Positions 1 through 52,746 of a DNA stretch of 52,746 nt are shown here, piece by piece. The translations under genes and the position numbers were made by a program. This DNA is from Vampirovibrionales bacterium. Its GTDB lineage: Bacteria; Cyanobacteriota; Vampirovibrionia; Vampirovibrionales; JAJTHC01. The notes beneath the pieces are model-generated. The model did not search any database, had not been told where the DNA came from, and saw nothing but the letters and a program-made list of their open reading frames with translations. Every line of letters starts with the position of its first letter. The stretch's first letter is position 1. The stretch lies in assembly GCA_947458095.1 (NCBI GenBank), contig CANGYO010000001.1, positions 70,414-123,159 on the forward strand, in the 5' to 3' direction.

Positions 1-289
1 TAATTGATTGAATATTGGTATTAATAATAATGCCCATGCTTGTTTTCTCTCCTGATCTCTCTCTTGGGATACATCAATAAAGCCCCTACGCTTCAAACGA
101 TGTATGAAGGGGGTTACAATAAAAGTCTCTCTGGTCTAGCGAATGTTTGACACGCTTGTGTATAAGGTATCGGTTGGGGAGACGGGAACTTGTGGAGGCT
201 CCTTCATGCGGAGGAGAAAAACGGTTCAAAGCATCGGCTCGTCGTATTGATGGTGTTCGGTAGATGAAGCGTATGACGATAAAAAAAGG
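1..289. other. Gene-free left edge
   Basis: I see no convincing coding frame, RNA gene or repeat here. The bases just before 291 lead into the promoter of the first gene. The left edge may hold the end of a gene or element lying outside the window, but nothing in it can be identified. Confidence 0.4.
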
Positions 290-290
290 G

Positions 291-319
291 TTGACAAGCG
301 ACTCGCAAAACGCTAGACT
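291..319 (+). promoter_or_regulatory. Sigma70-type promoter for the first gene
   Basis: A perfect -35 box TTGACA at 291-296 is followed by a 17-bp spacer and a -10-like box TAGACT at 314-319. The expected transcription start near 326 lies about 40 bp before the chosen ATG at 368. The spacing and the -35 box make this one of the clearest promoters in the window. Confidence 0.7.
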
Positions 320-367
320 GATAAACCCTTTCTGCTATAAAAATAACAAATGGAGCTTCTCTTTTTT

Positions 368-1192
368 ATGAATATCTCGCCTTTTACTTCTAAAACACTG
401 GTACTTAGAAATGGATCTGAAACAAGTCAAGCTCAAACGCCGATCCCTGTATCCCCTACGGCTCAAGTCCCCACGATTCAAGTCACGCCTCAATGGCAAG
501 ATTCTAAAGCCTTTCGTGTGGCAGGTCAAACCGCCTTACTCGCTGGATTCGGCGCCTTAGGAGGCATAGTCGCCCATGCTCTAAAGGCAAGCCCGACAAC
601 CTTTGGGTCTGCTGTTAATACCGCCAAGCAACCGCTTGAACAAAACAAATCCCTTCGGAATTATGCGATTCTCGGCACCGCTATCGGAGCAGGCATTGGC
701 TTGCTATGGGGAGCCTTACGAGGTGCCAACATGAAAAGTCCCGAAGCGTTGGCTCGTGAACGGTACGAAAAAGATCAGCGTGTGCAGTTGTTGAACACAG
801 GCCAAGTGAATCAGTACCAAGCCGTGCCTGTCTTGAGTGCGGGCGTTCATACGGATGGCGTCGCTAATGCGTCGTATTTTGTGCAAGATCGACCTGTTGA
901 AGTCTACAGTCACCACGATTCCAACGATTTTTTCACCAATATGCTGTTGTGGCATATGATGAGCAATAACAACCGTTCTTATGAAACGCATCACTACCAT
1001 TATAATGACAGCAACCACGACACGCCTCGCTCGTCGTCTCGCTCTCGTGGGGTGCGAACGTCTGGCACGACCTCATCCAACTTTCACCCTAGCCCTTCGG
1101 GGATGAAGTCAAGCGGTCGTGGCTTTGGGACGTCTCGGTTAAGCTCGTCTAGCTCGGGGCGTTCGTCGTCTAGCCGAAGTTCTCGCAAGTAA
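368..1192 (+). CDS. Hypothetical membrane protein with Gly-rich helices and Ser/Arg tail
   Basis: I do not recognise a family. An in-frame ATG exists at 350, but the only Shine-Dalgarno-like site (GGAG, 352-355) lies inside that reading, 12 bp before the ATG at 368, so 368 is preferred (274 aa). The protein has two Gly/Ala-rich hydrophobic segments (around residues 55-75 and 100-118) that look like glycine-zipper membrane helices. A polar region with one Phe/Leu/His-rich patch (DFFTNMLLWHMM) and many His and Asn follows. The last 60 residues are almost only Ser, Arg, Gly and Thr. A good sigma70-type promoter lies upstream. Envelope location is an inference; no function can be given. Confidence 0.65.
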   Translation: MNISPFTSKTLVLRNGSETSQAQTPIPVSPTAQVPTIQVTPQWQDSKAFRVAGQTALLAGFGALGGIVAHALKASPTTFGSAVNTAKQPLEQNKSLRNYAILGTAIGAGIGLLWGALRGANMKSPEALARERYEKDQRVQLLNTGQVNQYQAVPVLSAGVHTDGVANASYFVQDRPVEVYSHHDSNDFFTNMLLWHMMSNNNRSYETHHYHYNDSNHDTPRSSSRSRGVRTSGTTSSNFHPSPSGMKSSGRGFGTSRLSSSSSGRSSSSRSSRK

Positions 1193-1205
1193 GGGCGTTG
1201 TCGTG

Positions 1206-2270
1206 TCAGTTTGTTGCAAGGGGATATTTATCATAATACTCAATCGGATGCCGAAACCCAAGGTAACTACGAAGGTCATCAGGGACTTTCTGGTACCATA
1301 CTTTGAACTGTTCTGTAAAGCTGGTATTGTCTGAAATATGTTGATGAAAATAACGAATAATTAGATAGAAATGAGCAATTCGTCTATTGCTAAACGTATA
1401 GTCATGCTTACCATCTTGTGCATTTTCTCTAAACTCATCAAAAGCGTAAATCACAGGAGGCACTATGCCAAATTCACGATTCCATACCCTTCCATGGTGT
1501 GCTGAAATGTTTCTTAAATTCCCCAATGCGTTAACCGCTTTGACAAAATCTTTATCGGAATGGTACCCGTAATGTTTTGCAATGTCTTTTCGGTGCGATC
1601 GCTTCAATTTTTCTATTATTTTAGACAAAGTACCAAACATTAACGTTTCTACAATCATCCAAGACGGAGGAAATTGGTCTTCATATTTATATTTAAAGCT
1701 CGCAATGAACGGATGACGCGGTTCTTTTTCATTAAACTCCATGTCATTGCAGACCTGATGGAAGCAACTAGAAAATTCTTTGGTGTCTTTAAAATGAGCT
1801 TCTTTAAGATACCATAATTCAGGAAAAGGCTCATTTTGGGACTTTCCGAAATTACAAAGTTCTAGGTCTAATCGAGTTTTTAAGGAAATTTCAATTTTAA
1901 ATAAGGCATCCAATAGTATTTGACGAACTTGTTCATCTAACTGATATATCGTGTAGACATCTTTAAAACGGGTATTCTGCCTAAAAATATGCTGGGTTGA
2001 ATCATCTAAATCGTCTCGATAATAAAAGTGAAAATATCCAGATAGTCTATAATATCCTACGGTTTCTAGGATATTTGCAATAAACCCTTCTTCTTCTTCT
2101 TCTTCTTCTTCCGTGAAGCACAAACCTCTTTTTTTGAGTAATGCTATTTTTTCAGATGTGCTAAGAAAAGGCTTTTCAAACAAAAACGCACCCTTTTCTG
2201 CATCACTTTTCAAATGAAAAGTGCTAGGCCGGATGCGTGTGTTGTCTACATTATTACAAAGTTCTTCCAT
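1206..2270 (-). CDS. Abi-like (Abi_2/AbiD/F family) HEPN-fold protein
   Basis: The 354-residue protein resembles the Abi-like family (AbiD/AbiF), members of which are linked to abortive phage infection. Family features seen are the N-terminal GYYRLSGYFHFY block (about 72-83), Arg/Glu-rich helices, and the HEPN-type Rx4H motif R253-NISA-H258, which in HEPN ribonucleases forms the active site. A start at 2270 is supported by GGAAG about 10 bp upstream. Residues 54-61 are eight consecutive Glu encoded by a pure triplet repeat, unusual for the family. The gene is richer in A+T than its neighbours and stands alone, consistent with acquisition by transfer. RNase activity and phage defence are inferred from the family only. 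Confidence 0.8.
   Translation of the reverse strand: MEELCNNVDNTRIRPSTFHLKSDAEKGAFLFEKPFLSTSEKIALLKKRGLCFTEEEEEEEEGFIANILETVGYYRLSGYFHFYYRDDLDDSTQHIFRQNTRFKDVYTIYQLDEQVRQILLDALFKIEISLKTRLDLELCNFGKSQNEPFPELWYLKEAHFKDTKEFSSCFHQVCNDMEFNEKEPRHPFIASFKYKYEDQFPPSWMIVETLMFGTLSKIIEKLKRSHRKDIAKHYGYHSDKDFVKAVNALGNLRNISAHHGRVWNREFGIVPPVIYAFDEFRENAQDGKHDYTFSNRRIAHFYLIIRYFHQHISDNTSFTEQFKVWYQKVPDDLRSYLGFRHPIEYYDKYPLATN
2088..2111 (-). repeat. Pure GAA trinucleotide repeat (8 units) inside the Abi-like gene
   Basis: Eight uninterrupted TTC units on the + strand encode eight Glu codons on the minus strand. Slippage would change protein length by whole residues without shifting the frame. Confidence 0.9.
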
Positions 2271-2344
2271 ATTGTCAATACTTCCATACAGTATCTACTT
2301 CTTTTGGCTTCTATTTAAGAGAACCCCTTCGATAAACATTCAAA

Positions 2345-3070
2345 CTACCCTTCTAGCAGATACTTGTAAGACACAGGCACTACCAGCTGGGTGAGTTGTT
2401 CCAAGGCATCGGCGTATTCACGGATCTCATACTGAGCCCCTGCGTGCGTCCGCAAGTGGATGAAATTGGTCAAGGCTTGCAAGCTAATCGTCCAATAAAA
2501 CTCCGTGTAAATATTCAACGGCAACACCCCACGAGCCTGCTCTTTGGCTACACCCGCCTCCACCAGATCTTTATACAAGGCAAAGGTGCCTTGTGCATGA
2601 TCGGTGTACGCCTTCATCAGCACATCGTTTTGAATAAGCTCATCGGTAGACGCTTGTTTATTGCTTTCCGACTGCGTGCGAAAGCCCCCTTGAGGCGTGT
2701 AAAAATCGAAGTCGCTGGCATCCACATAACGCAGGCTCACTTCATTCCAAGCGTGATCCACCGTGTACGCCCCATGCCCTTCGGTGTAGGCAATGCCGAC
2801 GACATGCTTGTACCACTGGCGAGCCACGAATTCAGGCACCTTGCAATGAAATTGCAACTGCACATGACGAAACGGCGACCAGTGCTGGTGCTTGGCAAGG
2901 TATTTAATGAGTTTTTCATCGGCTTCATTGAGTTCGGTTTTGCGTTTGCCAAAGCTCACACGGGCGGAGTTCACCACCGTTAAATCACTGCCAAGGGCGT
3001 CGATGAGTTCGACAAAGCCGTGATCCAAGACCTCAATTTTTTTCGATGCTTCTAAAGTGGTGCTAGTCAT
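2345..3070 (-). CDS. thyX: Flavin-dependent thymidylate synthase ThyX
   Basis: ThyX makes dTMP from dUMP using FAD/NADPH and methylene-tetrahydrofolate. The 241-residue length fits. The N-terminal ARVSFGKR block, FRHVQLQF (about 67-74) and FVARQWYKH (81-89) are typical. The ThyX motif RHRxxSxNxxSxRY appears split: KH at 88-89, then an extra loop of roughly 14-18 residues rich in Tyr, Gly and His, then NEVSLRY at 109-115. I recall similar extended loops in cyanobacterial-type ThyX but cannot check. The start at 3070 has AGAGGA upstream. The gene follows pilC on the same strand but a terminator-like hairpin separates them, so it is probably transcribed alone. Confidence 0.93.
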   Translation of the reverse strand: MTSTTLEASKKIEVLDHGFVELIDALGSDLTVVNSARVSFGKRKTELNEADEKLIKYLAKHQHWSPFRHVQLQFHCKVPEFVARQWYKHVVGIAYTEGHGAYTVDHAWNEVSLRYVDASDFDFYTPQGGFRTQSESNKQASTDELIQNDVLMKAYTDHAQGTFALYKDLVEAGVAKEQARGVLPLNIYTEFYWTISLQALTNFIHLRTHAGAQYEIREYADALEQLTQLVVPVSYKYLLEG

Positions 3071-3090
3071 GGGGGAGTCCTCTCTATATA

Positions 3091-3114
3091 TAAAAGACGG
3101 CTATACGTCTTTTA
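3091..3114 (-). terminator. Rho-independent terminator after the pilus operon
   Basis: A perfect 9-bp stem, TAAAAGACG / CGTCTTTTA, with a 6-nt loop lies between pilC and thyX. Read on the minus strand it is followed by a U/A-rich tail, so it should end pilC transcription before thyX. Confidence 0.6.
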
Positions 3115-3194
3115 CTATTCTAAAGGAAAGGACGAGAAAGTACAAAATCTTGTTACAAATAGTAGATTTTTAAAAATACTGTACAAGGCAACGA

Positions 3195-4427
3195 CTACAT
3201 ATGTTCGTACATACTGAAGAGTGGCATATAGATAGACAACGCCACAATCCCAACAATGACCCCTAAGAACATCAGCAATAAAGGTTCCATAAACGCCATT
3301 AAGATCCCAATCCGCTGATCGATTTCTTTTTCTAAATACTCTTGGGCTGTTCCCAATGATTGATCCAAGTTACCCGATTCTTCCCCTGTGGCGACAATGA
3401 GCAAGACCAGTTCAGGGATCACCCCTGTTTCGGCAAGGGCAATCCCCAAGCGACGACCTATCTGTACCTGTTTGTTCACCGTCATTAACGTTCCTCGAAA
3501 GGTGGCATTGCCGACCGTAGACACGGCATAATCCAAGCCTTCGGTAATGGGAATACCTGCCCCAAAACACACACTTAGGGTTGAAATAAAGCTCGATACA
3601 TTCGTAAAGCGAATGACTTGATTCAAAACAGGGACATGAATCACGTATTTGTCAATCAAGCGTTTACCTAAATTGGTGGAAATAAACTTAAGGAAGCCCC
3701 AAACGGCACAACCCACCGCAGGAAAGGTAATAAACCAGCCACTGCGTAAGCAATTTGAAATAAAAATCATGATTTTGGTAATTAAGGGTAAATCCACCCC
3801 CATTTGCGTATATATTTTTTCAAAAGAAGGCAACACAAAGTAAAAAATAACCAGTAAAACGATACCCACTAATCCCAACACAATGGCAGGATAAATGGCG
3901 GTTGAAATGACTTTCGCTTTGATTTTTTCCGTGCGTTCCATGAGATCCACCATACGTTCCATGGTCACATCGAGTTCGCCTGAACTTTCTCCTGCTCGCG
4001 TGATATTGATGAAAATTTCGCTAAACACTTCGGGGAACTTGCCCAACGCTTCTGAAAACGCCATTCCCCCTAAAATATCTCGACGCACGGATTGTACCAT
4101 GGCTTTATAGGTTATTTTTTCTGAGAAGTTTTCAAAATAAAGGAGCGATTCGGTAATGGGAATGCCTCCACGAATCATAATCGCCAAGTTCCGAGAAAAC
4201 GTCATTACTTCACTACTGCTTATTTTGCTTTTAAAGCCAAAGGTAAACTTCTTCTTGACGATATTGCCTGACCCGTCTTGATAACCTGTCACTTCTTCTA
4301 AAGACAAGGTCGAAAGTTGCATGTCTCTTAATTTAGAACGGGCTTCCATTTCACTAGAGGCAGGAATTACCCCTTCTTGTTTTTTATGGTTGACCAAGTT
4401 CATGGCTTTATAGGCGTAGTTTGCCAT
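3195..4427 (-). CDS. pilC: Type IV pilus inner-membrane platform protein PilC
   Basis: The 410-residue protein has the two-copy GspF/PilC (T2SSF) architecture: cytoplasmic four-helix domains at about 75-195 and 275-400, three membrane helices (around 175-200, 220-240 and 380-400), and the repeated RAGEssGeLd-type motif seen as TRAGESSGELD (about 143) and VATGEESGNLD (about 347). PilC anchors the assembly ATPase and the pilus in the inner membrane. It follows pilB on the same strand with a gap of about 95 bp, filled mostly by a degenerate repeat remnant. It is the last gene of the pilus operon in this window. Length and motifs are complete. Confidence 0.94.
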   Translation of the reverse strand: MANYAYKAMNLVNHKKQEGVIPASSEMEARSKLRDMQLSTLSLEEVTGYQDGSGNIVKKKFTFGFKSKISSSEVMTFSRNLAIMIRGGIPITESLLYFENFSEKITYKAMVQSVRRDILGGMAFSEALGKFPEVFSEIFINITRAGESSGELDVTMERMVDLMERTEKIKAKVISTAIYPAIVLGLVGIVLLVIFYFVLPSFEKIYTQMGVDLPLITKIMIFISNCLRSGWFITFPAVGCAVWGFLKFISTNLGKRLIDKYVIHVPVLNQVIRFTNVSSFISTLSVCFGAGIPITEGLDYAVSTVGNATFRGTLMTVNKQVQIGRRLGIALAETGVIPELVLLIVATGEESGNLDQSLGTAQEYLEKEIDQRIGILMAFMEPLLLMFLGVIVGIVALSIYMPLFSMYEHM

Positions 4428-4467
4428 TGCTTAGGCTCCTTCAGGTTTTTTGAATAATAAAACTAAA

Positions 4468-4519
4468 AATCGTAGCGACAATGAAGACGCCATACGAGGT
4501 TTAAACTGTGAAAAGGTAT
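4468..4519 (+). repeat. Remnant of the 148-bp repeat family (copy D, right end)
   Basis: The segment matches the right third of the complete copies at 35002 and 49645: it shares CGTAGCGACAAYGAAGACG, a degenerate TTTAAA stretch and the GGTAT terminus. Only this end survives, squeezed between pilB and pilC. Confidence 0.65.
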
Positions 4520-4521
4520 CA

Positions 4522-6318
4522 TTAGCGACTGCCTCCTCTAAAAGGTCCTAAGACCCTTTCAATTTCAGCGAAGTCGACTTTTCCTTCCATGATTTTTGTT
4601 CTGGCACACACGCCTAAAGAAATCATGCCACGTTTCATGGCGGTATCTTCTATTTCCAATTCATTGGCTTGAGACGCAATTAAATGACGTAGTTCTCGAT
4701 CAATCATCATGATTTCATAAAGTCCTGTACGTCCAAAATAGCCTGAATCCTTACACATTTCACAACCTTTCGCCGTATAAATAATTAAGGATTCTTCTGG
4801 GGCGGGAGGGGTGGTATGGTATTCGTATAAAATCTCTTTCTGCTCTTCAGTGGCTTCGTGGGCTTCCTTACAATGTGGACACAAGGCTCGTGTGAGTCGT
4901 TGAGCAATGACGCCGTTTACGGCGGCAGAAATTAAACTACTGGATGCCCCCATTTCAAGCATACGGGTAATGGTGGTGGCGGTTGAGTTGGCGTGAATGG
5001 TAGAGAAAACCAAGTGACCTGTCAACGCTGCGTGAATCCCTGCTTCTAGGGTTTCATAGTCACGAATTTCTCCCACCATAATTACGTCAGGGTCTTGGCG
5101 TAATAAGGCTCTCATTGAACTGGCGAAGGTGAAATCGGCTTTGGCATTAACTTGCGATTGGTTGAGTCCTTCAATTTTTAATTCAACAGGGTCTTCAACG
5201 GTCGACACGTTAATGAGTTCACTGTTAATTTTATTCATAATCGTGTACAACGTGGTGGACTTCCCCGAACCCGTTGGCCCACAAACGAGTACAATGCCGT
5301 AAGGGGCTTTGTAAAGGAGTTCAATTTTATGGGCATCTTCTGGCGTAAAGCCTAGCTTGGTGAAATCGGTGACGGTGGCGGAAGGGCGAAGAATCCGCAT
5401 AACCATTTTTTCACGCCCTTCGGTGACAGGAAGGGTGTTGACACGAAAATTGTATTCTACCTTCTTATAGTTGATGGACATACGTCCATCTTGCGGACGC
5501 CGACGATCTGAAATGTCCATTTTCGCCATAACTTTAAGGCGGGTAAGAACCGCACCTTCCATGTTTTGGGGGATATCCAAGACTTCTTTTAAGACACCAT
5601 CGGAACGAAAACGCACCACATAATGCCCTTCTCGTGGTTCGATGTGAATATCAGACGCCCCTTGAACAACGCCTTGCACGAGCAGTGAGTTTACAAAACG
5701 CACCAAAGGATCGCTCGTGTCTTGGATTTCGGCTTCACCCATGGCTCGAATGTTGTCGAGCCGTTGGGCTTGTGCAGACAACTTCACTTGACTTGCACTA
5801 GCGAGCTGGTCTAATAAATCACGCGTGGCGTCTTTGTTGCCTCTGGCTCTTAACGCTTGCTGGGCTTCAAATTTAAGCATCCAATGACGATAGTCCATCG
5901 GCAAGGTAGACACAATCTGAGGACGCGTTCCTTTTAAAAACGTCACTTCTTCTATCGCTGAGGCATCGGTCGGATCCACCATCGCAATAACCAAGCGTCC
6001 ATGTGAGTTGGAAACAGGCACAAGGTAGTTTTCTTCAATAATTTCTTCAGGAATAAGTTCAAGCAATTCTGCATTAGGTTGCACATTTTCCAAAGAATAA
6101 TATTTCGTGGGAAAGCATTTACCAATCAGCTGTACTAATTCTTCTCGTGTTAAAATACCTTCTTTTAAAAACTGTTCATCTAACGTAATTTTGTCTCGTT
6201 CAGAACGTTCCATAATCGTGACGAGCAATTCAGGTTTGATGTTTTTGACTTCTTGCACATATTTAATCACACTTTGAAGAAAAATACTGGCACTTCCTTC
6301 AACGACTCCGAGCGACAA
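4522..6318 (-). CDS. pilB: Type IV pilus assembly ATPase PilB (TTG start)
   Basis: PilB is the hexameric ATPase that drives pilus extension. Visible are an N-terminal MshEN/GspE-N-like domain (about 20-150), the Walker A motif GPTGSGKST (about 350-358), the Asp box and Walker B region DPDVIMVGEIRD (about 412-423), the His box (TGHLVFSTIHANS) and the zinc-binding CPHC...CEMC pairs near the C terminus (numbering from the upstream GTG). An upstream in-frame GTG at 6327 overlaps the strong AGGAGGTG ribosome site, so translation probably starts at the TTG at 6318 (598 aa). It lies between the secretin and pilC genes on the same strand. Family assignment is secure; PilB rather than GspE is chosen from context. 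Confidence 0.94.
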   Translation of the reverse strand: MSLGVVEGSASIFLQSVIKYVQEVKNIKPELLVTIMERSERDKITLDEQFLKEGILTREELVQLIGKCFPTKYYSLENVQPNAELLELIPEEIIEENYLVPVSNSHGRLVIAMVDPTDASAIEEVTFLKGTRPQIVSTLPMDYRHWMLKFEAQQALRARGNKDATRDLLDQLASASQVKLSAQAQRLDNIRAMGEAEIQDTSDPLVRFVNSLLVQGVVQGASDIHIEPREGHYVVRFRSDGVLKEVLDIPQNMEGAVLTRLKVMAKMDISDRRRPQDGRMSINYKKVEYNFRVNTLPVTEGREKMVMRILRPSATVTDFTKLGFTPEDAHKIELLYKAPYGIVLVCGPTGSGKSTTLYTIMNKINSELINVSTVEDPVELKIEGLNQSQVNAKADFTFASSMRALLRQDPDVIMVGEIRDYETLEAGIHAALTGHLVFSTIHANSTATTITRMLEMGASSSLISAAVNGVIAQRLTRALCPHCKEAHEATEEQKEILYEYHTTPPAPEESLIIYTAKGCEMCKDSGYFGRTGLYEIMMIDRELRHLIASQANELEIEDTAMKRGMISLGVCARTKIMEGKVDFAEIERVLGPFRGGSR

Positions 6319-6324
6319 AGCACT

Positions 6325-6332
6325 CACCTCCT
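6325..6332 (-). promoter_or_regulatory. Strong ribosome binding site that sets the pilB start
   Basis: AGGAGGTG on the minus strand overlaps the in-frame GTG at 6327, which therefore cannot be used efficiently. It sits 6 nt before the TTG at 6318, an ideal distance. Confidence 0.7.
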
Positions 6333-6360
6333 TTTAAATCCATTAGGGCTTTGGCTAAAA

Positions 6361-8652
6361 TTACTTAATTGTTTTACCAAAGGTACGGCTATAGCCACCA
6401 ATGTAGTCATTGTAAGGGGTGACGCTATAAGGGTCTTCCGTTTTGGCTTGATGACGTTTATGAGCTTTTTTCGTACTCGGTGTATTTGCAACGTCTTTGG
6501 GGTCTGGCATCACGTAACGACCTGTTTCAATTTTGAGTTCACCTCCTTTTTCACCCATGACTTTTACGTCGGAAGGGGTGACAGGCGTACCTGTTCGACC
6601 ATGTTGGGGAAGGGTCAAGGCATCTGAATCAGAAGCGGGTTTGGGGTTTCCATCAAAGTAAGGCGAATTGATGTCTTCTTTCAAAATGTGAGGCGTCACT
6701 AGAACAACGAGTTCCGTTCGTTGAGTCGTGTTACCTGCAGAAGTTGTGGCACGGAACATGGCCCCCACAATGGGTAAATTAGCAAGCCCAGGGATTTTGT
6801 CCCATGATTCGCGACGCGTATCTCTCAGCAACCCACCAATGGCGAGGGTTTGACCGTCTTTAACACGGGCAGACGCTATGGTAAACTCACGGTTAGAAAC
6901 CTCAGGGGCACTGACGGCTCCATTGCCGCCTTCTTTAAGGGCAATCAATTGTGTGACCGAAGGTTTTAACGCCATGGTAACATTACCGTCATTGGTAATG
7001 ACGGGGGTTAAATCGAGTTGAATCCCTACTTCTTGACTGTTGGCGGTCCAAGTCACCACTGGCACCCCAGCCATAGGCACGGTGATTTGTGAGGTAAAAT
7101 AGACAATGGTATCCGTAATACTCACGCTGGAAGTCGTGCCGTCGACCGCAATAAGCGTGGGATTCGCCAAGATTTTAGCTTTGGTGTCATTATTATTAAA
7201 GTTAAAGCCTATGCCAGGGATTCGAAATTTTCCTACAGATCCGTTATCAGAACCACCACCCAAAAGGCTTAAAGGCTTGCCTCCATAAGTAAAAGGTGAA
7301 CCTGTCAATGTAGCAATCTGAAACTCTCCAAACCCAAACGTTCCGTTTGTAATGGGTTGCATGACCTTGGTGTTGGATTTCGTGAGTTCCACCAAAGAGA
7401 CTTCAATCATCACCTGCGGACGAGCCACATCGAGTTCATGAATCAATTCTTCCACCAAGTGTAACTGTTCAGGTGTGCCGTAAACGGTTACTGTGCCTGT
7501 GGCATGGTTAGGTACCATTGAAAACCCACCACGCACATAAGAAGCACTCCCACCAGCTGCACCGCCAGCTGCACCACCAGCCGCACCGCCACCAGCTGCA
7601 CCGCCAGCACCACCACCAGCTGCACCGCCAGCACCACCACCAGCTGCACCGCCAGCACCACCGCCAGCACCACCGCCAGCACCACCACCAGCTCCACCGC
7701 CAGCACCACCGCCAGCACCACCACCAGCTCCACCGCCAGCACCACCACCAGCTGCACCGCCAGCACCACCGCCAGCACCACCACCAGCTCCACCGCCAGC
7801 ACCACCGCCAGCTGCACCACCAGCACCACCGCCAGCTGCACCACCAGCTCCACCCGCTGCTGCCCAACCTGCGGTGAGTGTGGTAAATACACTCAAAGCA
7901 ATCGTGGTTTCATTGCCATGCATAATTTTAAAGACTTTACGGTTACGAGGAATATCAATTTGTGGCAAAAGCTCTTCAATCAACTCCACTTCACGATCGG
8001 TTGCCACGACCAATAAACTATTGGTATTGGGGTCAAAGGTTGCCACTGCGGCATTATTGGTACCAGGTTTATTGGCGGCAAAAATGGTTTGATTCAATTG
8101 CGTAGAAACCTGTCCCGCATCTCTATATTTAATGGGAATTACTTTAAATATCTTAGCATTTAAGGAACGGGCATTGGTGGTGGCGGTATTGGCAACTACA
8201 ATTGTATTACCTTCTTGCGTATAGCTTAACCCACCTGTGATAAAAATATATTCTAACGCCTTATTGACGCTGATATTTTTAATATCCACCGTCATCACCC
8301 CTGACACGGATTCATCGACAATAATGTTGAAATGCCCTTGTTCCGCCAGCAATTGTAAAATATCGACAATGCTGGTATTTCTTAAGTTTAAATCCACCCG
8401 AGCCGATTCAGGAGCCACTTTAATCCCCTTGAAAATACTGACAGGCTTATGGGAAAGCTGTTCTGTCGGTAAAATCGAAACAGGGTAATTGGTCGCAGAC
8501 GCTTGGGGTAAGAGCAAACTCATAAAAGGGTTGAACAGTCCTAAAATCAGTGCCATCGCACCGATGGACGTCCAGCCAAAGTGAAGCCCTTTGAAAGGTA
8601 AATGTGTTCGAGTAGTGCGAGGGTTTGGAAAGGAAGGAAAGGAAAACGTCAT
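6361..8652 (-). CDS. pilQ: Type IV pilus secretin PilQ with Gly/Ala-rich insertion
   Basis: Outer-membrane secretin of 763 residues. An N-terminal hydrophobic segment (about 27-53, ending ASA) is the likely signal. An STN/N0-like domain follows (about 82-137, DILQLLAEQGHFNIIVD), then an N1-type domain (about 168-230), then a second N-type domain (about 235-410) split by about 100 residues of almost pure Gly and Ala (266-368). The C-terminal secretin domain (about 410-660) shows IPGLANLPIVGAMF and ELVVLVTPHIL, typical of GspD/PilQ. The tail beyond 665 is charged. The gene sits between the lipoprotein and pilB. The low-complexity insertion is much longer than loops usually seen in secretins. 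Confidence 0.92.
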   Translation of the reverse strand: MTFSFPSFPNPRTTRTHLPFKGLHFGWTSIGAMALILGLFNPFMSLLLPQASATNYPVSILPTEQLSHKPVSIFKGIKVAPESARVDLNLRNTSIVDILQLLAEQGHFNIIVDESVSGVMTVDIKNISVNKALEYIFITGGLSYTQEGNTIVVANTATTNARSLNAKIFKVIPIKYRDAGQVSTQLNQTIFAANKPGTNNAAVATFDPNTNSLLVVATDREVELIEELLPQIDIPRNRKVFKIMHGNETTIALSVFTTLTAGWAAAGGAGGAAGGGAGGAAGGGAGGGAGGGAGGGAGGAAGGGAGGGAGGGAGGGAGGGAGGGAGGGAGGGAGGAAGGGAGGAAGGGAGGAAGGGAAGGAAGGAAGGSASYVRGGFSMVPNHATGTVTVYGTPEQLHLVEELIHELDVARPQVMIEVSLVELTKSNTKVMQPITNGTFGFGEFQIATLTGSPFTYGGKPLSLLGGGSDNGSVGKFRIPGIGFNFNNNDTKAKILANPTLIAVDGTTSSVSITDTIVYFTSQITVPMAGVPVVTWTANSQEVGIQLDLTPVITNDGNVTMALKPSVTQLIALKEGGNGAVSAPEVSNREFTIASARVKDGQTLAIGGLLRDTRRESWDKIPGLANLPIVGAMFRATTSAGNTTQRTELVVLVTPHILKEDINSPYFDGNPKPASDSDALTLPQHGRTGTPVTPSDVKVMGEKGGELKIETGRYVMPDPKDVANTPSTKKAHKRHQAKTEDPYSVTPYNDYIGGYSRTFGKTIK
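7550..7856 (-). repeat. Gly/Ala-encoding low-complexity repeat in pilQ
   Basis: About 307 bp are built from GGC/GGT/GGA and GCA/GCT codons in imperfect units of 9, 12 and 15 bp. Being multiples of three, gains or losses would keep the frame. The base skew leaves other frames open on both strands, which produces long false reading frames. Confidence 0.9.
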
Positions 8653-8673
8653 AATAAAAGACCTTTCATGGCT

Positions 8674-9645
8674 TTAGTTTAATAAATCTTTAACAATCTG
8701 GTCAATGTCTTGAGAAGAAACATCTTTGGAGCTACCCGTTCCTGTTGAAGGGGGGGGGCCTCCTGCAGGGGGCGGGGCATTATTACTACTTGCGTTTGGA
8801 TCTGATGCGATTGCACCTGTATTCCCTGATCTGGAGAATCCGAAAATATCTTGAATCATTAAGGTTTGTGAAACTTTATAACGTTCTTTTGAGATTGAAA
8901 TTCGGACGGTACTGCTTGTAATGTCTTCAACTACGGCGTTATAGCCATTTGCAAAGAGCCGAGAGCCTTTTTTAACAAATAAAGTCGTTCCCCCTGCTTG
9001 ACCTTTGCTTGAAAGGGCTAAAATCGCCATTGGGGAAGTCTTCTTATAAGAAATACCATTGACGCTAATGCTTGAGAGAGCTTCTTGCATCGCAATGGTG
9101 GGGTCTACCACAGCAGGTGCTGAAGGCATACCTGGTAAGCCCCCCGCGAAAGGATCTACCGTAGGCTTTTCGACTTTGACCACTTGTAAGGTAATTAAGG
9201 GAGAAATTCTTATAAGTGCTTGATAGTAAGGAGAAAGGGCTTCAATATCGTCTTCTTTCGCTTCAATGGGCTTTATATGCATGGCAATTGAAAAAGGATC
9301 CACGCCATTACTGGCCAGCATAATAATGTCTTGTTCAACCAACTGCTTGTCCCCCAAAGTCTTATTTTCAGGACTTTTGGACTCCTCACCTGCTGGGGTC
9401 TCTGCATCTTGATTGGGGGTGCTTGAAGCATCCGTAGGGGAGCCACTCGTAGGGGAAGCATCAGGCGTTGAAGAAACAGGAGCATTTGTCGCTGGAGAGG
9501 TGCTAGAAGCCGAAGGTTCTGCCGCTTTAGGAGGAAGACTATCGCCACATCCACTGAGCATCGTCAAAGAAGCCGACCCTAAAATAAATAGTGCAAGCGT
9601 ATAGGAAGTAAACCGTTTTGGTAAAAAGAGTGAAGGATAAGGCAC
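8674..9645 (-). CDS. PilP-like pilus lipoprotein (inferred)
   Basis: A 323-residue lipoprotein. A GTG start at 9645 is preceded by CAGGAG nine bases upstream. The signal peptide ends in lipobox LSGC with Cys33 as the lipidated residue. A disordered Pro/Ser/Thr/Ala-rich linker (about 36-95) follows, then an ordered region. Around 185-275 a segment (VNGISYKKTSPMAIL... TLFVKKGSRLFANGYNAVVEDI) has the short-strand pattern of the PilP/GspC homology region, and the C terminus is again Pro/Gly-rich. It is the first gene of the pilus operon, 21 bp before pilQ, which is where pilP stands in many species. PilP identity is an inference; no pilMNO genes are present beside it. Confidence 0.72.
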   Translation of the reverse strand: MPYPSLFLPKRFTSYTLALFILGSASLTMLSGCGDSLPPKAAEPSASSTSPATNAPVSSTPDASPTSGSPTDASSTPNQDAETPAGEESKSPENKTLGDKQLVEQDIIMLASNGVDPFSIAMHIKPIEAKEDDIEALSPYYQALIRISPLITLQVVKVEKPTVDPFAGGLPGMPSAPAVVDPTIAMQEALSSISVNGISYKKTSPMAILALSSKGQAGGTTLFVKKGSRLFANGYNAVVEDITSSTVRISISKERYKVSQTLMIQDIFGFSRSGNTGAIASDPNASSNNAPPPAGGPPPSTGTGSSKDVSSQDIDQIVKDLLN

Positions 9646-9953
9646 GAATCAATACTCCTGTTTCACGATAGTGTTTGGGGGATTCTATTTCTCTCTTTAC
9701 GAATGACCTAAAAAAGGTAGAATCGTCCCTATATAGTGGTATAATAACGTTATTCACATGCCCTCATGTTCATTTGGGTGTATATATCCACTATCTTTAG
9801 GGGAACGAAGACACAGAGAAAGTCCCATTCGGCGAATCTTCATGTGCATGAAGCGTGAGTGATTGCAAGCAATCAACAAAACAAGCCGTTTGTTTTTCCT
9901 TAAATCTTCATCCGACTTGAACTTCCTCTGTTTCTTCGAAAGGACATCGCTCA
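9646..9953. other. Divergent intergenic region with two palindromes
   Basis: The region separates the divergent pilus operon and dppA. It contains a TATAAT overlapping the palindrome AATAACGTTATT (about 9740-9754), and two inverted repeats upstream of dppA: CTTCATG-TG-CATGAAG (9838-9853) and GATTGC-AA-GCAATC (9861-9874), centres 22 bp apart. These could be operators, but no regulator can be named. A 69-codon minus-strand frame across it has no ribosome site or family signal. Confidence 0.45.
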
Positions 9954-10874
9954 ATGATTTCACTTTATATTTCGCTTGATTTTGAAGGTTTTTCAGGTGT
10001 CAGCCATGCGAGCCATGTTTTTCCGACTCGTCCTCAAGATTTTCAAGGCTACAACGTGGCACTGAAGCAGGTTAAGTACACATTGGCTAAACTTTTTCAA
10101 GCAGTGCCAGATATTGAAAAGCATCGCATCGTCATCAACGATGCCCATGCGAGTATGACCAACCTCTTTTTGGCGGATCTCGATCTACCTCGCTGTGTTG
10201 AACTCATTTCAGGCAAGCCTAAGCGATACGGTATGATGGCAGGGCTTGATGCCAGCTTTGACGCCTGCATTTTGCTGGGCTATCACGCCAAAGCAGGAAC
10301 CTTGAATGCACCGCTTGCGCATACCTTTACGGAAGATGTGGCGGATATTCGCTTTAATGGTATTTCTTTAGGGGAAGCGGGCTTGAGTATTTTATTGGCG
10401 GAACTAGGGTTTGGGGTGCCTGTATTGCTCACTTATGGAGACGACCTTTTGGGTCAAGAACTGTATGGCTTGCAAGAACACGGTTTGTACTTGGGGCAGG
10501 GGACTCATGTGGTTTCTAAATTGGGGCGAGGTTGGCAGTGTGTTCAAGGGGTGCCTCAGGCAGAAGAGCATTTGGCTACAGCGTTTAAAGCCTTATGTGA
10601 AAGAAGTCCTTCACAAAACAAGCAAGCCAAAGAAGCCTTAACTCATTTTTCGCAGGCACGCCCCCTGAGTGATTTTCAAGTGAGCGTGCAGTTTCATTCG
10701 CCCCTTATGGCGGATGCTTGTGCGTTGCTCCCTCATTCCGAACGTTTGAATGGAACGACGGTTCAGTTACCCTTGTGTTTTGCTGAAGACACGCCATTGG
10801 CGGTTAAAATCCAAGAGGTTTATCAGAGCGTTCAATGTGCGTACAGTCTTGCTCTTTATGCTCATCATTGTTAG
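9954..10874 (+). CDS. dppA: D-aminopeptidase, DppA family (peptidase M55)
   Basis: M55 zinc peptidases release N-terminal D-amino acids, in Bacillus from D-Ala peptides, and are linked to peptidoglycan peptide recycling. The metal ligands known from DppA line up by order and spacing: D9 and E11 in DFEG, H65 in NDAHASM, H111 in LLGYHAKAG, and E141 in GISLGEAG. The length of 306 residues is slightly above the usual 270 or so. The gene is alone on the + strand and ends 4 bp before the convergent GT2 gene. An in-frame start upstream is not possible without crossing the palindromes. The substrate is inferred from the family. Confidence 0.88.
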   Translation: MISLYISLDFEGFSGVSHASHVFPTRPQDFQGYNVALKQVKYTLAKLFQAVPDIEKHRIVINDAHASMTNLFLADLDLPRCVELISGKPKRYGMMAGLDASFDACILLGYHAKAGTLNAPLAHTFTEDVADIRFNGISLGEAGLSILLAELGFGVPVLLTYGDDLLGQELYGLQEHGLYLGQGTHVVSKLGRGWQCVQGVPQAEEHLATAFKALCERSPSQNKQAKEALTHFSQARPLSDFQVSVQFHSPLMADACALLPHSERLNGTTVQLPLCFAEDTPLAVKIQEVYQSVQCAYSLALYAHHC

Positions 10875-10878
10875 AAAT

Positions 10879-11679
10879 TTAATTATAACAGCCTTTGAAG
10901 GTGCGATACTTAATCCGAAACATCGCAAAAAGCATCTTCCACGAATCCACCCATACATTGACTTTAGAACCTGCCATATTCGTCCAAGAAACGCCTCGTT
11001 CTTCGACGTAAAACCCATGCGTTTCAGCCATCATGAGGTACTCTAAATCGGCAGCAAAGCCCTTTTCAAGCTGTAAATCCGCAAATAATCGATACGCCTG
11101 AGCAGGAAAGAGCTTGAAACCACATTGGGTGTCTTCAATATCAGGAATCAACCACTGCGTTAGCTTCTGAAATATCAAGCTCACCACATGGCGAAAGGGA
11201 TTAAAACGCCTTACAACACCCTCTTCTTCCACAGAACGAGAGCCAATAACAATATGTTCTAAGGCATCGGGGGTTTCGGCATTGAGCCAGTCTTCGATCG
11301 TGTCGATCGGCACTGCACGATCGGCGTCATACATCAAGGCATAGCGACCTTTGGCAGCCTTAAAGCCTGCTTGTAAAGCAGCCCCCTTGCCTTGATTGTG
11401 AGCTAAGTTCACCAAGCGTAGATAAGGGTTTTGAGCTTGAAGGGTTTCTACGATTTCAGCAGTGGCGTCAAAACTACCATCATTCACCACGATCACTTCC
11501 ACCGTGTAGGCTTGTGAATCCAAGTACTGTAAGACGTGTTTTAAGGTGTTGGGCAAACGAACTTCTTCATTGAAGGCAGGAATCACAACCGATAAAAAAA
11601 TATCTTTTACGCCTAAAGTAGGGCTACTTACAAAGGGGGAAATGTAGCGGTCTTCTTGGACTTGTGTTGAATAAAGCAT
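10879..11679 (-). CDS. Family 2 glycosyltransferase, dolichyl/undecaprenyl-phosphate sugar type
   Basis: GT-A fold glycosyltransferase of 266 residues resembling ALG5/DPM1-type enzymes that load a sugar from a nucleotide donor onto a polyprenyl phosphate. Seen are VVIPAFNEE (31-39), NDGS (66-69), NQGKGAALQAGF (about 95-106), the metal-binding DAD at 118-120 and DTQCGFKLF near 195. No membrane helices are evident. It is the last gene of a three-gene minus-strand cassette with a GT39 enzyme (14 bp upstream) and a GtrA protein. The cassette logic is that this enzyme makes the lipid-linked sugar and the GT39 enzyme transfers it. The sugar is unknown. Confidence 0.87.
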   Translation of the reverse strand: MLYSTQVQEDRYISPFVSSPTLGVKDIFLSVVIPAFNEEVRLPNTLKHVLQYLDSQAYTVEVIVVNDGSFDATAEIVETLQAQNPYLRLVNLAHNQGKGAALQAGFKAAKGRYALMYDADRAVPIDTIEDWLNAETPDALEHIVIGSRSVEEEGVVRRFNPFRHVVSLIFQKLTQWLIPDIEDTQCGFKLFPAQAYRLFADLQLEKGFAADLEYLMMAETHGFYVEERGVSWTNMAGSKVNVWVDSWKMLFAMFRIKYRTFKGCYN

Positions 11680-11693
11680 GGTTAAAGTCTCAT

Positions 11694-13460
11694 CTACGGA
11701 GTGGGGGCATTGTCATGAGCAGAACTCACCACATAAAGTGTAACACCTTTTTCTGATTTGTGGATGACTTTCCGCACTAGATTTTTAGGCCAGTGGGTGT
11801 TTAAAAACGTGGTGTGTTCTTCATCACGTTCCCAGCTCATCAGCATAAAGGGCAAAGGCTGTGATTTTAGTGCTTCAATGGTTTCAATTTCAAAGGGTTC
11901 ATAGCGACTTGTAAAGTTAGAATTGTAGCGTTTCCCTTTCCACCACAGGCGTCTTGCCGTGTTAGTTTCGTCCTGCTGAACATAGCATAGCCACGAAAAA
12001 GGGACTTGATTAAACCAGCCGACGACAGGGCGTTCTAAAAGTTCAGGGTTTTCTTTTTTCAAGGTGTACACGATGCTCCGCATACTGCGGTATTCAGGGA
12101 AGACGGTGGCACCAAATTGTGGTTGATGAATCACCGCATCAAAGCCCCAGGCTCCAAACCATAGGGCAATGCCGAGCGTTACAAAGCCTGCCAAGAAAAA
12201 GCTTGCCGTTTTGGCGTGAATCCATCGCAGTTTGCGATGCAAAAAGCGAGCCAGTAAAATCGTAGCAGGAGGCAACCCCGTCAACACATACGTCATTAAA
12301 ATAGACTTCGCAATGGAAAAGAACAGAGCAGGAAAAAGTAAGCACACCCATAAAAAGGTGGTGGCTGAATGGGTTTTTAAGGATGTAGATACCTGCTGAA
12401 AACTAAGCTGTGTCGTTTCTTTGGGGATTTTGAGGGCGTCTTTCACAAAAGACGGCAACCAAAAAAGTGGGATGACTGAACAAGGCAACAGTGCCACCAA
12501 GAAATACCAGAGGCTCGTGCCGTAAGGACGTATATGCCCGCTTCCGTAGCGGTCGCCATAGTTTGGCGTGATGTATCTTAGGAGATGTTCTTGCACAAAA
12601 AAGTAGTAGAGAAAATCAGGATGCTTGACTTGTACCAGCCAAAACCACGGCACGCAGATCACCAAAACGCCTAAAATCACCCAATGCCACGCCACTTTTT
12701 TAAGTGAAGGCAGTTCTTGAGCCAAGACCGCCCAAATGCCTAAAGGGGTTAGCGTCATCACAAGAGGCAACAACCCCTTGGTCATTACGCCCATTGCAAT
12801 GGCAAGCGTCAACAAAACGTGCCAAAATACAGGATTCGTAATCGTCGAAGATTTTGAGCGTTCCTCATTTTCGACGCCAGCTAAGGGAGCGTCTTTAATT
12901 TCAAGCAAGTGAAAAAAGGCAAGCAAGGCAAGCATCACACTGGCACAGACCCACATATCCATGGAAACCGTCATGCCAATGGCGTTGAAGAATCCGCAAG
13001 AAAGCAAAAGTAAAACGGCTAGAATCCCCACCTGCGGATTTGCCACTTTTTTAGCGAGCTGAAAGGTCGCCCATAACGCCAAAAGCATCGCAATGAGATT
13101 AGGAAAGCGAAACGCCCATTCATTAGAACCAAAACCAAGCACGCTGAATCCGCCCAGCCAAAAACTAAAGGGAGGCTTGCCAAAAAAGGGCTGATGAAAG
13201 GTGGGGCTATACGGCAGAAGCCAATCGTTTCGTAAGAAAAAGTGCTGTATCATGTTGGCGTATCGAGATTCGGTGGTGTCAAACAAGGGAGCCGTGCCAA
13301 AGGTGATGAGTCGAAGCAAGACGGATCCAGCAAAGAACAGAATGCTTGCTTTAAGCCAAGAAAGAGAAGAGGGGCTTGCTTCTTCTGAATGAGGAGGGGT
13401 TTGAATTGTCACGTCTTTATTTCTCTTTTCTTTCACAAACCATTGAATCCATTTAGTCAC
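11694..13460 (-). CDS. GT39/ArnT-like membrane glycosyltransferase
   Basis: A 588-residue polytopic protein with about 10-12 hydrophobic helices, matching the PMT/ArnT superfamily of GT-C enzymes that transfer sugars from polyprenyl-phosphate donors outside the membrane. The catalytic loop motif is visible as FDTTESRYA (D61, E64), followed by the typical GKPPFSFWL near 100-108. The C-terminal 130 residues form a soluble domain. It starts 3 bp after the GtrA gene stop, so the two are probably translationally coupled. The acceptor could be lipid A, another envelope glycan or a protein; the sequence does not decide. Confidence 0.86.
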   Translation of the reverse strand: MTKWIQWFVKEKRNKDVTIQTPPHSEEASPSSLSWLKASILFFAGSVLLRLITFGTAPLFDTTESRYANMIQHFFLRNDWLLPYSPTFHQPFFGKPPFSFWLGGFSVLGFGSNEWAFRFPNLIAMLLALWATFQLAKKVANPQVGILAVLLLLSCGFFNAIGMTVSMDMWVCASVMLALLAFFHLLEIKDAPLAGVENEERSKSSTITNPVFWHVLLTLAIAMGVMTKGLLPLVMTLTPLGIWAVLAQELPSLKKVAWHWVILGVLVICVPWFWLVQVKHPDFLYYFFVQEHLLRYITPNYGDRYGSGHIRPYGTSLWYFLVALLPCSVIPLFWLPSFVKDALKIPKETTQLSFQQVSTSLKTHSATTFLWVCLLFPALFFSIAKSILMTYVLTGLPPATILLARFLHRKLRWIHAKTASFFLAGFVTLGIALWFGAWGFDAVIHQPQFGATVFPEYRSMRSIVYTLKKENPELLERPVVGWFNQVPFSWLCYVQQDETNTARRLWWKGKRYNSNFTSRYEPFEIETIEALKSQPLPFMLMSWERDEEHTTFLNTHWPKNLVRKVIHKSEKGVTLYVVSSAHDNAPTP

Positions 13461-13463
13461 GCC

Positions 13464-13949
13464 TTAAACAGTCGGGGGAACAGGTTTAGCCTTAAAAACC
13501 CAGAAGGCCTGTCCTGTATAATTTAAGACTGCCGTAAGACCTGTTGCAAATAACCAAGCCACCATACTAATTTTAGAATGAGGTACCCAATTCGTCAAGA
13601 GTAACAAACGAAACAAAGCAAAGTTGGACGTCACATTCACCACGCCTGAAAACGCATAAAGCTTTAAGAAGTTAAACAACCGAGCAGGCAAATCTTCCCA
13701 CTTGATTTTAAAGTTCCACATCGCCGAAACCACAAAGTTAAGCAAAACACTGACTTCAAACGCCACGGCTTTCGAGGCGATAATGTGCCAATCGTCAAAA
13801 GAAAGGGCTTTGGCAATGCTACCGTACCACGCTTGTTCATGCCAATAAGCGGCGAGCCATTGATATACCATGCCGTCGATAACGGTGGCGAGCAAGCCAA
13901 TGCAAATGAAGCGTAGAAAAAGTTTTCTTTTGGAAATCGGACGGTGCAT
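13464..13949 (-). CDS. GtrA-like membrane protein
   Basis: A 161-residue protein with four hydrophobic helices and the GtrA family pattern: basic N terminus, FLRFICIGLLATVIDGMVY, a central FVVSAMWNFK motif, and TGQAFWVFK at the end. GtrA proteins are thought to flip polyprenyl-phosphate-linked sugars across the membrane. It is first in the cassette with GT39 and GT2, a common grouping that supports an envelope-glycan modification role. Start at 13949; upstream lies a short A+T-rich gap to the divergent NDH-2 gene. Confidence 0.86.
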   Translation of the reverse strand: MHRPISKRKLFLRFICIGLLATVIDGMVYQWLAAYWHEQAWYGSIAKALSFDDWHIIASKAVAFEVSVLLNFVVSAMWNFKIKWEDLPARLFNFLKLYAFSGVVNVTSNFALFRLLLLTNWVPHSKISMVAWLFATGLTAVLNYTGQAFWVFKAKPVPPTV

Positions 13950-14116
13950 TTACAGAAAAACCCTTTCAACAGAAAAGCACAATACAATAAATTTATTCAA
14001 CGAAACTATTTTAACACGAACAAAAAAATAAAAAGAAGCTTCTCTTTCCTGTTTTGTTCGTGCTAAACTTTTCCTTAGTTCTTTTTGAAATTAGTGGCAA
14101 GGAGCATCTTATTCCC

Positions 14117-15502
14117 ATGACGACAACTTATACGCAAGACCCTCAAAACACGGATTCTCGTCATCATGTCGTGGTCGTCGGGGGCGGATTCGCTGGGCTA
14201 AACTGTGTTAAATCTCTGGCTAACGATCCTAAAATTAAAGTCACCTTGGTGGATCGTCGCAATCACCACCTCTTTCAACCGCTTTTGTATCAAGTCGCCA
14301 CAGGTATGTTGTCGCCTTCAGATGTGGCTTCGCCTTTTCGCTATGTCTTGCGTAAGCAACAAAATACGGAAGTATTAATGGCAGAAGTTAAGGGTGTGGA
14401 TGTGGACGCTCAAACGCTTGAACTCACTGATGGGTACTTAAGCTACGACAGTCTTGTGATTGCCACAGGGAGCTTGCATCACTATTTTGGCAGAAATGAA
14501 TGGGCAGCCTTTGCTCCCGGTTTAAAAAGCGTCGATGACGCTTTAGGCATTCGTGAAAAAATCTTAAAAGCCTTTGAAATGGCAGAACGTACGGATGATC
14601 CTGCCTTGCGTCAAGCGTATTTAACCTTTGTCGTCGTGGGGGGAGGGCCGACAGGCGTGGAGCTAGCAGGTTCCGTTGCTGAACTCGTGCAACGTACCTT
14701 AAAAGGTCAGTTTAGAAGAGCCAACCTAAACGATTTTAAAATCATGTTGGTGGAAGGCTTAGATCGGGTCTTGCCTGTGTTTTCTGAAGTCTTGTCCGCT
14801 TCCGCTCAAGAAGCACTGGAATCCTTGAACATCGAAGTCTTGACCAAAACCATGGTGACTGAACTTTCCGATACGCACGCCGTGTTGAAAGATCGTGACG
14901 GCAACCTGCGTCATGTCGATACTTACACCGTTTTATGGGGAGCAGGCGTTGGGGCATCCCCTTTAGGCAAGCTTATTGCGGAAAAAACCAGTGCTGAAAG
15001 TGATCGTATGGGACGAGTCATCGTCACGTCTGAGTTTTCCACTGAGAAATATCCGAATGTCTATATTGTGGGCGATTTGGCTCACCAAGTGCATGGCACC
15101 GAATCGAGCAATCCCATACCGGGGGTGGCTCCTGCCGCGACGCAAGGCGGTTTGCATGTGGCGAAAGTCCTTAAAGCCAAGGTGCATGGCTATGAAGTGC
15201 CTGAATTCCTTTACGAAGACAAGGGCAGCATGGCGATTATTGGCAATAATAAAGCGGTTGCCAGCGTCAAAGGCTTAGAGTTTGACGGCTTTATGGCATG
15301 GTTCTTGTGGTTGGTGGTGCATGTGATGTTCCTTGTTGAGCATGACAACCGAGTCGTGGTGACCTTTAGCTGGTGGGTGAACTACTTGACTGGCAAGCGT
15401 TCCACCCGAATCATCGCTAAAGATTTGCTCCCTTTCTTTAAGACACCTGTAGACGCTGTAGAAAATCCCCTAGAAAAGTCAACCGCAGAGTCACACGGCT
15501 AA
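14117..15502 (+). CDS. ndh: Type II NADH dehydrogenase (NDH-2)
   Basis: A membrane-associated FAD enzyme passing electrons from NADH to quinone without proton pumping. The first dinucleotide fold shows VVVVGGGFAGL right after the N terminus, followed by the NDH-2 hallmark FQPLLYQVATG. The second fold is VVVGGGPTGVELAG, and FAD-binding VGDLAH appears near residue 330. A C-terminal amphipathic or membrane segment (FMAWFLWLVVHVMF) is typical for membrane attachment. AAGGAG 12 bp before the ATG at 14117 favours this start (461 aa) over an upstream TTG. The stop overlaps the mutY start in TAATG, so the two are probably co-transcribed. Confidence 0.92.
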   Translation: MTTTYTQDPQNTDSRHHVVVVGGGFAGLNCVKSLANDPKIKVTLVDRRNHHLFQPLLYQVATGMLSPSDVASPFRYVLRKQQNTEVLMAEVKGVDVDAQTLELTDGYLSYDSLVIATGSLHHYFGRNEWAAFAPGLKSVDDALGIREKILKAFEMAERTDDPALRQAYLTFVVVGGGPTGVELAGSVAELVQRTLKGQFRRANLNDFKIMLVEGLDRVLPVFSEVLSASAQEALESLNIEVLTKTMVTELSDTHAVLKDRDGNLRHVDTYTVLWGAGVGASPLGKLIAEKTSAESDRMGRVIVTSEFSTEKYPNVYIVGDLAHQVHGTESSNPIPGVAPAATQGGLHVAKVLKAKVHGYEVPEFLYEDKGSMAIIGNNKAVASVKGLEFDGFMAWFLWLVVHVMFLVEHDNRVVVTFSWWVNYLTGKRSTRIIAKDLLPFFKTPVDAVENPLEKSTAESHG

Positions 15503-16623
15503 TGCCTGCCATAAAAGAAAATCTTTGGCCTGCCCCAGAACACCTAAAAGCGGATTTTGCACCTGCTTTAGAAGCATGGTACTTGCAGCAGGCTCGTGAT
15601 TTACCGTGGCGAAGAACGCAAGACGCTTATGCCATTTGGGTGTCTGAAATTATGTTGCAACAAACCCAAGTCGTTACGGTGATTCCCTATTACGAGCGTT
15701 TCTTGACTCGTTTCCCGACGGTGGAAGACTTGGCGAAAGCGTCTTTAGAAGAGGTGTTAAAATTGTGGGAAGGCTTGGGCTATTATTCACGAGCCAAAAA
15801 TTTGCATCAAGCCGCTCAAGTCGTTGTTCGTGATTTTGGCGGTGTCGTGCCTGATACCCTCGATGCGATTTTAAGTCTAAACGGCGTGGGACGCTACACC
15901 GCAGGCGCCATTCTAAGCTTTGCCTACGGTAAACGCATCCCGTTGTTGGACGGCAACGTCAAGCGTATTCTAGCACGGCTCTTGAATGACGATGCCCCGA
16001 TTAATCAGCCAGCCACTGAAAAAAAGCATTGGGCGTGGATCAGCGAATTGCTCGACACCAGCGAAAACCCCTATGTGTTTAATCAAGCCATTATGGAATT
16101 GGGGGCAACGCTCTGCACGCCGAAGTTGACCAAGTGCTTGCTTTGCCCTGTGCATGAACTGTGCCAAGCCTTTAAGGCGGGTCGGGTGGAGGCATTGCCT
16201 GTGAAGACGCCAGCGAAGACTGTTCCTCACAAGCATATTGGCGTGGCATTGATGCAAAATGCCGATGGGTTGTATTTCATTCAACAACGCCCTGAAACAG
16301 GCTTGCTCGCTAGTCTGTGGGAGTTCCCTGGTGGCAAGCAAGAAGCGGATGAATCCCTTGAAGCCACCGTCGTTCGAGAACTCAAGGAAGAGCTGAACGT
16401 GGAAGTCGAGGTAGGTCGTCACGCCTTGTCGATCGATCATGCGTACACGCATTTAAAGGTCACCTTGCATGTGTATCATACGGAGATAGTAAGCCCTTTG
16501 GATGCACTGGAACTCAAGGCGGCTCAAGCCTTTAAGTGGGCAAGTTTAGAAGACATGAGAGCCTTGCCTTTCCCGAAAGCGAATCATGCGATTTTAAAGT
16601 ATATTGAGAAGGGTCTTATTTAA
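15502..16623 (+). CDS. mutY: Adenine DNA glycosylase MutY
   Basis: MutY removes adenine mispaired with 8-oxoguanine. Catalytic Glu49 in EIMLQQTQV, helix-hairpin-helix LNGVGRYTAGAI and catalytic Asp150 in LLDGNVKR are all present. The [4Fe-4S] loop has C-x6-C-x2-C-x5-C spacing (CTPKLTKCLLCPVHELC, around 205-221). The C-terminal NUDIX-like domain that reads 8-oxoG is complete (about 240-370, with WEFPGGKQE and RELKEEL). Length 373 is standard. The start overlaps the NDH-2 stop by one base; the 3' end overlaps the convergent unknown gene by 8 bp. Confidence 0.95.
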   Translation: MPAIKENLWPAPEHLKADFAPALEAWYLQQARDLPWRRTQDAYAIWVSEIMLQQTQVVTVIPYYERFLTRFPTVEDLAKASLEEVLKLWEGLGYYSRAKNLHQAAQVVVRDFGGVVPDTLDAILSLNGVGRYTAGAILSFAYGKRIPLLDGNVKRILARLLNDDAPINQPATEKKHWAWISELLDTSENPYVFNQAIMELGATLCTPKLTKCLLCPVHELCQAFKAGRVEALPVKTPAKTVPHKHIGVALMQNADGLYFIQQRPETGLLASLWEFPGGKQEADESLEATVVRELKEELNVEVEVGRHALSIDHAYTHLKVTLHVYHTEIVSPLDALELKAAQAFKWASLEDMRALPFPKANHAILKYIEKGLI

Positions 16624-17137
16624 AAGCCTCTGTAATCCTTTTAAGATTCTGGCATGCAGACTTAATTGAAATTTTTTCTTTTTTGATAGCTATCTTGTTA
16701 AATGCTTCCAACATACTATTTACGAAAATAGCACCAACAAAAGCAGCTCCTGCCTGTTCATGAAAAGGGATTTGATACAAAATACCAGAACTCTTTACGG
16801 CTTGCACTAAAGCATAATAATTATCAAATATCATACCCTTTCTCAAGTTTTTAAGAGGCTTAATCGACTTTGTTATAAGGGTTTCCCCCTGTTTTATCTT
16901 CAAAGATACTAATCTTTTCGATAAATACCCTTCAGCAGTAGATTCAAATACTTCTTTTGGAATACCCAATTTTTGAAGTTCTAATGCCACAAATGTTGCA
17001 TTATCCACTTGTTTCTTAGGATCTAAAAACTCTTCTGAGCTTACCACAGCATTATTTTTTATAATTTGCCGAAGTATTTTTTGTTGATTAGAATATAAAA
17101 TACCTCCTAGATTCAACAAATAGTCATATTTTTTCAT
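16616..17137 (-). CDS. Hypothetical protein, low G+C
   Basis: I do not recognise this 173-residue protein. It is Lys-rich and mostly helical in appearance, with one Gly/Ala hydrophobic stretch (AGAAFVGAIFVNSMLEAF) near the C-terminal third and no signal peptide. The ATG at 17137 has GGAAAGGGT a few bases upstream and is preferred over an ATG at 17152 that overlaps that site. The A+T content is clearly higher than mutY and neighbouring genes, as with the next reading frame, suggesting acquired DNA. Confidence 0.6.
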   Translation of the reverse strand: MKKYDYLLNLGGILYSNQQKILRQIIKNNAVVSSEEFLDPKKQVDNATFVALELQKLGIPKEVFESTAEGYLSKRLVSLKIKQGETLITKSIKPLKNLRKGMIFDNYYALVQAVKSSGILYQIPFHEQAGAAFVGAIFVNSMLEAFNKIAIKKEKISIKSACQNLKRITEAFK

Positions 17138-17320
17138 AAAGACCCTTTCCATTCATGATCATATACCAAAGACTACACGTATTAACGACTGTAAATCTGA
17201 AATAATGCTACTTTTTAAGGGGTTTATTGAAACATTGTAACGAAGCTTCCGCAAGGCTAGACACTGGAAAATAAAGGTGTATTATCAAGGCATAGTACTA
17301 TTACTTTACAATGGGGTTTT

Positions 17321-17956
17321 ATGAAAATTACGACGCTTTCTCCTATTAGGACAAAAACACGTTTGCCTGCTCCGTGTCCAACAGGTAAGCTGTTGACGCC
17401 TCAAGAAAATCAACGTTAGGGTTACCGTATAGAACTCACTCTCTTGAATGCAGGAACACGATTTCATAGGTTGAGATTTTTACAAAAATCTCAACACCAC
17501 ATCACGCAGGTGTTAAAGCTTATGGGGTTTAAGGGAACCATTAGCTCTAATTGTCTAGAAGTTTTATTATACGACAAAAGCCCTCACCTAAGATGTCTTA
17601 CCAATTCTAATTATCTGAGCTATGCTCAAGATTGTGTGGCACTCGTAGAGTTCCTTAACTTATTAAAAAAAAGGTATCCACAAGGTTCCTCGAAAACAAA
17701 CTACTCACACATATTCTATGAGGATTACTCGGTTAAACATGACGATTTAACAACCCTTAACAACTTATGGCATCCAGACACCCTTCAAGCACAAAAATCT
17801 AGGCTTAATAAGCTCTTTTACATGCAAGACGAGCAAGTACCAAAGATAGACGCTCAAATATATAAACAATTCAGCAGAAAATTACAAATAGAAAGACGCA
17901 TGCAAGCGCTTAACGCTGTGTTATATCCAGTAACCTTCTCTAAATTCTTCGTTTAA
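17321..17956 (+). pseudogene. Hypothetical gene interrupted by a single in-frame TAG
   Basis: An ATG at 17321, preceded by GGGG 5 bp upstream, opens a frame that meets TAG at 17417-17419 after 32 codons. The same frame then runs open to the stop at 17954-17956, giving 211 codons in total if the amber codon is ignored. CAG to TAG is the simplest single change. Downstream of the stop only TTG at 17444 could restart, without a clear ribosome site. The product is basic, helical and low in G+C, with no family I know. Alternatives are a recent nonsense mutation, readthrough, a sequencing error, or a separate short peptide followed by a second gene. Confidence 0.55.
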
Positions 17957-18033
17957 GCGTTTTCTATCGGACACGATAAAGTGCTTATTTTTATGTTAAA
18001 CTTCAATGTCATAGCCTTGTTAAAGAGATTCTT

Positions 18034-19098
18034 ATGCCTGAACACACCCAAATCACTCATCAGAACGTCCAAGTCGTGACCTATACGCCCAATGCCACGG
18101 AAGCCCAACGGCTCCCCATGCCAGCATTGCCTAAGCGTGGTGCTATCATCCAAACCCTCGGATGCGGACTCTGCGGGACGGACGCTGAAAAAATCCAGCA
18201 ACAAAAAGTGCCTGTGGGTAGCGTACTTGGGCATGAAGTCGTTGGACGCATCCACCAGCTAGATGCTCAGTATCACGGCGATTTCGTCGTGGGGGATCGT
18301 CTCGTTTTGGCTCATCATGTGCCGTGTGGGATCTGTCATTATTGCGTGAATGGCTCGCCTAGTATGTGTGCCGACTTCAAAGCCAGCAACCTTTTCCCTG
18401 GTGGATTCGCCCCCTATTTCTCCGCTTCTGCAGGGCATCTTGCACATACCGCTTTTAAAATCCCGTCTCACATTTCGGATCGTGAAGCCGCCTGCATGGA
18501 ACCATTGGCCTGCGTCTTGCGTGCCATTCGACGGACGCCCATGTCTTCACAAAACGGCAGTGTCGCCGTGATTGGCTTGGGTTTTATTGGCTTGCTGACG
18601 GCTCAAGTTTTAACGAACCAAGGACAGAAGGTGCTAGGGGTGGATTTAAATCCCCAACGCTTGGGCTTGGCTCGCACAATGGAATGGGTGGATGAGGCGG
18701 TGCATCCCATCGAACAAGCCAGCGACTGGCAAGCGTGGCTCAAAACGTGTCCGACTCAAGCGGTGGATGCCGTCTTTTTAAGCGTGGTGAATCGTCATAC
18801 TTTAGTTTTGGCATCCCAACTGCTTCGCAATGGGGGGACGTTGACGCTTATGGCGGGCAACGCTCAAGGCGAGATTATGGATCCCAAGGACTTGTATTAT
18901 AGAGAGATCAATATCGTCACGAGCTATTCACCTGCTTTGGAAGACTTAAAGCAAGCAAGCAACGCTTTATTTGAACGGCAAATTGTGGTGAATCCCTTGA
19001 TGACGCACCCCATGCCGATTGAAGATTTTAATGAAGGTTTAAGCCTGTACCGTCAATCCGACGCAATCAAGGTATTTTATCAGTTCCCCACGAATTAA
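18034..19098 (+). CDS. Zinc-dependent medium-chain dehydrogenase (threonine/sorbitol dehydrogenase-like)
   Basis: A 354-residue MDR-family oxidoreductase. The catalytic zinc ligands are in GCGLCGTD and GHEVVGRI. The structural zinc site has the four-Cys pattern CGICHYCVNGSPSMC (about 93-107). The NAD(P)-binding motif is AVIGLGFIGLL (about 176), followed by an acidic residue at the end of the second strand (VDLNPQR), which favours NAD. The substrate is probably a polyol, sugar alcohol or amino alcohol, but the sequence does not identify it. The gene stands alone between two orphan genes. Confidence 0.85.
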   Translation: MPEHTQITHQNVQVVTYTPNATEAQRLPMPALPKRGAIIQTLGCGLCGTDAEKIQQQKVPVGSVLGHEVVGRIHQLDAQYHGDFVVGDRLVLAHHVPCGICHYCVNGSPSMCADFKASNLFPGGFAPYFSASAGHLAHTAFKIPSHISDREAACMEPLACVLRAIRRTPMSSQNGSVAVIGLGFIGLLTAQVLTNQGQKVLGVDLNPQRLGLARTMEWVDEAVHPIEQASDWQAWLKTCPTQAVDAVFLSVVNRHTLVLASQLLRNGGTLTLMAGNAQGEIMDPKDLYYREINIVTSYSPALEDLKQASNALFERQIVVNPLMTHPMPIEDFNEGLSLYRQSDAIKVFYQFPTN

Positions 19099-19102
19099 GT
19101 TT

Positions 19103-19406
19103 ATTTTTGTATAGAAAGGTCTTTGAAATCCTGTCCCCTCTCCTGATTTTAGGATGGGGGACAAAGCAAAAAGGCTTCCGCATCGCCTCCTCTAGAATTG
19201 TAACGGCTTGTAACGAAGTAAACCCTTTACGCAATTTTAAGGATTCGGAATTGTTTATTAAAGTGAGATAGTAAAGAGATTACATCACACATCGTAATCC
19301 AACCCACGAAAAAACGGTAAAAACGGCTCATACCACCGAATTTACTCATAAATTTCAAAGACTTTATAAACATATGGGCATAAATAGATAAGGGACAATA
19401 GAGAAA
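19103..19406. other. Intergenic leader with hairpin and TTGTAACG direct repeat
   Basis: A stem TGTCCCC / GGGGACA (19132-19163), with an inner TCCT/AGGA pairing, could end the upstream gene but lacks a T-run. TTGTAACG occurs twice, at 19198 and 19208, one helical turn apart; the second copy, extended to TTGTAACGAAG, also occurs at 17235 upstream of the interrupted gene. No coding frame is seen. Confidence 0.45.
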
Positions 19407-19733
19407 ATGTTACTCGCAACAGTACAAGCACGTTATATGGCTGCTACATCCAGAACCATCGATTTGGAATGGCAACGTCAGCTTATTTCACAAGCACAAA
19501 TGCAAATGTCTAACACGGTTGGTGCATTGTTCAACCTGACGGCAGACTTAGAACCAGAATCACCGACTTATCAGTCCTTGATGTCTCGTTTGAATGCAAT
19601 CCAACAAATCGAAAAATCTTTAACACTTCAATCGCAACGTATTGAACAACAGTACAAAGCACTTGAAAAAGAAAGAGAATCACTCAAAACACTCGCCGAA
19701 AAAGGTGCGGAACAATTCAAGTACTTAAGCTAA
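19407..19733 (+). CDS. Small coiled-coil protein
   Basis: A 108-residue protein without signal peptide or Cys. It is almost wholly helical and rich in Gln, Glu and Ala; the segment from about residue 60 to the end has heptad-like spacing and looks like a coiled coil. I recall similar short Gln-rich helical proteins in Melainabacteria-type genomes but cannot name a family or function. Its stop is 6 bp from the end of the convergent protease gene. The leader carries paired TTGTAACG motifs. Confidence 0.65.
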   Translation: MLLATVQARYMAATSRTIDLEWQRQLISQAQMQMSNTVGALFNLTADLEPESPTYQSLMSRLNAIQQIEKSLTLQSQRIEQQYKALEKERESLKTLAEKGAEQFKYLS

Positions 19734-19739
19734 GCTTAA

Positions 19740-20489
19740 CTAATTTTTAGATGATAATGAGGATACGATCTGTTCCATTGGATTAAGACCGTATTTCTCA
19801 CTCAATTTCTTAATTCTTGAATTAGGCAAGGGGTGAGTCACTAAAAATTCGACCTCTTGACCTGAACCCGAAGCCCGAAGCACTTTGAACACTTCAATTG
19901 CGGCATTCTTATTATACTTGGCGTTAATAAGAAACTGTACACCAGAATCATCCGCTTGATATTCTTGTTTACGATCAAACTTTAAACCCAGCAATTGCGT
20001 TCCCACTTGTGCGCCATAGCTTCCCACAGGATTGTGGATGACGGTAGAGAGAACCGCTCCAGCCACATTCAAGCCCACACGTTTCGCTAAACCTTTTGCC
20101 ATATGGTGATTGGTGATATGACCCAGCTCGTGCGCTAATACAAAGGCACGGGCATCGTCGTTTTTAAGTTTATTCCATAATGCGGATGTAATAATCACCT
20201 TGGTGCCATCGGTGTAGGCATTGACGACGGTGGTGTCTTGAATATCGGAATCTTCCACCACTGAATCAGGGATGTTTAAATTATTGTCATTAATCAGTCG
20301 ATGCAAGAGACGGTGCATGTTTTCTTTGGGGGTCAATACCACAGTAGGCGTGACGATGCTCGTCTTGGCGAGCGTTTTGGTTTTGGTTTTCGTTGCTGAA
20401 AAACCCAAGGGCATCGCCAAGGAGCCGAAGACGATGAGACTGAGTAAAAACAGGGTCGCCGTTTTGTGGAAATGGATAGAGACATTCAT
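19740..20489 (-). CDS. M48 family metalloprotease (secreted or membrane-anchored)
   Basis: The zinc motif HELGH lies at about residues 120-124 of the 249-residue protein, inside FVLAHELGHITNHH. The third ligand is the Glu of KQEYQADDSG. This is the M48 (HtpX/BepA/Oma1-like) arrangement. The N-terminal hydrophobic segment ending near MPLGFSA is a probable signal peptide, placing the protease in the periplasm or on the membrane, where relatives handle envelope protein quality control. The start at 20489 has AAGGT about 8 bases upstream; an in-frame ATG at 20534 lacks one. Confidence 0.87.
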   Translation of the reverse strand: MNVSIHFHKTATLFLLSLIVFGSLAMPLGFSATKTKTKTLAKTSIVTPTVVLTPKENMHRLLHRLINDNNLNIPDSVVEDSDIQDTTVVNAYTDGTKVIITSALWNKLKNDDARAFVLAHELGHITNHHMAKGLAKRVGLNVAGAVLSTVIHNPVGSYGAQVGTQLLGLKFDRKQEYQADDSGVQFLINAKYNKNAAIEVFKVLRASGSGQEVEFLVTHPLPNSRIKKLSEKYGLNPMEQIVSSLSSKN

Positions 20490-20538
20490 GAGGTAGACCT
20501 TTTTGTTTAAGTTTAAGGGGACGGTTATAATCATGTAT

Positions 20539-20679
20539 AGCGTTTTAAATAATCAACCATACTTGTCTCTTCGTTATCGCTCGGGTTCTCGATGTGCTTA
20601 TGTACGTCTCTGTACAATCACACATCTGCGAGTCTAGGCTCCTAGAATAGCCTAAGTCTGCTTAATTATTTAAAACGCT
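20539..20679 (-). repeat. 148-bp repeat family, copy C (variant ends)
   Basis: On the minus strand its core (ATTCTAGGAGCCTAGA through CACATCGAGAACCCGAGCGA) is nearly identical to copies at 35002 and 49645. The ends differ: they form their own 18-bp inverted repeat starting AGCGTTTTAAATAAT, with one mismatch. A conserved core with different but still paired ends suggests a folded structure is maintained. Confidence 0.75.
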
Positions 20680-20704
20680 AAACTCGACTATAAATAAAGA
20701 AAAA

Positions 20705-20778
20705 CACCCCGAACAAGATTCGAACTTGTGACCGTCCGCTTAGAAGGCGGATGCTCTATCCAGCTGAGCTATCGAGGC
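20705..20778 (-). tRNA. tRNA-Arg (anticodon TCT)
   Basis: All four arms can be drawn on the minus strand: acceptor GCCTCGA with TCGGGGT (two G-U pairs), D stem GCTC/GAGC, anticodon stem TCCGC/GCGGA around loop CTTCTAA (anticodon TCT at positions 34-36), variable loop CGGTC, and T stem ACAAG/CTTGT around TTCGAAT. The 3' CCA is not encoded. Confidence 0.97.
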
Positions 20779-20846
20779 ATTTTGAACCTTTTCTATATGT
20801 TTGAGTTTTCATTATTCATGCTAACATAAAAACGCAAAAGCATCAC

Positions 20847-22004
20847 TTAAAAATCGAAAAAATCGTCTTTTTTATAGGACGTTTTCACTAAGTTTAGCCG
20901 TTTTTTAACAGGGCTTAAAAAGAATAAACGCTTGGCACTTGAAACAATCACGGCGAAGGGTAAAATAAACAATACGCCCCATAAGCCAGCGACATCAACA
21001 CTAATTAACAAAATAAACATGAGAATCAGCGGATGCACATAGTAGCGTCTGTCAAATAAACGCGGGCTTAAAAATTTAGCCCGCAAGACGTGAAAGACCC
21101 CTGCAATTAAGCCTAAAATAAGCAGTTTGGTTAGTGCGAGTTGTGCCATGAGAATCAAGGCAGGCAATAAGAACCCCAACCAAGGACCTAATACAGGAAT
21201 AAAACAGAGAATCGCATAAATAAAAGCAAGCAATCCAGCATAACTGAGACCTAAGCCTTGAAAGACGACGTACATAAAAACGCCAGACACCACCGCAATC
21301 ACCGCATAGGCTTTTACGGTGCGAAACATTAATACTTGGCTGAGAACAACGCCTCGAGCCAAGCGATTATTGCGACTATTCGGCAAAAAGAGCGTCACCA
21401 ATTTGGTGATTTTAGCACCGTCTACCAAAAGATAAAGCGAAATCAACTGCCCCATTAAAATGTAGAAGAGGGGGGTAATACTTTTAGAACCTAAGGTGTA
21501 TAAGCCCCCCACCAAGTGGCTTTTCAACAAATGCAGTTGATCGGTAATGACGTGTGGCAAGCTAAAGTCTAAGTCTTTTTGAAGCTGCCATAAGAGGCCT
21601 TCTACCCGATGAAAGGCTTTGGGGATGAATTGCTGTAATTCATTGAATTGAACGCTTAAGGACGGCAAAATCGTGATGATAAACACCAAGAAAAAGAAAA
21701 TAATACAGGCATAGGCAATTACCACACTGACGTGGCGAGACACTTTGAAAACAGGTTGCTTAAAAATTTGACAATAAGCCTTGATGATAATATTGAGTAC
21801 GGCATCGACAAATAAAACCCAGCATAAAATAATGAAGGTGAAATTGTAGGCCCCCACCAGCATCATGATCTCGTTAAAGAGTAATTGAATAAAGTGAAAA
21901 CATCCAATAAGGAGTAAGAACGCTCCTAAAAGGCCTAAGTTTATTTTGAGCCATCGGTAAGAGGGCGGTATGGATGAAGGTTTGACAGATATAGAAGGAG
22001 GCAT
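20847..22004 (-). CDS. AI-2E family permease (paralogue 1)
   Basis: A 385-residue polytopic protein with the AI-2E transporter family layout: two N-terminal helices, a third near 90-112, a cytoplasmic helical stretch with regularly spaced hydrophobic residues (about 120-190), then a cluster of C-terminal helices containing AFIYAILCFIPVLGPWLGFLLP. Members have been linked to quorum-signal export or Na+/Li+-H+ antiport, so the substrate is open. It lies 9 bp after a paralogue of the same family, and both belong to a run of minus-strand genes with ytxG/ytxH-like genes. Confidence 0.85.
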   Translation of the reverse strand: MPPSISVKPSSIPPSYRWLKINLGLLGAFLLLIGCFHFIQLLFNEIMMLVGAYNFTFIILCWVLFVDAVLNIIIKAYCQIFKQPVFKVSRHVSVVIAYACIIFFFLVFIITILPSLSVQFNELQQFIPKAFHRVEGLLWQLQKDLDFSLPHVITDQLHLLKSHLVGGLYTLGSKSITPLFYILMGQLISLYLLVDGAKITKLVTLFLPNSRNNRLARGVVLSQVLMFRTVKAYAVIAVVSGVFMYVVFQGLGLSYAGLLAFIYAILCFIPVLGPWLGFLLPALILMAQLALTKLLILGLIAGVFHVLRAKFLSPRLFDRRYYVHPLILMFILLISVDVAGLWGVLFILPFAVIVSSAKRLFFLSPVKKRLNLVKTSYKKDDFFDF

Positions 22005-22013
22005 AAGGGTTTC

Positions 22014-23255
22014 TCAATAGGTAGAGGCTTTTGTAGGGGCAAGGGCATCGGGTTCCTGATCATTAAATTGAAAGGTTTTAAAGCGTTTCAACGTGACCAA
22101 CGTAATCGCAGCTAAGGGAATGGCAAGTAAAATGCCTAAGACGCCACCGAGTTTTCCACAAATAATAAGGGACACAATAATAAACACAGGGTGCATGCCT
22201 AAGGCATTGCCAAACAATTGCGGTTGAATGATATTGTCTTTCAAGGTTTGCCAAAGGTAACTACTGGCAAAGACGCCGAACAAGGTGGCAAAGTCGCCTG
22301 TTAAGGCAATCATGAGTAGAGCGGGGGTAAAACCAATATAAGTCCCCACCACAGGGAGAATCTCGGCAATGGCAAAAATACTAGCGAGGAGTAAGGCATA
22401 ATTCACGCCAAACACACTGTAAATCACAAACATGTAAAGCCCTGTGAGCATCCCTAAGAAGACTTGCCCTTGTACAAAGGCGAGCATAATCTTATGCAGG
22501 TCATCGACAAAGTTTTGGACGTGTTGCCGTAAGCCGAGCGGTAAATGTGTGTACATGCCACTTATGGTGCTTTGCCCTTCTAGTAAAGCGTAAAAGACAT
22601 ACACAATCAGCAGTACCGTCCATAAAATGCGGGTTAAGCCCACACTTAAAAACACGTTGCCTTCCCCTACACTGAATTGAAACCATGCAGCAATGGACTG
22701 CATGATCGCAGGGGGTACACGCCAAGTCATGGGGCGAAGGGCATCGTAAGATTCAATAAAGGGAACGGCCTTAATGACGGGAATTAAGGAAGGATAGTGA
22801 TGCCCTATTGTATCGAGCTTTGATTTAAGCCCAAGGGTCATTTGAGTCAAGGCATACGGAAAGTCTTTTAAAAAGGCGAGGGTTTCTAGTTTTAAGGTCG
22901 GCACGACTTGAGTAAGTACGATTGAAATCACGTAAAGTCCGATAAAATAAACCGCCGAAAGCACCATAAGCCGTAAGAGTTTTTTACGTTCTCCGAAAAA
23001 AGACGGACGCCTCCATAACGCCATGGCAATCACATCAAAGAGTTTGAGTAAACCCTTTTCAAGCCACAAGACAGGGGCAAGTAAGAGGTAAACAAAGACG
23101 GTGCCTACCACCAAAAGCGAAACGGTTAAGGGGAGCAACCCAGCGATGTAGCCAAGCGCGTAGATGTTTAGAAAGAATAAGACGCTGACCCATAGACGGG
23201 TGGTGTAACGGTCTAAAGTGGGCATGGACGTGACACGAAAGGGTTGCGTGAACAC
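22014..23255 (-). CDS. AI-2E family permease (paralogue 2, GTG start)
   Basis: A 413-residue membrane protein of the same family as its downstream neighbour. Shared features are the paired N-terminal helices and the late motif ASIFAIAEILPVVGTYIGFTPAL, which matches the Ile-Pro-x-x-Gly pattern of AI-2E family proteins. A GTG at 23255 is chosen because AAAGGGT stands just upstream, overlapping the end of the preceding gene. The in-frame ATG at 23225 has no ribosome site. Tandem paralogues could act as a heteromer; this is inference. Confidence 0.84.
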   Translation of the reverse strand: MFTQPFRVTSMPTLDRYTTRLWVSVLFFLNIYALGYIAGLLPLTVSLLVVGTVFVYLLLAPVLWLEKGLLKLFDVIAMALWRRPSFFGERKKLLRLMVLSAVYFIGLYVISIVLTQVVPTLKLETLAFLKDFPYALTQMTLGLKSKLDTIGHHYPSLIPVIKAVPFIESYDALRPMTWRVPPAIMQSIAAWFQFSVGEGNVFLSVGLTRILWTVLLIVYVFYALLEGQSTISGMYTHLPLGLRQHVQNFVDDLHKIMLAFVQGQVFLGMLTGLYMFVIYSVFGVNYALLLASIFAIAEILPVVGTYIGFTPALLMIALTGDFATLFGVFASSYLWQTLKDNIIQPQLFGNALGMHPVFIIVSLIICGKLGGVLGILLAIPLAAITLVTLKRFKTFQFNDQEPDALAPTKASTY

Positions 23256-23258
23256 GAA

Positions 23259-23702
23259 TTACCCTTTCTGATTGCTGGTTGAAGGGGGATCGACTTGATG
23301 AGCAGAACGGTTGGATATTGTAGCAGGGGATGGACCAGGGGTGTCTAACCAATCATTCAGGGCATTGCTTGCCCATTTTTTGAGTCCGCAAAGTCCTGAA
23401 AGCCCCCACGATTTGGCTTGATTTAATACTGAAGGCACTTTGCCAACCGAACGCTGAATGAGATCCACCCCCGAATCGATTTGTTCGACCAATCGAGCCG
23501 TATGACTGGTAATCGCACGTAAGTCTTGAATCAAGGGGACTAAATCAAAGCGGGCAATATTGACAAAGTCTAAGGCATGTTGCAATAAAAATAAGGATTT
23601 GTACAACAAGAGTGTCAATAACACACCGACAGGAATCAAGAGTAGTGTGCCTACTTCAAGCATTTTGGCCAATTGAACGTCCGCTAAGGAATGGGCAAAC
23701 AT
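23259..23702 (-). CDS. DUF948/YtxG-like membrane-anchored protein
   Basis: 147 residues with one N-terminal membrane helix (about 17-42, LLLIPVGVLLTLLLYKSLF) and an extended amphipathic helix of the DUF948 type (about 45-95, including DLVPLIQDLRAI and LVEQIDSGVDLIQ), then a loose Pro/Ser tail. DUF948 is the family of Bacillus YtxG. The next gene upstream is YtxH-like, the same pair as in the Bacillus ytxGHJ general-stress operon, which strengthens both calls. The stop overlaps the ribosome-site region of the downstream permease gene. Confidence 0.68.
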   Translation of the reverse strand: MFAHSLADVQLAKMLEVGTLLLIPVGVLLTLLLYKSLFLLQHALDFVNIARFDLVPLIQDLRAITSHTARLVEQIDSGVDLIQRSVGKVPSVLNQAKSWGLSGLCGLKKWASNALNDWLDTPGPSPATISNRSAHQVDPPSTSNQKG

Positions 23703-23741
23703 AGGATTTTTTCTCTCTCTTCCTAGATAAGTAACGAAGGC

Positions 23742-24131
23742 TTAAATCGCTTCGCTTTCTTGTGTCTGTGGTGCGGCACCTTCCGTGTCGAGATCGTCAT
23801 CGTTCCATGACTCATCTTCACGAAACTTGGCTTCGTTGATCTTTTTAGCGTCTTGGCTGGCTTGCCATTTATTCCAACGCTTTTCGAGTGAATAGCGTTT
23901 TTCATCTAAAAATTGACGAGCCTTGCTATAAGGGTTTTCGACTTCTTCTTTGAGGTGTTCAACGCCTTCCTTAAGATCTTCACTGGTGTCATCTACCCAT
24001 TTTTTAGCCAAACGACGGTTTTCTGTTCCGCTATTGGGGCTGTAAAGAAGACTAAGTAAGGCGCCTGTCAAGGCACCGACGAGTAGTCCTGCCAAAAAGT
24101 TTTGTAAGGAATTGTCTTGAGATTTGGACAC
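23742..24131 (-). CDS. YtxH-like protein
   Basis: 129 residues. A Gly/Ala/Leu membrane helix with zipper spacing (about 11-30, NFLAGLLVGALTGALLSLLY) is followed by the YtxH-type motif SPNSGTENRR and a charged amphipathic helix. The C terminus is acidic. YtxH proteins are small envelope-associated stress proteins of unknown mechanism. It is the first gene of the minus-strand run ytxH-like, ytxG-like and two permeases, and probably co-transcribed with them. Confidence 0.75.
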   Translation of the reverse strand: MSKSQDNSLQNFLAGLLVGALTGALLSLLYSPNSGTENRRLAKKWVDDTSEDLKEGVEHLKEEVENPYSKARQFLDEKRYSLEKRWNKWQASQDAKKINEAKFREDESWNDDDLDTEGAAPQTQESEAI

Positions 24132-24240
24132 GGTTAGGGGTCTCCTTTTTCTTGAAGATGAAAGTCTGTCTATAGTTTAGTGCTTTTAGCGGATTTTTGC
24201 AAACGTTTTTATAAAATATAAACAATTTAAGGGGCATCTC

Positions 24241-24315
24241 ATACCATTTAAACGAATGAAAAGCGACTAGGCTCCTAGAATACACCTGTACGCTATTTAA
24301 ACTGTGAACTGGTAT
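24241..24315 (-). repeat. 148-bp repeat family, copy E (internal deletion, 75 bp)
   Basis: Read on the minus strand it keeps the left terminus ATACCAGTTCACAGTTTAAA, then ATTCTAGGAGCCTAG, and then jumps to a short right end TTTAAATGGTAT. The long folding core is missing. Confidence 0.7.
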
Positions 24316-24399
24316 TAATAAAACACTATATCATAAACCGCTTGTGTTAAGATGAAGAGAAAGAAGCAGAGCCTTCAAACATGATGAAAGGAAATGATC

Positions 24400-25377
24400 A
24401 TGCCCGACAATACAGGACTTCTTTGGGACGGTGCAACCTTAAGCCTTAGCACTGTTGACTTGCCCCCCCTTAAGACAAAGGAAGCCCGCATTCGAGTCAC
24501 GCTTGCAGGTGTTTGCAATACGGATTTAGAAATCATCAAAGGGTACATGGGCTTTCAAGGCATCTTGGGGCATGAGTTTGTCGGCGTGGTTGAAGAAGCT
24601 CCCGATGCCCCCCAATGGCTAGGCAAAAGGGTTTGTGTGGATATTAACGCTGCGTGCGATGAAGCCATTAACATGCAAACCTGCGAAACCTGTGCCAATC
24701 CGCACCACTGCCCCAACCGTTCGGTCATCGGTATTGTCAATCATCACGGAGCCTTTGCCCATTATGTGACGGCACCGATTCGTAACCTTTATGAAGTGCC
24801 TGATTCGGTGAGCAATGACGCCGCCGTTTTTGTCGAACCGCTCGCCGCTGCTTTTGAAATTGTCGAACAAGTCCAGATTCAAAAAAGCGATAAAGTGGTG
24901 GTGCTTGGCGACGGTAAGCTGGGTTTGTTGATCGCCATGGCATTGCGTTTGCATAGCGAAAACGTCACACTGGTGGGACGCCACCCTGAAAAGCTCGCCT
25001 GTGTCGAAGGCCTAGGCATTCACACCGTTCTAAGTAACGAAACAAGCCCCCTCGTCGGAGCCGATGTCGTCGTTGAAGCCACAGGCACGGCAGGCGGCAT
25101 TGAAGAAGCCATTGCTCTATTAAAACCCCGAGGCGTGCTGGTTTTAAAAAGCACGGTAGCGGATACCAAAGGCTTGAACTTGGCACCTGTTGTGGTGAAT
25201 GAGCTGACGATTGTGGGGTCACGCTGTGGACCGTTTGATGTGGCACTTCAAGCCCTTGCCAGTGGTGAATTGCCTGTGCATCGTTTGATTCAGCATCGTT
25301 TTGCCTTGGCAGATGGCGTCCATGCACTTGATGTGGCGGGTCAAAAAGGGATGCTCAAAGTCTTGCTTGAAATATAA
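24400..25377 (+). CDS. Medium-chain dehydrogenase/reductase, alcohol dehydrogenase-like
   Basis: A 325-residue MDR enzyme. The catalytic zinc ligands are present in GVCNTD and LGHEFVGVV. The structural zinc lobe is Cys-rich (TCETCANPHHC) but does not follow the strict CxxCxxC spacing. The cofactor motif is VVVLGDGKLGLLIA (about 165-178). AGGA seven bases upstream supports the ATG at 24400; an ATG two codons earlier is too close to that site. It stands upstream of the PhoB-like regulator with no space between, but nothing links their roles. The substrate is unknown. Confidence 0.82.
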   Translation: MPDNTGLLWDGATLSLSTVDLPPLKTKEARIRVTLAGVCNTDLEIIKGYMGFQGILGHEFVGVVEEAPDAPQWLGKRVCVDINAACDEAINMQTCETCANPHHCPNRSVIGIVNHHGAFAHYVTAPIRNLYEVPDSVSNDAAVFVEPLAAAFEIVEQVQIQKSDKVVVLGDGKLGLLIAMALRLHSENVTLVGRHPEKLACVEGLGIHTVLSNETSPLVGADVVVEATGTAGGIEEAIALLKPRGVLVLKSTVADTKGLNLAPVVVNELTIVGSRCGPFDVALQALASGELPVHRLIQHRFALADGVHALDVAGQKGMLKVLLEI

Positions 25378-25431
25378 ATGGTTTCATGTTTATATATGGG
25401 TGTAAATGCTAGCTTTAAGGAAAAAATCATC

Positions 25432-26172
25432 ATGATGTCTAACCTTTCACAGAAGCCCCGTATTCTAATCGTCGATGATGAACGTGACTTGGTGCGTTTG
25501 GTGAAATACAACGTCGAACAAGCAGGCTACGAAGTCTATACCGCCTATAACGGCGCCGAAGCACTCGATTTGGCGTGGACAAAACAACCTGATGTCATCG
25601 TCTTAGATCTCATGTTGCCCGACTGCCGTGGTTTTGAATTGTGCCATGAAATCAAGCAGGCATTGAATCCCAACCGCCCCAACAATCCTGTGCGTGTGAT
25701 TATGTTGACGGCTCGTTCGGCGGAAAACGATCGGGTGCAAGGCTTTGAGTTCGGTGCGGATGATTACGTCACCAAGCCTTTTAGTCCTCGAGAGCTGGTC
25801 TTGCGGATTAAGGCGATGTTGAATCGTGGCGTACAGCAAGAAGGCGGTAAAGAAAAATCCAGCGTGCTTGAAAATGGATGCATTAAAATGGATACCAACG
25901 CCTTTCGGGCGTGGGTTGAAGACACTGAAATGCAGTTGACGCCCATAGAGTTTAAGATCCTGCACACCTTGCTGAAGGTGCCGAATACGGTTAAAACCCG
26001 TGAGCAATTGCTTTATGATGTGTGGGAAGACACCGCAACGGAAATACTTGACCGTACGGTTGATGCCCATGTTAAGCGTCTACGTTCTAAAATGGGCAAG
26101 GCTCGTGATATGTTGGAAACGGTTCGAGGTGTTGGCTATCGCTTAGAAGCAGTCTCCTCTTTCACCCCCTAA
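25432..26172 (+). CDS. OmpR/PhoB-family response regulator
   Basis: Receiver domain (residues 8-130) with acidic pocket DDE (15-17), phosphoacceptor Asp59 in VIVLDLMLP, the conserved Thr in MLTAR and Lys in VTKPFSPREL; then a winged-helix DNA-binding domain (about 150-240) with LTPIEFKIL and the C-terminal RTVDAHVKRLRSKMG and RGVGYRL. The overall pattern is closest to PhoB-type regulators. AAGGA ten bases before the ATG at 25432 sets the start (246 aa); an upstream start at 25378 adds an unrelated leader. No histidine kinase is adjacent, so the partner is unknown. Confidence 0.88.
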   Translation: MMSNLSQKPRILIVDDERDLVRLVKYNVEQAGYEVYTAYNGAEALDLAWTKQPDVIVLDLMLPDCRGFELCHEIKQALNPNRPNNPVRVIMLTARSAENDRVQGFEFGADDYVTKPFSPRELVLRIKAMLNRGVQQEGGKEKSSVLENGCIKMDTNAFRAWVEDTEMQLTPIEFKILHTLLKVPNTVKTREQLLYDVWEDTATEILDRTVDAHVKRLRSKMGKARDMLETVRGVGYRLEAVSSFTP

Positions 26173-26189
26173 ATTAAGGATGCTTTGTG

Positions 26190-26531
26190 ATGACTACGTT
26201 AGAAAACTGCTTATTTTGTAAGATTGTGGCTGGCACCATTCCTGCTCAACTCGTGTTTCAGGACGAAGACATTACGGCTTTTTATGATGTGAATCCACAA
26301 GCCCCTGTGCATGTTTTGATTATTGCCAATACGCATACGGCGAGCCATTTAGAAACCGACGATCCCACGATTTATGCCCAAGTCTTGGCTGGAGCCAAAA
26401 AAGTGGCTCAACAGCTTACACTCACGGATTATCGCCTGGTCATTAACAATGGAGCAGGTGCGGGGCAGAGTGTGTTTCACCTGCATGTGCATTTAATGGC
26501 AGGGCGTCCGTTTGCGTGGCCTGCAGGTTAA
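26190..26531 (+). CDS. HIT-family (HINT-like) nucleotide hydrolase
   Basis: 113 residues with the HINT family outline: N-terminal CLFCKIVAGTIPA, the substrate loop VHVLIIANTH, and the histidine triad HLHVHL (near residue 97-102) that hydrolyses purine nucleoside phosphoramidates. AAGGA nine bases upstream supports ATG 26190; GTG 26187 is equally possible. It ends where a 26-bp repeat remnant begins, against the convergent ferredoxin-NADP reductase gene. Confidence 0.92.
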   Translation: MTTLENCLFCKIVAGTIPAQLVFQDEDITAFYDVNPQAPVHVLIIANTHTASHLETDDPTIYAQVLAGAKKVAQQLTLTDYRLVINNGAGAGQSVFHLHVHLMAGRPFAWPAG

Positions 26532-26556
26532 TACCATTTAAACGGTGAACTGCTAT
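26531..26556 (+). repeat. 148-bp repeat family, minimal remnant (copy F)
   Basis: Only the two termini remain, ATACCATTTAAAC joined to a GTGAACTGCTAT end, and they exactly fill the gap between two convergent genes; the stop codons of both genes share its outer bases. Confidence 0.5.
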
Positions 26557-27449
26557 TAGTACACTTCAATATGCCAGCGTTTTTCAGCCTTAAGCTGTTC
26601 GTACAAGGTGTTCCAATCCACACCATGTTCTTGTCCTGCTTGCTCTAAGGATTTCAAAATACCGTCTTCCATGCCACGCAATCCGCAGATGAAGAAATAG
26701 GTATTGGGGTCTTGCAATAAGGTGAAAATCGTGTCACGGGCTTCAAACAACAAGTGCTGTACATAAAGACGTTGACCTTCCGCATTTTGCTGTTCACGAC
26801 TAAACGCCGTGTGCAAATGGAAGCTTTCATGCTTGGCTTGAAAATCTTTCAATTCCTCTTCATACAAGTAATCGCTACTGTATTGTGCGCCAAAAAACAA
26901 GTGCGTTTGCCCTGTTTCTTGAACACGTTCACCGTAACGGGTTTGTAAAAACGCACGAAACGGAGCAATCCCTGTGCCAGTCGCCACCATAATCAAGTTG
27001 GTATTCGGCGTGCTTGGCAATAAGAAAGACTTGCCGACAGGTCCAGTCACTTGCAATTCATCGCCGACTTTTAAATCGCCTAAATAGTTGGAACAAACGC
27101 CTTTGACCAAGGTGCCGTCTTCAGCGGTGAACAAAACACGTTTGACGCAAATACTCACGGTTTTACCTTCACCGTCGTCACCAATACTGGGTGATGCAAT
27201 GGAATACAAACGCAATTTGTGAGCCTTCCCATCGGCATCGATGCCTTCAGGCAAGACGCCTAAACTTTGACCGTCTAAATAGCGATACGCCGAACCTTCT
27301 AAGTCGATTTGAATGTGACGCACTTCATTGGGCGAACCTTCTTTCGTGATGACGTCATTTTTTAAAACTTTCGCCGTCAAGGGATCTTTGACTTTATAGA
27401 TATTTGAAGGGATATCTTGCGTTTCGGGGTTGGTTTGAGTCGTAGACAT
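26556..27449 (-). CDS. petH: Plant-type ferredoxin-NADP+ reductase (PetH-like)
   Basis: FAD enzyme exchanging electrons between ferredoxin and NADP(H). Hallmarks of the plant/cyanobacterial type are all visible: LRLYSIASP for FAD (about 82-90), CVKRV, GVCSNYL, VGDELQVTGPVGKSFLLP, ATGTGIAPFRAFLQ, SSDYLYEEELKDF, the NADP-binding ICGLRGMEDGIL and the C-terminal WHIEVY with terminal Tyr. The 297 residues correspond to the catalytic part only; the phycobilisome-linker domain of cyanobacterial PetH is absent, as is any membrane anchor. In a non-phototroph it would probably run toward reduced ferredoxin or supply NADPH; that is inference. Confidence 0.93.
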   Translation of the reverse strand: MSTTQTNPETQDIPSNIYKVKDPLTAKVLKNDVITKEGSPNEVRHIQIDLEGSAYRYLDGQSLGVLPEGIDADGKAHKLRLYSIASPSIGDDGEGKTVSICVKRVLFTAEDGTLVKGVCSNYLGDLKVGDELQVTGPVGKSFLLPSTPNTNLIMVATGTGIAPFRAFLQTRYGERVQETGQTHLFFGAQYSSDYLYEEELKDFQAKHESFHLHTAFSREQQNAEGQRLYVQHLLFEARDTIFTLLQDPNTYFFICGLRGMEDGILKSLEQAGQEHGVDWNTLYEQLKAEKRWHIEVY

Positions 27450-27512
27450 AAAAGCTTCCTTTTAAACTGGGGGGATATGATTGTTTATTTTAACATAAGG
27501 TTGGTTAAATAT

Positions 27513-27896
27513 TTAAATGGAAATTGAAAAAAAGTCGTTCGCTTCTTGTGGTGTGTCAAAAATGTTAATCATTTTTGAAATGCGAGTGACTTCAAACAAT
27601 TGTAAGACGACCGAAGTGGGTTGTACTAAGGCGATATTACCGCCTTGTTTTGCACAATGTTTGTAAATTGAAATCACCGAAGCCAAGCCAAAACTATCGA
27701 CACTTTTGACTTGTGCAATGTCAATCATGACATTTTTAAGCTTGTGAACTTCTAGCAATTGTACAATATGAGCTTTCACCATTTGACCGTTGCTGGCTTC
27801 TAAGCTACGAACGGTTATGGCGACCCCTAACGTTTGCGTGTCGAGGTGAGACACATTGAAAAAATTGGTATGTAAGGTTTCTAAAGCAATCATCAT
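27513..27896 (-). CDS. STAS-domain protein (anti-sigma factor antagonist type)
   Basis: 127 residues forming a single STAS domain of the SpoIIAA type. The phosphorylation loop is seen as VKSVDSFGLAS, with Ser in the usual place after Asp. The preceding strand NVMIDIAQ and the following GGNIALVQP fit the fold. Such proteins release a sigma factor or regulate a partner after dephosphorylation. No anti-sigma kinase or phosphatase lies in the window. It is followed by the FNR gene on the same strand, 63 bp away. Confidence 0.83.
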   Translation of the reverse strand: MMIALETLHTNFFNVSHLDTQTLGVAITVRSLEASNGQMVKAHIVQLLEVHKLKNVMIDIAQVKSVDSFGLASVISIYKHCAKQGGNIALVQPTSVVLQLFEVTRISKMINIFDTPQEANDFFSISI

Positions 27897-27935
27897 AAAT
27901 AAACGTCTCCACGATTTAAGTCGTCACTCTTTATT

Positions 27936-28820
27936 TTAGACGTTTAAATACTTCTTAATCGAATTAGTCGCTCCAATTCCCCCAACCAATGTACCAATAA
28001 TCACCATTAAGCCGACTACAAAATACAAGTTCTGCCCACTGCTGTCCCACTGAAAGAAGCTTAAGACACTGCGAACAAAGAACTGAAAGCTTGCCACAGG
28101 CGTGTAAGCCAATAAGGCTCCCGTTAGTCCGTAAAGGGATCCTTGTAATAAGAAAGGCATGCGAATGTACCAGTTAGAAACGCCCATCATACGAAGGATT
28201 TCAATTTCTTGACGACGTGCTTGAATCAATAAACTTAGGGTATTTGAAATAATAAAAAGCGTCAAAATCCCTAAAAAGACGGTAAAGAGCATGCCAAAAA
28301 TAGAAACCCCTTGAGCCAACTGGCGAATTTGCTGTAAAAATTCGTAAGGGTAGCGAACTTCTTCGACATCAGGCATGTTTTTCGTAAGTTTGATGATGCT
28401 TAACACGTTTGCAGGCGAATCGATTTCAAGGCGAACGGTGTCAGGCAAAGGGTTGGGAATGTCAGGCACATCGGCTTGATCCTGCAAGTAGGCTTGCCAC
28501 GATTCTTGTTTGGGGATGGATTCGGCTTTAATGACGTGCGGTAGATCTCTTAAATCAGGTTCCATATCCGCTAAATTAGCGGAATCTTTGAGATACACGC
28601 TTATGGCGACTTGGCTTCCCCATTTGTCGACCAAATGTTGAGAGTCAAGGGTTAGAAGCGTTAAGGCTCCAAAAATACTGAGAATACTGGTCATGGTGAC
28701 TAAGATAATCAGGTTCATCCACCCACTACGGCGAAACCCGCCGAAGGTTTCAATAATAATGCGTTGCCCAATGCGTAAGTCTTTGGCAAAGGCATTAAAA
28801 AAAGAAGATAGACTAAACAT
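27936..28820 (-). CDS. ftsX: Cell division protein FtsX
   Basis: 294 residues, the usual FtsX size: an N-terminal cytoplasmic tail, a first membrane helix (about 36-58), an extracytoplasmic domain with VAISVYLKDSANL and alternating beta/alpha pattern (about 65-170), then three helices including the FtsX-domain signature EIEILRMMGVSNWYIRMPF. FtsX transmits ATP hydrolysis by FtsE to cell-wall hydrolases at the septum. It lies 36 bp after ftsE on the same strand, the standard operon. Confidence 0.94.
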   Translation of the reverse strand: MFSLSSFFNAFAKDLRIGQRIIIETFGGFRRSGWMNLIILVTMTSILSIFGALTLLTLDSQHLVDKWGSQVAISVYLKDSANLADMEPDLRDLPHVIKAESIPKQESWQAYLQDQADVPDIPNPLPDTVRLEIDSPANVLSIIKLTKNMPDVEEVRYPYEFLQQIRQLAQGVSIFGMLFTVFLGILTLFIISNTLSLLIQARRQEIEILRMMGVSNWYIRMPFLLQGSLYGLTGALLAYTPVASFQFFVRSVLSFFQWDSSGQNLYFVVGLMVIIGTLVGGIGATNSIKKYLNV

Positions 28821-28856
28821 GTTAAACGATTCCCATTCTATATAATGCCTGCACCT

Positions 28857-29534
28857 TTAGGACGCACTACTTTGAAAGACGCCATCCGCCACGATTTGGC
28901 TCGATTCGATGGCAATGACTCGCTTCTGCATTTGTTCGACCAAAGCTAAGTTGTGGGTGCTGATTAAAACAGTGGTGCCTCGTTGATTGATTTGAAGCAA
29001 CAAGTTCATGATTTCTTCGGAACTTTGGGGATCCAAGTTCCCTGTTGGCTCATCGGCAATGACCAAGTTTGGCCCGTTGACGATGGCTCTGGCAATGCCG
29101 ACCCGTTGTTGTTCCCCACCCGACAGTTCTTCAGGCACCGCATCGACCTTGTCGATTAAGCCGACGACTTTCAACGCCCCAATCACCCGCCGACGCACCT
29201 CATTCGGCGGCGTCCCCAAAGCCCGCAAGACATACGCCACGTTGTCAAAGGCGGTATGGCGTGGCAGTAGTTTGAAATCTTGAAACACGACGCCCAAGCG
29301 GCGACGTAAAAGTGGTACTTGTGAATCTTTCAGGGTCGACACATCAATACCGTCCACCGTGACCATGCCTTCAGTGGCACGTTCTTCACGATAGATGAGC
29401 TTCATAATGGTGGATTTACCTGCCCCTGAAGGACCGACCAAGAAGACAAATTCGCCTGATTCAATGGTGAAATTGACGTCACGCAAAGCATCTTGGTTGC
29501 CGTAACGTTTGGTGACTTCGGTAAACTCGATCAT
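28857..29534 (-). CDS. ftsE: Cell division ATP-binding protein FtsE
   Basis: 225-residue ABC ATPase. Walker A GPSGAGKST (34-42), Q-loop VVFQDFKLLPRHTAFDNV, ABC signature LSGGEQQRVGIARAI, Walker B LVIADEP and switch His in ISTHN are all present. The YREERATEG segment and HTAFDNVAYVLRALG are typical of FtsE. The gene precedes ftsX, and coaX lies 42 bp upstream on the same strand, so a longer transcript is possible. Confidence 0.96.
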   Translation of the reverse strand: MIEFTEVTKRYGNQDALRDVNFTIESGEFVFLVGPSGAGKSTIMKLIYREERATEGMVTVDGIDVSTLKDSQVPLLRRRLGVVFQDFKLLPRHTAFDNVAYVLRALGTPPNEVRRRVIGALKVVGLIDKVDAVPEELSGGEQQRVGIARAIVNGPNLVIADEPTGNLDPQSSEEIMNLLLQINQRGTTVLISTHNLALVEQMQKRVIAIESSQIVADGVFQSSAS

Positions 29535-29576
29535 AGAAACCTCACAAAATTAAGTGTTGTGCTTTTAATTAAACCA

Positions 29577-30377
29577 TCAACACGCAATAAAGTCACTATC
29601 TTGCCAAAACACCCCCAAACACGGATCAACCAAACACGGCAAACCAAGAGCCTCTTCAACGCCTGCAAGGAGCAAGGCTTCCGCATGCCCCCCTGTCAAA
29701 ATAACCGCAGGAGCCTCCGCCCCAAAATGAGCCGACACCTGCTCACGCACGGCATGAGCCAAGCCCAACACATACGGACGATGCCCCCCATACGCCAAGG
29801 CGGTTGAGGTATCAATGCCTAAAGCAAGAGAAGGCTCTTCACTAAAAGATGTTGCCAAATGAGGGGCTTTTTCAAACAGTGCCTCTTGCCACACGCCGTA
29901 ACCCGATTGAATCCATCCGCCTAAATGCGTGTTGGCTGAAATGAAATCCACCGTCGTGGCTGTGCCTGCTGAAATCACCACAAGCGAAGGGCTTTCCACC
30001 GCTTGACGAGCCGCCACAATGTGAAGCATGCGATCCAAGCCGAGTTGAGCCGTGTTGTAGTGCCATGTTTCTAAGGCTGGTAAAAGCGTCGCTTTTTCGA
30101 GGGGGTGAAGCTCCCACACGTTTAACGCCTCTTTCAAAATTGCTTGAGAGGTTTCTGGTAAAGACGACCGCCACCGCAAAGTTTGGGCATTTTGAGCCTT
30201 TAAGAAATCCAGCAAATGCGTGGGATTTTCTAAAATGGACTGCGTTAAAAAACGCCTTACTTGCACCTGATTTTCGGCATCCTTAAAAAACACTTTGATT
30301 GCTGTATTGCCAGCGTCCATATCGTGTGTACAATAAGAAGTATGAGGGGCTTGACTTGTTTTGGCGACCGTATTCAT
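29577..30377 (-). CDS. coaX: Type III pantothenate kinase CoaX
   Basis: First enzyme of coenzyme A synthesis, phosphorylating pantothenate. Type III motifs: DAGNT (phosphate-binding, near residue 20), SAGTATTVDFI (near 125), GGWIQSGYGVW and AILTGGHA. The frame is open further upstream, but the ATG at 30377 places DAGNT close to the N terminus as in the family (266 residues). No ribosome site precedes that ATG; instead a perfect TATAAT lies 7-12 bp upstream, suggesting a leaderless transcript. The gene is divergent from the GH13 gene. Confidence 0.9.
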   Translation of the reverse strand: MNTVAKTSQAPHTSYCTHDMDAGNTAIKVFFKDAENQVQVRRFLTQSILENPTHLLDFLKAQNAQTLRWRSSLPETSQAILKEALNVWELHPLEKATLLPALETWHYNTAQLGLDRMLHIVAARQAVESPSLVVISAGTATTVDFISANTHLGGWIQSGYGVWQEALFEKAPHLATSFSEEPSLALGIDTSTALAYGGHRPYVLGLAHAVREQVSAHFGAEAPAVILTGGHAEALLLAGVEEALGLPCLVDPCLGVFWQDSDFIAC

Positions 30378-30383
30378 GATGCC

Positions 30384-30389
30384 ATTATA
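30384..30389 (-). promoter_or_regulatory. TATAAT -10 box, possible leaderless coaX promoter
   Basis: A consensus TATAAT on the minus strand ends 7 bp before the coaX ATG, so transcription would begin at or next to the start codon. No good -35 box is seen at 16-18 bp. Confidence 0.5.
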
Positions 30390-30441
30390 CCACAACGTTA
30401 AACGCTTATATTTTATTGTATTGACGAAATGAAGGAAGACC

Positions 30442-32412
30442 ATGTCCACGACGACGCAACATAAACGCATCCACTTACGCTCACGACTTTTTAAAGCAGG
30501 CACGACTAAACTTAAGTATTCTTGGACGTACAGCCCGCAAGTACAAGCCATTCATGGTAGTCCTAAAGCTTTGTGGCAACGCATGCAAAACGCTTTAGTC
30601 GACGTTTATGGCGAATCCACCGTGGCGACCTTGATGCCTGTCATTTTTCAGCAACTTCAAAAAAGCCGTCAAACCCGACCCGCCGCCCGTCAAGCCCTCG
30701 ACGATCAACGCTCAGTCGACTGGGTCAAGGACGAAGTCGTGTATATGTTGTATCCTGAACGCTTTGGCGTCAATCATGGAGGCAAAGGACAAGGCGATTT
30801 TGACGCCATTCGTGAGCAGTTGCCTTACCTCAAAAGCTTGGGTGTGACCACGCTTTATATTTTGCCGTTTATGTCGTCTCCCCTTGGGGATGCTGGCTTT
30901 GACGTTTCTGATTACACCAATGTGCGTGACGATCTAGGCGGACTCGATGCCTTTCGTCGCTTTAGAGATAAAGCGTCTGCCATGGGCTTTAAGCTCAAGT
31001 CCGACTTGATTTTAAACCACATTAGCGATCAGCATCCGTGGTTTCAACAAGCCTTGGCAGGCAACCCTGAAAAGCTCGATTACTTTGTGTCTCGTAAAGA
31101 AGCCCCTGTCTACAAACGCTTTCGAGACGAACAGCGGGGCATCGTTTGCGATTATACCGAAGCCGACGGTTCCGTGTCGTCTCGCCGTTTGATGTTTCCT
31201 GATCAAGTAGAATGCCATTACCGTCTTATCAACGTCAATGGGCAGGACTACTATTTTTACCATTCGTTTTATCCGTTTCAGCTGGATCTCAACTGGGAAA
31301 ATCCCCATGTCATGCTCGATGTATTGAATGTCATTGCTTTTTGGGTGAATGAAGGCGTCGATATTTTCCGTTTGGATGCCATTCCTTATTTGATTAAAGA
31401 TTTCGGCACCGATGGCGAAAACCGTCCCCGTACGCATTCCGTTGTGGAAGCGATGAGTTGCTTCTTGCAATTGCTGGCGCCTAGTACGATTTTCCAAGCG
31501 GAAGCTTGCCAATGGCCTCAAGATATTTTGCCCTATTTCGGCACGGCGGATTCTTCCACGCATCGTAGTTCAGAAGTGCAAGTTTGCTATCATTTCCCTG
31601 TCATGCCTGCGATTTGGGGTAGCTTGCTTGAAGAGCGAGCAGGGCTTTTTTGGCAAGCCATACAAGAAACGCCTGCTATTCCTAATACCTGTGCGTGGGC
31701 GATGTTCCTGCGTGTGCATGACGAATTGACCCTTGAAATGACGGATGTCGACACACGTAAACGGCTCTATGAAAAGCTTGAAAGCAAAGGCGAAAGCTTT
31801 AGAAGTGGCTTAGGCGTGAGCGGTCGTTTAGCCAGCTTTTTGGATGAAGACCCTCGTCGCATTATTATGGCATACGCTTTTTTATTAAGCTTACCTGGTT
31901 TGCCGATTATCTATTTTGGGGACGAGCTTGGCGAAGTCAACAACGCCAGCTTTGCTCAAGATGCTTCGGCTCAACGCTTGGCGATGATTCAAGCCACAGG
32001 GCAAACCGCTTTAAATTCGACGTATGACAGTCGAGACATCAACCGTTCCCCTTTAAAGGCGGATACGTTGAACCGAGTGCTGAAGCGTCGTCACAACGCC
32101 ACAGGCGTTTTGTTTCAGCAAATGCAGGGTCTTATTGAAGCTCGTTTGGCGAGTGAAGCCTTGCGTCGTGGGGATTTAAGCCCTTTGGCTTTTGGGGAAG
32201 ATTCAGTAAATTCGCTGTTGGCGTTTCAGCGTCAAAGCGAACATGAAACCGTGTGGGTCTTCATTAATTTAAGTGCCAAGGCGTTAACCGTGGATTTAGA
32301 AAAACCTTTCAATACGTATTTTAATTTTGTGGATGTGTTGAATGATGAAATTTTGAGCGAACGCTACTTGCGTTTACCGCCGTATGCGTTTCGTTTTTTA
32401 AAGCATTTGTAG
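30442..32412 (+). CDS. GH13 alpha-glucosyltransferase/hydrolase (trehalose synthase- or amylosucrase-like)
   Basis: 656 residues. The (beta/alpha)8 domain starts near 95 (EVVYMLYPERFG). Conserved regions: DLILNHISDQHPWF, nucleophile Asp312 in IFRLDAIPY, acid/base Glu354 in QAEACQWP and third acid Asp427 in RVHDELTLEM, a motif seen in trehalose synthases. A C-terminal beta domain ends the protein. An N-terminal extension of about 90 helical residues resembles that of amylosucrases. The enzyme probably moves glucose between sugars (maltose/trehalose or sucrose/glucan); the exact reaction is not decided. AAGGA precedes the ATG at good distance. Divergent from coaX. Confidence 0.8.
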   Translation: MSTTTQHKRIHLRSRLFKAGTTKLKYSWTYSPQVQAIHGSPKALWQRMQNALVDVYGESTVATLMPVIFQQLQKSRQTRPAARQALDDQRSVDWVKDEVVYMLYPERFGVNHGGKGQGDFDAIREQLPYLKSLGVTTLYILPFMSSPLGDAGFDVSDYTNVRDDLGGLDAFRRFRDKASAMGFKLKSDLILNHISDQHPWFQQALAGNPEKLDYFVSRKEAPVYKRFRDEQRGIVCDYTEADGSVSSRRLMFPDQVECHYRLINVNGQDYYFYHSFYPFQLDLNWENPHVMLDVLNVIAFWVNEGVDIFRLDAIPYLIKDFGTDGENRPRTHSVVEAMSCFLQLLAPSTIFQAEACQWPQDILPYFGTADSSTHRSSEVQVCYHFPVMPAIWGSLLEERAGLFWQAIQETPAIPNTCAWAMFLRVHDELTLEMTDVDTRKRLYEKLESKGESFRSGLGVSGRLASFLDEDPRRIIMAYAFLLSLPGLPIIYFGDELGEVNNASFAQDASAQRLAMIQATGQTALNSTYDSRDINRSPLKADTLNRVLKRRHNATGVLFQQMQGLIEARLASEALRRGDLSPLAFGEDSVNSLLAFQRQSEHETVWVFINLSAKALTVDLEKPFNTYFNFVDVLNDEILSERYLRLPPYAFRFLKHL

Positions 32413-32539
32413 CTGGTGTATAGCCGTCAATCGCTTTGCCTGATTCTTGTGAAGCGTAAACACGCTATTTGAAACGCATCTTTGTTTGTGAGACAGTAAA
32501 GGCATCCACTTCGCCCCAAACAGAAGGAGTTTCCCCCTC

Positions 32540-34141
32540 ATGCCTAAAGTGCTGGTTACGGATCAAATTAACGAAAAAGCGGTTGAAATCCTGCAGAATG
32601 CCTGCGAAGTCAGCTTCATCGCCAAGCTAAGCCCCGAAGAGCTATTGGAACAAATCCACGCCTTTGACGGCATTATGATTCGCAGTGCCTCAACCCTCAC
32701 CCCTGAAGTCATGGCAAAAGCCCCGAACTTGCAAATCATCGGCAGGGCAGGCGTCGGTGTGGACAATGTAGATCTCGCTGAAGCCAACCGTCGAGGCATC
32801 GTGGTGGTCAATTCACCTGAAGGCAATACGGTTGCGGCGGCTGAACATACCACAGGCTTGATGTTTGCGCTTGCTCGTCACATCCCACAAGGCGATGCCA
32901 GCCTTAAAGCAGGACGCTGGGAACGCAAGTCGTTGACAGGCGTCGAACTTTTCAATAAAACGCTGGGCTTAATCGGCTTTGGGAAAATCGGTTCACGCGT
33001 CGCCAAAGTCGCCAAAGCCGTTGGTATGAAAGTGATTGTTTACGATCCTTATATTTCTAAAGACGTGCCTGAAGCCATTGGAGCCACACACACCACCGAC
33101 TTGAACGTCATTTGGTCACAAGCGGATTTTATTACCGTGCATGTGCCTAAAACCAAAGACACGGTGAATCTTTTGAATACGGAAACGCTCAAAAAATGTA
33201 AGGTAGGCGTGCGAATCATCAACTGTGCGAGAGGGGGCATCATCAATGAAGCCGATCTCGCAGACGCCTTACGGAGCGGTCATGTCGCAGGGGCAGGCTT
33301 AGACGTTTACAGTGAAGAGCCTCTTAATCCAAGCAGTCCACTCTTGGCGGAAGATTTACGAAGCAAAGTCGTGTTGACGCCTCACTTGGGGGCTTCTACC
33401 GAAGAAGCTCAAGTGAACGTCGCCTTGGATGTCGCCGAGCAGTTGCGGGACTTTTTCAATACAGGTGCCTTAAGCTCCGTGGTGAACTCGCCCCTATTGC
33501 GTTCTGAAGTCATGGAACCCATTCGACCCTTCTTGCCTTTGGGCGAAGCCATGGGACGCATCGCTCGCCAGCTCGCCAAAGGAGGCATTAAGCAGGTCGA
33601 ACTCATTGCGAAAGGCACTTTAGCGGAAGAGAATATCGCCCCCTTGAGCTTGGCGGTTTTAAAAGGCTTGTTTAGTGTCAACCGTGAAGGCGTCAACTAC
33701 ATTAATGCCAGTTCCATTGCCAAAGAACTCGGCATTGCGGTGCAAGAAAGTAAATCCACCGCCAAAGGGAGCCTGCCGAATCTACTGAAAGTCATCGTCA
33801 CCACCGATGCTGGTAAGACGCTCACGCTTTCAGGCACGGTTATGGCAACCGATGTGATGCGAATCGTGGATATTGAAGGCTTTAAGACCTCTTTAAAGCC
33901 GACGCCTTATATGTTGATGGTACCTCACCAAGACAAACCAGGCATGATTGCGAAAATCGGAACGATTTTAGGCGATGCGAACATCAACATTTCGGCTTTG
34001 CAGGTCGGCAAAAGCGAAAAAAGTGAGTCGGGCGATAAAAGCATCATGTTGTTTAACTTAGACAGCCCTGTTGAAGCCGATGTGATTCAAGCCCTCACCC
34101 AAGTCGACGGCTGCTACGAAGCCACCGCTCTAAGCTTGTAG
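32540..34141 (+). CDS. serA: D-3-phosphoglycerate dehydrogenase SerA (long form)
   Basis: First step of serine synthesis, oxidising 3-phosphoglycerate with NAD+. The 533-residue length is the long form with an intervening (ASB) domain (about 320-450) and a C-terminal ACT domain (about 458-533, MLMVPHQDKPGMIAKIG) that usually binds serine for feedback control. NAD site GLIGFGKIGSRVAK near 143; active residues Arg231 in NCARGG and His282 in LTPHLGAS. A ribosome site AGAAGGAG lies shortly upstream. The 127-bp leader shows no riboswitch I recognise. Confidence 0.96.
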   Translation: MPKVLVTDQINEKAVEILQNACEVSFIAKLSPEELLEQIHAFDGIMIRSASTLTPEVMAKAPNLQIIGRAGVGVDNVDLAEANRRGIVVVNSPEGNTVAAAEHTTGLMFALARHIPQGDASLKAGRWERKSLTGVELFNKTLGLIGFGKIGSRVAKVAKAVGMKVIVYDPYISKDVPEAIGATHTTDLNVIWSQADFITVHVPKTKDTVNLLNTETLKKCKVGVRIINCARGGIINEADLADALRSGHVAGAGLDVYSEEPLNPSSPLLAEDLRSKVVLTPHLGASTEEAQVNVALDVAEQLRDFFNTGALSSVVNSPLLRSEVMEPIRPFLPLGEAMGRIARQLAKGGIKQVELIAKGTLAEENIAPLSLAVLKGLFSVNREGVNYINASSIAKELGIAVQESKSTAKGSLPNLLKVIVTTDAGKTLTLSGTVMATDVMRIVDIEGFKTSLKPTPYMLMVPHQDKPGMIAKIGTILGDANINISALQVGKSEKSESGDKSIMLFNLDSPVEADVIQALTQVDGCYEATALSL

Positions 34142-34173
34142 AACCCTTTATTCATCTAGAAAAACGTTTTTTG

Positions 34174-34220
34174 AAGGTATCTTAAGGAAAAATTAAGGTA
34201 TCTTAAAAAATCCTTATAAT
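34174..34220 (+). promoter_or_regulatory. Tandem operator-like repeats and -10 box upstream of the fasciclin gene
   Basis: AAGGTATCTTAA occurs twice (34174-34185 and 34195-34206), 21 bp apart. Read on the minus strand the stretch is four CTTAA-like half units with a 10-11 bp period, as in PHO-box-type regulator sites. A perfect TATAAT follows at 34215-34220 without a -35 box, as expected for an activator-dependent promoter. The regulator is not known; a PhoB-like protein is encoded at 25432. Confidence 0.5.
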
Positions 34221-34351
34221 TGGGTCTTGCCTATTGAACTACAGTTGTAATGTATGCTTTAGTAAGGAAGTAGACTTTTTGTTTTTTCTTTTAGGGAAAG
34301 AATTAAGAGTGATACTGTTACACATTAATAGATGAAAAGGATTTTAACGAG

Positions 34352-34906
34352 ATGTTAAAAAAATTAGTTCCTCTCTTTATTTTGGTGGCTGTTGCCAGCA
34401 ATTCCGTTGTCGCCTTTGCTGGAGATTCATGGTCTAACACCAACTCTTCTTCCAAATGTGGCATGAGCATGAATCAAACGATTCCTGCTAAACAAGACAT
34501 CGTCGGTACCGCTTTGAATAATCCTAATTTTTCAACGTTGGTGACGGCTTTGAAAGCCGCTGGTTTGGTTGAAGCCCTTAAAGCACCTGGTCCTTACACC
34601 GTGTTTGCTCCAACGAATGCCGCATTTGCTAAATTGCCTGCTGGAACGCTTGAAAACTTGTTGAAGCCTGAAAACAAAGCTCAACTTCAAGAAGTGTTGA
34701 AGTACCATGTACTTCAAGGCAATGTGGCTTCTAAAGACATTCAACGTGGTTCTACCGAAGTCAACACCCTTCAAGGTGAAGCGGTTGAAGTAGAAAGAAA
34801 CGTTTTGGGTAACATCACTGTTGACGACGCTAAAGTCATTATCCCTGATGTCGCAACCACAAACGGTACGATTCATGCGATTGACACTGTTTTAATCCCA
34901 GAATAA
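34352..34906 (+). CDS. Secreted fasciclin (FAS1) domain protein
   Basis: 184 residues. A clear signal peptide (KK followed by LVPLFILVAVASNSVVAFA, cleavage after AFA) and one FAS1 domain (about 50-183) with its two family motifs: FTVFAPTNAAF-type (YTVFAPTNAAFAKLP, near 87-101) and the H-box YHVLQGNV, ending in the NGTIHAIDTVLIP strand. FAS1 domains mediate adhesion on cell surfaces or in extracellular matrix. The gene is monocistronic with its own promoter region and a strong downstream hairpin. Confidence 0.93.
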   Translation: MLKKLVPLFILVAVASNSVVAFAGDSWSNTNSSSKCGMSMNQTIPAKQDIVGTALNNPNFSTLVTALKAAGLVEALKAPGPYTVFAPTNAAFAKLPAGTLENLLKPENKAQLQEVLKYHVLQGNVASKDIQRGSTEVNTLQGEAVEVERNVLGNITVDDAKVIIPDVATTNGTIHAIDTVLIPE

Positions 34907-34930
34907 ACCCTTGTTTTTCAAAGAAGATTC

Positions 34931-34964
34931 AAGCATCGCCTCCTCGTGAGAGAAGGCGATGCTT
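34931..34964 (+). terminator. Hairpin after the fasciclin gene
   Basis: A perfect 11-bp stem, AAGCATCGCCT / AGGCGATGCTT, with a 12-nt loop begins 25 bp after the stop codon. The downstream tract is only weakly T-rich (CTTTATA), so it may act as terminator or 3' stabiliser. Confidence 0.6.
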
Positions 34965-35001
34965 TATAGCAGCTTATAGAAAAGGCGATAAGGGGATTGT
35001 T

Positions 35002-35149
35002 ATACCAGTTCCCAGTTTGAATAGCGTATAGGCGGATTCTAGGAGCCTAGACTCGCAGATGTGTGAGGTGTACAGAGACGTACATAAGCACATCGAGAAT
35101 CGTAGCGACAACGAAGACGTCAGACGCTATTTAAAATGGGAATTGGTAT
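35002..35149 (+). repeat. 148-bp repeat family, copy A (complete)
   Basis: Terminal inverted repeats of about 26 bp start ATACCAGTTCCCAG and end TGGGAATTGGTAT. The core can fold as a nested stem: GATTCT with AGAATC, CTC with GAG, GATGTG with CACATC, TGTAC with GTACA around loop AGAGAC, plus a local hairpin TCTAGG-AG-CCTAGA. It is nearly identical to the copy at 49645. Its right end touches the rnhB stop codon. Confidence 0.85.
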
Positions 35150-35946
35150 TACTTGAATCCGCCAATACTATAGCTGGGACGATGATAAGCCGTAAGACCT
35201 CGCTGTTTTATGGCTTGACGATGTTCTAGGGTGGCATACCCCATATTACTTGCCCAACCATACTCAGGAAAATCCATCGCCACTGAACGCACCCATTCGT
35301 CCCGATGCTCTTTGGCAACAATGGATGCCATTGCAATTAAGGCACTTTGAGCATCTCCTTTTACAATGGGGCTTTGCTGATGCGACGTAATACTGGGGAT
35401 GCGGTCTCGACCGTCCATTAAATAATGACAGCGAGAGATCGCCTCTTCTTCAAGGTGAGCAAACAACGTGTCAATCGCACGTTGCACGGCAAGCATCGAA
35501 GCCCCGATGATATTATGCTCAGCAATTTCTTCAGGCGTGGCTTGCCCAATGCCGACATGACAAAGATCTAAAATGGCTGGTAACAAAGCGTGTCGTTGCT
35601 TGGCGGTGAGTTTTTTAGAATCGTTAATGCCGACTAAAGACAGTCTCTCGTCTAAAACGCAAGACGAGTCAATGGACTTCCAACACACGGCAGATGCCAC
35701 CACATCGCCGATGAGGCTACCTCGTCCCACCTCATCACAGCCTACCAGTACAGTATTAGGGTCTAATGTTTGAGCCAATGCCTCGTCAAAAGCAAGCAGT
35801 CTCGTCAAGCGAGCTTCGGCGGATGCTTTACTAGATTTGACAAGTTCCTTACTGAGCAGGCGGGACTTCAAAGCAGAGTCCTCCCAATTGCCCTTGTCGC
35901 ACATCCACCAATAAGCGGTGGGCAGCCCGTTGAATATCGGCAACAC
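35149..35946 (-). CDS. rnhB: Ribonuclease HII
   Basis: RNase HII cuts RNA in RNA-DNA hybrids and single misincorporated ribonucleotides. The signature DEVGRG (71-76) carries two catalytic acids; further Asp residues follow in INDSKKL and YLMDGRD. The catalytic domain of about 195 residues is complete and is preceded by a helical N-terminal extension as in Bacillus RNase HII. The start is uncertain: GTG 35946 or TTG 35943 behind a G-rich site, or ATG 35904. In each case the gene overlaps the end of rbgA (35849) by 55-98 bp, suggesting coupled translation. Confidence 0.92.
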   Translation of the reverse strand: MLPIFNGLPTAYWWMCDKGNWEDSALKSRLLSKELVKSSKASAEARLTRLLAFDEALAQTLDPNTVLVGCDEVGRGSLIGDVVASAVCWKSIDSSCVLDERLSLVGINDSKKLTAKQRHALLPAILDLCHVGIGQATPEEIAEHNIIGASMLAVQRAIDTLFAHLEEEAISRCHYLMDGRDRIPSITSHQQSPIVKGDAQSALIAMASIVAKEHRDEWVRSVAMDFPEYGWASNMGYATLEHRQAIKQRGLTAYHRPSYSIGGFK

Positions 35947-36742
35947 CCCCCTTTTGAATCAGATTACTCAACGTGGCAATACGTTCAAGGCTCCAAGTCG
36001 TTTGAGCTTCTTCGGGCGAAGGGTTCCCATATTTTTGACGGAGCAAATGCGGATAATGCTCGTCAAAATAACCCAAGCAAAAGCGAGCGATTTCTTCGTC
36101 GTCAAAGCTTTTTTCACCAATAGAAGACACCAACGCCAACCAGTGAGCGTCTTCTTGACGCTCTAGTTTCGGCGGTAAAATACCGGGACTGTCTAGCAAT
36201 TCCACCTGCGGATGCACCCGCACCCACTGCGTTTGCCGTGTTACCCCCGCCTTATGCCCCGTATGCACCTTTTTCTTGCCGATTAAGCCGTTAATCAAGC
36301 TGGATTTACCCACATTCGGCATGCCCATCATCATGGTACGAATCGGGCGAGGCTTTAGCCCTTTTGCCACCCAACGGGCTTGAGCCTCTGCACCTTCAGC
36401 CAAAATGGCGGCAATTAAGGCTTTTTTGGCTTGACTGTCTCGCTGAGCATCGACACTTAACACATGTTCACCCCTGCCTTTGAAGTAATCCACCCAGGCA
36501 TCTAGGAGGCTGGCATCGGCGAGATCACGCTTATTCAGCACGGTCACCAAAGGCTTTTGGCGATCCACCACACGCTGGCGAATATCAGGGTGTCGACTCA
36601 TCAGGGGCATGCGGGCATCTAGCACTTCTACGACGACATCCACCGTTTGCAGGTGCTGATTGAATTCTCTGTCCCATTTGGCCATGTGACCGGGGTACCA
36701 ATGGAGTTGAAACGCTTGTTCTTGGGGGAGATTGTTGATCAT
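35849..36742 (-). CDS. rbgA: Ribosome biogenesis GTPase RbgA (YlqF)
   Basis: Circularly permuted GTPase needed for late 50S subunit assembly. The motif order G4-G5-G1-G2-G3 is seen: NKRD at 70-73, SVDAQ near 96, GMPNVGKSS at 140-148, a G2 Thr in GVTRQTQ and DSPG at 184-187. The N-terminal WYPGHMAK motif is characteristic. Length 297 fits, including the C-terminal helical domain. It overlaps rnhB, which follows on the same strand; the rbgA-rnhB pair is also found in Bacillus. Confidence 0.95.
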   Translation of the reverse strand: MINNLPQEQAFQLHWYPGHMAKWDREFNQHLQTVDVVVEVLDARMPLMSRHPDIRQRVVDRQKPLVTVLNKRDLADASLLDAWVDYFKGRGEHVLSVDAQRDSQAKKALIAAILAEGAEAQARWVAKGLKPRPIRTMMMGMPNVGKSSLINGLIGKKKVHTGHKAGVTRQTQWVRVHPQVELLDSPGILPPKLERQEDAHWLALVSSIGEKSFDDEEIARFCLGYFDEHYPHLLRQKYGNPSPEEAQTTWSLERIATLSNLIQKGGVADIQRAAHRLLVDVRQGQLGGLCFEVPPAQ

Positions 36743-36808
36743 AGGGTTTCTTTTTTCTTTTGTGAGTGAGCTTCTAGTCTACCATAAACAGGAAAGCACA
36801 TGATGTAT

Positions 36809-36827
36809 AGAAAGCTCTGCAAAAGTC
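36809..36827 (+). repeat. Solitary terminal repeat of the 268-bp element
   Basis: AGAAAGCTCTGCAAAAGTC, followed by CAAAAAA, matches the left terminus of the element at 49303 with one mismatch. No partner end is found nearby. Confidence 0.6.
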
Positions 36828-36838
36828 AAAAAATACAC

Positions 36839-36918
36839 CGTCATTGCGAGTGAAACGAAGCAATCTGTCCACCACTTGCGGCGTTTTTACAGATTGCCAC
36901 GCTACGCTCGCAATGACG
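36839..36918. repeat. Palindromic hairpin element H1
   Basis: An 80-bp inverted repeat with ends CGTCATTGCGAG / CTCGCAATGACG and an inner pairing between GCAATCTG and CAGATTGC. Elements of this look are widespread in intergenic regions of many bacteria. Nearly the same element is at 41395. Confidence 0.8.
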
Positions 36919-36939
36919 AAAATCCCTTTCGCATCAACA

Positions 36940-36969
36940 AACAGGGAAGAACCTTCGTTCTTCCCTGTT
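36940..36969 (-). terminator. Terminator of the NarL-type regulator gene
   Basis: A perfect 13-bp stem, AACAGGGAAGAAC / GTTCTTCCCTGTT, with a 4-nt loop lies 20 bp past the stop codon. On the minus strand it is followed by a T-rich tail. Confidence 0.8.
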
Positions 36970-36989
36970 ATTACATTATTTTAAAACGA

Positions 36990-37709
36990 CTACACCACGC
37001 TAGGCAATTTGTCGCTGGTATCCACCAAACCAAACTTCAAGGCGTACAAAACGGCTTGGGTACGATCGTTCACCTGCAATTTTTGGAAAATATTGTTCAC
37101 ATGGGTTTTGACCGTGGTTTCAGAAATCACCAAGCGATCGGAAATGCTCTTATAGGTCAAGCCTTCCGTCAACAATTTCAAGACCTCTTTCTCTCGAGAC
37201 GTCAACTGGCTCAACAAGGCTTGACGATGCGGGTCAGGCTTCGACACCTTCTGCACAATCGTGTGGAACTCGTCAAAGAATTTGGTGGCAATGCTGGTCG
37301 GCATGAAGATGCGTCCTGCATTGATGTCTTCTAAGGCACGCATGAGCTGTGTGGTAATCATGGTTTTGAGGATGTAGCCTCGACCGCCTGCACGCATGGC
37401 TTTGTAGACGGTGTCAGGGTCGTCACTACCCGTGAGGGTTAAAATTTTGATTTCAGGCTTTTTCACTAGAATCTGTTGAATAGCTGAAATACCGTCTAGT
37501 TCTGGCATGTTCATATCCATGAGTACGATGTCAACTTCTGTATGCCCGACCCGACGCACGGCTTCGTCACCATTGCTACAAATCCCCACCACCTTGTGCA
37601 TGGATTGCAGTTCAATCAACTGCTTAATGCCTGCGGCGTGATTGGCGTTGTCATCGACCACCATAATGCGTAAAATGGGGGCTTGTAATTCGTTTTGATT
37701 TAGCGTCAT
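36990..37709 (-). CDS. NarL/FixJ-family response regulator
   Basis: 239 residues. Receiver domain with acidic pair VVDD (17-20), phosphoacceptor Asp65 in VLMDMNMPELDG, Thr/Ser in LTLTGSDD and Lys115 in YILKTMI. The C-terminal LuxR-type helix-turn-helix (about 168-230) reads LTSREKEVLKLL and SDRLVISETTVKTHVNNI. AAGGAGAG upstream of the ATG supports the start. No kinase is adjacent; the GAF kinase at 45922 is a possible partner but nothing proves it. A strong terminator follows, so it is a single-gene unit. Confidence 0.93.
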   Translation of the reverse strand: MTLNQNELQAPILRIMVVDDNANHAAGIKQLIELQSMHKVVGICSNGDEAVRRVGHTEVDIVLMDMNMPELDGISAIQQILVKKPEIKILTLTGSDDPDTVYKAMRAGGRGYILKTMITTQLMRALEDINAGRIFMPTSIATKFFDEFHTIVQKVSKPDPHRQALLSQLTSREKEVLKLLTEGLTYKSISDRLVISETTVKTHVNNIFQKLQVNDRTQAVLYALKFGLVDTSDKLPSVV

Positions 37710-38078
37710 GGACGGTATCTCTCCTTTTTGGTCAAGCTAGGGGGTAAATTGTTGATGTTGTGGAGCAAGCACTTTCATGGCGACACGGCATGATGGCTTG
37801 CAGATTTTTTCAATTCCCTTATTCACAACGTGCGGAAGTTGTCGCCCTTCACTTGAAGGAGGGTCAAAAACTTATGGCATACTGTAAGTATAGGAGCTTA
37901 TGGGGCTTTTGAAAATAACCTGGCGGTTTATACCCTCCGTGTGATGTAGATTTGTGGAAGATACACCGCAAAGAGGATGTAACACAGCAACGTACTTTTC
38001 GCCCTTCTTTGTAAAGAAATTGTAACATTCTTTTCAGAAAAGGGCGACTACTGGGTAACACAAGAAGCAATGGAACGC
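37710..38078. other. Intergenic region with large hairpin
   Basis: The region holds a long inverted repeat, TCGCCCTT (37999-38006) with AAGGGCGA (38040-38047), with partial inner pairing, just past the end of the GNAT-like gene. It may be that gene's terminator, though no T-run follows on either strand. A 68-codon minus-strand frame lacks any family or start signal. The rest is the leader of the regulator gene. Confidence 0.4.
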
Positions 38079-38789
38079 TTAAGGGGTGATTGTATTGCCA
38101 TCTCCGAGTCCTGAAATAACAAGGGCTTGGGGTTTAGGACGCTTGAAAATTTTTATATGCTTCATTCTTCTCTCAACCCAACTAGACAAACGTGAATAGT
38201 CTTCTTTTAATTTAGCATAACCTTCTGTCACCTGTTGAAATCCAACATGTTCATAAAATCCTTTTAAAGGTTTTAAGTCTATCCAACCATTATTTAAAAA
38301 TACTTTTGAATACCATTGGTCTGACGCTTTTGCAACTTCTACCGTGCTAGGTTTACCTTCTGCAACAAGAAAGCTAGCTAATAATGAACCACCCACTCCT
38401 GTCTGAAATGAAACAAGATCTTCTAAACGAAGTGTCTTCGTGTTTCTTTGTCCTAATAAAACCCCTTGTAGTTGTTGTCTTTGATCTAATGCCAAATATA
38501 CACAATGTGCCCCTTTTCCTGAAGGCAGTTTTGCAATGGTAGAATCTAATAAACTGTGTACAGGTGATTCTGATAAAGATATAAGATATGGTCTTAAAGC
38601 CAGAAGAGTTTCTAAATCTTGAGTGTGATAGTGGTCGCCAATTTTATAAATATTTATTCCTATTTTAGGGCAAGCGGCAACAAGAGTAGCCCCTTGACGT
38701 TGAGAAGCATCCACAGGAGGACCATACAAAGCATGACGACCATTTAAAATATGCACAAAAAAGAAACCCATGTTTAAAAGCAATAACAA
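38079..38789 (-). CDS. GNAT-like acetyltransferase (weak), low G+C
   Basis: 236 residues. The middle and C-terminal parts follow the GNAT order: a strand with GAHCVYLALDQRQQLQGVLLGQ, a region replacing the acetyl-CoA loop (FQTGVGGSLLASFLVAEG), and the typical late motif GFYEHVGFQQV. The classical Q/RxxGxG/A loop is not clean, so activity is uncertain. The first 10-15 residues are hydrophobic; the start could be 38789 or the ATG at 38771, neither with a clear ribosome site. The base composition is A+T-rich compared with purB beside it, suggesting foreign origin. Confidence 0.55.
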   Translation of the reverse strand: MLLLLNMGFFFVHILNGRHALYGPPVDASQRQGATLVAACPKIGINIYKIGDHYHTQDLETLLALRPYLISLSESPVHSLLDSTIAKLPSGKGAHCVYLALDQRQQLQGVLLGQRNTKTLRLEDLVSFQTGVGGSLLASFLVAEGKPSTVEVAKASDQWYSKVFLNNGWIDLKPLKGFYEHVGFQQVTEGYAKLKEDYSRLSSWVERRMKHIKIFKRPKPQALVISGLGDGNTITP

Positions 38790-38828
38790 TTACAGATATA
38801 AAAAAGGCTCAATCTAAACTTGTGCTAG

Positions 38829-40136
38829 CTAGACCAACATTGGCTTAGGGAAACGGGCAAACATCACATCAATGTGCTGGAGCAACGGCGACGGGTCAAA
38901 ACACGCGTCAATCGACTCTGCACTTAACACGGCAAGCACGTCCTGATCTGCTAAAATGTTCTGACGAAAATGCCCGCCTTCCACATTCCACGCCGCATGG
39001 GCATTGCGTTGCACCCACCGATACGCCGTTTCTCGGCTCACCCCAGCGTCAATCAACGCTAGTAACACACGCTGGCTAAAAATCACCCCGCCGTAAATGT
39101 TCATGTTGCGTGCCATGTTCTGCGGAAACACTACCAAGTGTTGCATCACCGTGTTAAAACGATTCAACATATAGTGCAGTAGCGTAAAGGCATCAGGCAC
39201 CACAATACGTTCGACCGAAGAATGTGAAATGTCTCGTTCATGCCACAAGACCACATTTTCCATGCAGGGCAAAGCATACGAGCGAATCAAGCGTGCCAAA
39301 CCCGTGATGTTCTCGCTCGAAATGGGGTTGCGTTTATGCGGCATGGCAGAAGAGCCTTTCTGCCCTTTGGCGAAGGCTTCTTCCACTTCCAAGACATCCG
39401 TTCGTTGCAGATTGCGTATTTCCACCGCCATTTTTTCAAGCGAAGAAGCGAGTAACGCAAACGCGTTCATCAAACTCGCGAGGCGGTCTCGTTGAATGAC
39501 TTGGGTAGACGCTTTCACGGCGTCGAGTCCTAGAGCCTTACAGGTCAAGGCTTCCACTTGCGGACTCAAGTGGGCGTAAGTCCCCATGGCACCTGAAATC
39601 ATGCCCACACGACATTCTTCAAAGCCTGCTTCGATGCGAGCCGCGGCTCGTTCGAGTTCATCCACCCACACGAGCAATTTGGCGCCGAAGGTAATGGGTT
39701 CGCCGTGTATGCCGTGGCTACGCCCGACCATTACCGTGTACTGCTGTTCCCACGCCCGTTCGAGCAAGGTATTTTTAAGGGCGTTCAATTTTTCCAACAA
39801 AACAGGTTTAGCCGTTTGAATCTGCACGTTTAAGGCGGTGTCGATCAAATCGCTAGAGGTCATACCCAAATGCACAAAGCGACTGTTTTCACCCACATAT
39901 TCCGCCACATTCGTCAAAAAAGCGATGACATCGTGACGCACTTCTTCTTCAATTTCATCAATGCGAGCGATATTGTATTGAGCCTTTTCCCGCACTTCAG
40001 CCGTCACCCCTTCAGGCACGTTGCCAAGGGCTTCATGGGCTTCAAGGGCGGCGAGTTCTACCAGCAACCATGCGTCGAACTTGGCTTCAGGCGTCCATAG
40101 GGCGGACATCGCAGGCAGGGAATAGCGTTCAATCAT
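38829..40136 (-). CDS. purB: Adenylosuccinate lyase PurB
   Basis: Catalyses two fumarate-releasing steps of purine synthesis. The family signature SSAMPHKRNP (about 260-270) holds the mobile catalytic loop. TSSDLIDTALNVQ and GRSHGIHGEPITFG contain the other conserved active-site residues. The ATG at 40136, starting MIERYSLPAMSALWT as in other PurB proteins, has AGGAG ten bases upstream, so the longer reading from 40190 is rejected (435 residues). Confidence 0.96.
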   Translation of the reverse strand: MIERYSLPAMSALWTPEAKFDAWLLVELAALEAHEALGNVPEGVTAEVREKAQYNIARIDEIEEEVRHDVIAFLTNVAEYVGENSRFVHLGMTSSDLIDTALNVQIQTAKPVLLEKLNALKNTLLERAWEQQYTVMVGRSHGIHGEPITFGAKLLVWVDELERAAARIEAGFEECRVGMISGAMGTYAHLSPQVEALTCKALGLDAVKASTQVIQRDRLASLMNAFALLASSLEKMAVEIRNLQRTDVLEVEEAFAKGQKGSSAMPHKRNPISSENITGLARLIRSYALPCMENVVLWHERDISHSSVERIVVPDAFTLLHYMLNRFNTVMQHLVVFPQNMARNMNIYGGVIFSQRVLLALIDAGVSRETAYRWVQRNAHAAWNVEGGHFRQNILADQDVLAVLSAESIDACFDPSPLLQHIDVMFARFPKPMLV

Positions 40137-40256
40137 GGGGGTGAGGCTCCTATAAATACGTCTTGAGGTGAAGGAAGAAAGAGGGGGCATCTGTCATAAT
40201 TATATAGAAAACAGGGATCCATTGCAAAGATTGTGCCTAAACAAGAGGGAAAGACC

Positions 40257-41135
40257 ATGTTCAAACACTTATTTTCATTCGTTGGCGTGGTGTTACTTTC
40301 GGCCTTAATGGTCGGCGTCAGTGCTTCTGCGTGGGGAGCCGACTATAAAGGGGAGTATAAACGCCCCCCCAACCCCGAAACGGATCCTAAAGCCACCCTC
40401 GTTTTAGCTGTTGAACCCCAACACAAAGACGCCAAAGCCTACGGCGACTTAGGCACGCTTATTGGCGGGGTGCTGACTCGCAATTTAGCCCTTGCCTTAA
40501 AGGGGCAAGGCAAGCAGTCGTATTTGTCGCCGTTGCAAGCCACCGAAGCCTATCGTATTGGCAATAAGCTCAATGAGCAAGCTCGATTTTTAAGCAAAAT
40601 GAACAGTAAAGCCAATTTCGGCATTACCGATATGAAGGGCTTAAATAGTGCCTTGTGTAAAACCTACAAAGAACTCTGTGCGTCGTCATCCCTAGCGTTT
40701 ACAGGGGTGGATCGGGTCTTGGTGGTACGAGCCGACTTAGATTTTACCCGTCCGTACCGTCCGCCGTCTCGCTGGAAACGTATTACCAGCTGGTTTGAAG
40801 GTAATTTAAACGAAGAAGCCATGGGCTATGTGGATGTGGACATTCAGCGTTTTGACCGCAGTTCAACAGGTCTGTATCAAGTCGTGCATCAGTGGCAGGG
40901 CGAGTTTCGCTTGCCGACCGATCGCATGGTGGGTGCCACGCTTTCCGTCTATGACGAGCCTTCCGCCAATACATGGGTGAGTCGTTTGGGGCATGAGGTC
41001 TTTCAGGAATACTGGAAAGCCACGGCTCAAGATTATGGGGTGATTCGCAATGTGAATCCCATAAATAAGTTGAAGGTTCCGCCGAAAGAGGCGTGGGATT
41101 TGGATGAGTCGAAGTTTGAGTCCTATCACAAGTAG
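40257..41135 (+). CDS. Hypothetical secreted protein
   Basis: 292 residues with a typical signal peptide (LFSFVGVVLLSALMVGVSASAWGA) and no later membrane helix. The mature part starts with a Pro/Lys-rich stretch, then a mixed alpha/beta region with LVLAVEPQHKDAKAYGDLG and GVDRVLVVRADLDFTRPY. I do not recognise the family. AGGGAAAGACC before the ATG at 40257 supports that start over one eight codons earlier. It is probably periplasmic. It is followed by repeats rather than another gene. Confidence 0.75.
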   Translation: MFKHLFSFVGVVLLSALMVGVSASAWGADYKGEYKRPPNPETDPKATLVLAVEPQHKDAKAYGDLGTLIGGVLTRNLALALKGQGKQSYLSPLQATEAYRIGNKLNEQARFLSKMNSKANFGITDMKGLNSALCKTYKELCASSSLAFTGVDRVLVVRADLDFTRPYRPPSRWKRITSWFEGNLNEEAMGYVDVDIQRFDRSSTGLYQVVHQWQGEFRLPTDRMVGATLSVYDEPSANTWVSRLGHEVFQEYWKATAQDYGVIRNVNPINKLKVPPKEAWDLDESKFESYHK

Positions 41136-41146
41136 GGGTAATTTCC

Positions 41147-41255
41147 GACACACGAAAGGCGATTTCTGGCACACAAAACCCTCGTTCTTGTCACACGAAA
41201 CCTGCTTTTTTGACACATAAAACCTTTGTTTCTGACACACGAAACCCTGTTTTTG
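41147..41255 (+). repeat. Tandem array of a 22-bp unit, locus 1 (5 units)
   Basis: Five consecutive units of 21-22 bp. The first half is constant (GACACA, then C/T, A/G, AAA); the second half varies in sequence but stays T-rich. The array begins 11 bp after a stop codon. The period is not a multiple of three, so no frame repeats in register and the array is unlikely to be coding. Confidence 0.85.
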
Positions 41256-41394
41256 GGGATCCTTCACATGCGTTCAGGATGACGAGTTCAAGTGTGGTCT
41301 TCAATTTTCAAGGGACTACTCTTTTTTATTGTGACACGTTTTCAACGTGTCGCCTAGTGCTGAAAACCCACGTTTTATAGAAGGAAGTGAGTTT
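41256..41394 (+). repeat. Conserved tail of the 22-bp array (locus 1)
   Basis: The sequence from GGATCCTTCACATGCGTTC to about 41376 is shared with the tail at 52364-52490, including TCAATTTTCAA, ACTACTCTTTTT, GTCGCCT, TAGTGCT and ACGTTTT. It includes half of an H-type hairpin (to about 41284) and a perfect 8-bp stem GACACGTT/AACGTGTC (41333-41351) found only here. Confidence 0.65.
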
Positions 41395-41473
41395 CGTCAT
41401 TGCGAGTGAAACGAAGCAACCTGTAAACCAATGCGACGTTTCTACAGATTGCCACGCTACGCTCGCAATGACG
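41395..41473. repeat. Palindromic hairpin element H2
   Basis: A 79-bp inverted repeat with CGTCATTGCGAG / CTCGCAATGACG ends, almost identical to H1 at 36839. It lies between the tail of the 22-bp array and the leader of the EF-hand gene. Confidence 0.8.
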
Positions 41474-41627
41474 TTGGATTATTCCATAGTCTTTTTGTTT
41501 TTATAAACGAATGTAACAATTTATCAATTTGGGGGTGACGGGAACCTTTATTAAGGCACAACCGCTTTCAAGAAAAAGCGAATCCCCTTTTGTTCACCCC
41601 CCCCTAACCCCAGAGAGAATATAAATA

Positions 41628-42689
41628 ATGACTAACTTTTTAACGAATATTTTAGGTGCTATTACTGGTGCTAACCCAGCAAAGAAAGAACCAAAGACCG
41701 AAACCACCAAAACAGAAACAGAAGAAGCTAAAAGACTAACAGAAGCTTATCAAGGTGCCGCCACATACATTGTCGATGAATTTGGTACAGGATCAAAATT
41801 AAATCGAAAAGCTCTTCAAGAATCTTCACTTTTAACAGGTGTCAATAAAACTAATAAAGCTAAAGTAGCTGAATTTTTAGGAACTCTTTCGATGACAGAA
41901 GTTGCTAAACTACTTAGATCCGCCGATAATAATAGAGATGGCAAAGTAACCCCTCAAGAACGTGCGAGGTTCATGAATGGTTTGGTTGCTCAAATTGAAA
42001 ATGGAGCAAGTCCCGAACGGATTCAAGCTGGCATCAATGCCAAATTTCTTAAAAACGGTGGCGAGGTCCCTGATGCTAAAAGAAAAGAATGGATCGCCGA
42101 ATTCAAGGAATTCGACATTCCTGAATCCGCTTACACGCCTAAAAAAGCCACCAAAGAAACAGACCCTGCAAACGATCCGCCAAACTTCGACTTTGAAAGT
42201 CTTGCGGGACTGATAACGCCTTTAATAAACAAGAAGTATGAGACGTCTTCCACAGAAAAGAATGTTAATCAGGCTTCGATAAATACTCAAAAGTTGAAGG
42301 ATTTACAAGCACAACAACAAATCTTATTAAGTCAAGCTTCGACTTTAACGCCTTCCTTGGGTATGCCAAATACTTTAGGCACAATCCCTACTTTACCCAC
42401 GCCTACCCTAGCAGACTTCTTGCAACCTCCCCTACTCGCAGGAGGCAATAGCTTTCCAACCGCAATGCCTGCTCAAACAACCTTTGCTCAACCTTTGGCA
42501 CAACAGCAACCGTTTACCTTCGCTCCAGCCCCTGTTGCACCAGTACAACCGTTTGCCTATACGCCACCAGCTCAAATGGCTCCAGTTCAGTTGTCTACAG
42601 CATGGATGCCTCAAGCCACTGTCGCACAAGCTCAAGTCCCTGTCGCACCAAACTTGGTCGCACAAGCACAAAGCAACGGCGGTTGGTAA
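41628..42689 (+). CDS. EF-hand protein with Pro/Gln/Ala-rich tail, unknown function
   Basis: 353 residues, no signal peptide. After a charged Thr/Glu/Lys N terminus (about 17-40), a helical domain contains one canonical calcium-binding EF-hand loop, D100-N-N-R-D-G-K-V-T-P-Q-E111, with acidic or polar residues at positions 1, 3, 5 and 12 and Gly at 6. A Lys-rich linker follows, and from about 250 the protein is almost only Pro, Ala, Gln, Thr and Leu, with repeats such as VAPVQPFAYTPPAQ. I do not know the family. The tail resembles flexible surface or scaffold regions. The leader between 41474 and 41627 carries a TGTAACAATT motif. A terminator follows. Confidence 0.72.
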   Translation: MTNFLTNILGAITGANPAKKEPKTETTKTETEEAKRLTEAYQGAATYIVDEFGTGSKLNRKALQESSLLTGVNKTNKAKVAEFLGTLSMTEVAKLLRSADNNRDGKVTPQERARFMNGLVAQIENGASPERIQAGINAKFLKNGGEVPDAKRKEWIAEFKEFDIPESAYTPKKATKETDPANDPPNFDFESLAGLITPLINKKYETSSTEKNVNQASINTQKLKDLQAQQQILLSQASTLTPSLGMPNTLGTIPTLPTPTLADFLQPPLLAGGNSFPTAMPAQTTFAQPLAQQQPFTFAPAPVAPVQPFAYTPPAQMAPVQLSTAWMPQATVAQAQVPVAPNLVAQAQSNGGW

Positions 42690-42714
42690 TCTCGCTCATC
42701 CCCGAATCTCGCAG

Positions 42715-42743
42715 ACGCCTCTTTACTGAACAAGAGGCGTTTT
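42715..42743 (+). terminator. Rho-independent terminator of the EF-hand gene
   Basis: A perfect 9-bp stem, ACGCCTCTT / AAGAGGCGT, with an 8-nt loop is directly followed by TTTG, 26 bp past the stop codon. Confidence 0.8.
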
Positions 42744-42805
42744 GCCTTGTCTATTTAACGCTTTCATACGATAATAAACGCATCGTTGTGTGAAAGGAAA
42801 TGCCC

Positions 42806-44899
42806 ATGTCTAACCACGCTTTTTTTGAAATCGGATGCGAAGAACTCCCTGCTGGCTTTTTAGCCACCGTGCAGAACGCCTTAACTCAAGCCCTTGAAAA
42901 ACGCTTAGAAGCGGTTGGACTTGCCGACACAGCCATTCACATCGAAAAAACGCCTCGTCGCTTGGTCATTCGCCTAAACGGCTTGCCTGAAACGCAAGCT
43001 GAACGTAACGACGTCATTAAAGGCCCGCCTGTTCAAGTCGCCTTCGACGCAGACGGCTCCCCCAGTAAAGCCCTCGACGGCTTTTTACGCAAAAACAACG
43101 CCACTTTCGACGCCTGCGTACAAGAAGACATCGGCGGGACTCACTATGTGGTTTTGCATCAACGTCATGCAGGGCAGGCCGTTAAAGATCTTATCGGATC
43201 GCTTGTGTTGGATGCGGTACTATCGATTGAAGGCCCTCGCTTTATGCGATGGGCGAACAATACACGCCTTTTCCCTCGCCCCATTCGCTGGTTGCTCGCC
43301 TTTTGGAATGACGAGCGTCTGCCTCTTTCCCTTGATTTAGGGGATGATACCCTCGTTTCTGGCAATAGCACGCGTGGGCATCGCTTGCTAGGGCAAGCCG
43401 ACATTGTGGTGGATTCGCCTGCGGATTATGACGCCAAACTGGCGTCCTTAGGCAAGGTGATTTTATCCACCGAAGCACGCATGGCAACGGTGAAAGAACA
43501 ACTCGCCGAAGTCGCCAAAGGCATCGGTGGTGTGGCGATTGTGGATGACGAACTGCTCGAAGAAGTGGCGAACATCTTGGAATACCCCAGTGTCATTGTG
43601 GGACGATTTGACGCCAGCTATTTAAAAATCCCCAAGCCTGTTCTCATCACGGTGATGAAGGCTCATCAACGCTACTTCCCTGTGGAAAGTGAATCTGGCG
43701 AACTCTTGCCTTACTTCTTGGTCGCCACCAATGGAGACGTCCGCTTTGCCAAGAACATCATCGCAGGCAACGAACGTGTCTTGGTCGCCCGCTTTGAAGA
43801 TGCCAAGTTCTTCTATGAAGAAGATATCAAAACCCCATTAGAAGACCGTCTCACCGCCTTAGACGGCGTGACCTTCCAAAAAGGTCTAGGTTCCCTTAAA
43901 GCCAAAACCCAGCGGATCCAACGCTTGAGCTACGCTTTTGCCGAAGCTTTAGCCGTGGATGCCGACACACGTCAAGCGGTGGAACGTGCGTCGTTACTGT
44001 GTAAAACCGATTTGGTCACCTCGATGGTCTTTGAACTGACGGAACTTCAAGGCGAAGTGGGCATGTATTACGCCTTGCAACAGGGGGAGTCTCCTACTGT
44101 AGCTACCGCCATTTTTGAGCATTACCTGCCTCGTTTTCAAGGCGATGCCTTGCCTGAATCGCCCACAGGACTCATCATCAGCCTTGCCGACAAGCTCGAT
44201 ACTTTGGTCGCCTTATTCAGCCAAAGCAAAACGAAAATGCCCAGTGGATCCAAAGATCCCTTAGGCTTGCGTCGTTTGGTCAACGGCGTCTTATTGAGTA
44301 TTTTGGCGTTTAACCTTCACAATAATTTACAGGTCTGGTGTCAACATAGCTATGAAAACTTGGGCGATTTGGCTCAAGAATCGTGGGATGCCACGTGGCA
44401 ACGTACCAGAGGCTTTATGCAACAGCGTTTGGCGTCTTACCTACAAGAACAAGGCTATAGTGTGGATCTCATCCAGTCGGTGCAAGCCAGCTTTAGTCCG
44501 TGGGACGACCTACCCTTGTTTGTGGCGAAACTCGACAACCTGAAAGTCAAGCGAGAGGATGCTCCCGACTTATTCGATGCCTTGTACACGCCTGCCAATC
44601 GCATCGACAAAATGATCGCCAAGCATTACAATCCGCAAGCGACCTTGGCGAAGGTGGAAGAATCCTTGCTCGAATCGGATGCGGAGCGTGCCTTGTATCA
44701 CGCCGCGAATAAAGCCTTAACTCAAAATAGTACGGTAGCCATGGCGGAGCTTGCTCCACTGGTGGAACGCTTTTTTGAAGACGTCATGGTGATGAGTGAG
44801 AATCCTGCGATCCGTCAAAACCGCTTGGATTTATTGTCTGCCTTGCACACGGCGTATCTGCAACGCTATGGTCGTTTGAGTTTGCTCGTTTTGGCTTAG
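42806..44899 (+). CDS. glyS: Glycyl-tRNA synthetase beta subunit
   Basis: Beta subunit of the bacterial alpha2beta2 glycyl-tRNA synthetase. It begins with the family hallmark FFEIGCEELPAG and contains GPRFMRWANNTRLFPRPIRWLLAF and PGSKDPLGLRR-type (SGSKDPLGLRRL), typical of GlyS, with an anticodon-binding domain at the end. The ATG at 42806 has AAAGGA seven bases before it; the ATG two codons earlier is too close (697 aa). The alpha subunit gene glyQ is not in the window, so the subunits are encoded apart or just beyond. Confidence 0.96.
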   Translation: MSNHAFFEIGCEELPAGFLATVQNALTQALEKRLEAVGLADTAIHIEKTPRRLVIRLNGLPETQAERNDVIKGPPVQVAFDADGSPSKALDGFLRKNNATFDACVQEDIGGTHYVVLHQRHAGQAVKDLIGSLVLDAVLSIEGPRFMRWANNTRLFPRPIRWLLAFWNDERLPLSLDLGDDTLVSGNSTRGHRLLGQADIVVDSPADYDAKLASLGKVILSTEARMATVKEQLAEVAKGIGGVAIVDDELLEEVANILEYPSVIVGRFDASYLKIPKPVLITVMKAHQRYFPVESESGELLPYFLVATNGDVRFAKNIIAGNERVLVARFEDAKFFYEEDIKTPLEDRLTALDGVTFQKGLGSLKAKTQRIQRLSYAFAEALAVDADTRQAVERASLLCKTDLVTSMVFELTELQGEVGMYYALQQGESPTVATAIFEHYLPRFQGDALPESPTGLIISLADKLDTLVALFSQSKTKMPSGSKDPLGLRRLVNGVLLSILAFNLHNNLQVWCQHSYENLGDLAQESWDATWQRTRGFMQQRLASYLQEQGYSVDLIQSVQASFSPWDDLPLFVAKLDNLKVKREDAPDLFDALYTPANRIDKMIAKHYNPQATLAKVEESLLESDAERALYHAANKALTQNSTVAMAELAPLVERFFEDVMVMSENPAIRQNRLDLLSALHTAYLQRYGRLSLLVLA

Positions 44900-44925
44900 T
44901 TTTTACAAATTGTAAAGCGTAAAGG

Positions 44926-44954
44926 TTGACAGTTAAACATTTATTTGTCATACT
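44926..44954 (+). promoter_or_regulatory. Promoter and operator-like repeat of the toxin-antitoxin pair
   Basis: TTGACA (44926-44931), a 17-bp spacer and CATACT (44949-44954) form a good sigma70-type promoter. The inverted repeat TGACA...TGTCA spans the spacer, a position suited to repression by the antitoxin. Confidence 0.6.
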
Positions 44955-44974
44955 AAATACTATGGATACTACAA

Positions 44975-45247
44975 ATGGCTCAAGTCCACGTCACCAGTAA
45001 GGCGAATAAGCAACTGCTGAAAGCCCCACACCATGTACAAAATAAGTTTCGTGGTTGGCGAGATGCCGTTCAAACCGTCGGTTTGTTAAGCGTAAGACGC
45101 AGTGTTGGATTCCACGACGAACCCTTAAAAGGGGATCGGCAAGGGCAACGATCCATACGACTCAATAAACAATGGCGTACCATTTATCAAGAAATGAACG
45201 GTGTGCTTGAAGTCATCGTTTTGGAGGTAACCCCACATGACTACTAA
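44975..45247 (+). CDS. higB: HigB/RelE-family toxin
   Basis: 90 residues matching the HigB/RelE mRNA interferase fold. The family core is visible: GFHDEPLKGDRQGQRSIRLN, then KQWRTIYQE and the final strand LEVIVLEVTPHDY. HigB toxins cut translated mRNA at the ribosome. It precedes its antitoxin gene and overlaps it by 11 bp, the gene order typical of higBA. No ribosome site precedes the ATG, which keeps toxin output low. Confidence 0.85.
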   Translation: MAQVHVTSKANKQLLKAPHHVQNKFRGWRDAVQTVGLLSVRRSVGFHDEPLKGDRQGQRSIRLNKQWRTIYQEMNGVLEVIVLEVTPHDY

Positions 45248-45569
45248 TGAAGACAATACCATTATCGATTTTGACGTAACACCTGAACAAAAAGCGTGGA
45301 TCTTAAATCGTACGCTGGGTTCAGAAATTAGAACATGGCGTGAATGCGAAGCATGGAGCCTTGAACAAGCCGCACAAAAACTAGGCATTAGCCGACAAGC
45401 CTTGCATCAATACGAAACAGGCAAAAAACTACCGAGCGTGGAACAAACCATACGGCTTGCGGAAGGCTTAGGTGCCGTGCCTGAAATGTGGCTGGTGTAC
45501 CGTATTGAAACCGAATTAAAAGCAGTAGGCTATGCCGTAGATAGTTTCAAAATCCATAAAGCCAGTTAA
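45237..45569 (+). CDS. higA: HigA-like XRE-family antitoxin
   Basis: 110 residues with a central XRE helix-turn-helix (about 30-85): IRTWRECEAWSLEQAAQKLG, SRQALHQYETGKKLPS, TIRLAEGLG. It should neutralise the toxin and repress the promoter, where an inverted repeat is seen. GGAGGT upstream, inside the toxin gene, supports strong translation from the ATG at 45237. Confidence 0.87.
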   Translation: MTTNEDNTIIDFDVTPEQKAWILNRTLGSEIRTWRECEAWSLEQAAQKLGISRQALHQYETGKKLPSVEQTIRLAEGLGAVPEMWLVYRIETELKAVGYAVDSFKIHKAS

Positions 45570-45605
45570 TTATACTTTTTAGATAAAAGTGTTAATTTAA
45601 AGAAT

Positions 45606-45920
45606 CGTTGCACAAGCCGACGTCCAAGCACTAAATCCGAGCGGGTGAGCGAACTGCGAATCCCCGAGCGATTTTGCGGACGTCCCACGAGTAGAAAGTG
45701 GAGCAAGCGAAAAGGATGAGAAAGGGGGTGGATTTTTAAGGAGGGGGAAAGAGAAGGAGAGCCGCAACAATTTCCTTTTCTTTCCCCCTCCTTGAATCGC
45801 CTTTGGAGGTTTGGAGGCTTTTGGCGACGCAAAAGTCTCCAAGCACCAGCGTTAAACGGAGCTAAAAACCACAAAATAGACAATCTTAAAAAAAATCACT
45901 TCTTAATTACAAAACACTAT
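45606..45920 (+). repeat. R element, copy 1 (about 315 bp)
   Basis: It starts CGTTGCACAAGC and ends AAAACACTATA. It contains GACGTCC...GGACGTC, a long inverted repeat AAGGAGGGGGAAA / TTTCCCCCTCCTT, and a second stem in the last third. Copies at 47966 and 52563 share the start, both stems and most of the sequence in the same orientation. No transposase and no convincing protein is encoded. Confidence 0.85.
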
Positions 45921-45921
45921 A

Positions 45922-47835
45922 CTATACACGAGGGATAATGACATCAAAGCGTGTACCGACGTTCACGCTACTATGCACATCAATTCGCCCCCGATGCTTT
46001 TCCACAATACGGAAGCACAACGCCAGCCCCAAGCCTGTGCCTACCCCACGGCTCTTGGTCGTAAAGCCGGGATCAAACAACTTGCTCAAGTTTTCTTCAA
46101 GAATACCCTTGCCGTTGTCCACCACAGAAACTTGCAAGCAATCGCCTAAGGCTACATCTTCCACCAACTGCGTTTCAATGCGTAAAATGGGGTTGTCTCG
46201 CCCTTCAAGGGCATGCGTGGCATTCACCATCAAGTTCATAAACACTTGATTCAACAAACCAGGGAAGCACTTGAGTAAGGCATTTTGCCTGTCATACCCT
46301 CGTTCGATGACCAAATTGTGTTGCAAGGAATGCTTCATCAAGAGCAAAGTGCTTTCTAGCCCTTCGTGGATGTCCACGGTTTTTAGCTCGCTTTCATCCA
46401 AGCGGGCAAAATTGCGGAGGTTGACGACCGTATCTTTAATACGTTCGCCTGCCAGACGATTCAGGCTTAAAATATCGCTCGCCATTTTAAGGTACTTCGC
46501 TTCAGGCAAGGTTTGCGTATTGAACTTGTCTAATACTTTTTCAAGGGTCTGCGTATTCGCCATAATCGTGCCTAAGGGCGTGTTGACTTCGTGAGCAATC
46601 CCAGCGACAAATTGACCAAGCATCGCCATTTTTTCAGATTGCACCAAGTGCATTTGCGTTTGTTGCAATTCATCAAGCGTGTGAGTGAGGGCATCTTTTT
46701 GGGCGTTGATTTTACTAAACAATTGAGCTTGCGTCATCGCCAACCCCAACTGCTCGCTTAAGGCGGACAGCATCTCCTTGTCTTCAGTCAACCAAACTCG
46801 TACCTTGTTGCACTGATGCAAGCTAATCGAACCGACCCATTCTTTATTCGTGACAATCGGCACAACCGCCAACGACTGCAACTGATTTTCATCATAAAAG
46901 GCTTTGCTTGCCATCCAGCCTTCGTGGAAGGGTTTGCCGTCTTGAAAGAAGAAAAAGGGCTTGAGTTGATTGTGCAAGACCTCTTCAGGGATGGTTTGAC
47001 GCGTTAAGACCTGCCATTCAAACCCATAAGGATGCGTATAGTGAGGATTGGCTCGGTACGCCCCTGTGCCTGCTAGGGTATAACTATACGGCGTGCTTTC
47101 AGGAATCTTGGCTTGAGACGCATCCAGTGCTTGATTGAGGGGGATCGGTTCATTAAAGGCGTGAATGGTGCATCGGCTGACGCCCAAGACTTGCCCCACT
47201 TCATTGGCGGCGGTTTTCAAAATCTGCGTTAACTCTAAACTTTGGCGGATTTTCACACTCAAGTGATTCATCAAAAATTGACGCCCCATTAAAATCTGCA
47301 TATCGCTGTACAAACGGGCTTGTTCAAGGGCAAGTGCCAGTAAAGGCAAACCCACTTCAAGCAAGCTTTGCTCTTCAGGGGTGAAGGCTTCAAAGCGTTC
47401 TTGACGGTTCATCACCAAAATGCCCACAGGCTGACGTTTGGTGAACACAGGGTAGACCAAGGCGTGGCATCGATAGTTGGGTAGTAAAACACTCGCAGGG
47501 TTTTCTTCAGGCTTGAGAAAAAACGGCGTGTTGCGGTAACTCAACAAGGGTTCCAGCAAGGGGTCGGTGCCTGTATAGCGATGATGCTCGCTTTGCGTGT
47601 CCGCAAAGCCGTCGCTGTCAATGTGAATCACTCTGCCGATGCCTTGTAAGTTCGGGGCAAGAATGGCGAGGGTTAAGCCGTCAAACTGAAAGAAGTCTCG
47701 TAAGACTAAGCCAATGGCATCGAAAATGTCGTCTTGCAGAACGCTGGTATTCACGGCAAGGCTGAGGCGTTGCAATAACGCCAAGTTGCGAGTCGTTTCG
47801 GTTTCAGACGTGGGGGAAGGTGATAGTTCCGACAT
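45922..47835 (-). CDS. Sensor histidine kinase with GAF domains
   Basis: 637 residues, no membrane helices, so probably cytoplasmic. Two GAF-type modules (about 25-175 and 195-375) are followed by a short coiled linker, the HisKA dimerisation helix with phosphoacceptor His415 in GIAHEVNTP, and the HATPase domain with N-box FMNLMVNATHAL, G1 DNGKGI, and G2 GVGTGLGLALCFRIVEKH. No receiver domain is fused and no response regulator is next to it. The gene is bracketed by direct repeats R1 (2 bp past its stop) and R2 (about 130 bp upstream of its start). The signal is unknown. Confidence 0.93.
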   Translation of the reverse strand: MSELSPSPTSETETTRNLALLQRLSLAVNTSVLQDDIFDAIGLVLRDFFQFDGLTLAILAPNLQGIGRVIHIDSDGFADTQSEHHRYTGTDPLLEPLLSYRNTPFFLKPEENPASVLLPNYRCHALVYPVFTKRQPVGILVMNRQERFEAFTPEEQSLLEVGLPLLALALEQARLYSDMQILMGRQFLMNHLSVKIRQSLELTQILKTAANEVGQVLGVSRCTIHAFNEPIPLNQALDASQAKIPESTPYSYTLAGTGAYRANPHYTHPYGFEWQVLTRQTIPEEVLHNQLKPFFFFQDGKPFHEGWMASKAFYDENQLQSLAVVPIVTNKEWVGSISLHQCNKVRVWLTEDKEMLSALSEQLGLAMTQAQLFSKINAQKDALTHTLDELQQTQMHLVQSEKMAMLGQFVAGIAHEVNTPLGTIMANTQTLEKVLDKFNTQTLPEAKYLKMASDILSLNRLAGERIKDTVVNLRNFARLDESELKTVDIHEGLESTLLLMKHSLQHNLVIERGYDRQNALLKCFPGLLNQVFMNLMVNATHALEGRDNPILRIETQLVEDVALGDCLQVSVVDNGKGILEENLSKLFDPGFTTKSRGVGTGLGLALCFRIVEKHRGRIDVHSSVNVGTRFDVIIPRV

Positions 47836-47965
47836 GGCAACTTTCTACAAAATTAGAGATACTTATTTAGTATTATGGCGGAAAGGCGTATTTTTATCAA
47901 GGCTTCTCCTGCATTAAGGCGATTGTCGAAGATGATAGAGCGATTTCAAGTTGTGATGGTTAAAC

Positions 47966-48277
47966 CGTTGCACAAGCAGGCGTCCAAGCACTAAATCCGA
48001 GCGGGTGAGCGAATTGCGAATCCCCGAGCGATTTTGCGGACGTCGTGGCAAGGAATGATGCGACGAGGTGGGTCAAAAGGGGGAGGATTTTCAAGGAGGG
48101 GGAAATGAGGGAGGAGAAACGCAATGCGTCCTTCCTTCCCCCTCCTTGAACCGCCTTTGGGGGTTTGGGGAGTCTTTGGCGGAGCAAAGACCCCCAAGCA
48201 CCAGCTCAACACGGAGCTAGAAATCCAAAAAAACAGGGGATTTTAAACATACCACTTCTTTAATATAAAACACTATA
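47966..48277 (+). repeat. R element, copy 2 (about 312 bp)
   Basis: Same start, stems and end as copy 1 and the same orientation. Here the central stem is a perfect 14-bp TCAAGGAGGGGGAA / TTCCCCCTCCTTGA with inner loop bases GCAATGCG. It lies between the kinase gene and the oxidoreductase gene. Confidence 0.85.
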
Positions 48278-48283
48278 AGTTCT

Positions 48284-48318
48284 ACCCTTTTTTGATATTT
48301 ACACTATACTAAAAGGGT
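48284..48318 (+). promoter_or_regulatory. Inverted repeat before the oxidoreductase gene
   Basis: ACCCTTTT and AAAAGGGT (8 bp each) flank a 19-nt A+T-rich spacer that holds a TATACT box. The arrangement could be an operator over a promoter or a terminator; the sequence does not decide. Confidence 0.4.
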
Positions 48319-48341
48319 CGTTAACATCTAAAGGATGCCCT

Positions 48342-49304
48342 ATGCTTGCTACGAATCCAACACCCCCTATACGCTTGGCTGTTGTGGGTGCTGGCTATTG
48401 GGGCAAGAACCTCATTCGCAATTTTGACGCCCTTGGGCATTTGCACACCATTTGCGATGCCCGCCCCGATGCACTGGCTCATTTCCAAGCCGAATACCCC
48501 CACATCACAGGTGAGCTTTCCTTTGAAGCGGTGCTGGCTAACCCTGACATTGATGCCGTCGTACTCGCGACGCCGTCTTTAACGCACTACCCCTTAGGCA
48601 AGCAAGTTCTTGAAGCAGGCAAGCATTTGTATGTGGAAAAACCCCTCGCTACCACGCTTGCGGATGCTCAAGACTTGGTACAAGTGGCACAACGCCATCA
48701 AAAAACACTCATGGTGGGGCATTTGCTGATGTATCACCCAGCCATTAACCGAGTCAAGCAAGTCATTGATTCGGGTGTTTTGGGCGACTTACGCTACATT
48801 CAAAGCGACCGATTGAATTACAATCACGGACGAAACGACCGCAACGTGTTTTGGGATTTAGCCCCGCATGATCTTTCCGTATTGATCTACTTAATGAACG
48901 GTGAAGTGCCACACGTTAAAGCGGTCACCGCTCAAAATACGTCAGCGGTCGACGAGAAAATCGATCTCGTGCAAGCGTCTTTTCAGTTTCAAAACGGTGT
49001 TGTGGCTCATTTACAAACGAGTTGGATGTATCCGAAAAAGCAGGTGCAATTGTTGGTGGTGGGGACAAAAGCGTCTTTAATTTTGGATGATACCTTGCCT
49101 TTGGCGAATCGCTTGGTGCAAGTGCATTTCGATGAAGCAGGCCATCGACAGGAAAAGGTGGTGGACTACTTGCCTTTAGAGCCGTTACGTTTGGAATGCC
49201 AGCATTTTGTCAATGCCTTAGCAGGCGGTTGGCAACCGCAGTCGGATGACCAGAATGGGTTGGCGGTTGTGGAAGTCTTAGAGAACGTCCAACAATTTTT
49301 GTAG
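48342..49304 (+). CDS. Gfo/Idh/MocA family oxidoreductase
   Basis: 320 residues. The N-terminal NAD(P) fold has AVVGAGYWGKNLIRNF and an acidic residue after strand 2. The family motif EKP (YVEKPLATT) and a catalytic His/Lys region (HLLMYHPAINRVK) follow, then the alpha/beta C-terminal domain. The GYWGKN motif and MVGHLLMYHP resemble WlbA-type UDP-HexNAcA 3-dehydrogenases used for surface sugar synthesis; this substrate is inferred. AAAGGA six bases before the ATG sets the start. The stop codon lies inside the terminal repeat of the next element. Confidence 0.86.
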   Translation: MLATNPTPPIRLAVVGAGYWGKNLIRNFDALGHLHTICDARPDALAHFQAEYPHITGELSFEAVLANPDIDAVVLATPSLTHYPLGKQVLEAGKHLYVEKPLATTLADAQDLVQVAQRHQKTLMVGHLLMYHPAINRVKQVIDSGVLGDLRYIQSDRLNYNHGRNDRNVFWDLAPHDLSVLIYLMNGEVPHVKAVTAQNTSAVDEKIDLVQASFQFQNGVVAHLQTSWMYPKKQVQLLVVGTKASLILDDTLPLANRLVQVHFDEAGHRQEKVVDYLPLEPLRLECQHFVNALAGGWQPQSDDQNGLAVVEVLENVQQFL

Positions 49305-49570
49305 AAAGCTCTGCGAAAGTCAAAAAAGCCTCTTACTCCCTCCCCTTTAAGGGGAGGAAAACAACCTTTCTCATTCACGAAGTGAATCTTCCCCTTTAGG
49401 AAGGAGAGGTTGGGAGAGGAAACCAACGGTTTTCTTTCCCAAGAGAAAAAGTTTACTTTTTCGACCATGTTGGGGTGGGGAGTAGATGTAAACACTGGAT
49501 TCTAGGCATCCCCCCCTCTCGTGAGCCTCACTCCTCAAGGAGAGGGAACAGGACTTTCGCAGAGACTTCT
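49303..49570. repeat. 268-bp element with 19-bp terminal inverted repeats
   Basis: The left end is AGAAAGCTCTGCGAAAGTC (49303-49321). The right end GACTTTCGCAGAGACTTCT (49552-49570) is its inverse with two mismatches. The inside has further inverted repeats such as CCTCCCCTTTAAGGGGAGG. No coding frame is convincing. A solitary left end lies at 36809. Confidence 0.75.
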
Positions 49571-49644
49571 ATGGACAAAAATGGCATGAGTAAAAGTCCA
49601 AAATGCTTCAAGATCATGACGAGCAGGATTTTATAGACGGCTTC

Positions 49645-49792
49645 ATACCAGTTCATAGTTTGAATAGCGTATAGGCGGATTCTAGGAGCCTAGACTCGCA
49701 GATGTGTGAGGTGTACAGAGACGACCATAAGCACATCGAGAACCCGAGCAACAACGAAGACGTCAGACGCTATTTAAAATGGGAACTGGTAT
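49645..49792 (+). repeat. 148-bp repeat family, copy B (complete)
   Basis: The same length and orientation as the copy at 35002, with few differences (for example GACGACCA for GACGTACA in the apical stem). Ends are ATACCAGTTC and GAACTGGTAT. It lies 140 bp upstream of an orphan gene. Confidence 0.85.
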
Positions 49793-49930
49793 CATTGCAA
49801 ATGTAACAGATGTGTCATCCCTAGCACAGAAGGTTCTTAAGATTGTTTTAATACTTATATAAGCTTAATCTCAATGCAAGATCTTTAAACCCCTCTGTTT
49901 TAACAACCCTAGTAAAGGATGAACCTCTCT

Positions 49931-50581
49931 ATGTCTAACGCTGAACGCAAAACCTTTGTTTTAAAATGTGACAAGCCTCGTTATGATGGTGGTATTGAAA
50001 TTGATTTGGAACGCTATTTTGGCAGACGCCTTCAACCGAATTTGACGTCATTAAAAGGAATGGCACAAGAACATCTGAATGAAGACCAACTTAAAAAACT
50101 TGGGGATGATGCCGTATTAAGCCCAACACAAGTGATGGCTCGTGCTAAAAAAGCAAAATCAAAAACACAATCCTTATTAAGCGAAGAAATGGTTTATGAT
50201 ATGGATGAAGCCTTAGAACGCAATATGGCAAGCGAAGATTTAGCGGAACTTTTACCGTATACCCGTGTCAATAAAGACGCCATAAAAAAAGCGGATCAAA
50301 AACAGCAGGATGCGGACAAGGCGATGCGTCCCCTGATGCGTCAAGATCGCTTAAAAGACGTCTTCATGCAAGGGCCTTTGCAAATGGGCATTGGCTTAAC
50401 AGGTTTGCTCACCAGTCTGCTCGCCTTATGTGCCATGAACTTATGTGCCAGACCTGAAGGCATTCGTCACCAAGCCCGTCAACTGTTTCAAGATTGTACT
50501 AAAGTTTTTTGGAAAGGCTTGTGGAATACCGTGCTTTTGCCAGTATCGACCCTGAGAGCCGTGATGATTTACTCATTTTAA
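49931..50581 (+). CDS. Hypothetical protein with C-terminal hydrophobic segment
   Basis: 216 residues. I do not recognise the family. The N-terminal half is charged and helical, with many Lys, Asp and Met; around residue 155-180 a hydrophobic stretch (IGLTGLLTSLLALCAMNLC) forms a likely membrane helix, followed by a second weaker one near the C terminus. AAAGGA before the ATG at 49931 favours it over an ATG four codons earlier that overlaps this site. A TGTAAC motif lies in the leader near 49800. A terminator-like hairpin follows. Confidence 0.65.
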   Translation: MSNAERKTFVLKCDKPRYDGGIEIDLERYFGRRLQPNLTSLKGMAQEHLNEDQLKKLGDDAVLSPTQVMARAKKAKSKTQSLLSEEMVYDMDEALERNMASEDLAELLPYTRVNKDAIKKADQKQQDADKAMRPLMRQDRLKDVFMQGPLQMGIGLTGLLTSLLALCAMNLCARPEGIRHQARQLFQDCTKVFWKGLWNTVLLPVSTLRAVMIYSF

Positions 50582-50595
50582 AGTCGAAACTTAGG

Positions 50596-50621
50596 TAGCC
50601 GTCTCTTTAAAAGGACGGCTA
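50596..50621 (+). terminator. Hairpin after the orphan gene
   Basis: A perfect 8-bp stem, TAGCCGTC / GACGGCTA, with a 10-nt loop, 15 bp past the stop codon, followed by TTGTCTT. Confidence 0.6.
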
Positions 50622-50684
50622 TTGTCTTATGCGTATGCTAGAATGAAATAAAGTTCCCCTTGCTTAATAGGATTGCCCCCCTTC

Positions 50685-52145
50685 ATGCCTAAGCCTAAAG
50701 CTCGTTTGAGCCACCCAATTTGGTTGCCATGGTTACGCTTATTTAAACAGGGGTATCGCTTATTCGCTTCGATGGAATTGGCGATTGTGTTACTTATTGC
50801 GTTGGCACTGGCGTGTATTGTGGGCAGCTTAATGCCCCAAGAAAGCTTGGTGAATCTTGCCGATATTCAGCGTCAATTTGGCAATGCAACGCCTTACCTT
50901 AAAGCGATGGGTTTTTTCAATGTGTTTTATAGTACCTGGTTTTTTAGCTTAGAAGCCCTGTTCTTTGTGTCGATTGTACTCGGTTCTTTTCGATGGTTGC
51001 GTCCTGCGTGGCGTTCGATTACCCTAAAAACCCTGATGAATGCGACCCATATTCAAAGTTGTTCAACCGCGCGCAACATAAGTATCTCCCCTGCGGTGGC
51101 TCCTCCTGAAACGCTGGCGACTTTAACGCTGGCGTTAAAACAAGAAGGCTTTAGCATCACGCCTTCAAGCCCCAAGCACCCATGGAGCCTTTACGCCCAA
51201 CGGGGCTGGCTCGGACGAGTCGGCCCAATGATTACGCACTTGGGCATTGCACTTACCTTGTTGGCGGGTTTGTACGGAGCCTTTAGTAATTTTACGGCAC
51301 AAGCGACTTTAAAACCAAATGAATCTTTATATATAAGTGAAGCGGATTCCTTCCAAACGTCTACGAATCCGCCTTATTGGCTGGGTCGTATTCCTGAATG
51401 GAAGTTCAAAGTCACGGATTTTGATATTGAGTTTCAACAAAAATCGCCGTTGATTCCCAAGCAATTCACCTCCACTTTGCAGATTTTAGATCCTTTGACG
51501 GGGGAAATGCTGGCGGAAGGGCAAAGTTCCGTGAATCATCCCTTTGTTTATGATGGCGTGACCTTTTATCAAGCCCAATTTTCACCGACCACCTTGCATG
51601 ATGTGTGGATTGATCGTGTCCCTTTGCGTATGGATGCGTCTCAAACGCTGGCGGGGCGTCCGTATGCGGTGCATCCTGTCAATGCCACGACTCGTTTATT
51701 TATGTTTCCCTTGGGGCGTTTTACCGATGGCTTACCCACCAACCGCTTGCATGTATTGCTGGAGCGTAACGGCGTTTTACAAGGGTATCAAAAGGGCTTT
51801 AGTGAAGCGAATAACACCATACTTTCCTTAGAAGAAGGGGGTAAAGCGGGGATTCTGGGGGGGGTAAGTCTTCAATACAAAAAAGCGGTGATGGCAACGG
51901 GTTTGCAGATGAAATACGCGCCTGAAACGGCTTTTCTATACATGAGTTTATTGATTTTGACTTTGGGTTGTGTGTTGAGCTTTATTCCGCATCACCAAGT
52001 GTGGTTTGCCTTGTATTCAGAAGAGGGAGAAGGCAAGGCTCCACCGACCGAATTGTGGTGGTATACGAAGGCGAAGAAGCGTCATTTTGCCTTAGAAGAG
52101 GCGTTGACCCGTTGCTTAGCGAAGATGCCTCGTGCCTTGCGTTAG
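50685..52145 (+). CDS. resB: Cytochrome c biogenesis protein ResB/Ccs1
   Basis: 486 residues with the ResB/Ccs1 layout: three N-terminal membrane helices (ELAIVLLIALALACIVGSLMPQ, a second near 75-100, RVGPMITHLGIALTLLAG near 180), a large extracytoplasmic domain (about 205-415, with VYDGVTFYQAQF), and a fourth helix near 425-450 (FLYMSLLILTLGCVLSFIPH). Together with CcsA it forms the system II haem-delivery complex for c-type cytochromes, as in cyanobacteria and chloroplasts. CcsA is not in the window. ATG 50685 is preferred over TTG 50673, which lies on the ribosome site. Confidence 0.93.
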   Translation: MPKPKARLSHPIWLPWLRLFKQGYRLFASMELAIVLLIALALACIVGSLMPQESLVNLADIQRQFGNATPYLKAMGFFNVFYSTWFFSLEALFFVSIVLGSFRWLRPAWRSITLKTLMNATHIQSCSTARNISISPAVAPPETLATLTLALKQEGFSITPSSPKHPWSLYAQRGWLGRVGPMITHLGIALTLLAGLYGAFSNFTAQATLKPNESLYISEADSFQTSTNPPYWLGRIPEWKFKVTDFDIEFQQKSPLIPKQFTSTLQILDPLTGEMLAEGQSSVNHPFVYDGVTFYQAQFSPTTLHDVWIDRVPLRMDASQTLAGRPYAVHPVNATTRLFMFPLGRFTDGLPTNRLHVLLERNGVLQGYQKGFSEANNTILSLEEGGKAGILGGVSLQYKKAVMATGLQMKYAPETAFLYMSLLILTLGCVLSFIPHHQVWFALYSEEGEGKAPPTELWWYTKAKKRHFALEEALTRCLAKMPRALR

Positions 52146-52164
52146 CGATAAAACAAGGGTTTTC

Positions 52165-52296
52165 GACACACAAAATACCACTTTCTGACCCACGAAACCC
52201 TTGTGTCTGACACACGAAAGTCGCTTTCTTGACACATGAAACCCTCGTTTTTGGCACACAAAACCCGCTGTTTTGACACATAAAACTCGGCTTTCT
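52165..52296 (+). repeat. Tandem array of a 22-bp unit, locus 2 (6 units)
   Basis: Six exact-length 22-bp units, plus a partial seventh to about 52306, begin 20 bp after the resB stop. The constant half GACACA followed by a YRAAA-like run matches locus 1 at 41147. The second half differs between units. Confidence 0.88.
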
Positions 52297-52317
52297 GACA
52301 CACACTAATCTAAAAAA

Positions 52318-52390
52318 CGTCATGTTGAGTGTAACGAAACATCTCCTCCCCTCTTTTGGGGGAGATCCTTCACGTGCGTTCAGGATGACG
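52318..52390. repeat. Palindromic hairpin element H3
   Basis: A 73-bp inverted repeat with ends CGTCATGTTGAGTG and CGTTCAGGATGACG and an inner ATCTCCTCCCC / GGGGGAGAT stem. It is related to H1 and H2 in its outer bases (CGTCAT, GAGTG, AACGAA) but with a different inside. Confidence 0.75.
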
Positions 52391-52500
52391 CATTCAGGTT
52401 GGTTCATCAATTTTCAAAGAACTACTCTTTTTCATTATGACAAAAGGAGTCGCCTTTGAATAGTGCTTAAAACCGACGTTTTTGCTCCCCTTACTTTAGT
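52391..52500 (+). repeat. Conserved tail of the 22-bp array (locus 2)
   Basis: The sequence matches the tail at 41285-41380: TCAATTTTCAA, ACTACTCTTTTT, GTCGCCT, TAGTGCT and CGACGTTTTT in the same order and spacing. Confidence 0.6.
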
Positions 52501-52562
52501 CCTTTACGAAGGGGGAGTGACAATTTATGGTAATTTATAGATAAACATGGAGATGTTTAACT

Positions 52563-52746
52563 TGTTGCATAAGCAGGCGTCCAAGCACTAAATCCGAGCG
52601 GGTGAGCGTACTGCGAATCCCCGAGCGATTTTGCGGACGTCGTGCAAAGGAATGATGCGAGGAGGTGGGTCAAAAGGGGGTGGATTTTTAAGGAGGGGGA
52701 AATGAGGGAGGAGAAACGCAATGCGTCCTTCCTTCCCCCTCCTTAA
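52563..52746 (+). repeat. R element, copy 3 (cut by the window end)
   Basis: The same start (TGTTGCATAAGCAGGCGTCC) and central stem AAGGAGGGGGAA / TTCCCCCTCCTT as copies 1 and 2, in the same orientation; the last third lies outside the window. Confidence 0.8.

Follow-up and report, generated by a model that had tools for sequence, protein, structure and literature searches.

The closest described counterparts of the repeat reported here come from two groups of bacteria. RUP of Streptococcus pneumoniae is a 107-bp repeat with ends like those of IS630-Spn1 (PMC3049150), and the Nezha MITE of cyanobacteria is related to ISNpu3-like elements, as far as it is cited in PMC3049150. IS630-family elements that have been studied duplicate TA upon insertion (PMC2170065). 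The open-access literature yielded nothing useful on IS630 elements with TNA or on insertion sequences of Vampirovibrio. Here we describe a repeat family in a window of 52,746 nucleotides, the whole stretch of DNA that was analysed, from a Vampirovibrionales bacterium whose genome assembly (the source genome) comprises 1.66 Mb in 94 contigs.

Repeat copies in the window and in related genomes

The original prediction described six copies, A to F, of a dispersed repeat that is 148 bp long when complete. The family is real, and all of the named copies were recovered. In BLAST and repeat searches, copies A and B share 94% identity over 148 bp, the core of C (20568-20648, minus strand) matches at 93% over 82 bp, D matches at 4468-4519 (81%), and E matches at 24267-24315 together with a left arm (90%). 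The E-values for A, B and C, 1e-75 to 1e-29, are far beyond chance. Copy F, at 26531, was found on reading of the sequence. While the repeat is confirmed, its true unit is 146 bp (TACC...GGTA) rather than 148 bp, since the outer A and T of the longer version are part of a 3-bp TNA target duplication. Likewise, the ends or core that all six copies were said to have in common are intact in A and B, but C has the core only, within other ends, and E and F mix end subtypes. The copies and the flanks of A are as follows.

Copy A, 35003..35148, plus strand: complete 146-bp type-1 MITE (TACC...GGTA)
Left target duplication of A, 35000..35002: TTA
Right target duplication of A, 35149..35151: TTA; the minus strand reads the TAA stop of an RNase HII-like ORF, 35149-35946
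Copy B, 49646..49791, plus strand: complete 146-bp type-1 MITE; duplication TCA, 49643-49645 and 49792-49794
Copy C, 20538..20690, minus strand: shared core within TAG-type IS630 ends (TAGCG.../...GACTA); TA at 20536-20537 and 20691-20692
Copy D, 4466..4518, plus strand: right part only, left truncated; right flank TCA, 4519-4521
Copy E, 24242..24314, no strand: type-2 left arm plus inverted type-1 left arm, the junction being a CTAGGCTCCTAG palindrome
Copy F, 26532..26555, no strand: 24-bp chimera of a type-2 end (TACCATTTAAACG) fused to a type-1 end (GTGAACTGCTA)

Copy C adjoins a tRNA gene (20705-20778), and the right flank of D directly adjoins the stop codon (4522-4524) of a GspE-like ORF. 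As was predicted, no transposase is found on reading the window's ORF list.

Copy counts were derived from searches and from fetched stretches of genomes. Matches occur genome-wide: a 20-base core pattern, allowing up to 3 mismatches, is found 49 times in the source genome, 141 times in a sister species (G003) and twice in a sister genus (G001), and at this threshold it is absent from genome G002; the reversed control pattern gave no match in any genome. Core matches are present in 4 of the 18 genomes of the order, all from one family. A 24-mer of the core is present in the metagenome-assembled genome Vampirovibrionales bacterium CoA8N_M69.1, probably G003 itself, and the exact 24-mer is absent from the viral contigs searched. 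Being short, devoid of a transposase gene and present in many copies, the repeat is, on these sequence features, a MITE. Its terminal inverted repeats are imperfect and approximately 24 bp long. Two contigs of the source genome end within a copy, and such repeats help account for the fragmented state of Vampirovibrionales assemblies.

We determined flank statistics for 85 distinct complete copies, drawn from the source genome and the sister species with a few from the sister genus. In 30 copies with flanks, the ATACC...GGTAT version resolves into TNA, TACC...GGTA and TNA. Across the 85 copies, T occupies position -3 in 77, A position -1 in 83, T position +1 in 85 and A position +3 in 81. TNA is present on both sides in 72 copies, compared with a frequency of 7.8% at neighbouring positions, and the two triplets are identical in 58. 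One copy (L124) is nested in another, and comparison with the uninterrupted sequence demonstrates a duplication of exactly 3 bp, TGA. Furthermore, two loci of the sister species that lack the insertion are present with it in the source genome, and hence represent empty sites. Judged from these flanks, the repeat copies are transposition products.

The middle base of TNA is not the same on the left as on the right in 21 of 84 copies, which exceeds the variation of neighbouring bases. We considered this mismatch as a sign of the insertion mechanism and rejected it: read flank by flank, several mismatched copies of the sister genus have one flank in common with other copies, which points to recombination. 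Copy L021 has a mismatched TNA, though both of its flanks match the same uninterrupted repeat. Hybrid copies are not significantly richer in TNA mismatches (among MITEs, P 0.22).

Several other repeats were observed. The window contains a 22-bp imperfect tandem unit (TGACACACRAAACCC...) in short arrays (41167-41262 and 52142-52325), a second dispersed repeat of 82-193 bp (AATCGTTGCACAAGC...GCGGACGTC) in three copies that are 93-95% identical (45603-45684, 47963-48044 and 52560-52641), and REP-like families, namely GGATCCTTCAC..TTCAGGATGACG (41255-41336 and 52361-52442) and GATTGCCACGCTACGCTCGCAATGACG (36877-36918 and 41432-41473). A GspD-like ORF at 7500-7900 carries a long Gly/Ala-rich tandem repeat of 12 bp. 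At locus L003 (1450-1700), a MITE copy lies within the loop of an inverted repeat (AACTCTCATGGTA...TACCATGAGAGTT), which may be a terminator hairpin.

Stop codons, end types and the shared core

For the 58 copies with exact duplications, we rebuilt the empty site and located ORFs of at least 70 amino acids. Ten of these copies fall exactly on an ORF stop codon, compared with 3.3 expected for random non-coding TNA at the same loci (P about 0.0009), an effect whose size is provisional because the ORF calling is crude. Eleven lie inside an ORF, compared with 46.6 expected. Since both TAA and TGA fit TNA, the duplication restores the stop. Within the window, copy A lies on the stop of the RNase HII-like ORF and copy F on that of a HIT-like ORF (26187-26531), for which the left flank of F, TAA, is the stop codon. 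A type-2 copy also lies near the RNase HII stop in the sister species, in the opposite orientation, and is most likely an independent insertion. Insertion at stop codons is a simple route by which a transposon can occupy gene ends without damage.

The TACC ends fall into three subtypes that differ at approximately bases 8-15, with both arms differing together. The arm subtypes of the 85 copies are T1/T1 in 15, T2/T2 in 42, T3/T3 in 18, mixed in 9 and unclassified in 1, so that 75 carry the same subtype on both arms. The 80-bp core is also found between ends of a different kind, TAGC.../TAGTG.... Elements collected by these TAGC/TAGTG ends are mostly 144-146 bp long, and 33 of the 39 have a TA at either side. 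Gene fragments of IS630 elements in the source genome end in a matching TTAATTATTTAAAATACTATA, and copy C of the window is of this TAG-ended, TA-flanked kind. In addition, the sister species holds hybrids in which a TACC end is paired with a TAGC end. The simplest account would be that the core was swapped between end-shells by recombination of dispersed copies through the core. A core shared in this way illustrates how a MITE may pass from one transposase to another.

Both the keeping of one core in several end-shells and the enrichment of copies on stop codons could favour another reading, in which selection mainly maintains a structured RNA or transcription-end element, with mobility secondary. 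So could the plus strand, which folds from end to end (-65.3 kcal/mol, z -9.6) and does so better than the minus strand. However, any long inverted repeat would fold likewise. Outside two fixed positions, 6 and 17, there is no excess of G-U in the plus strand, where the arms differ by A-C just as often, and the repeats match no Rfam family. An RNA-level role is not supported, and we regard this reading as very unlikely.

The original prediction had also arranged the copies as one element decaying through lengths of 148, 75 and 26 bp. Copy D is indeed a truncated copy, and E and F are shorter and carry common end sequences. However, 61 of the 85 complete copies are exactly 146 bp long, indicating that the unit being amplified hardly varies in length, and C carries different ends. 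Copies E and F are of type 2 at the left end and of type 1 at the right, and therefore are not shortened versions of A. Their flanks, TCA and TTA for E and TAA and TTA for F, do not match; F amounts to 13 bases of the type-2 end plus the type-1 end, and neither congeneric genome contains a second full-length copy of E. Thus, E and F look like products of rearrangement rather than steps of decay, while D looks like a plain truncation, the only window copy of that sort. We consider graded decay of a single element highly improbable.

A second core (CTAGGAGCCTAGATTATTTTGT...ACAAAATAATCGTAGCGACAAC) was observed in the same kind of IS630 ends at four loci of the sister species and the source genome (L036, L055, L057 and L135), and often lies nested within the first core, at TA.

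The probable transposase partner

A transposase gene with similar ends is located outside the window. The sister genus G001 contains approximately 20 copies of a 1083-bp element that has TACCAATTCCAAGTTTAAATAGCG ends and TNA flanks, and over 26-29 bp these ends share 90-92% identity with those of copy A. The element contains two overlapping frames of 149 and 196 amino acids that meet at a run of A. Its transposase has HTH domains and DDE_3 (PF13358) and matches NF033545 at 141.9 bits, compared with a curated cut-off of 100, which places it in the IS630 family. The TACC-ended copies and the 1083-bp element are flanked by TNA rather than by TA in a 2-bp duplication of the ISY100 and IS630 kind, and for this reason we describe the partner as an IS630-related variant and not as a typical IS630 member. 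In the source genome, a homologue (C30:18159-18653) has the left end TAACCATTAAACGATTAAATAGCG, which closely resembles the type-2 MITE end; on the right, another IS630 element interrupts this homologue, and the assembly contains no right end for it. The type-1 IS is known from the sister genus alone. Numerous further IS630 fragments in the source genome are located at contig ends, suggesting that multi-copy elements were probably collapsed or broken in assembly.

Elements of the IS1031 group of IS5 have a TNA target, which is why an IS5-type (DDE_Tnp_1) transposase was considered as the mover of the MITE, and a DDE_Tnp_1 gene of the source genome (C2:22161-22463) does lie directly beside a MITE copy; however, this lone gene is outside the MITE with no second TACC end to bound it, and the multi-copy element that does have matching ends and flanking TNA encodes an IS630 transposase instead, so we rejected membership of the IS5 family and give an IS5-type mover hardly any credence.

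The MITE is very probably mobilised in trans, by a transposase of the IS630 family, and a full-size IS630-family element with the same ends would most likely be what moves it. Weighing against this reading are the unequal middle base of TNA, the limitation of the type-1 IS to the sister genus and the merely similar sequence of its ends, the absent right end of the source-genome homologue, and the TA duplication of the IS630 elements that have been studied. The prediction of a non-autonomous transposon is borne out, as copies occur genome-wide, the ends are inverted, the target is duplicated and an autonomous partner exists elsewhere. In the mechanism that we propose, the transposase would bind both MITE ends, and the MITE would be excised and then inserted into a TNA site cut with a 3-bp stagger. 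Copies recombining by way of the core may have put it between TA-duplicating IS630-type ends, and would also produce hybrids such as E and F. The copies that survive are mostly outside genes and partly exactly on TAA or TGA stops, which the duplication restores.

A broader scenario, which we put forward tentatively and with some doubt, is that an IS630 subgroup shifted from TA to TNA and that several IS630 lineages, unlike in their ends and duplication lengths (TNA and TA), adopted one 80-bp core, making it one passenger moved by several transposases, with TNA insertion letting the core sit harmlessly on stops. In the TACC transposases, the second D and the E are separated by 31 residues, compared with 34 for a TATAG-type IS630 of the source genome; that the shorter spacing is tied to the cut spacing is only a guess. 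A TNA-duplicating subgroup beside TA-duplicating relatives in one genome offers a natural comparison for the determinants of cut spacing.

The sister genus was also found to have its own MITE of approximately 160 bp (L168 and L171), with TACC ends of the same kind, TNA flanks and an unrelated core.

Comparison with known systems

The MITE family is real, high in copy number, associated with an IS630-related subgroup and ordinary in kind. The features that are worth specialist attention are its unusual TNA duplication and its exchangeable core. Compared by description, RUP resembles the MITE in being a short, non-coding, high-copy repeat with ends that resemble those of a resident IS630-family element; unlike RUP, the MITE described here has a TNA duplication and a core that occurs in several end-shells. 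Nezha, likened by its description as cited, shares with the MITE the cyanobacterial phylum and a proposed IS partner. ISY100 of Synechocystis (IS630/Tc1/mariner) resembles the partner element in having an IS630-family transposase, short inverted ends and cut-and-paste transposition (PMC2170065). However, ISY100 targets and duplicates TA (PMC2170065), whereas the TACC elements duplicate TNA. Finally, BOX of S. pneumoniae is similar to the MITE in that copies are found at the extreme 3' end of genes, where the stop codon is affected (PMC3049150). In the case of BOX the stop is supplied from within the repeat, whereas for the MITE described here the duplicated target is itself the stop.

What the first reader, a model, noticed from the sequence alone, without database searches (positions are those of the whole stretch)
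35037..35104. The repeat core folds as a nested stem and may be a small RNA
In copy A GATTCT pairs with AGAATC, CTC with GAG, GATGTG with CACATC, and TGTAC with GTACA around AGAGAC; a side hairpin TCTAGG-AG-CCTAGA precedes it. Copy C keeps this core almost unchanged while its outer arms have a different sequence that still pairs (18 bp, one mismatch). Core conservation with paired but different arms is more like a selected RNA or cruciform than a decaying insertion.
Basis: partly seen in the sequence, partly recalled or inferred. Interest (0 to 1): 0.6.

Follow-up and report, generated by a model that had tools for sequence, protein, structure and literature searches.

The report
Mobile repeats sharing one RNA-like fold
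Short jumping DNA repeats, present in dozens of copies in this bacterium, carry a hairpin core whose shape is conserved across distant bacterial groups while its letters and its mobile ends keep changing, which suggests that natural selection preserves the folded form of the molecule.

Summary
Observation partly confirmed; interpretation partly supported. The three window copies belong to a 146-bp mobile palindromic (MITE-like) family in a Vampirovibrionales MAG: 47 BLAST matches in its genome, at least 150 structure-model matches, the scoring cap. Terminal repeats vary: one type has 3-bp TNA duplications and the ends of an IS630-like IS, another ANT duplications. The inner ~92-nt core keeps one secondary structure through real covariation: 158 double-change cells against 45 in shuffles. 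Arms and core exchange independently. The same architecture occurs in other Vampirovibrionia families, in Alphaproteobacteria (19 of 289 genomes), in a Deferribacteraceae MAG, and in enterobacterial RSA/ERIC-like repeats (clear to inconclusive). Three copies fill the spacer of a permuted tmRNA gene; all 12 Proteus mirabilis matches lie in rRNA operons. Best reading: an ERIC-like mobile repeat whose transcript folds into a selected, probably RNase-processed rod. An independent small RNA is not shown: no promoter, no orientation bias, no expression data.

The parts
35003..35148 (+). Copy A, whole element, TACC...GGTA; target duplication TTA at 35000-35002 and 35149-35151 (the second is the stop codon, read on the minus strand, of the RNase HII gene)
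   Evidence: arms shared with an IS630-like IS
35030..35123 (+). Copy A structured core (model R1 match, 90.2 bits)
35068..35085 (+). Apical hairpin GTGTAC-AGAGAC-GTACAT; outer pair G35068·T35085 is the near-invariant G·U; 3x2 internal loop GAG/AA beneath it
   Evidence: G·U in 84 of 87 rows; 46 of 48
49646..49791 (+). Copy at 49645 (same arms as A); target duplication TCA at 49643-49645 and 49792-49794
49673..49766 (+). Core of that copy (72.8 bits)
20539..20679 (-). Copy B, different outer arms (AGCGTTTTAAATAATTAA / TTGATTATTTAAAACGCT); 25 bp downstream of tRNA-Arg (20704-20779, minus strand), same orientation as the tRNA
20562..20654 (-). Core of copy B (72.6 bits)

Best explanation
These are non-autonomous mobile palindromic repeats of the ERIC/RSA kind. 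Resident DDE transposases move them through their terminal repeats: TNA target duplications with IS630-like ends, ANT duplications with a second kind of end (shown by sequence; transposition itself is inferred). Their inner ~92 nt encode a rod-shaped hairpin with small internal loops and a G·U-closed apex, kept by selection on the folded single strand (shown by covariation; the plus strand is favoured in Vampirovibrionales). Most likely the fold acts at RNA level: when the repeat lies in a transcript it forms a rod that is cut out or insulated by dsRNA- or hairpin-processing RNases, so insertions into transcribed spacers, and even into stable-RNA genes, are tolerated (inferred). Arms are replaced by those of other elements while the core stays, by recombination between copies through the conserved loop segments (inferred).
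For: Copies: 47 BLAST matches; R1 matches in 10 of 18 genomes of the order. Mobility: 54 pairs of flanks with identical TAA, TTA, TCA or TGA and 25 of 34 with the ANT pattern, nested copies, IS630-like IS with the same 26-bp ends and TGA/TGA, TAA/TAA duplications. Structure. Strand. Modularity. Relatives. Transcribed places: permuted tmRNA spacer; all 12 matches of Proteus mirabilis in rRNA operons, 9 sense. Precedent for RNase processing of such repeats: Correia (RNase III) and ERIC (RNase E), passages of PMC10969869.
Against: No expression or cleavage data. No orientation bias towards neighbours (++ 25, -- 31 of 130). The strand preference is absent outside Vampirovibrionia: plus better in 17 of 26 listed folds of other phyla (one site listed twice), 4 of 8, and the minus strand folds slightly better in the three Gammaproteobacteria loci. 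Inside the core, without the apex pair, G·U 21 and A·C 15 do not differ. Rfam's weak sX9 matches are on the opposite strand. 3 of the 12 Proteus matches are antisense. Copy A sits where the RNase HII transcript would carry the minus strand.
Confidence: 0.55

Rival explanations
1. Plain DNA palindromes: the repeat is only a MITE, and its inverted symmetry is kept by transposition (ends) and by DNA-level correction of hairpins or cruciforms; no RNA role.
For: Clear MITE features. In alphaproteobacterial and enterobacterial members both strands fold about equally well. 153 of 161 sites are not inside an ORF.
Against: Covariation in an interior that the ends do not need, conserved asymmetric internal loops, a near-invariant G·U that is an A·C mismatch on the other strand (46 of 48), and 55:11 G·U over A·C in Vampirovibrionales arms.
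Confidence: 0.2
2. Single-stranded DNA hairpin recognised during replication or transposition by an enzyme that reads hairpins (HUH/Y1 type or an integrase), as for REP or attC sites.
For: Structure conserved with varying sequence and strand preference would also fit ssDNA; DNA folds are also better than shuffles.
Against: The identified partner is a DDE_3 (IS630-like) transposase and the copies have short target duplications; the conserved part is the apex, not the ends; copies sit in spacers of stable RNAs.
Confidence: 0.12
3. A trans-acting small RNA transcribed from its own promoter and multiplied by transposition.
For: Selected single-strand structure; no orientation bias fits a self-contained unit.
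Against: No promoter-like site within 34900-35300; no Rfam match at gathering score; more than 100 copies per genome are hard to reconcile with one regulator.
Confidence: 0.08

Closest known systems
ERIC/IRU (enterobacterial repetitive intergenic consensus), E. coli cusF-cusC copy L314
   Same: Intergenic imperfect palindrome; same apex type: G·U-closed hairpin GCTTAC-ATAA-GTAAGT followed by GA; R2 aligns full length at the right place and strand.
   Different: Score only 13.5 bits, E 0.09; other ends; recalled length 127 bp against 146; recorded for Enterobacteriaceae and Vibrionaceae (PMC10969869 passages).
Enterobacterial ~150-bp repeat of Yersinia, Citrobacter, Aeromonas, E. coli pyrH-frr (probably the element called RSA; name recalled, not verified)
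   Same: Apex of the GGAGCGTAC..GTACGTGAG kind with 3x2 loop and G·U; R2, trained without it, scores 19.4-27.7 bits, E 0.002 to 1e-5.
   Different: Ends CCTATCCCAGTAGGC; copy A itself has no BLAST match in the plasmid collection that holds these.
rRNA-operon inserts of Proteus mirabilis (16S-23S spacer; 23S insert about 605 nt from its 5' end, which I recall as the helix-25 intervening sequence)
   Same: R2 matches 39.9-45.3 bits and 19.5 bits, same rod.
   Different: Confined to rRNA operons in that genome; excision of such inserts by RNase III is recalled, not tested.
Rickettsia palindromic elements (RPE)
   Same: 105-146 bp palindromes, several families, found also in tmRNA and RNase P RNA genes (PMC2229807 passages; PMC10969869 passages).
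   Different: RPEs are often in frame inside proteins; here 8 of 161 sites overlap an ORF. No RPE sequence was available to score.
RUP of pneumococcus and other IS630-related MITEs
   Same: Ends shared with an IS630-type IS (PMC2229807 section 8).
   Different: RUP targets contain TA and no conserved interior function is reported there; here TNA duplications and a conserved, transferable core.

Membership tests
MITE (non-autonomous mobile repeat) | Terminal inverted repeats and target-site duplication | tested here: met
   TNA for TACC ends, ANT for AGACC ends
MITE (non-autonomous mobile repeat) | Autonomous element with the same ends | tested here: met
   For TACC ends: 1085-bp IS with HTH and DDE_3 ORFs, L051 770-1854 and L061 615-1699; own genome has a 77% identical transposase piece, whose ends were not found in L298. 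Not met for AGACC ends in G002: among the 53 end sites none is paired at an IS-like spacing of 0.7-2 kb
Structured RNA family | Covariation above control | tested here: met
   the shuffles do not model phylogeny
Structured RNA family | Transcription of the element | not testable with these tools
   Only inferred from position in a tmRNA spacer and in rRNA operons
ERIC/IRU | Sequence and structure of the ERIC consensus | tested here: inconclusive
   R2 13.5 bits, E 0.09 on one ERIC copy; same apex by eye
ERIC/IRU | ERIC length and ends | tested here: not met
   146 bp and TACC/AGACC ends here; ERIC values recalled
RPE (Rickettsia) | In-frame insertion into protein genes | tested here: not met
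   8 of 161 apex sites overlap an ORF of 100 aa or more
RPE (Rickettsia) | Sequence/structure similarity to RPE | not tested
   No RPE sequence obtained; NC_007110 not held
REP/REPIN | 20-40 bp palindrome with RAYT transposase | tested here: not met
   Size 146 bp; RAYT was not searched for
Any Rfam family | Gathering-score match | tested here: not met
   (only a tRNA in the window); below threshold V_AS5 for ERIC and sX9 for Yersinia L311

The most novel reading that the evidence does not exclude
One structured RNA module, spread over at least Vampirovibrionia, Alphaproteobacteria, Deferribacteraceae and Gammaproteobacteria, underlies ERIC/RSA-like repeats, tmRNA-spacer and rRNA-operon inserts alike: a transferable 'stealth' core that borrows the ends of unrelated transposons and survives because its transcript removes or insulates itself through RNase processing.
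Probability: 0.3. Interest if true: 0.8.

Novelty: new variant of a known kind. Interest (0 to 1): 0.62.

Why it matters
ERIC-type repeats have been used for strain typing for decades, and what they do and how they move is largely open. A core that keeps its fold across phyla while its transposon ends change says that selection acts on the folded strand, and it gives a covariance model with which the question becomes testable: find copies in stable-RNA spacers and measure whether the RNA is cut there. It would also explain how palindromic repeats reach such numbers in small genomes without breaking them.

Tried and rejected
Orientation bias relative to genes: hinted at with 68 elements (++ 11, -- 23), gone with 130 (25, 31). 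Insertion exactly at stop codons: only 5 of 55, although copy A is one of them. Orientation towards tRNAs: 5 sense, 3 antisense of 8 (the apex pattern missed copy B, which is sense). Phage spread: 0 stretches in viral contigs for two patterns, 1 for a third. Plasmid BLAST of copy A: none. Exact apex elsewhere: 2 of 386 genomes of the phylum, 4 of 385 of the alphaproteobacterial class including the centre. attC-like recombination sites were considered because of variable sequence with conserved fold and set aside because the conserved part is the apex; not tested. Papers: all 10 searches used; listings for Vampirovibrio/Melainabacteria repeats, for MITE plus covariation and for palindromes with conserved RNA structure showed nothing on this family, which is not proof of absence.

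Full report
WHERE IT IS. The window is part of a 1.66-Mb MAG (G000, 94 contigs). Its genus-mate G001 and family-mates G002 and G003 have contigs whose lengths and matches equal those of named records: Vampirovibrionales bacterium CoA8N_M69.1, Vampirovibrio sp. DET50b and Candidatus Melainabacteria LacPavin MAG_44_8; lineage of the order. Copy A lies between a Fasciclin gene (34352-34906, plus) and an RNase HII gene (35149-35946, minus).

THE REPEAT. BLAST of copy A finds 47 matches in G000; of 39 genomes searched as relatives 4 match: G000, G001, G002, G003. Aligning flanks shows an element TACC...GGTA with TNA duplications: of 210 candidate end pairs (many of them chance pairings of ends) 57 have identical 3-mers, 54 of them TAA, TTA, TCA or TGA. 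A second type, AGACC...GGTCT, has ANT duplications in 25 of 34 (12 AAT, 8 ATT, 3 ACT, 2 AGT). The TACC ends equal those of a 1085-bp IS with HTH and DDE_3 ORFs in G002 and G003. Copies nest in one another.

MODULAR ARMS AND CORE. Against copy A, copy B has core identity 0.93 and arms 0.38 and 0.31; L087 has 0.99 and 0.28/0.27; conversely L054 has arms 0.79/0.53 and core 0.48. A further core variant replaces the middle stem by an unrelated paired stem.

STRUCTURE. Copy A folds at -66.4 kcal/mol (z -9.6) and its complement at -50.0. Folding 36 elements one by one gives in most of them the same rod with loops at the same places. Covariation was counted on three alignments. A2, 36 sequences: 91.0% of cells paired against 77.5 +- 0.9, 80 double-change cells against 26.6 +- 5.1, slid controls 4-16. 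A3, 92 matches from 70 of the loci held, 88 distinct: 91.6%, 191 against 64.4 +- 8.5, slid 16-23. A4, 49 matches from 36 loci, 48 distinct, cross-phylum: 93.3%, 158 against 45.2 +- 5.7, slid 17-39. A3 and A4 were aligned by the model and lean towards it; A2 was aligned by MAFFT, with the structure read from the folds. The apex G·U is kept in 34 of 36, 84 of 87 and 46 of 48.

STRAND. With orientation set by conserved words, the plus strand folds better in 70 of 76 elements (mean difference -8.5 kcal/mol), and the outer 26-nt arms hold 55 G·U against 11 A·C cells, 42 against 11 distinct contexts, p = 2e-5. The set of 76 was chosen from 116 inverted repeats by length 136-215 and unambiguous words. 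Within the core, apart from the apex pair, there is no difference (21 and 15). Outside Vampirovibrionia there is no clear strand preference.

DISTRIBUTION. In the class of a gut alphaproteobacterium, 19 of 289 at E <= 0.01, where about 3 are expected by chance; up to 13 copies per genome. A Deferribacteraceae MAG scores 36.7 bits. A viral-collection contig, L310, scores 37.7 bits.

LINK TO ENTEROBACTERIAL REPEATS. L310 led by BLAST to Yersinia and Aeromonas, and the Yersinia element hits 5375 of 5426 E. coli genomes, median 5 places. R2, built from A4 without any of these, scores on 7 loci: Proteus 45.2 bits, Citrobacter 27.7, Yersinia 26.2, Aeromonas 22.1 and 21.3, E. coli pyrH-frr 19.4 (apex part only), ERIC 13.5 with E 0.09. 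The ERIC test is inconclusive; the others are significant for the 10 kb searched. Rfam V_AS5 matches the ERIC copy at 44.5 bits, below its threshold of 96.

TRANSCRIBED PLACES. Three alphaproteobacterial copies stand in a row in the intervening segment of a permuted tmRNA gene, all sense (RF01849, 192.7 bits). In the Proteus mirabilis H63 record (4,077,070 bases, strict filters) R2 gives 12 matches at E <= 1, all in rRNA operons: 6 in the 16S-23S spacer 140-153 bp before 23S (sense), 3 between the spacer tRNAs (antisense), 3 inside 23S about 605 nt from its start (sense) (Rfam was run on one locus of each kind, the others were placed by short rRNA words). These are three kinds of insert copied among operons, so three events rather than twelve.

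CONTEXT. 8 of 161 apex sites overlap an ORF; of 130 with both neighbours there is no orientation preference; gene ends lie within 40 bp in 60 cases and gene starts in 13. Around copy A there is no promoter-like site, and a terminator-like palindrome lies at 34931-34964.

MECHANISM. Shown: mobility features, modular exchange, conserved fold, occurrence in transcribed spacers of stable RNAs. Inferred: that the fold acts as RNA and that RNases remove or insulate it. From print, seen as passages only: RNase III cuts Correia repeats, and ERIC at 3' ends of Yersinia genes exposes an RNase E site (PMC10969869); RPEs occur in Rickettsia tmRNA and RNase P RNA (PMC2229807). Seen as a section: RUP shares ends with an IS630 element (PMC2229807 section 8). 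Recalled: 23S helix-25 inserts, the name RSA, ERIC's length, the TA target of IS630.

VERDICT. A new variant of a known kind: ERIC/RSA-like MITEs, far outside the enterobacteria, with exchangeable ends and a selected core fold. Mechanism confidence 0.55.

Noticed in passing
L303 1272-2049: Permuted alphaproteobacterial tmRNA gene whose intervening segment holds three palindromic repeats in a row, all sense.
   Followed up: partly
L318-L329 (Proteus mirabilis H63): All 12 matches of the cross-phylum model in a 4-Mb chromosome lie in rRNA operons, including a 23S insert.
   Followed up: partly
L051 770-1854, L061 615-1699: IS630-like IS (HTH + DDE_3, two overlapping ORFs) with 3-bp TNA duplications, whereas TA is the duplication I recall for IS630.
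   Followed up: partly
L130 1751-2035: A TACC-ended element of 285 bp with a different core made of long GC-rich palindromes sits inside an AGACC-ended repeat.
   Followed up: no
L033, L120, L129, L132, L142: Genus-2 copies carry extra side hairpins inserted at the internal loops of the core.
   Followed up: no
window 36839-36918 and 48090-48150: Two unrelated palindromes (80 and 61 bp).
   Followed up: no
L270, L273, L275, L284: In gut Alphaproteobacteria two repeats with the same apex, in some cases with different stems, stand about 100-120 bp apart.
   Followed up: no
L314 359-478: Rfam V_AS5 (Vibrio antisense RNA) matches an E. coli ERIC copy at 44.5 bits, so V_AS5 may itself be an ERIC copy; Rfam sX9 matches the Yersinia repeat on the opposite strand at 40 bits.
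   Followed up: no
L303 79-201: Sub-threshold match (36.4 bits) to Wolbachia sRNA WsnRNA46 close to the tmRNA gene.
   Followed up: no
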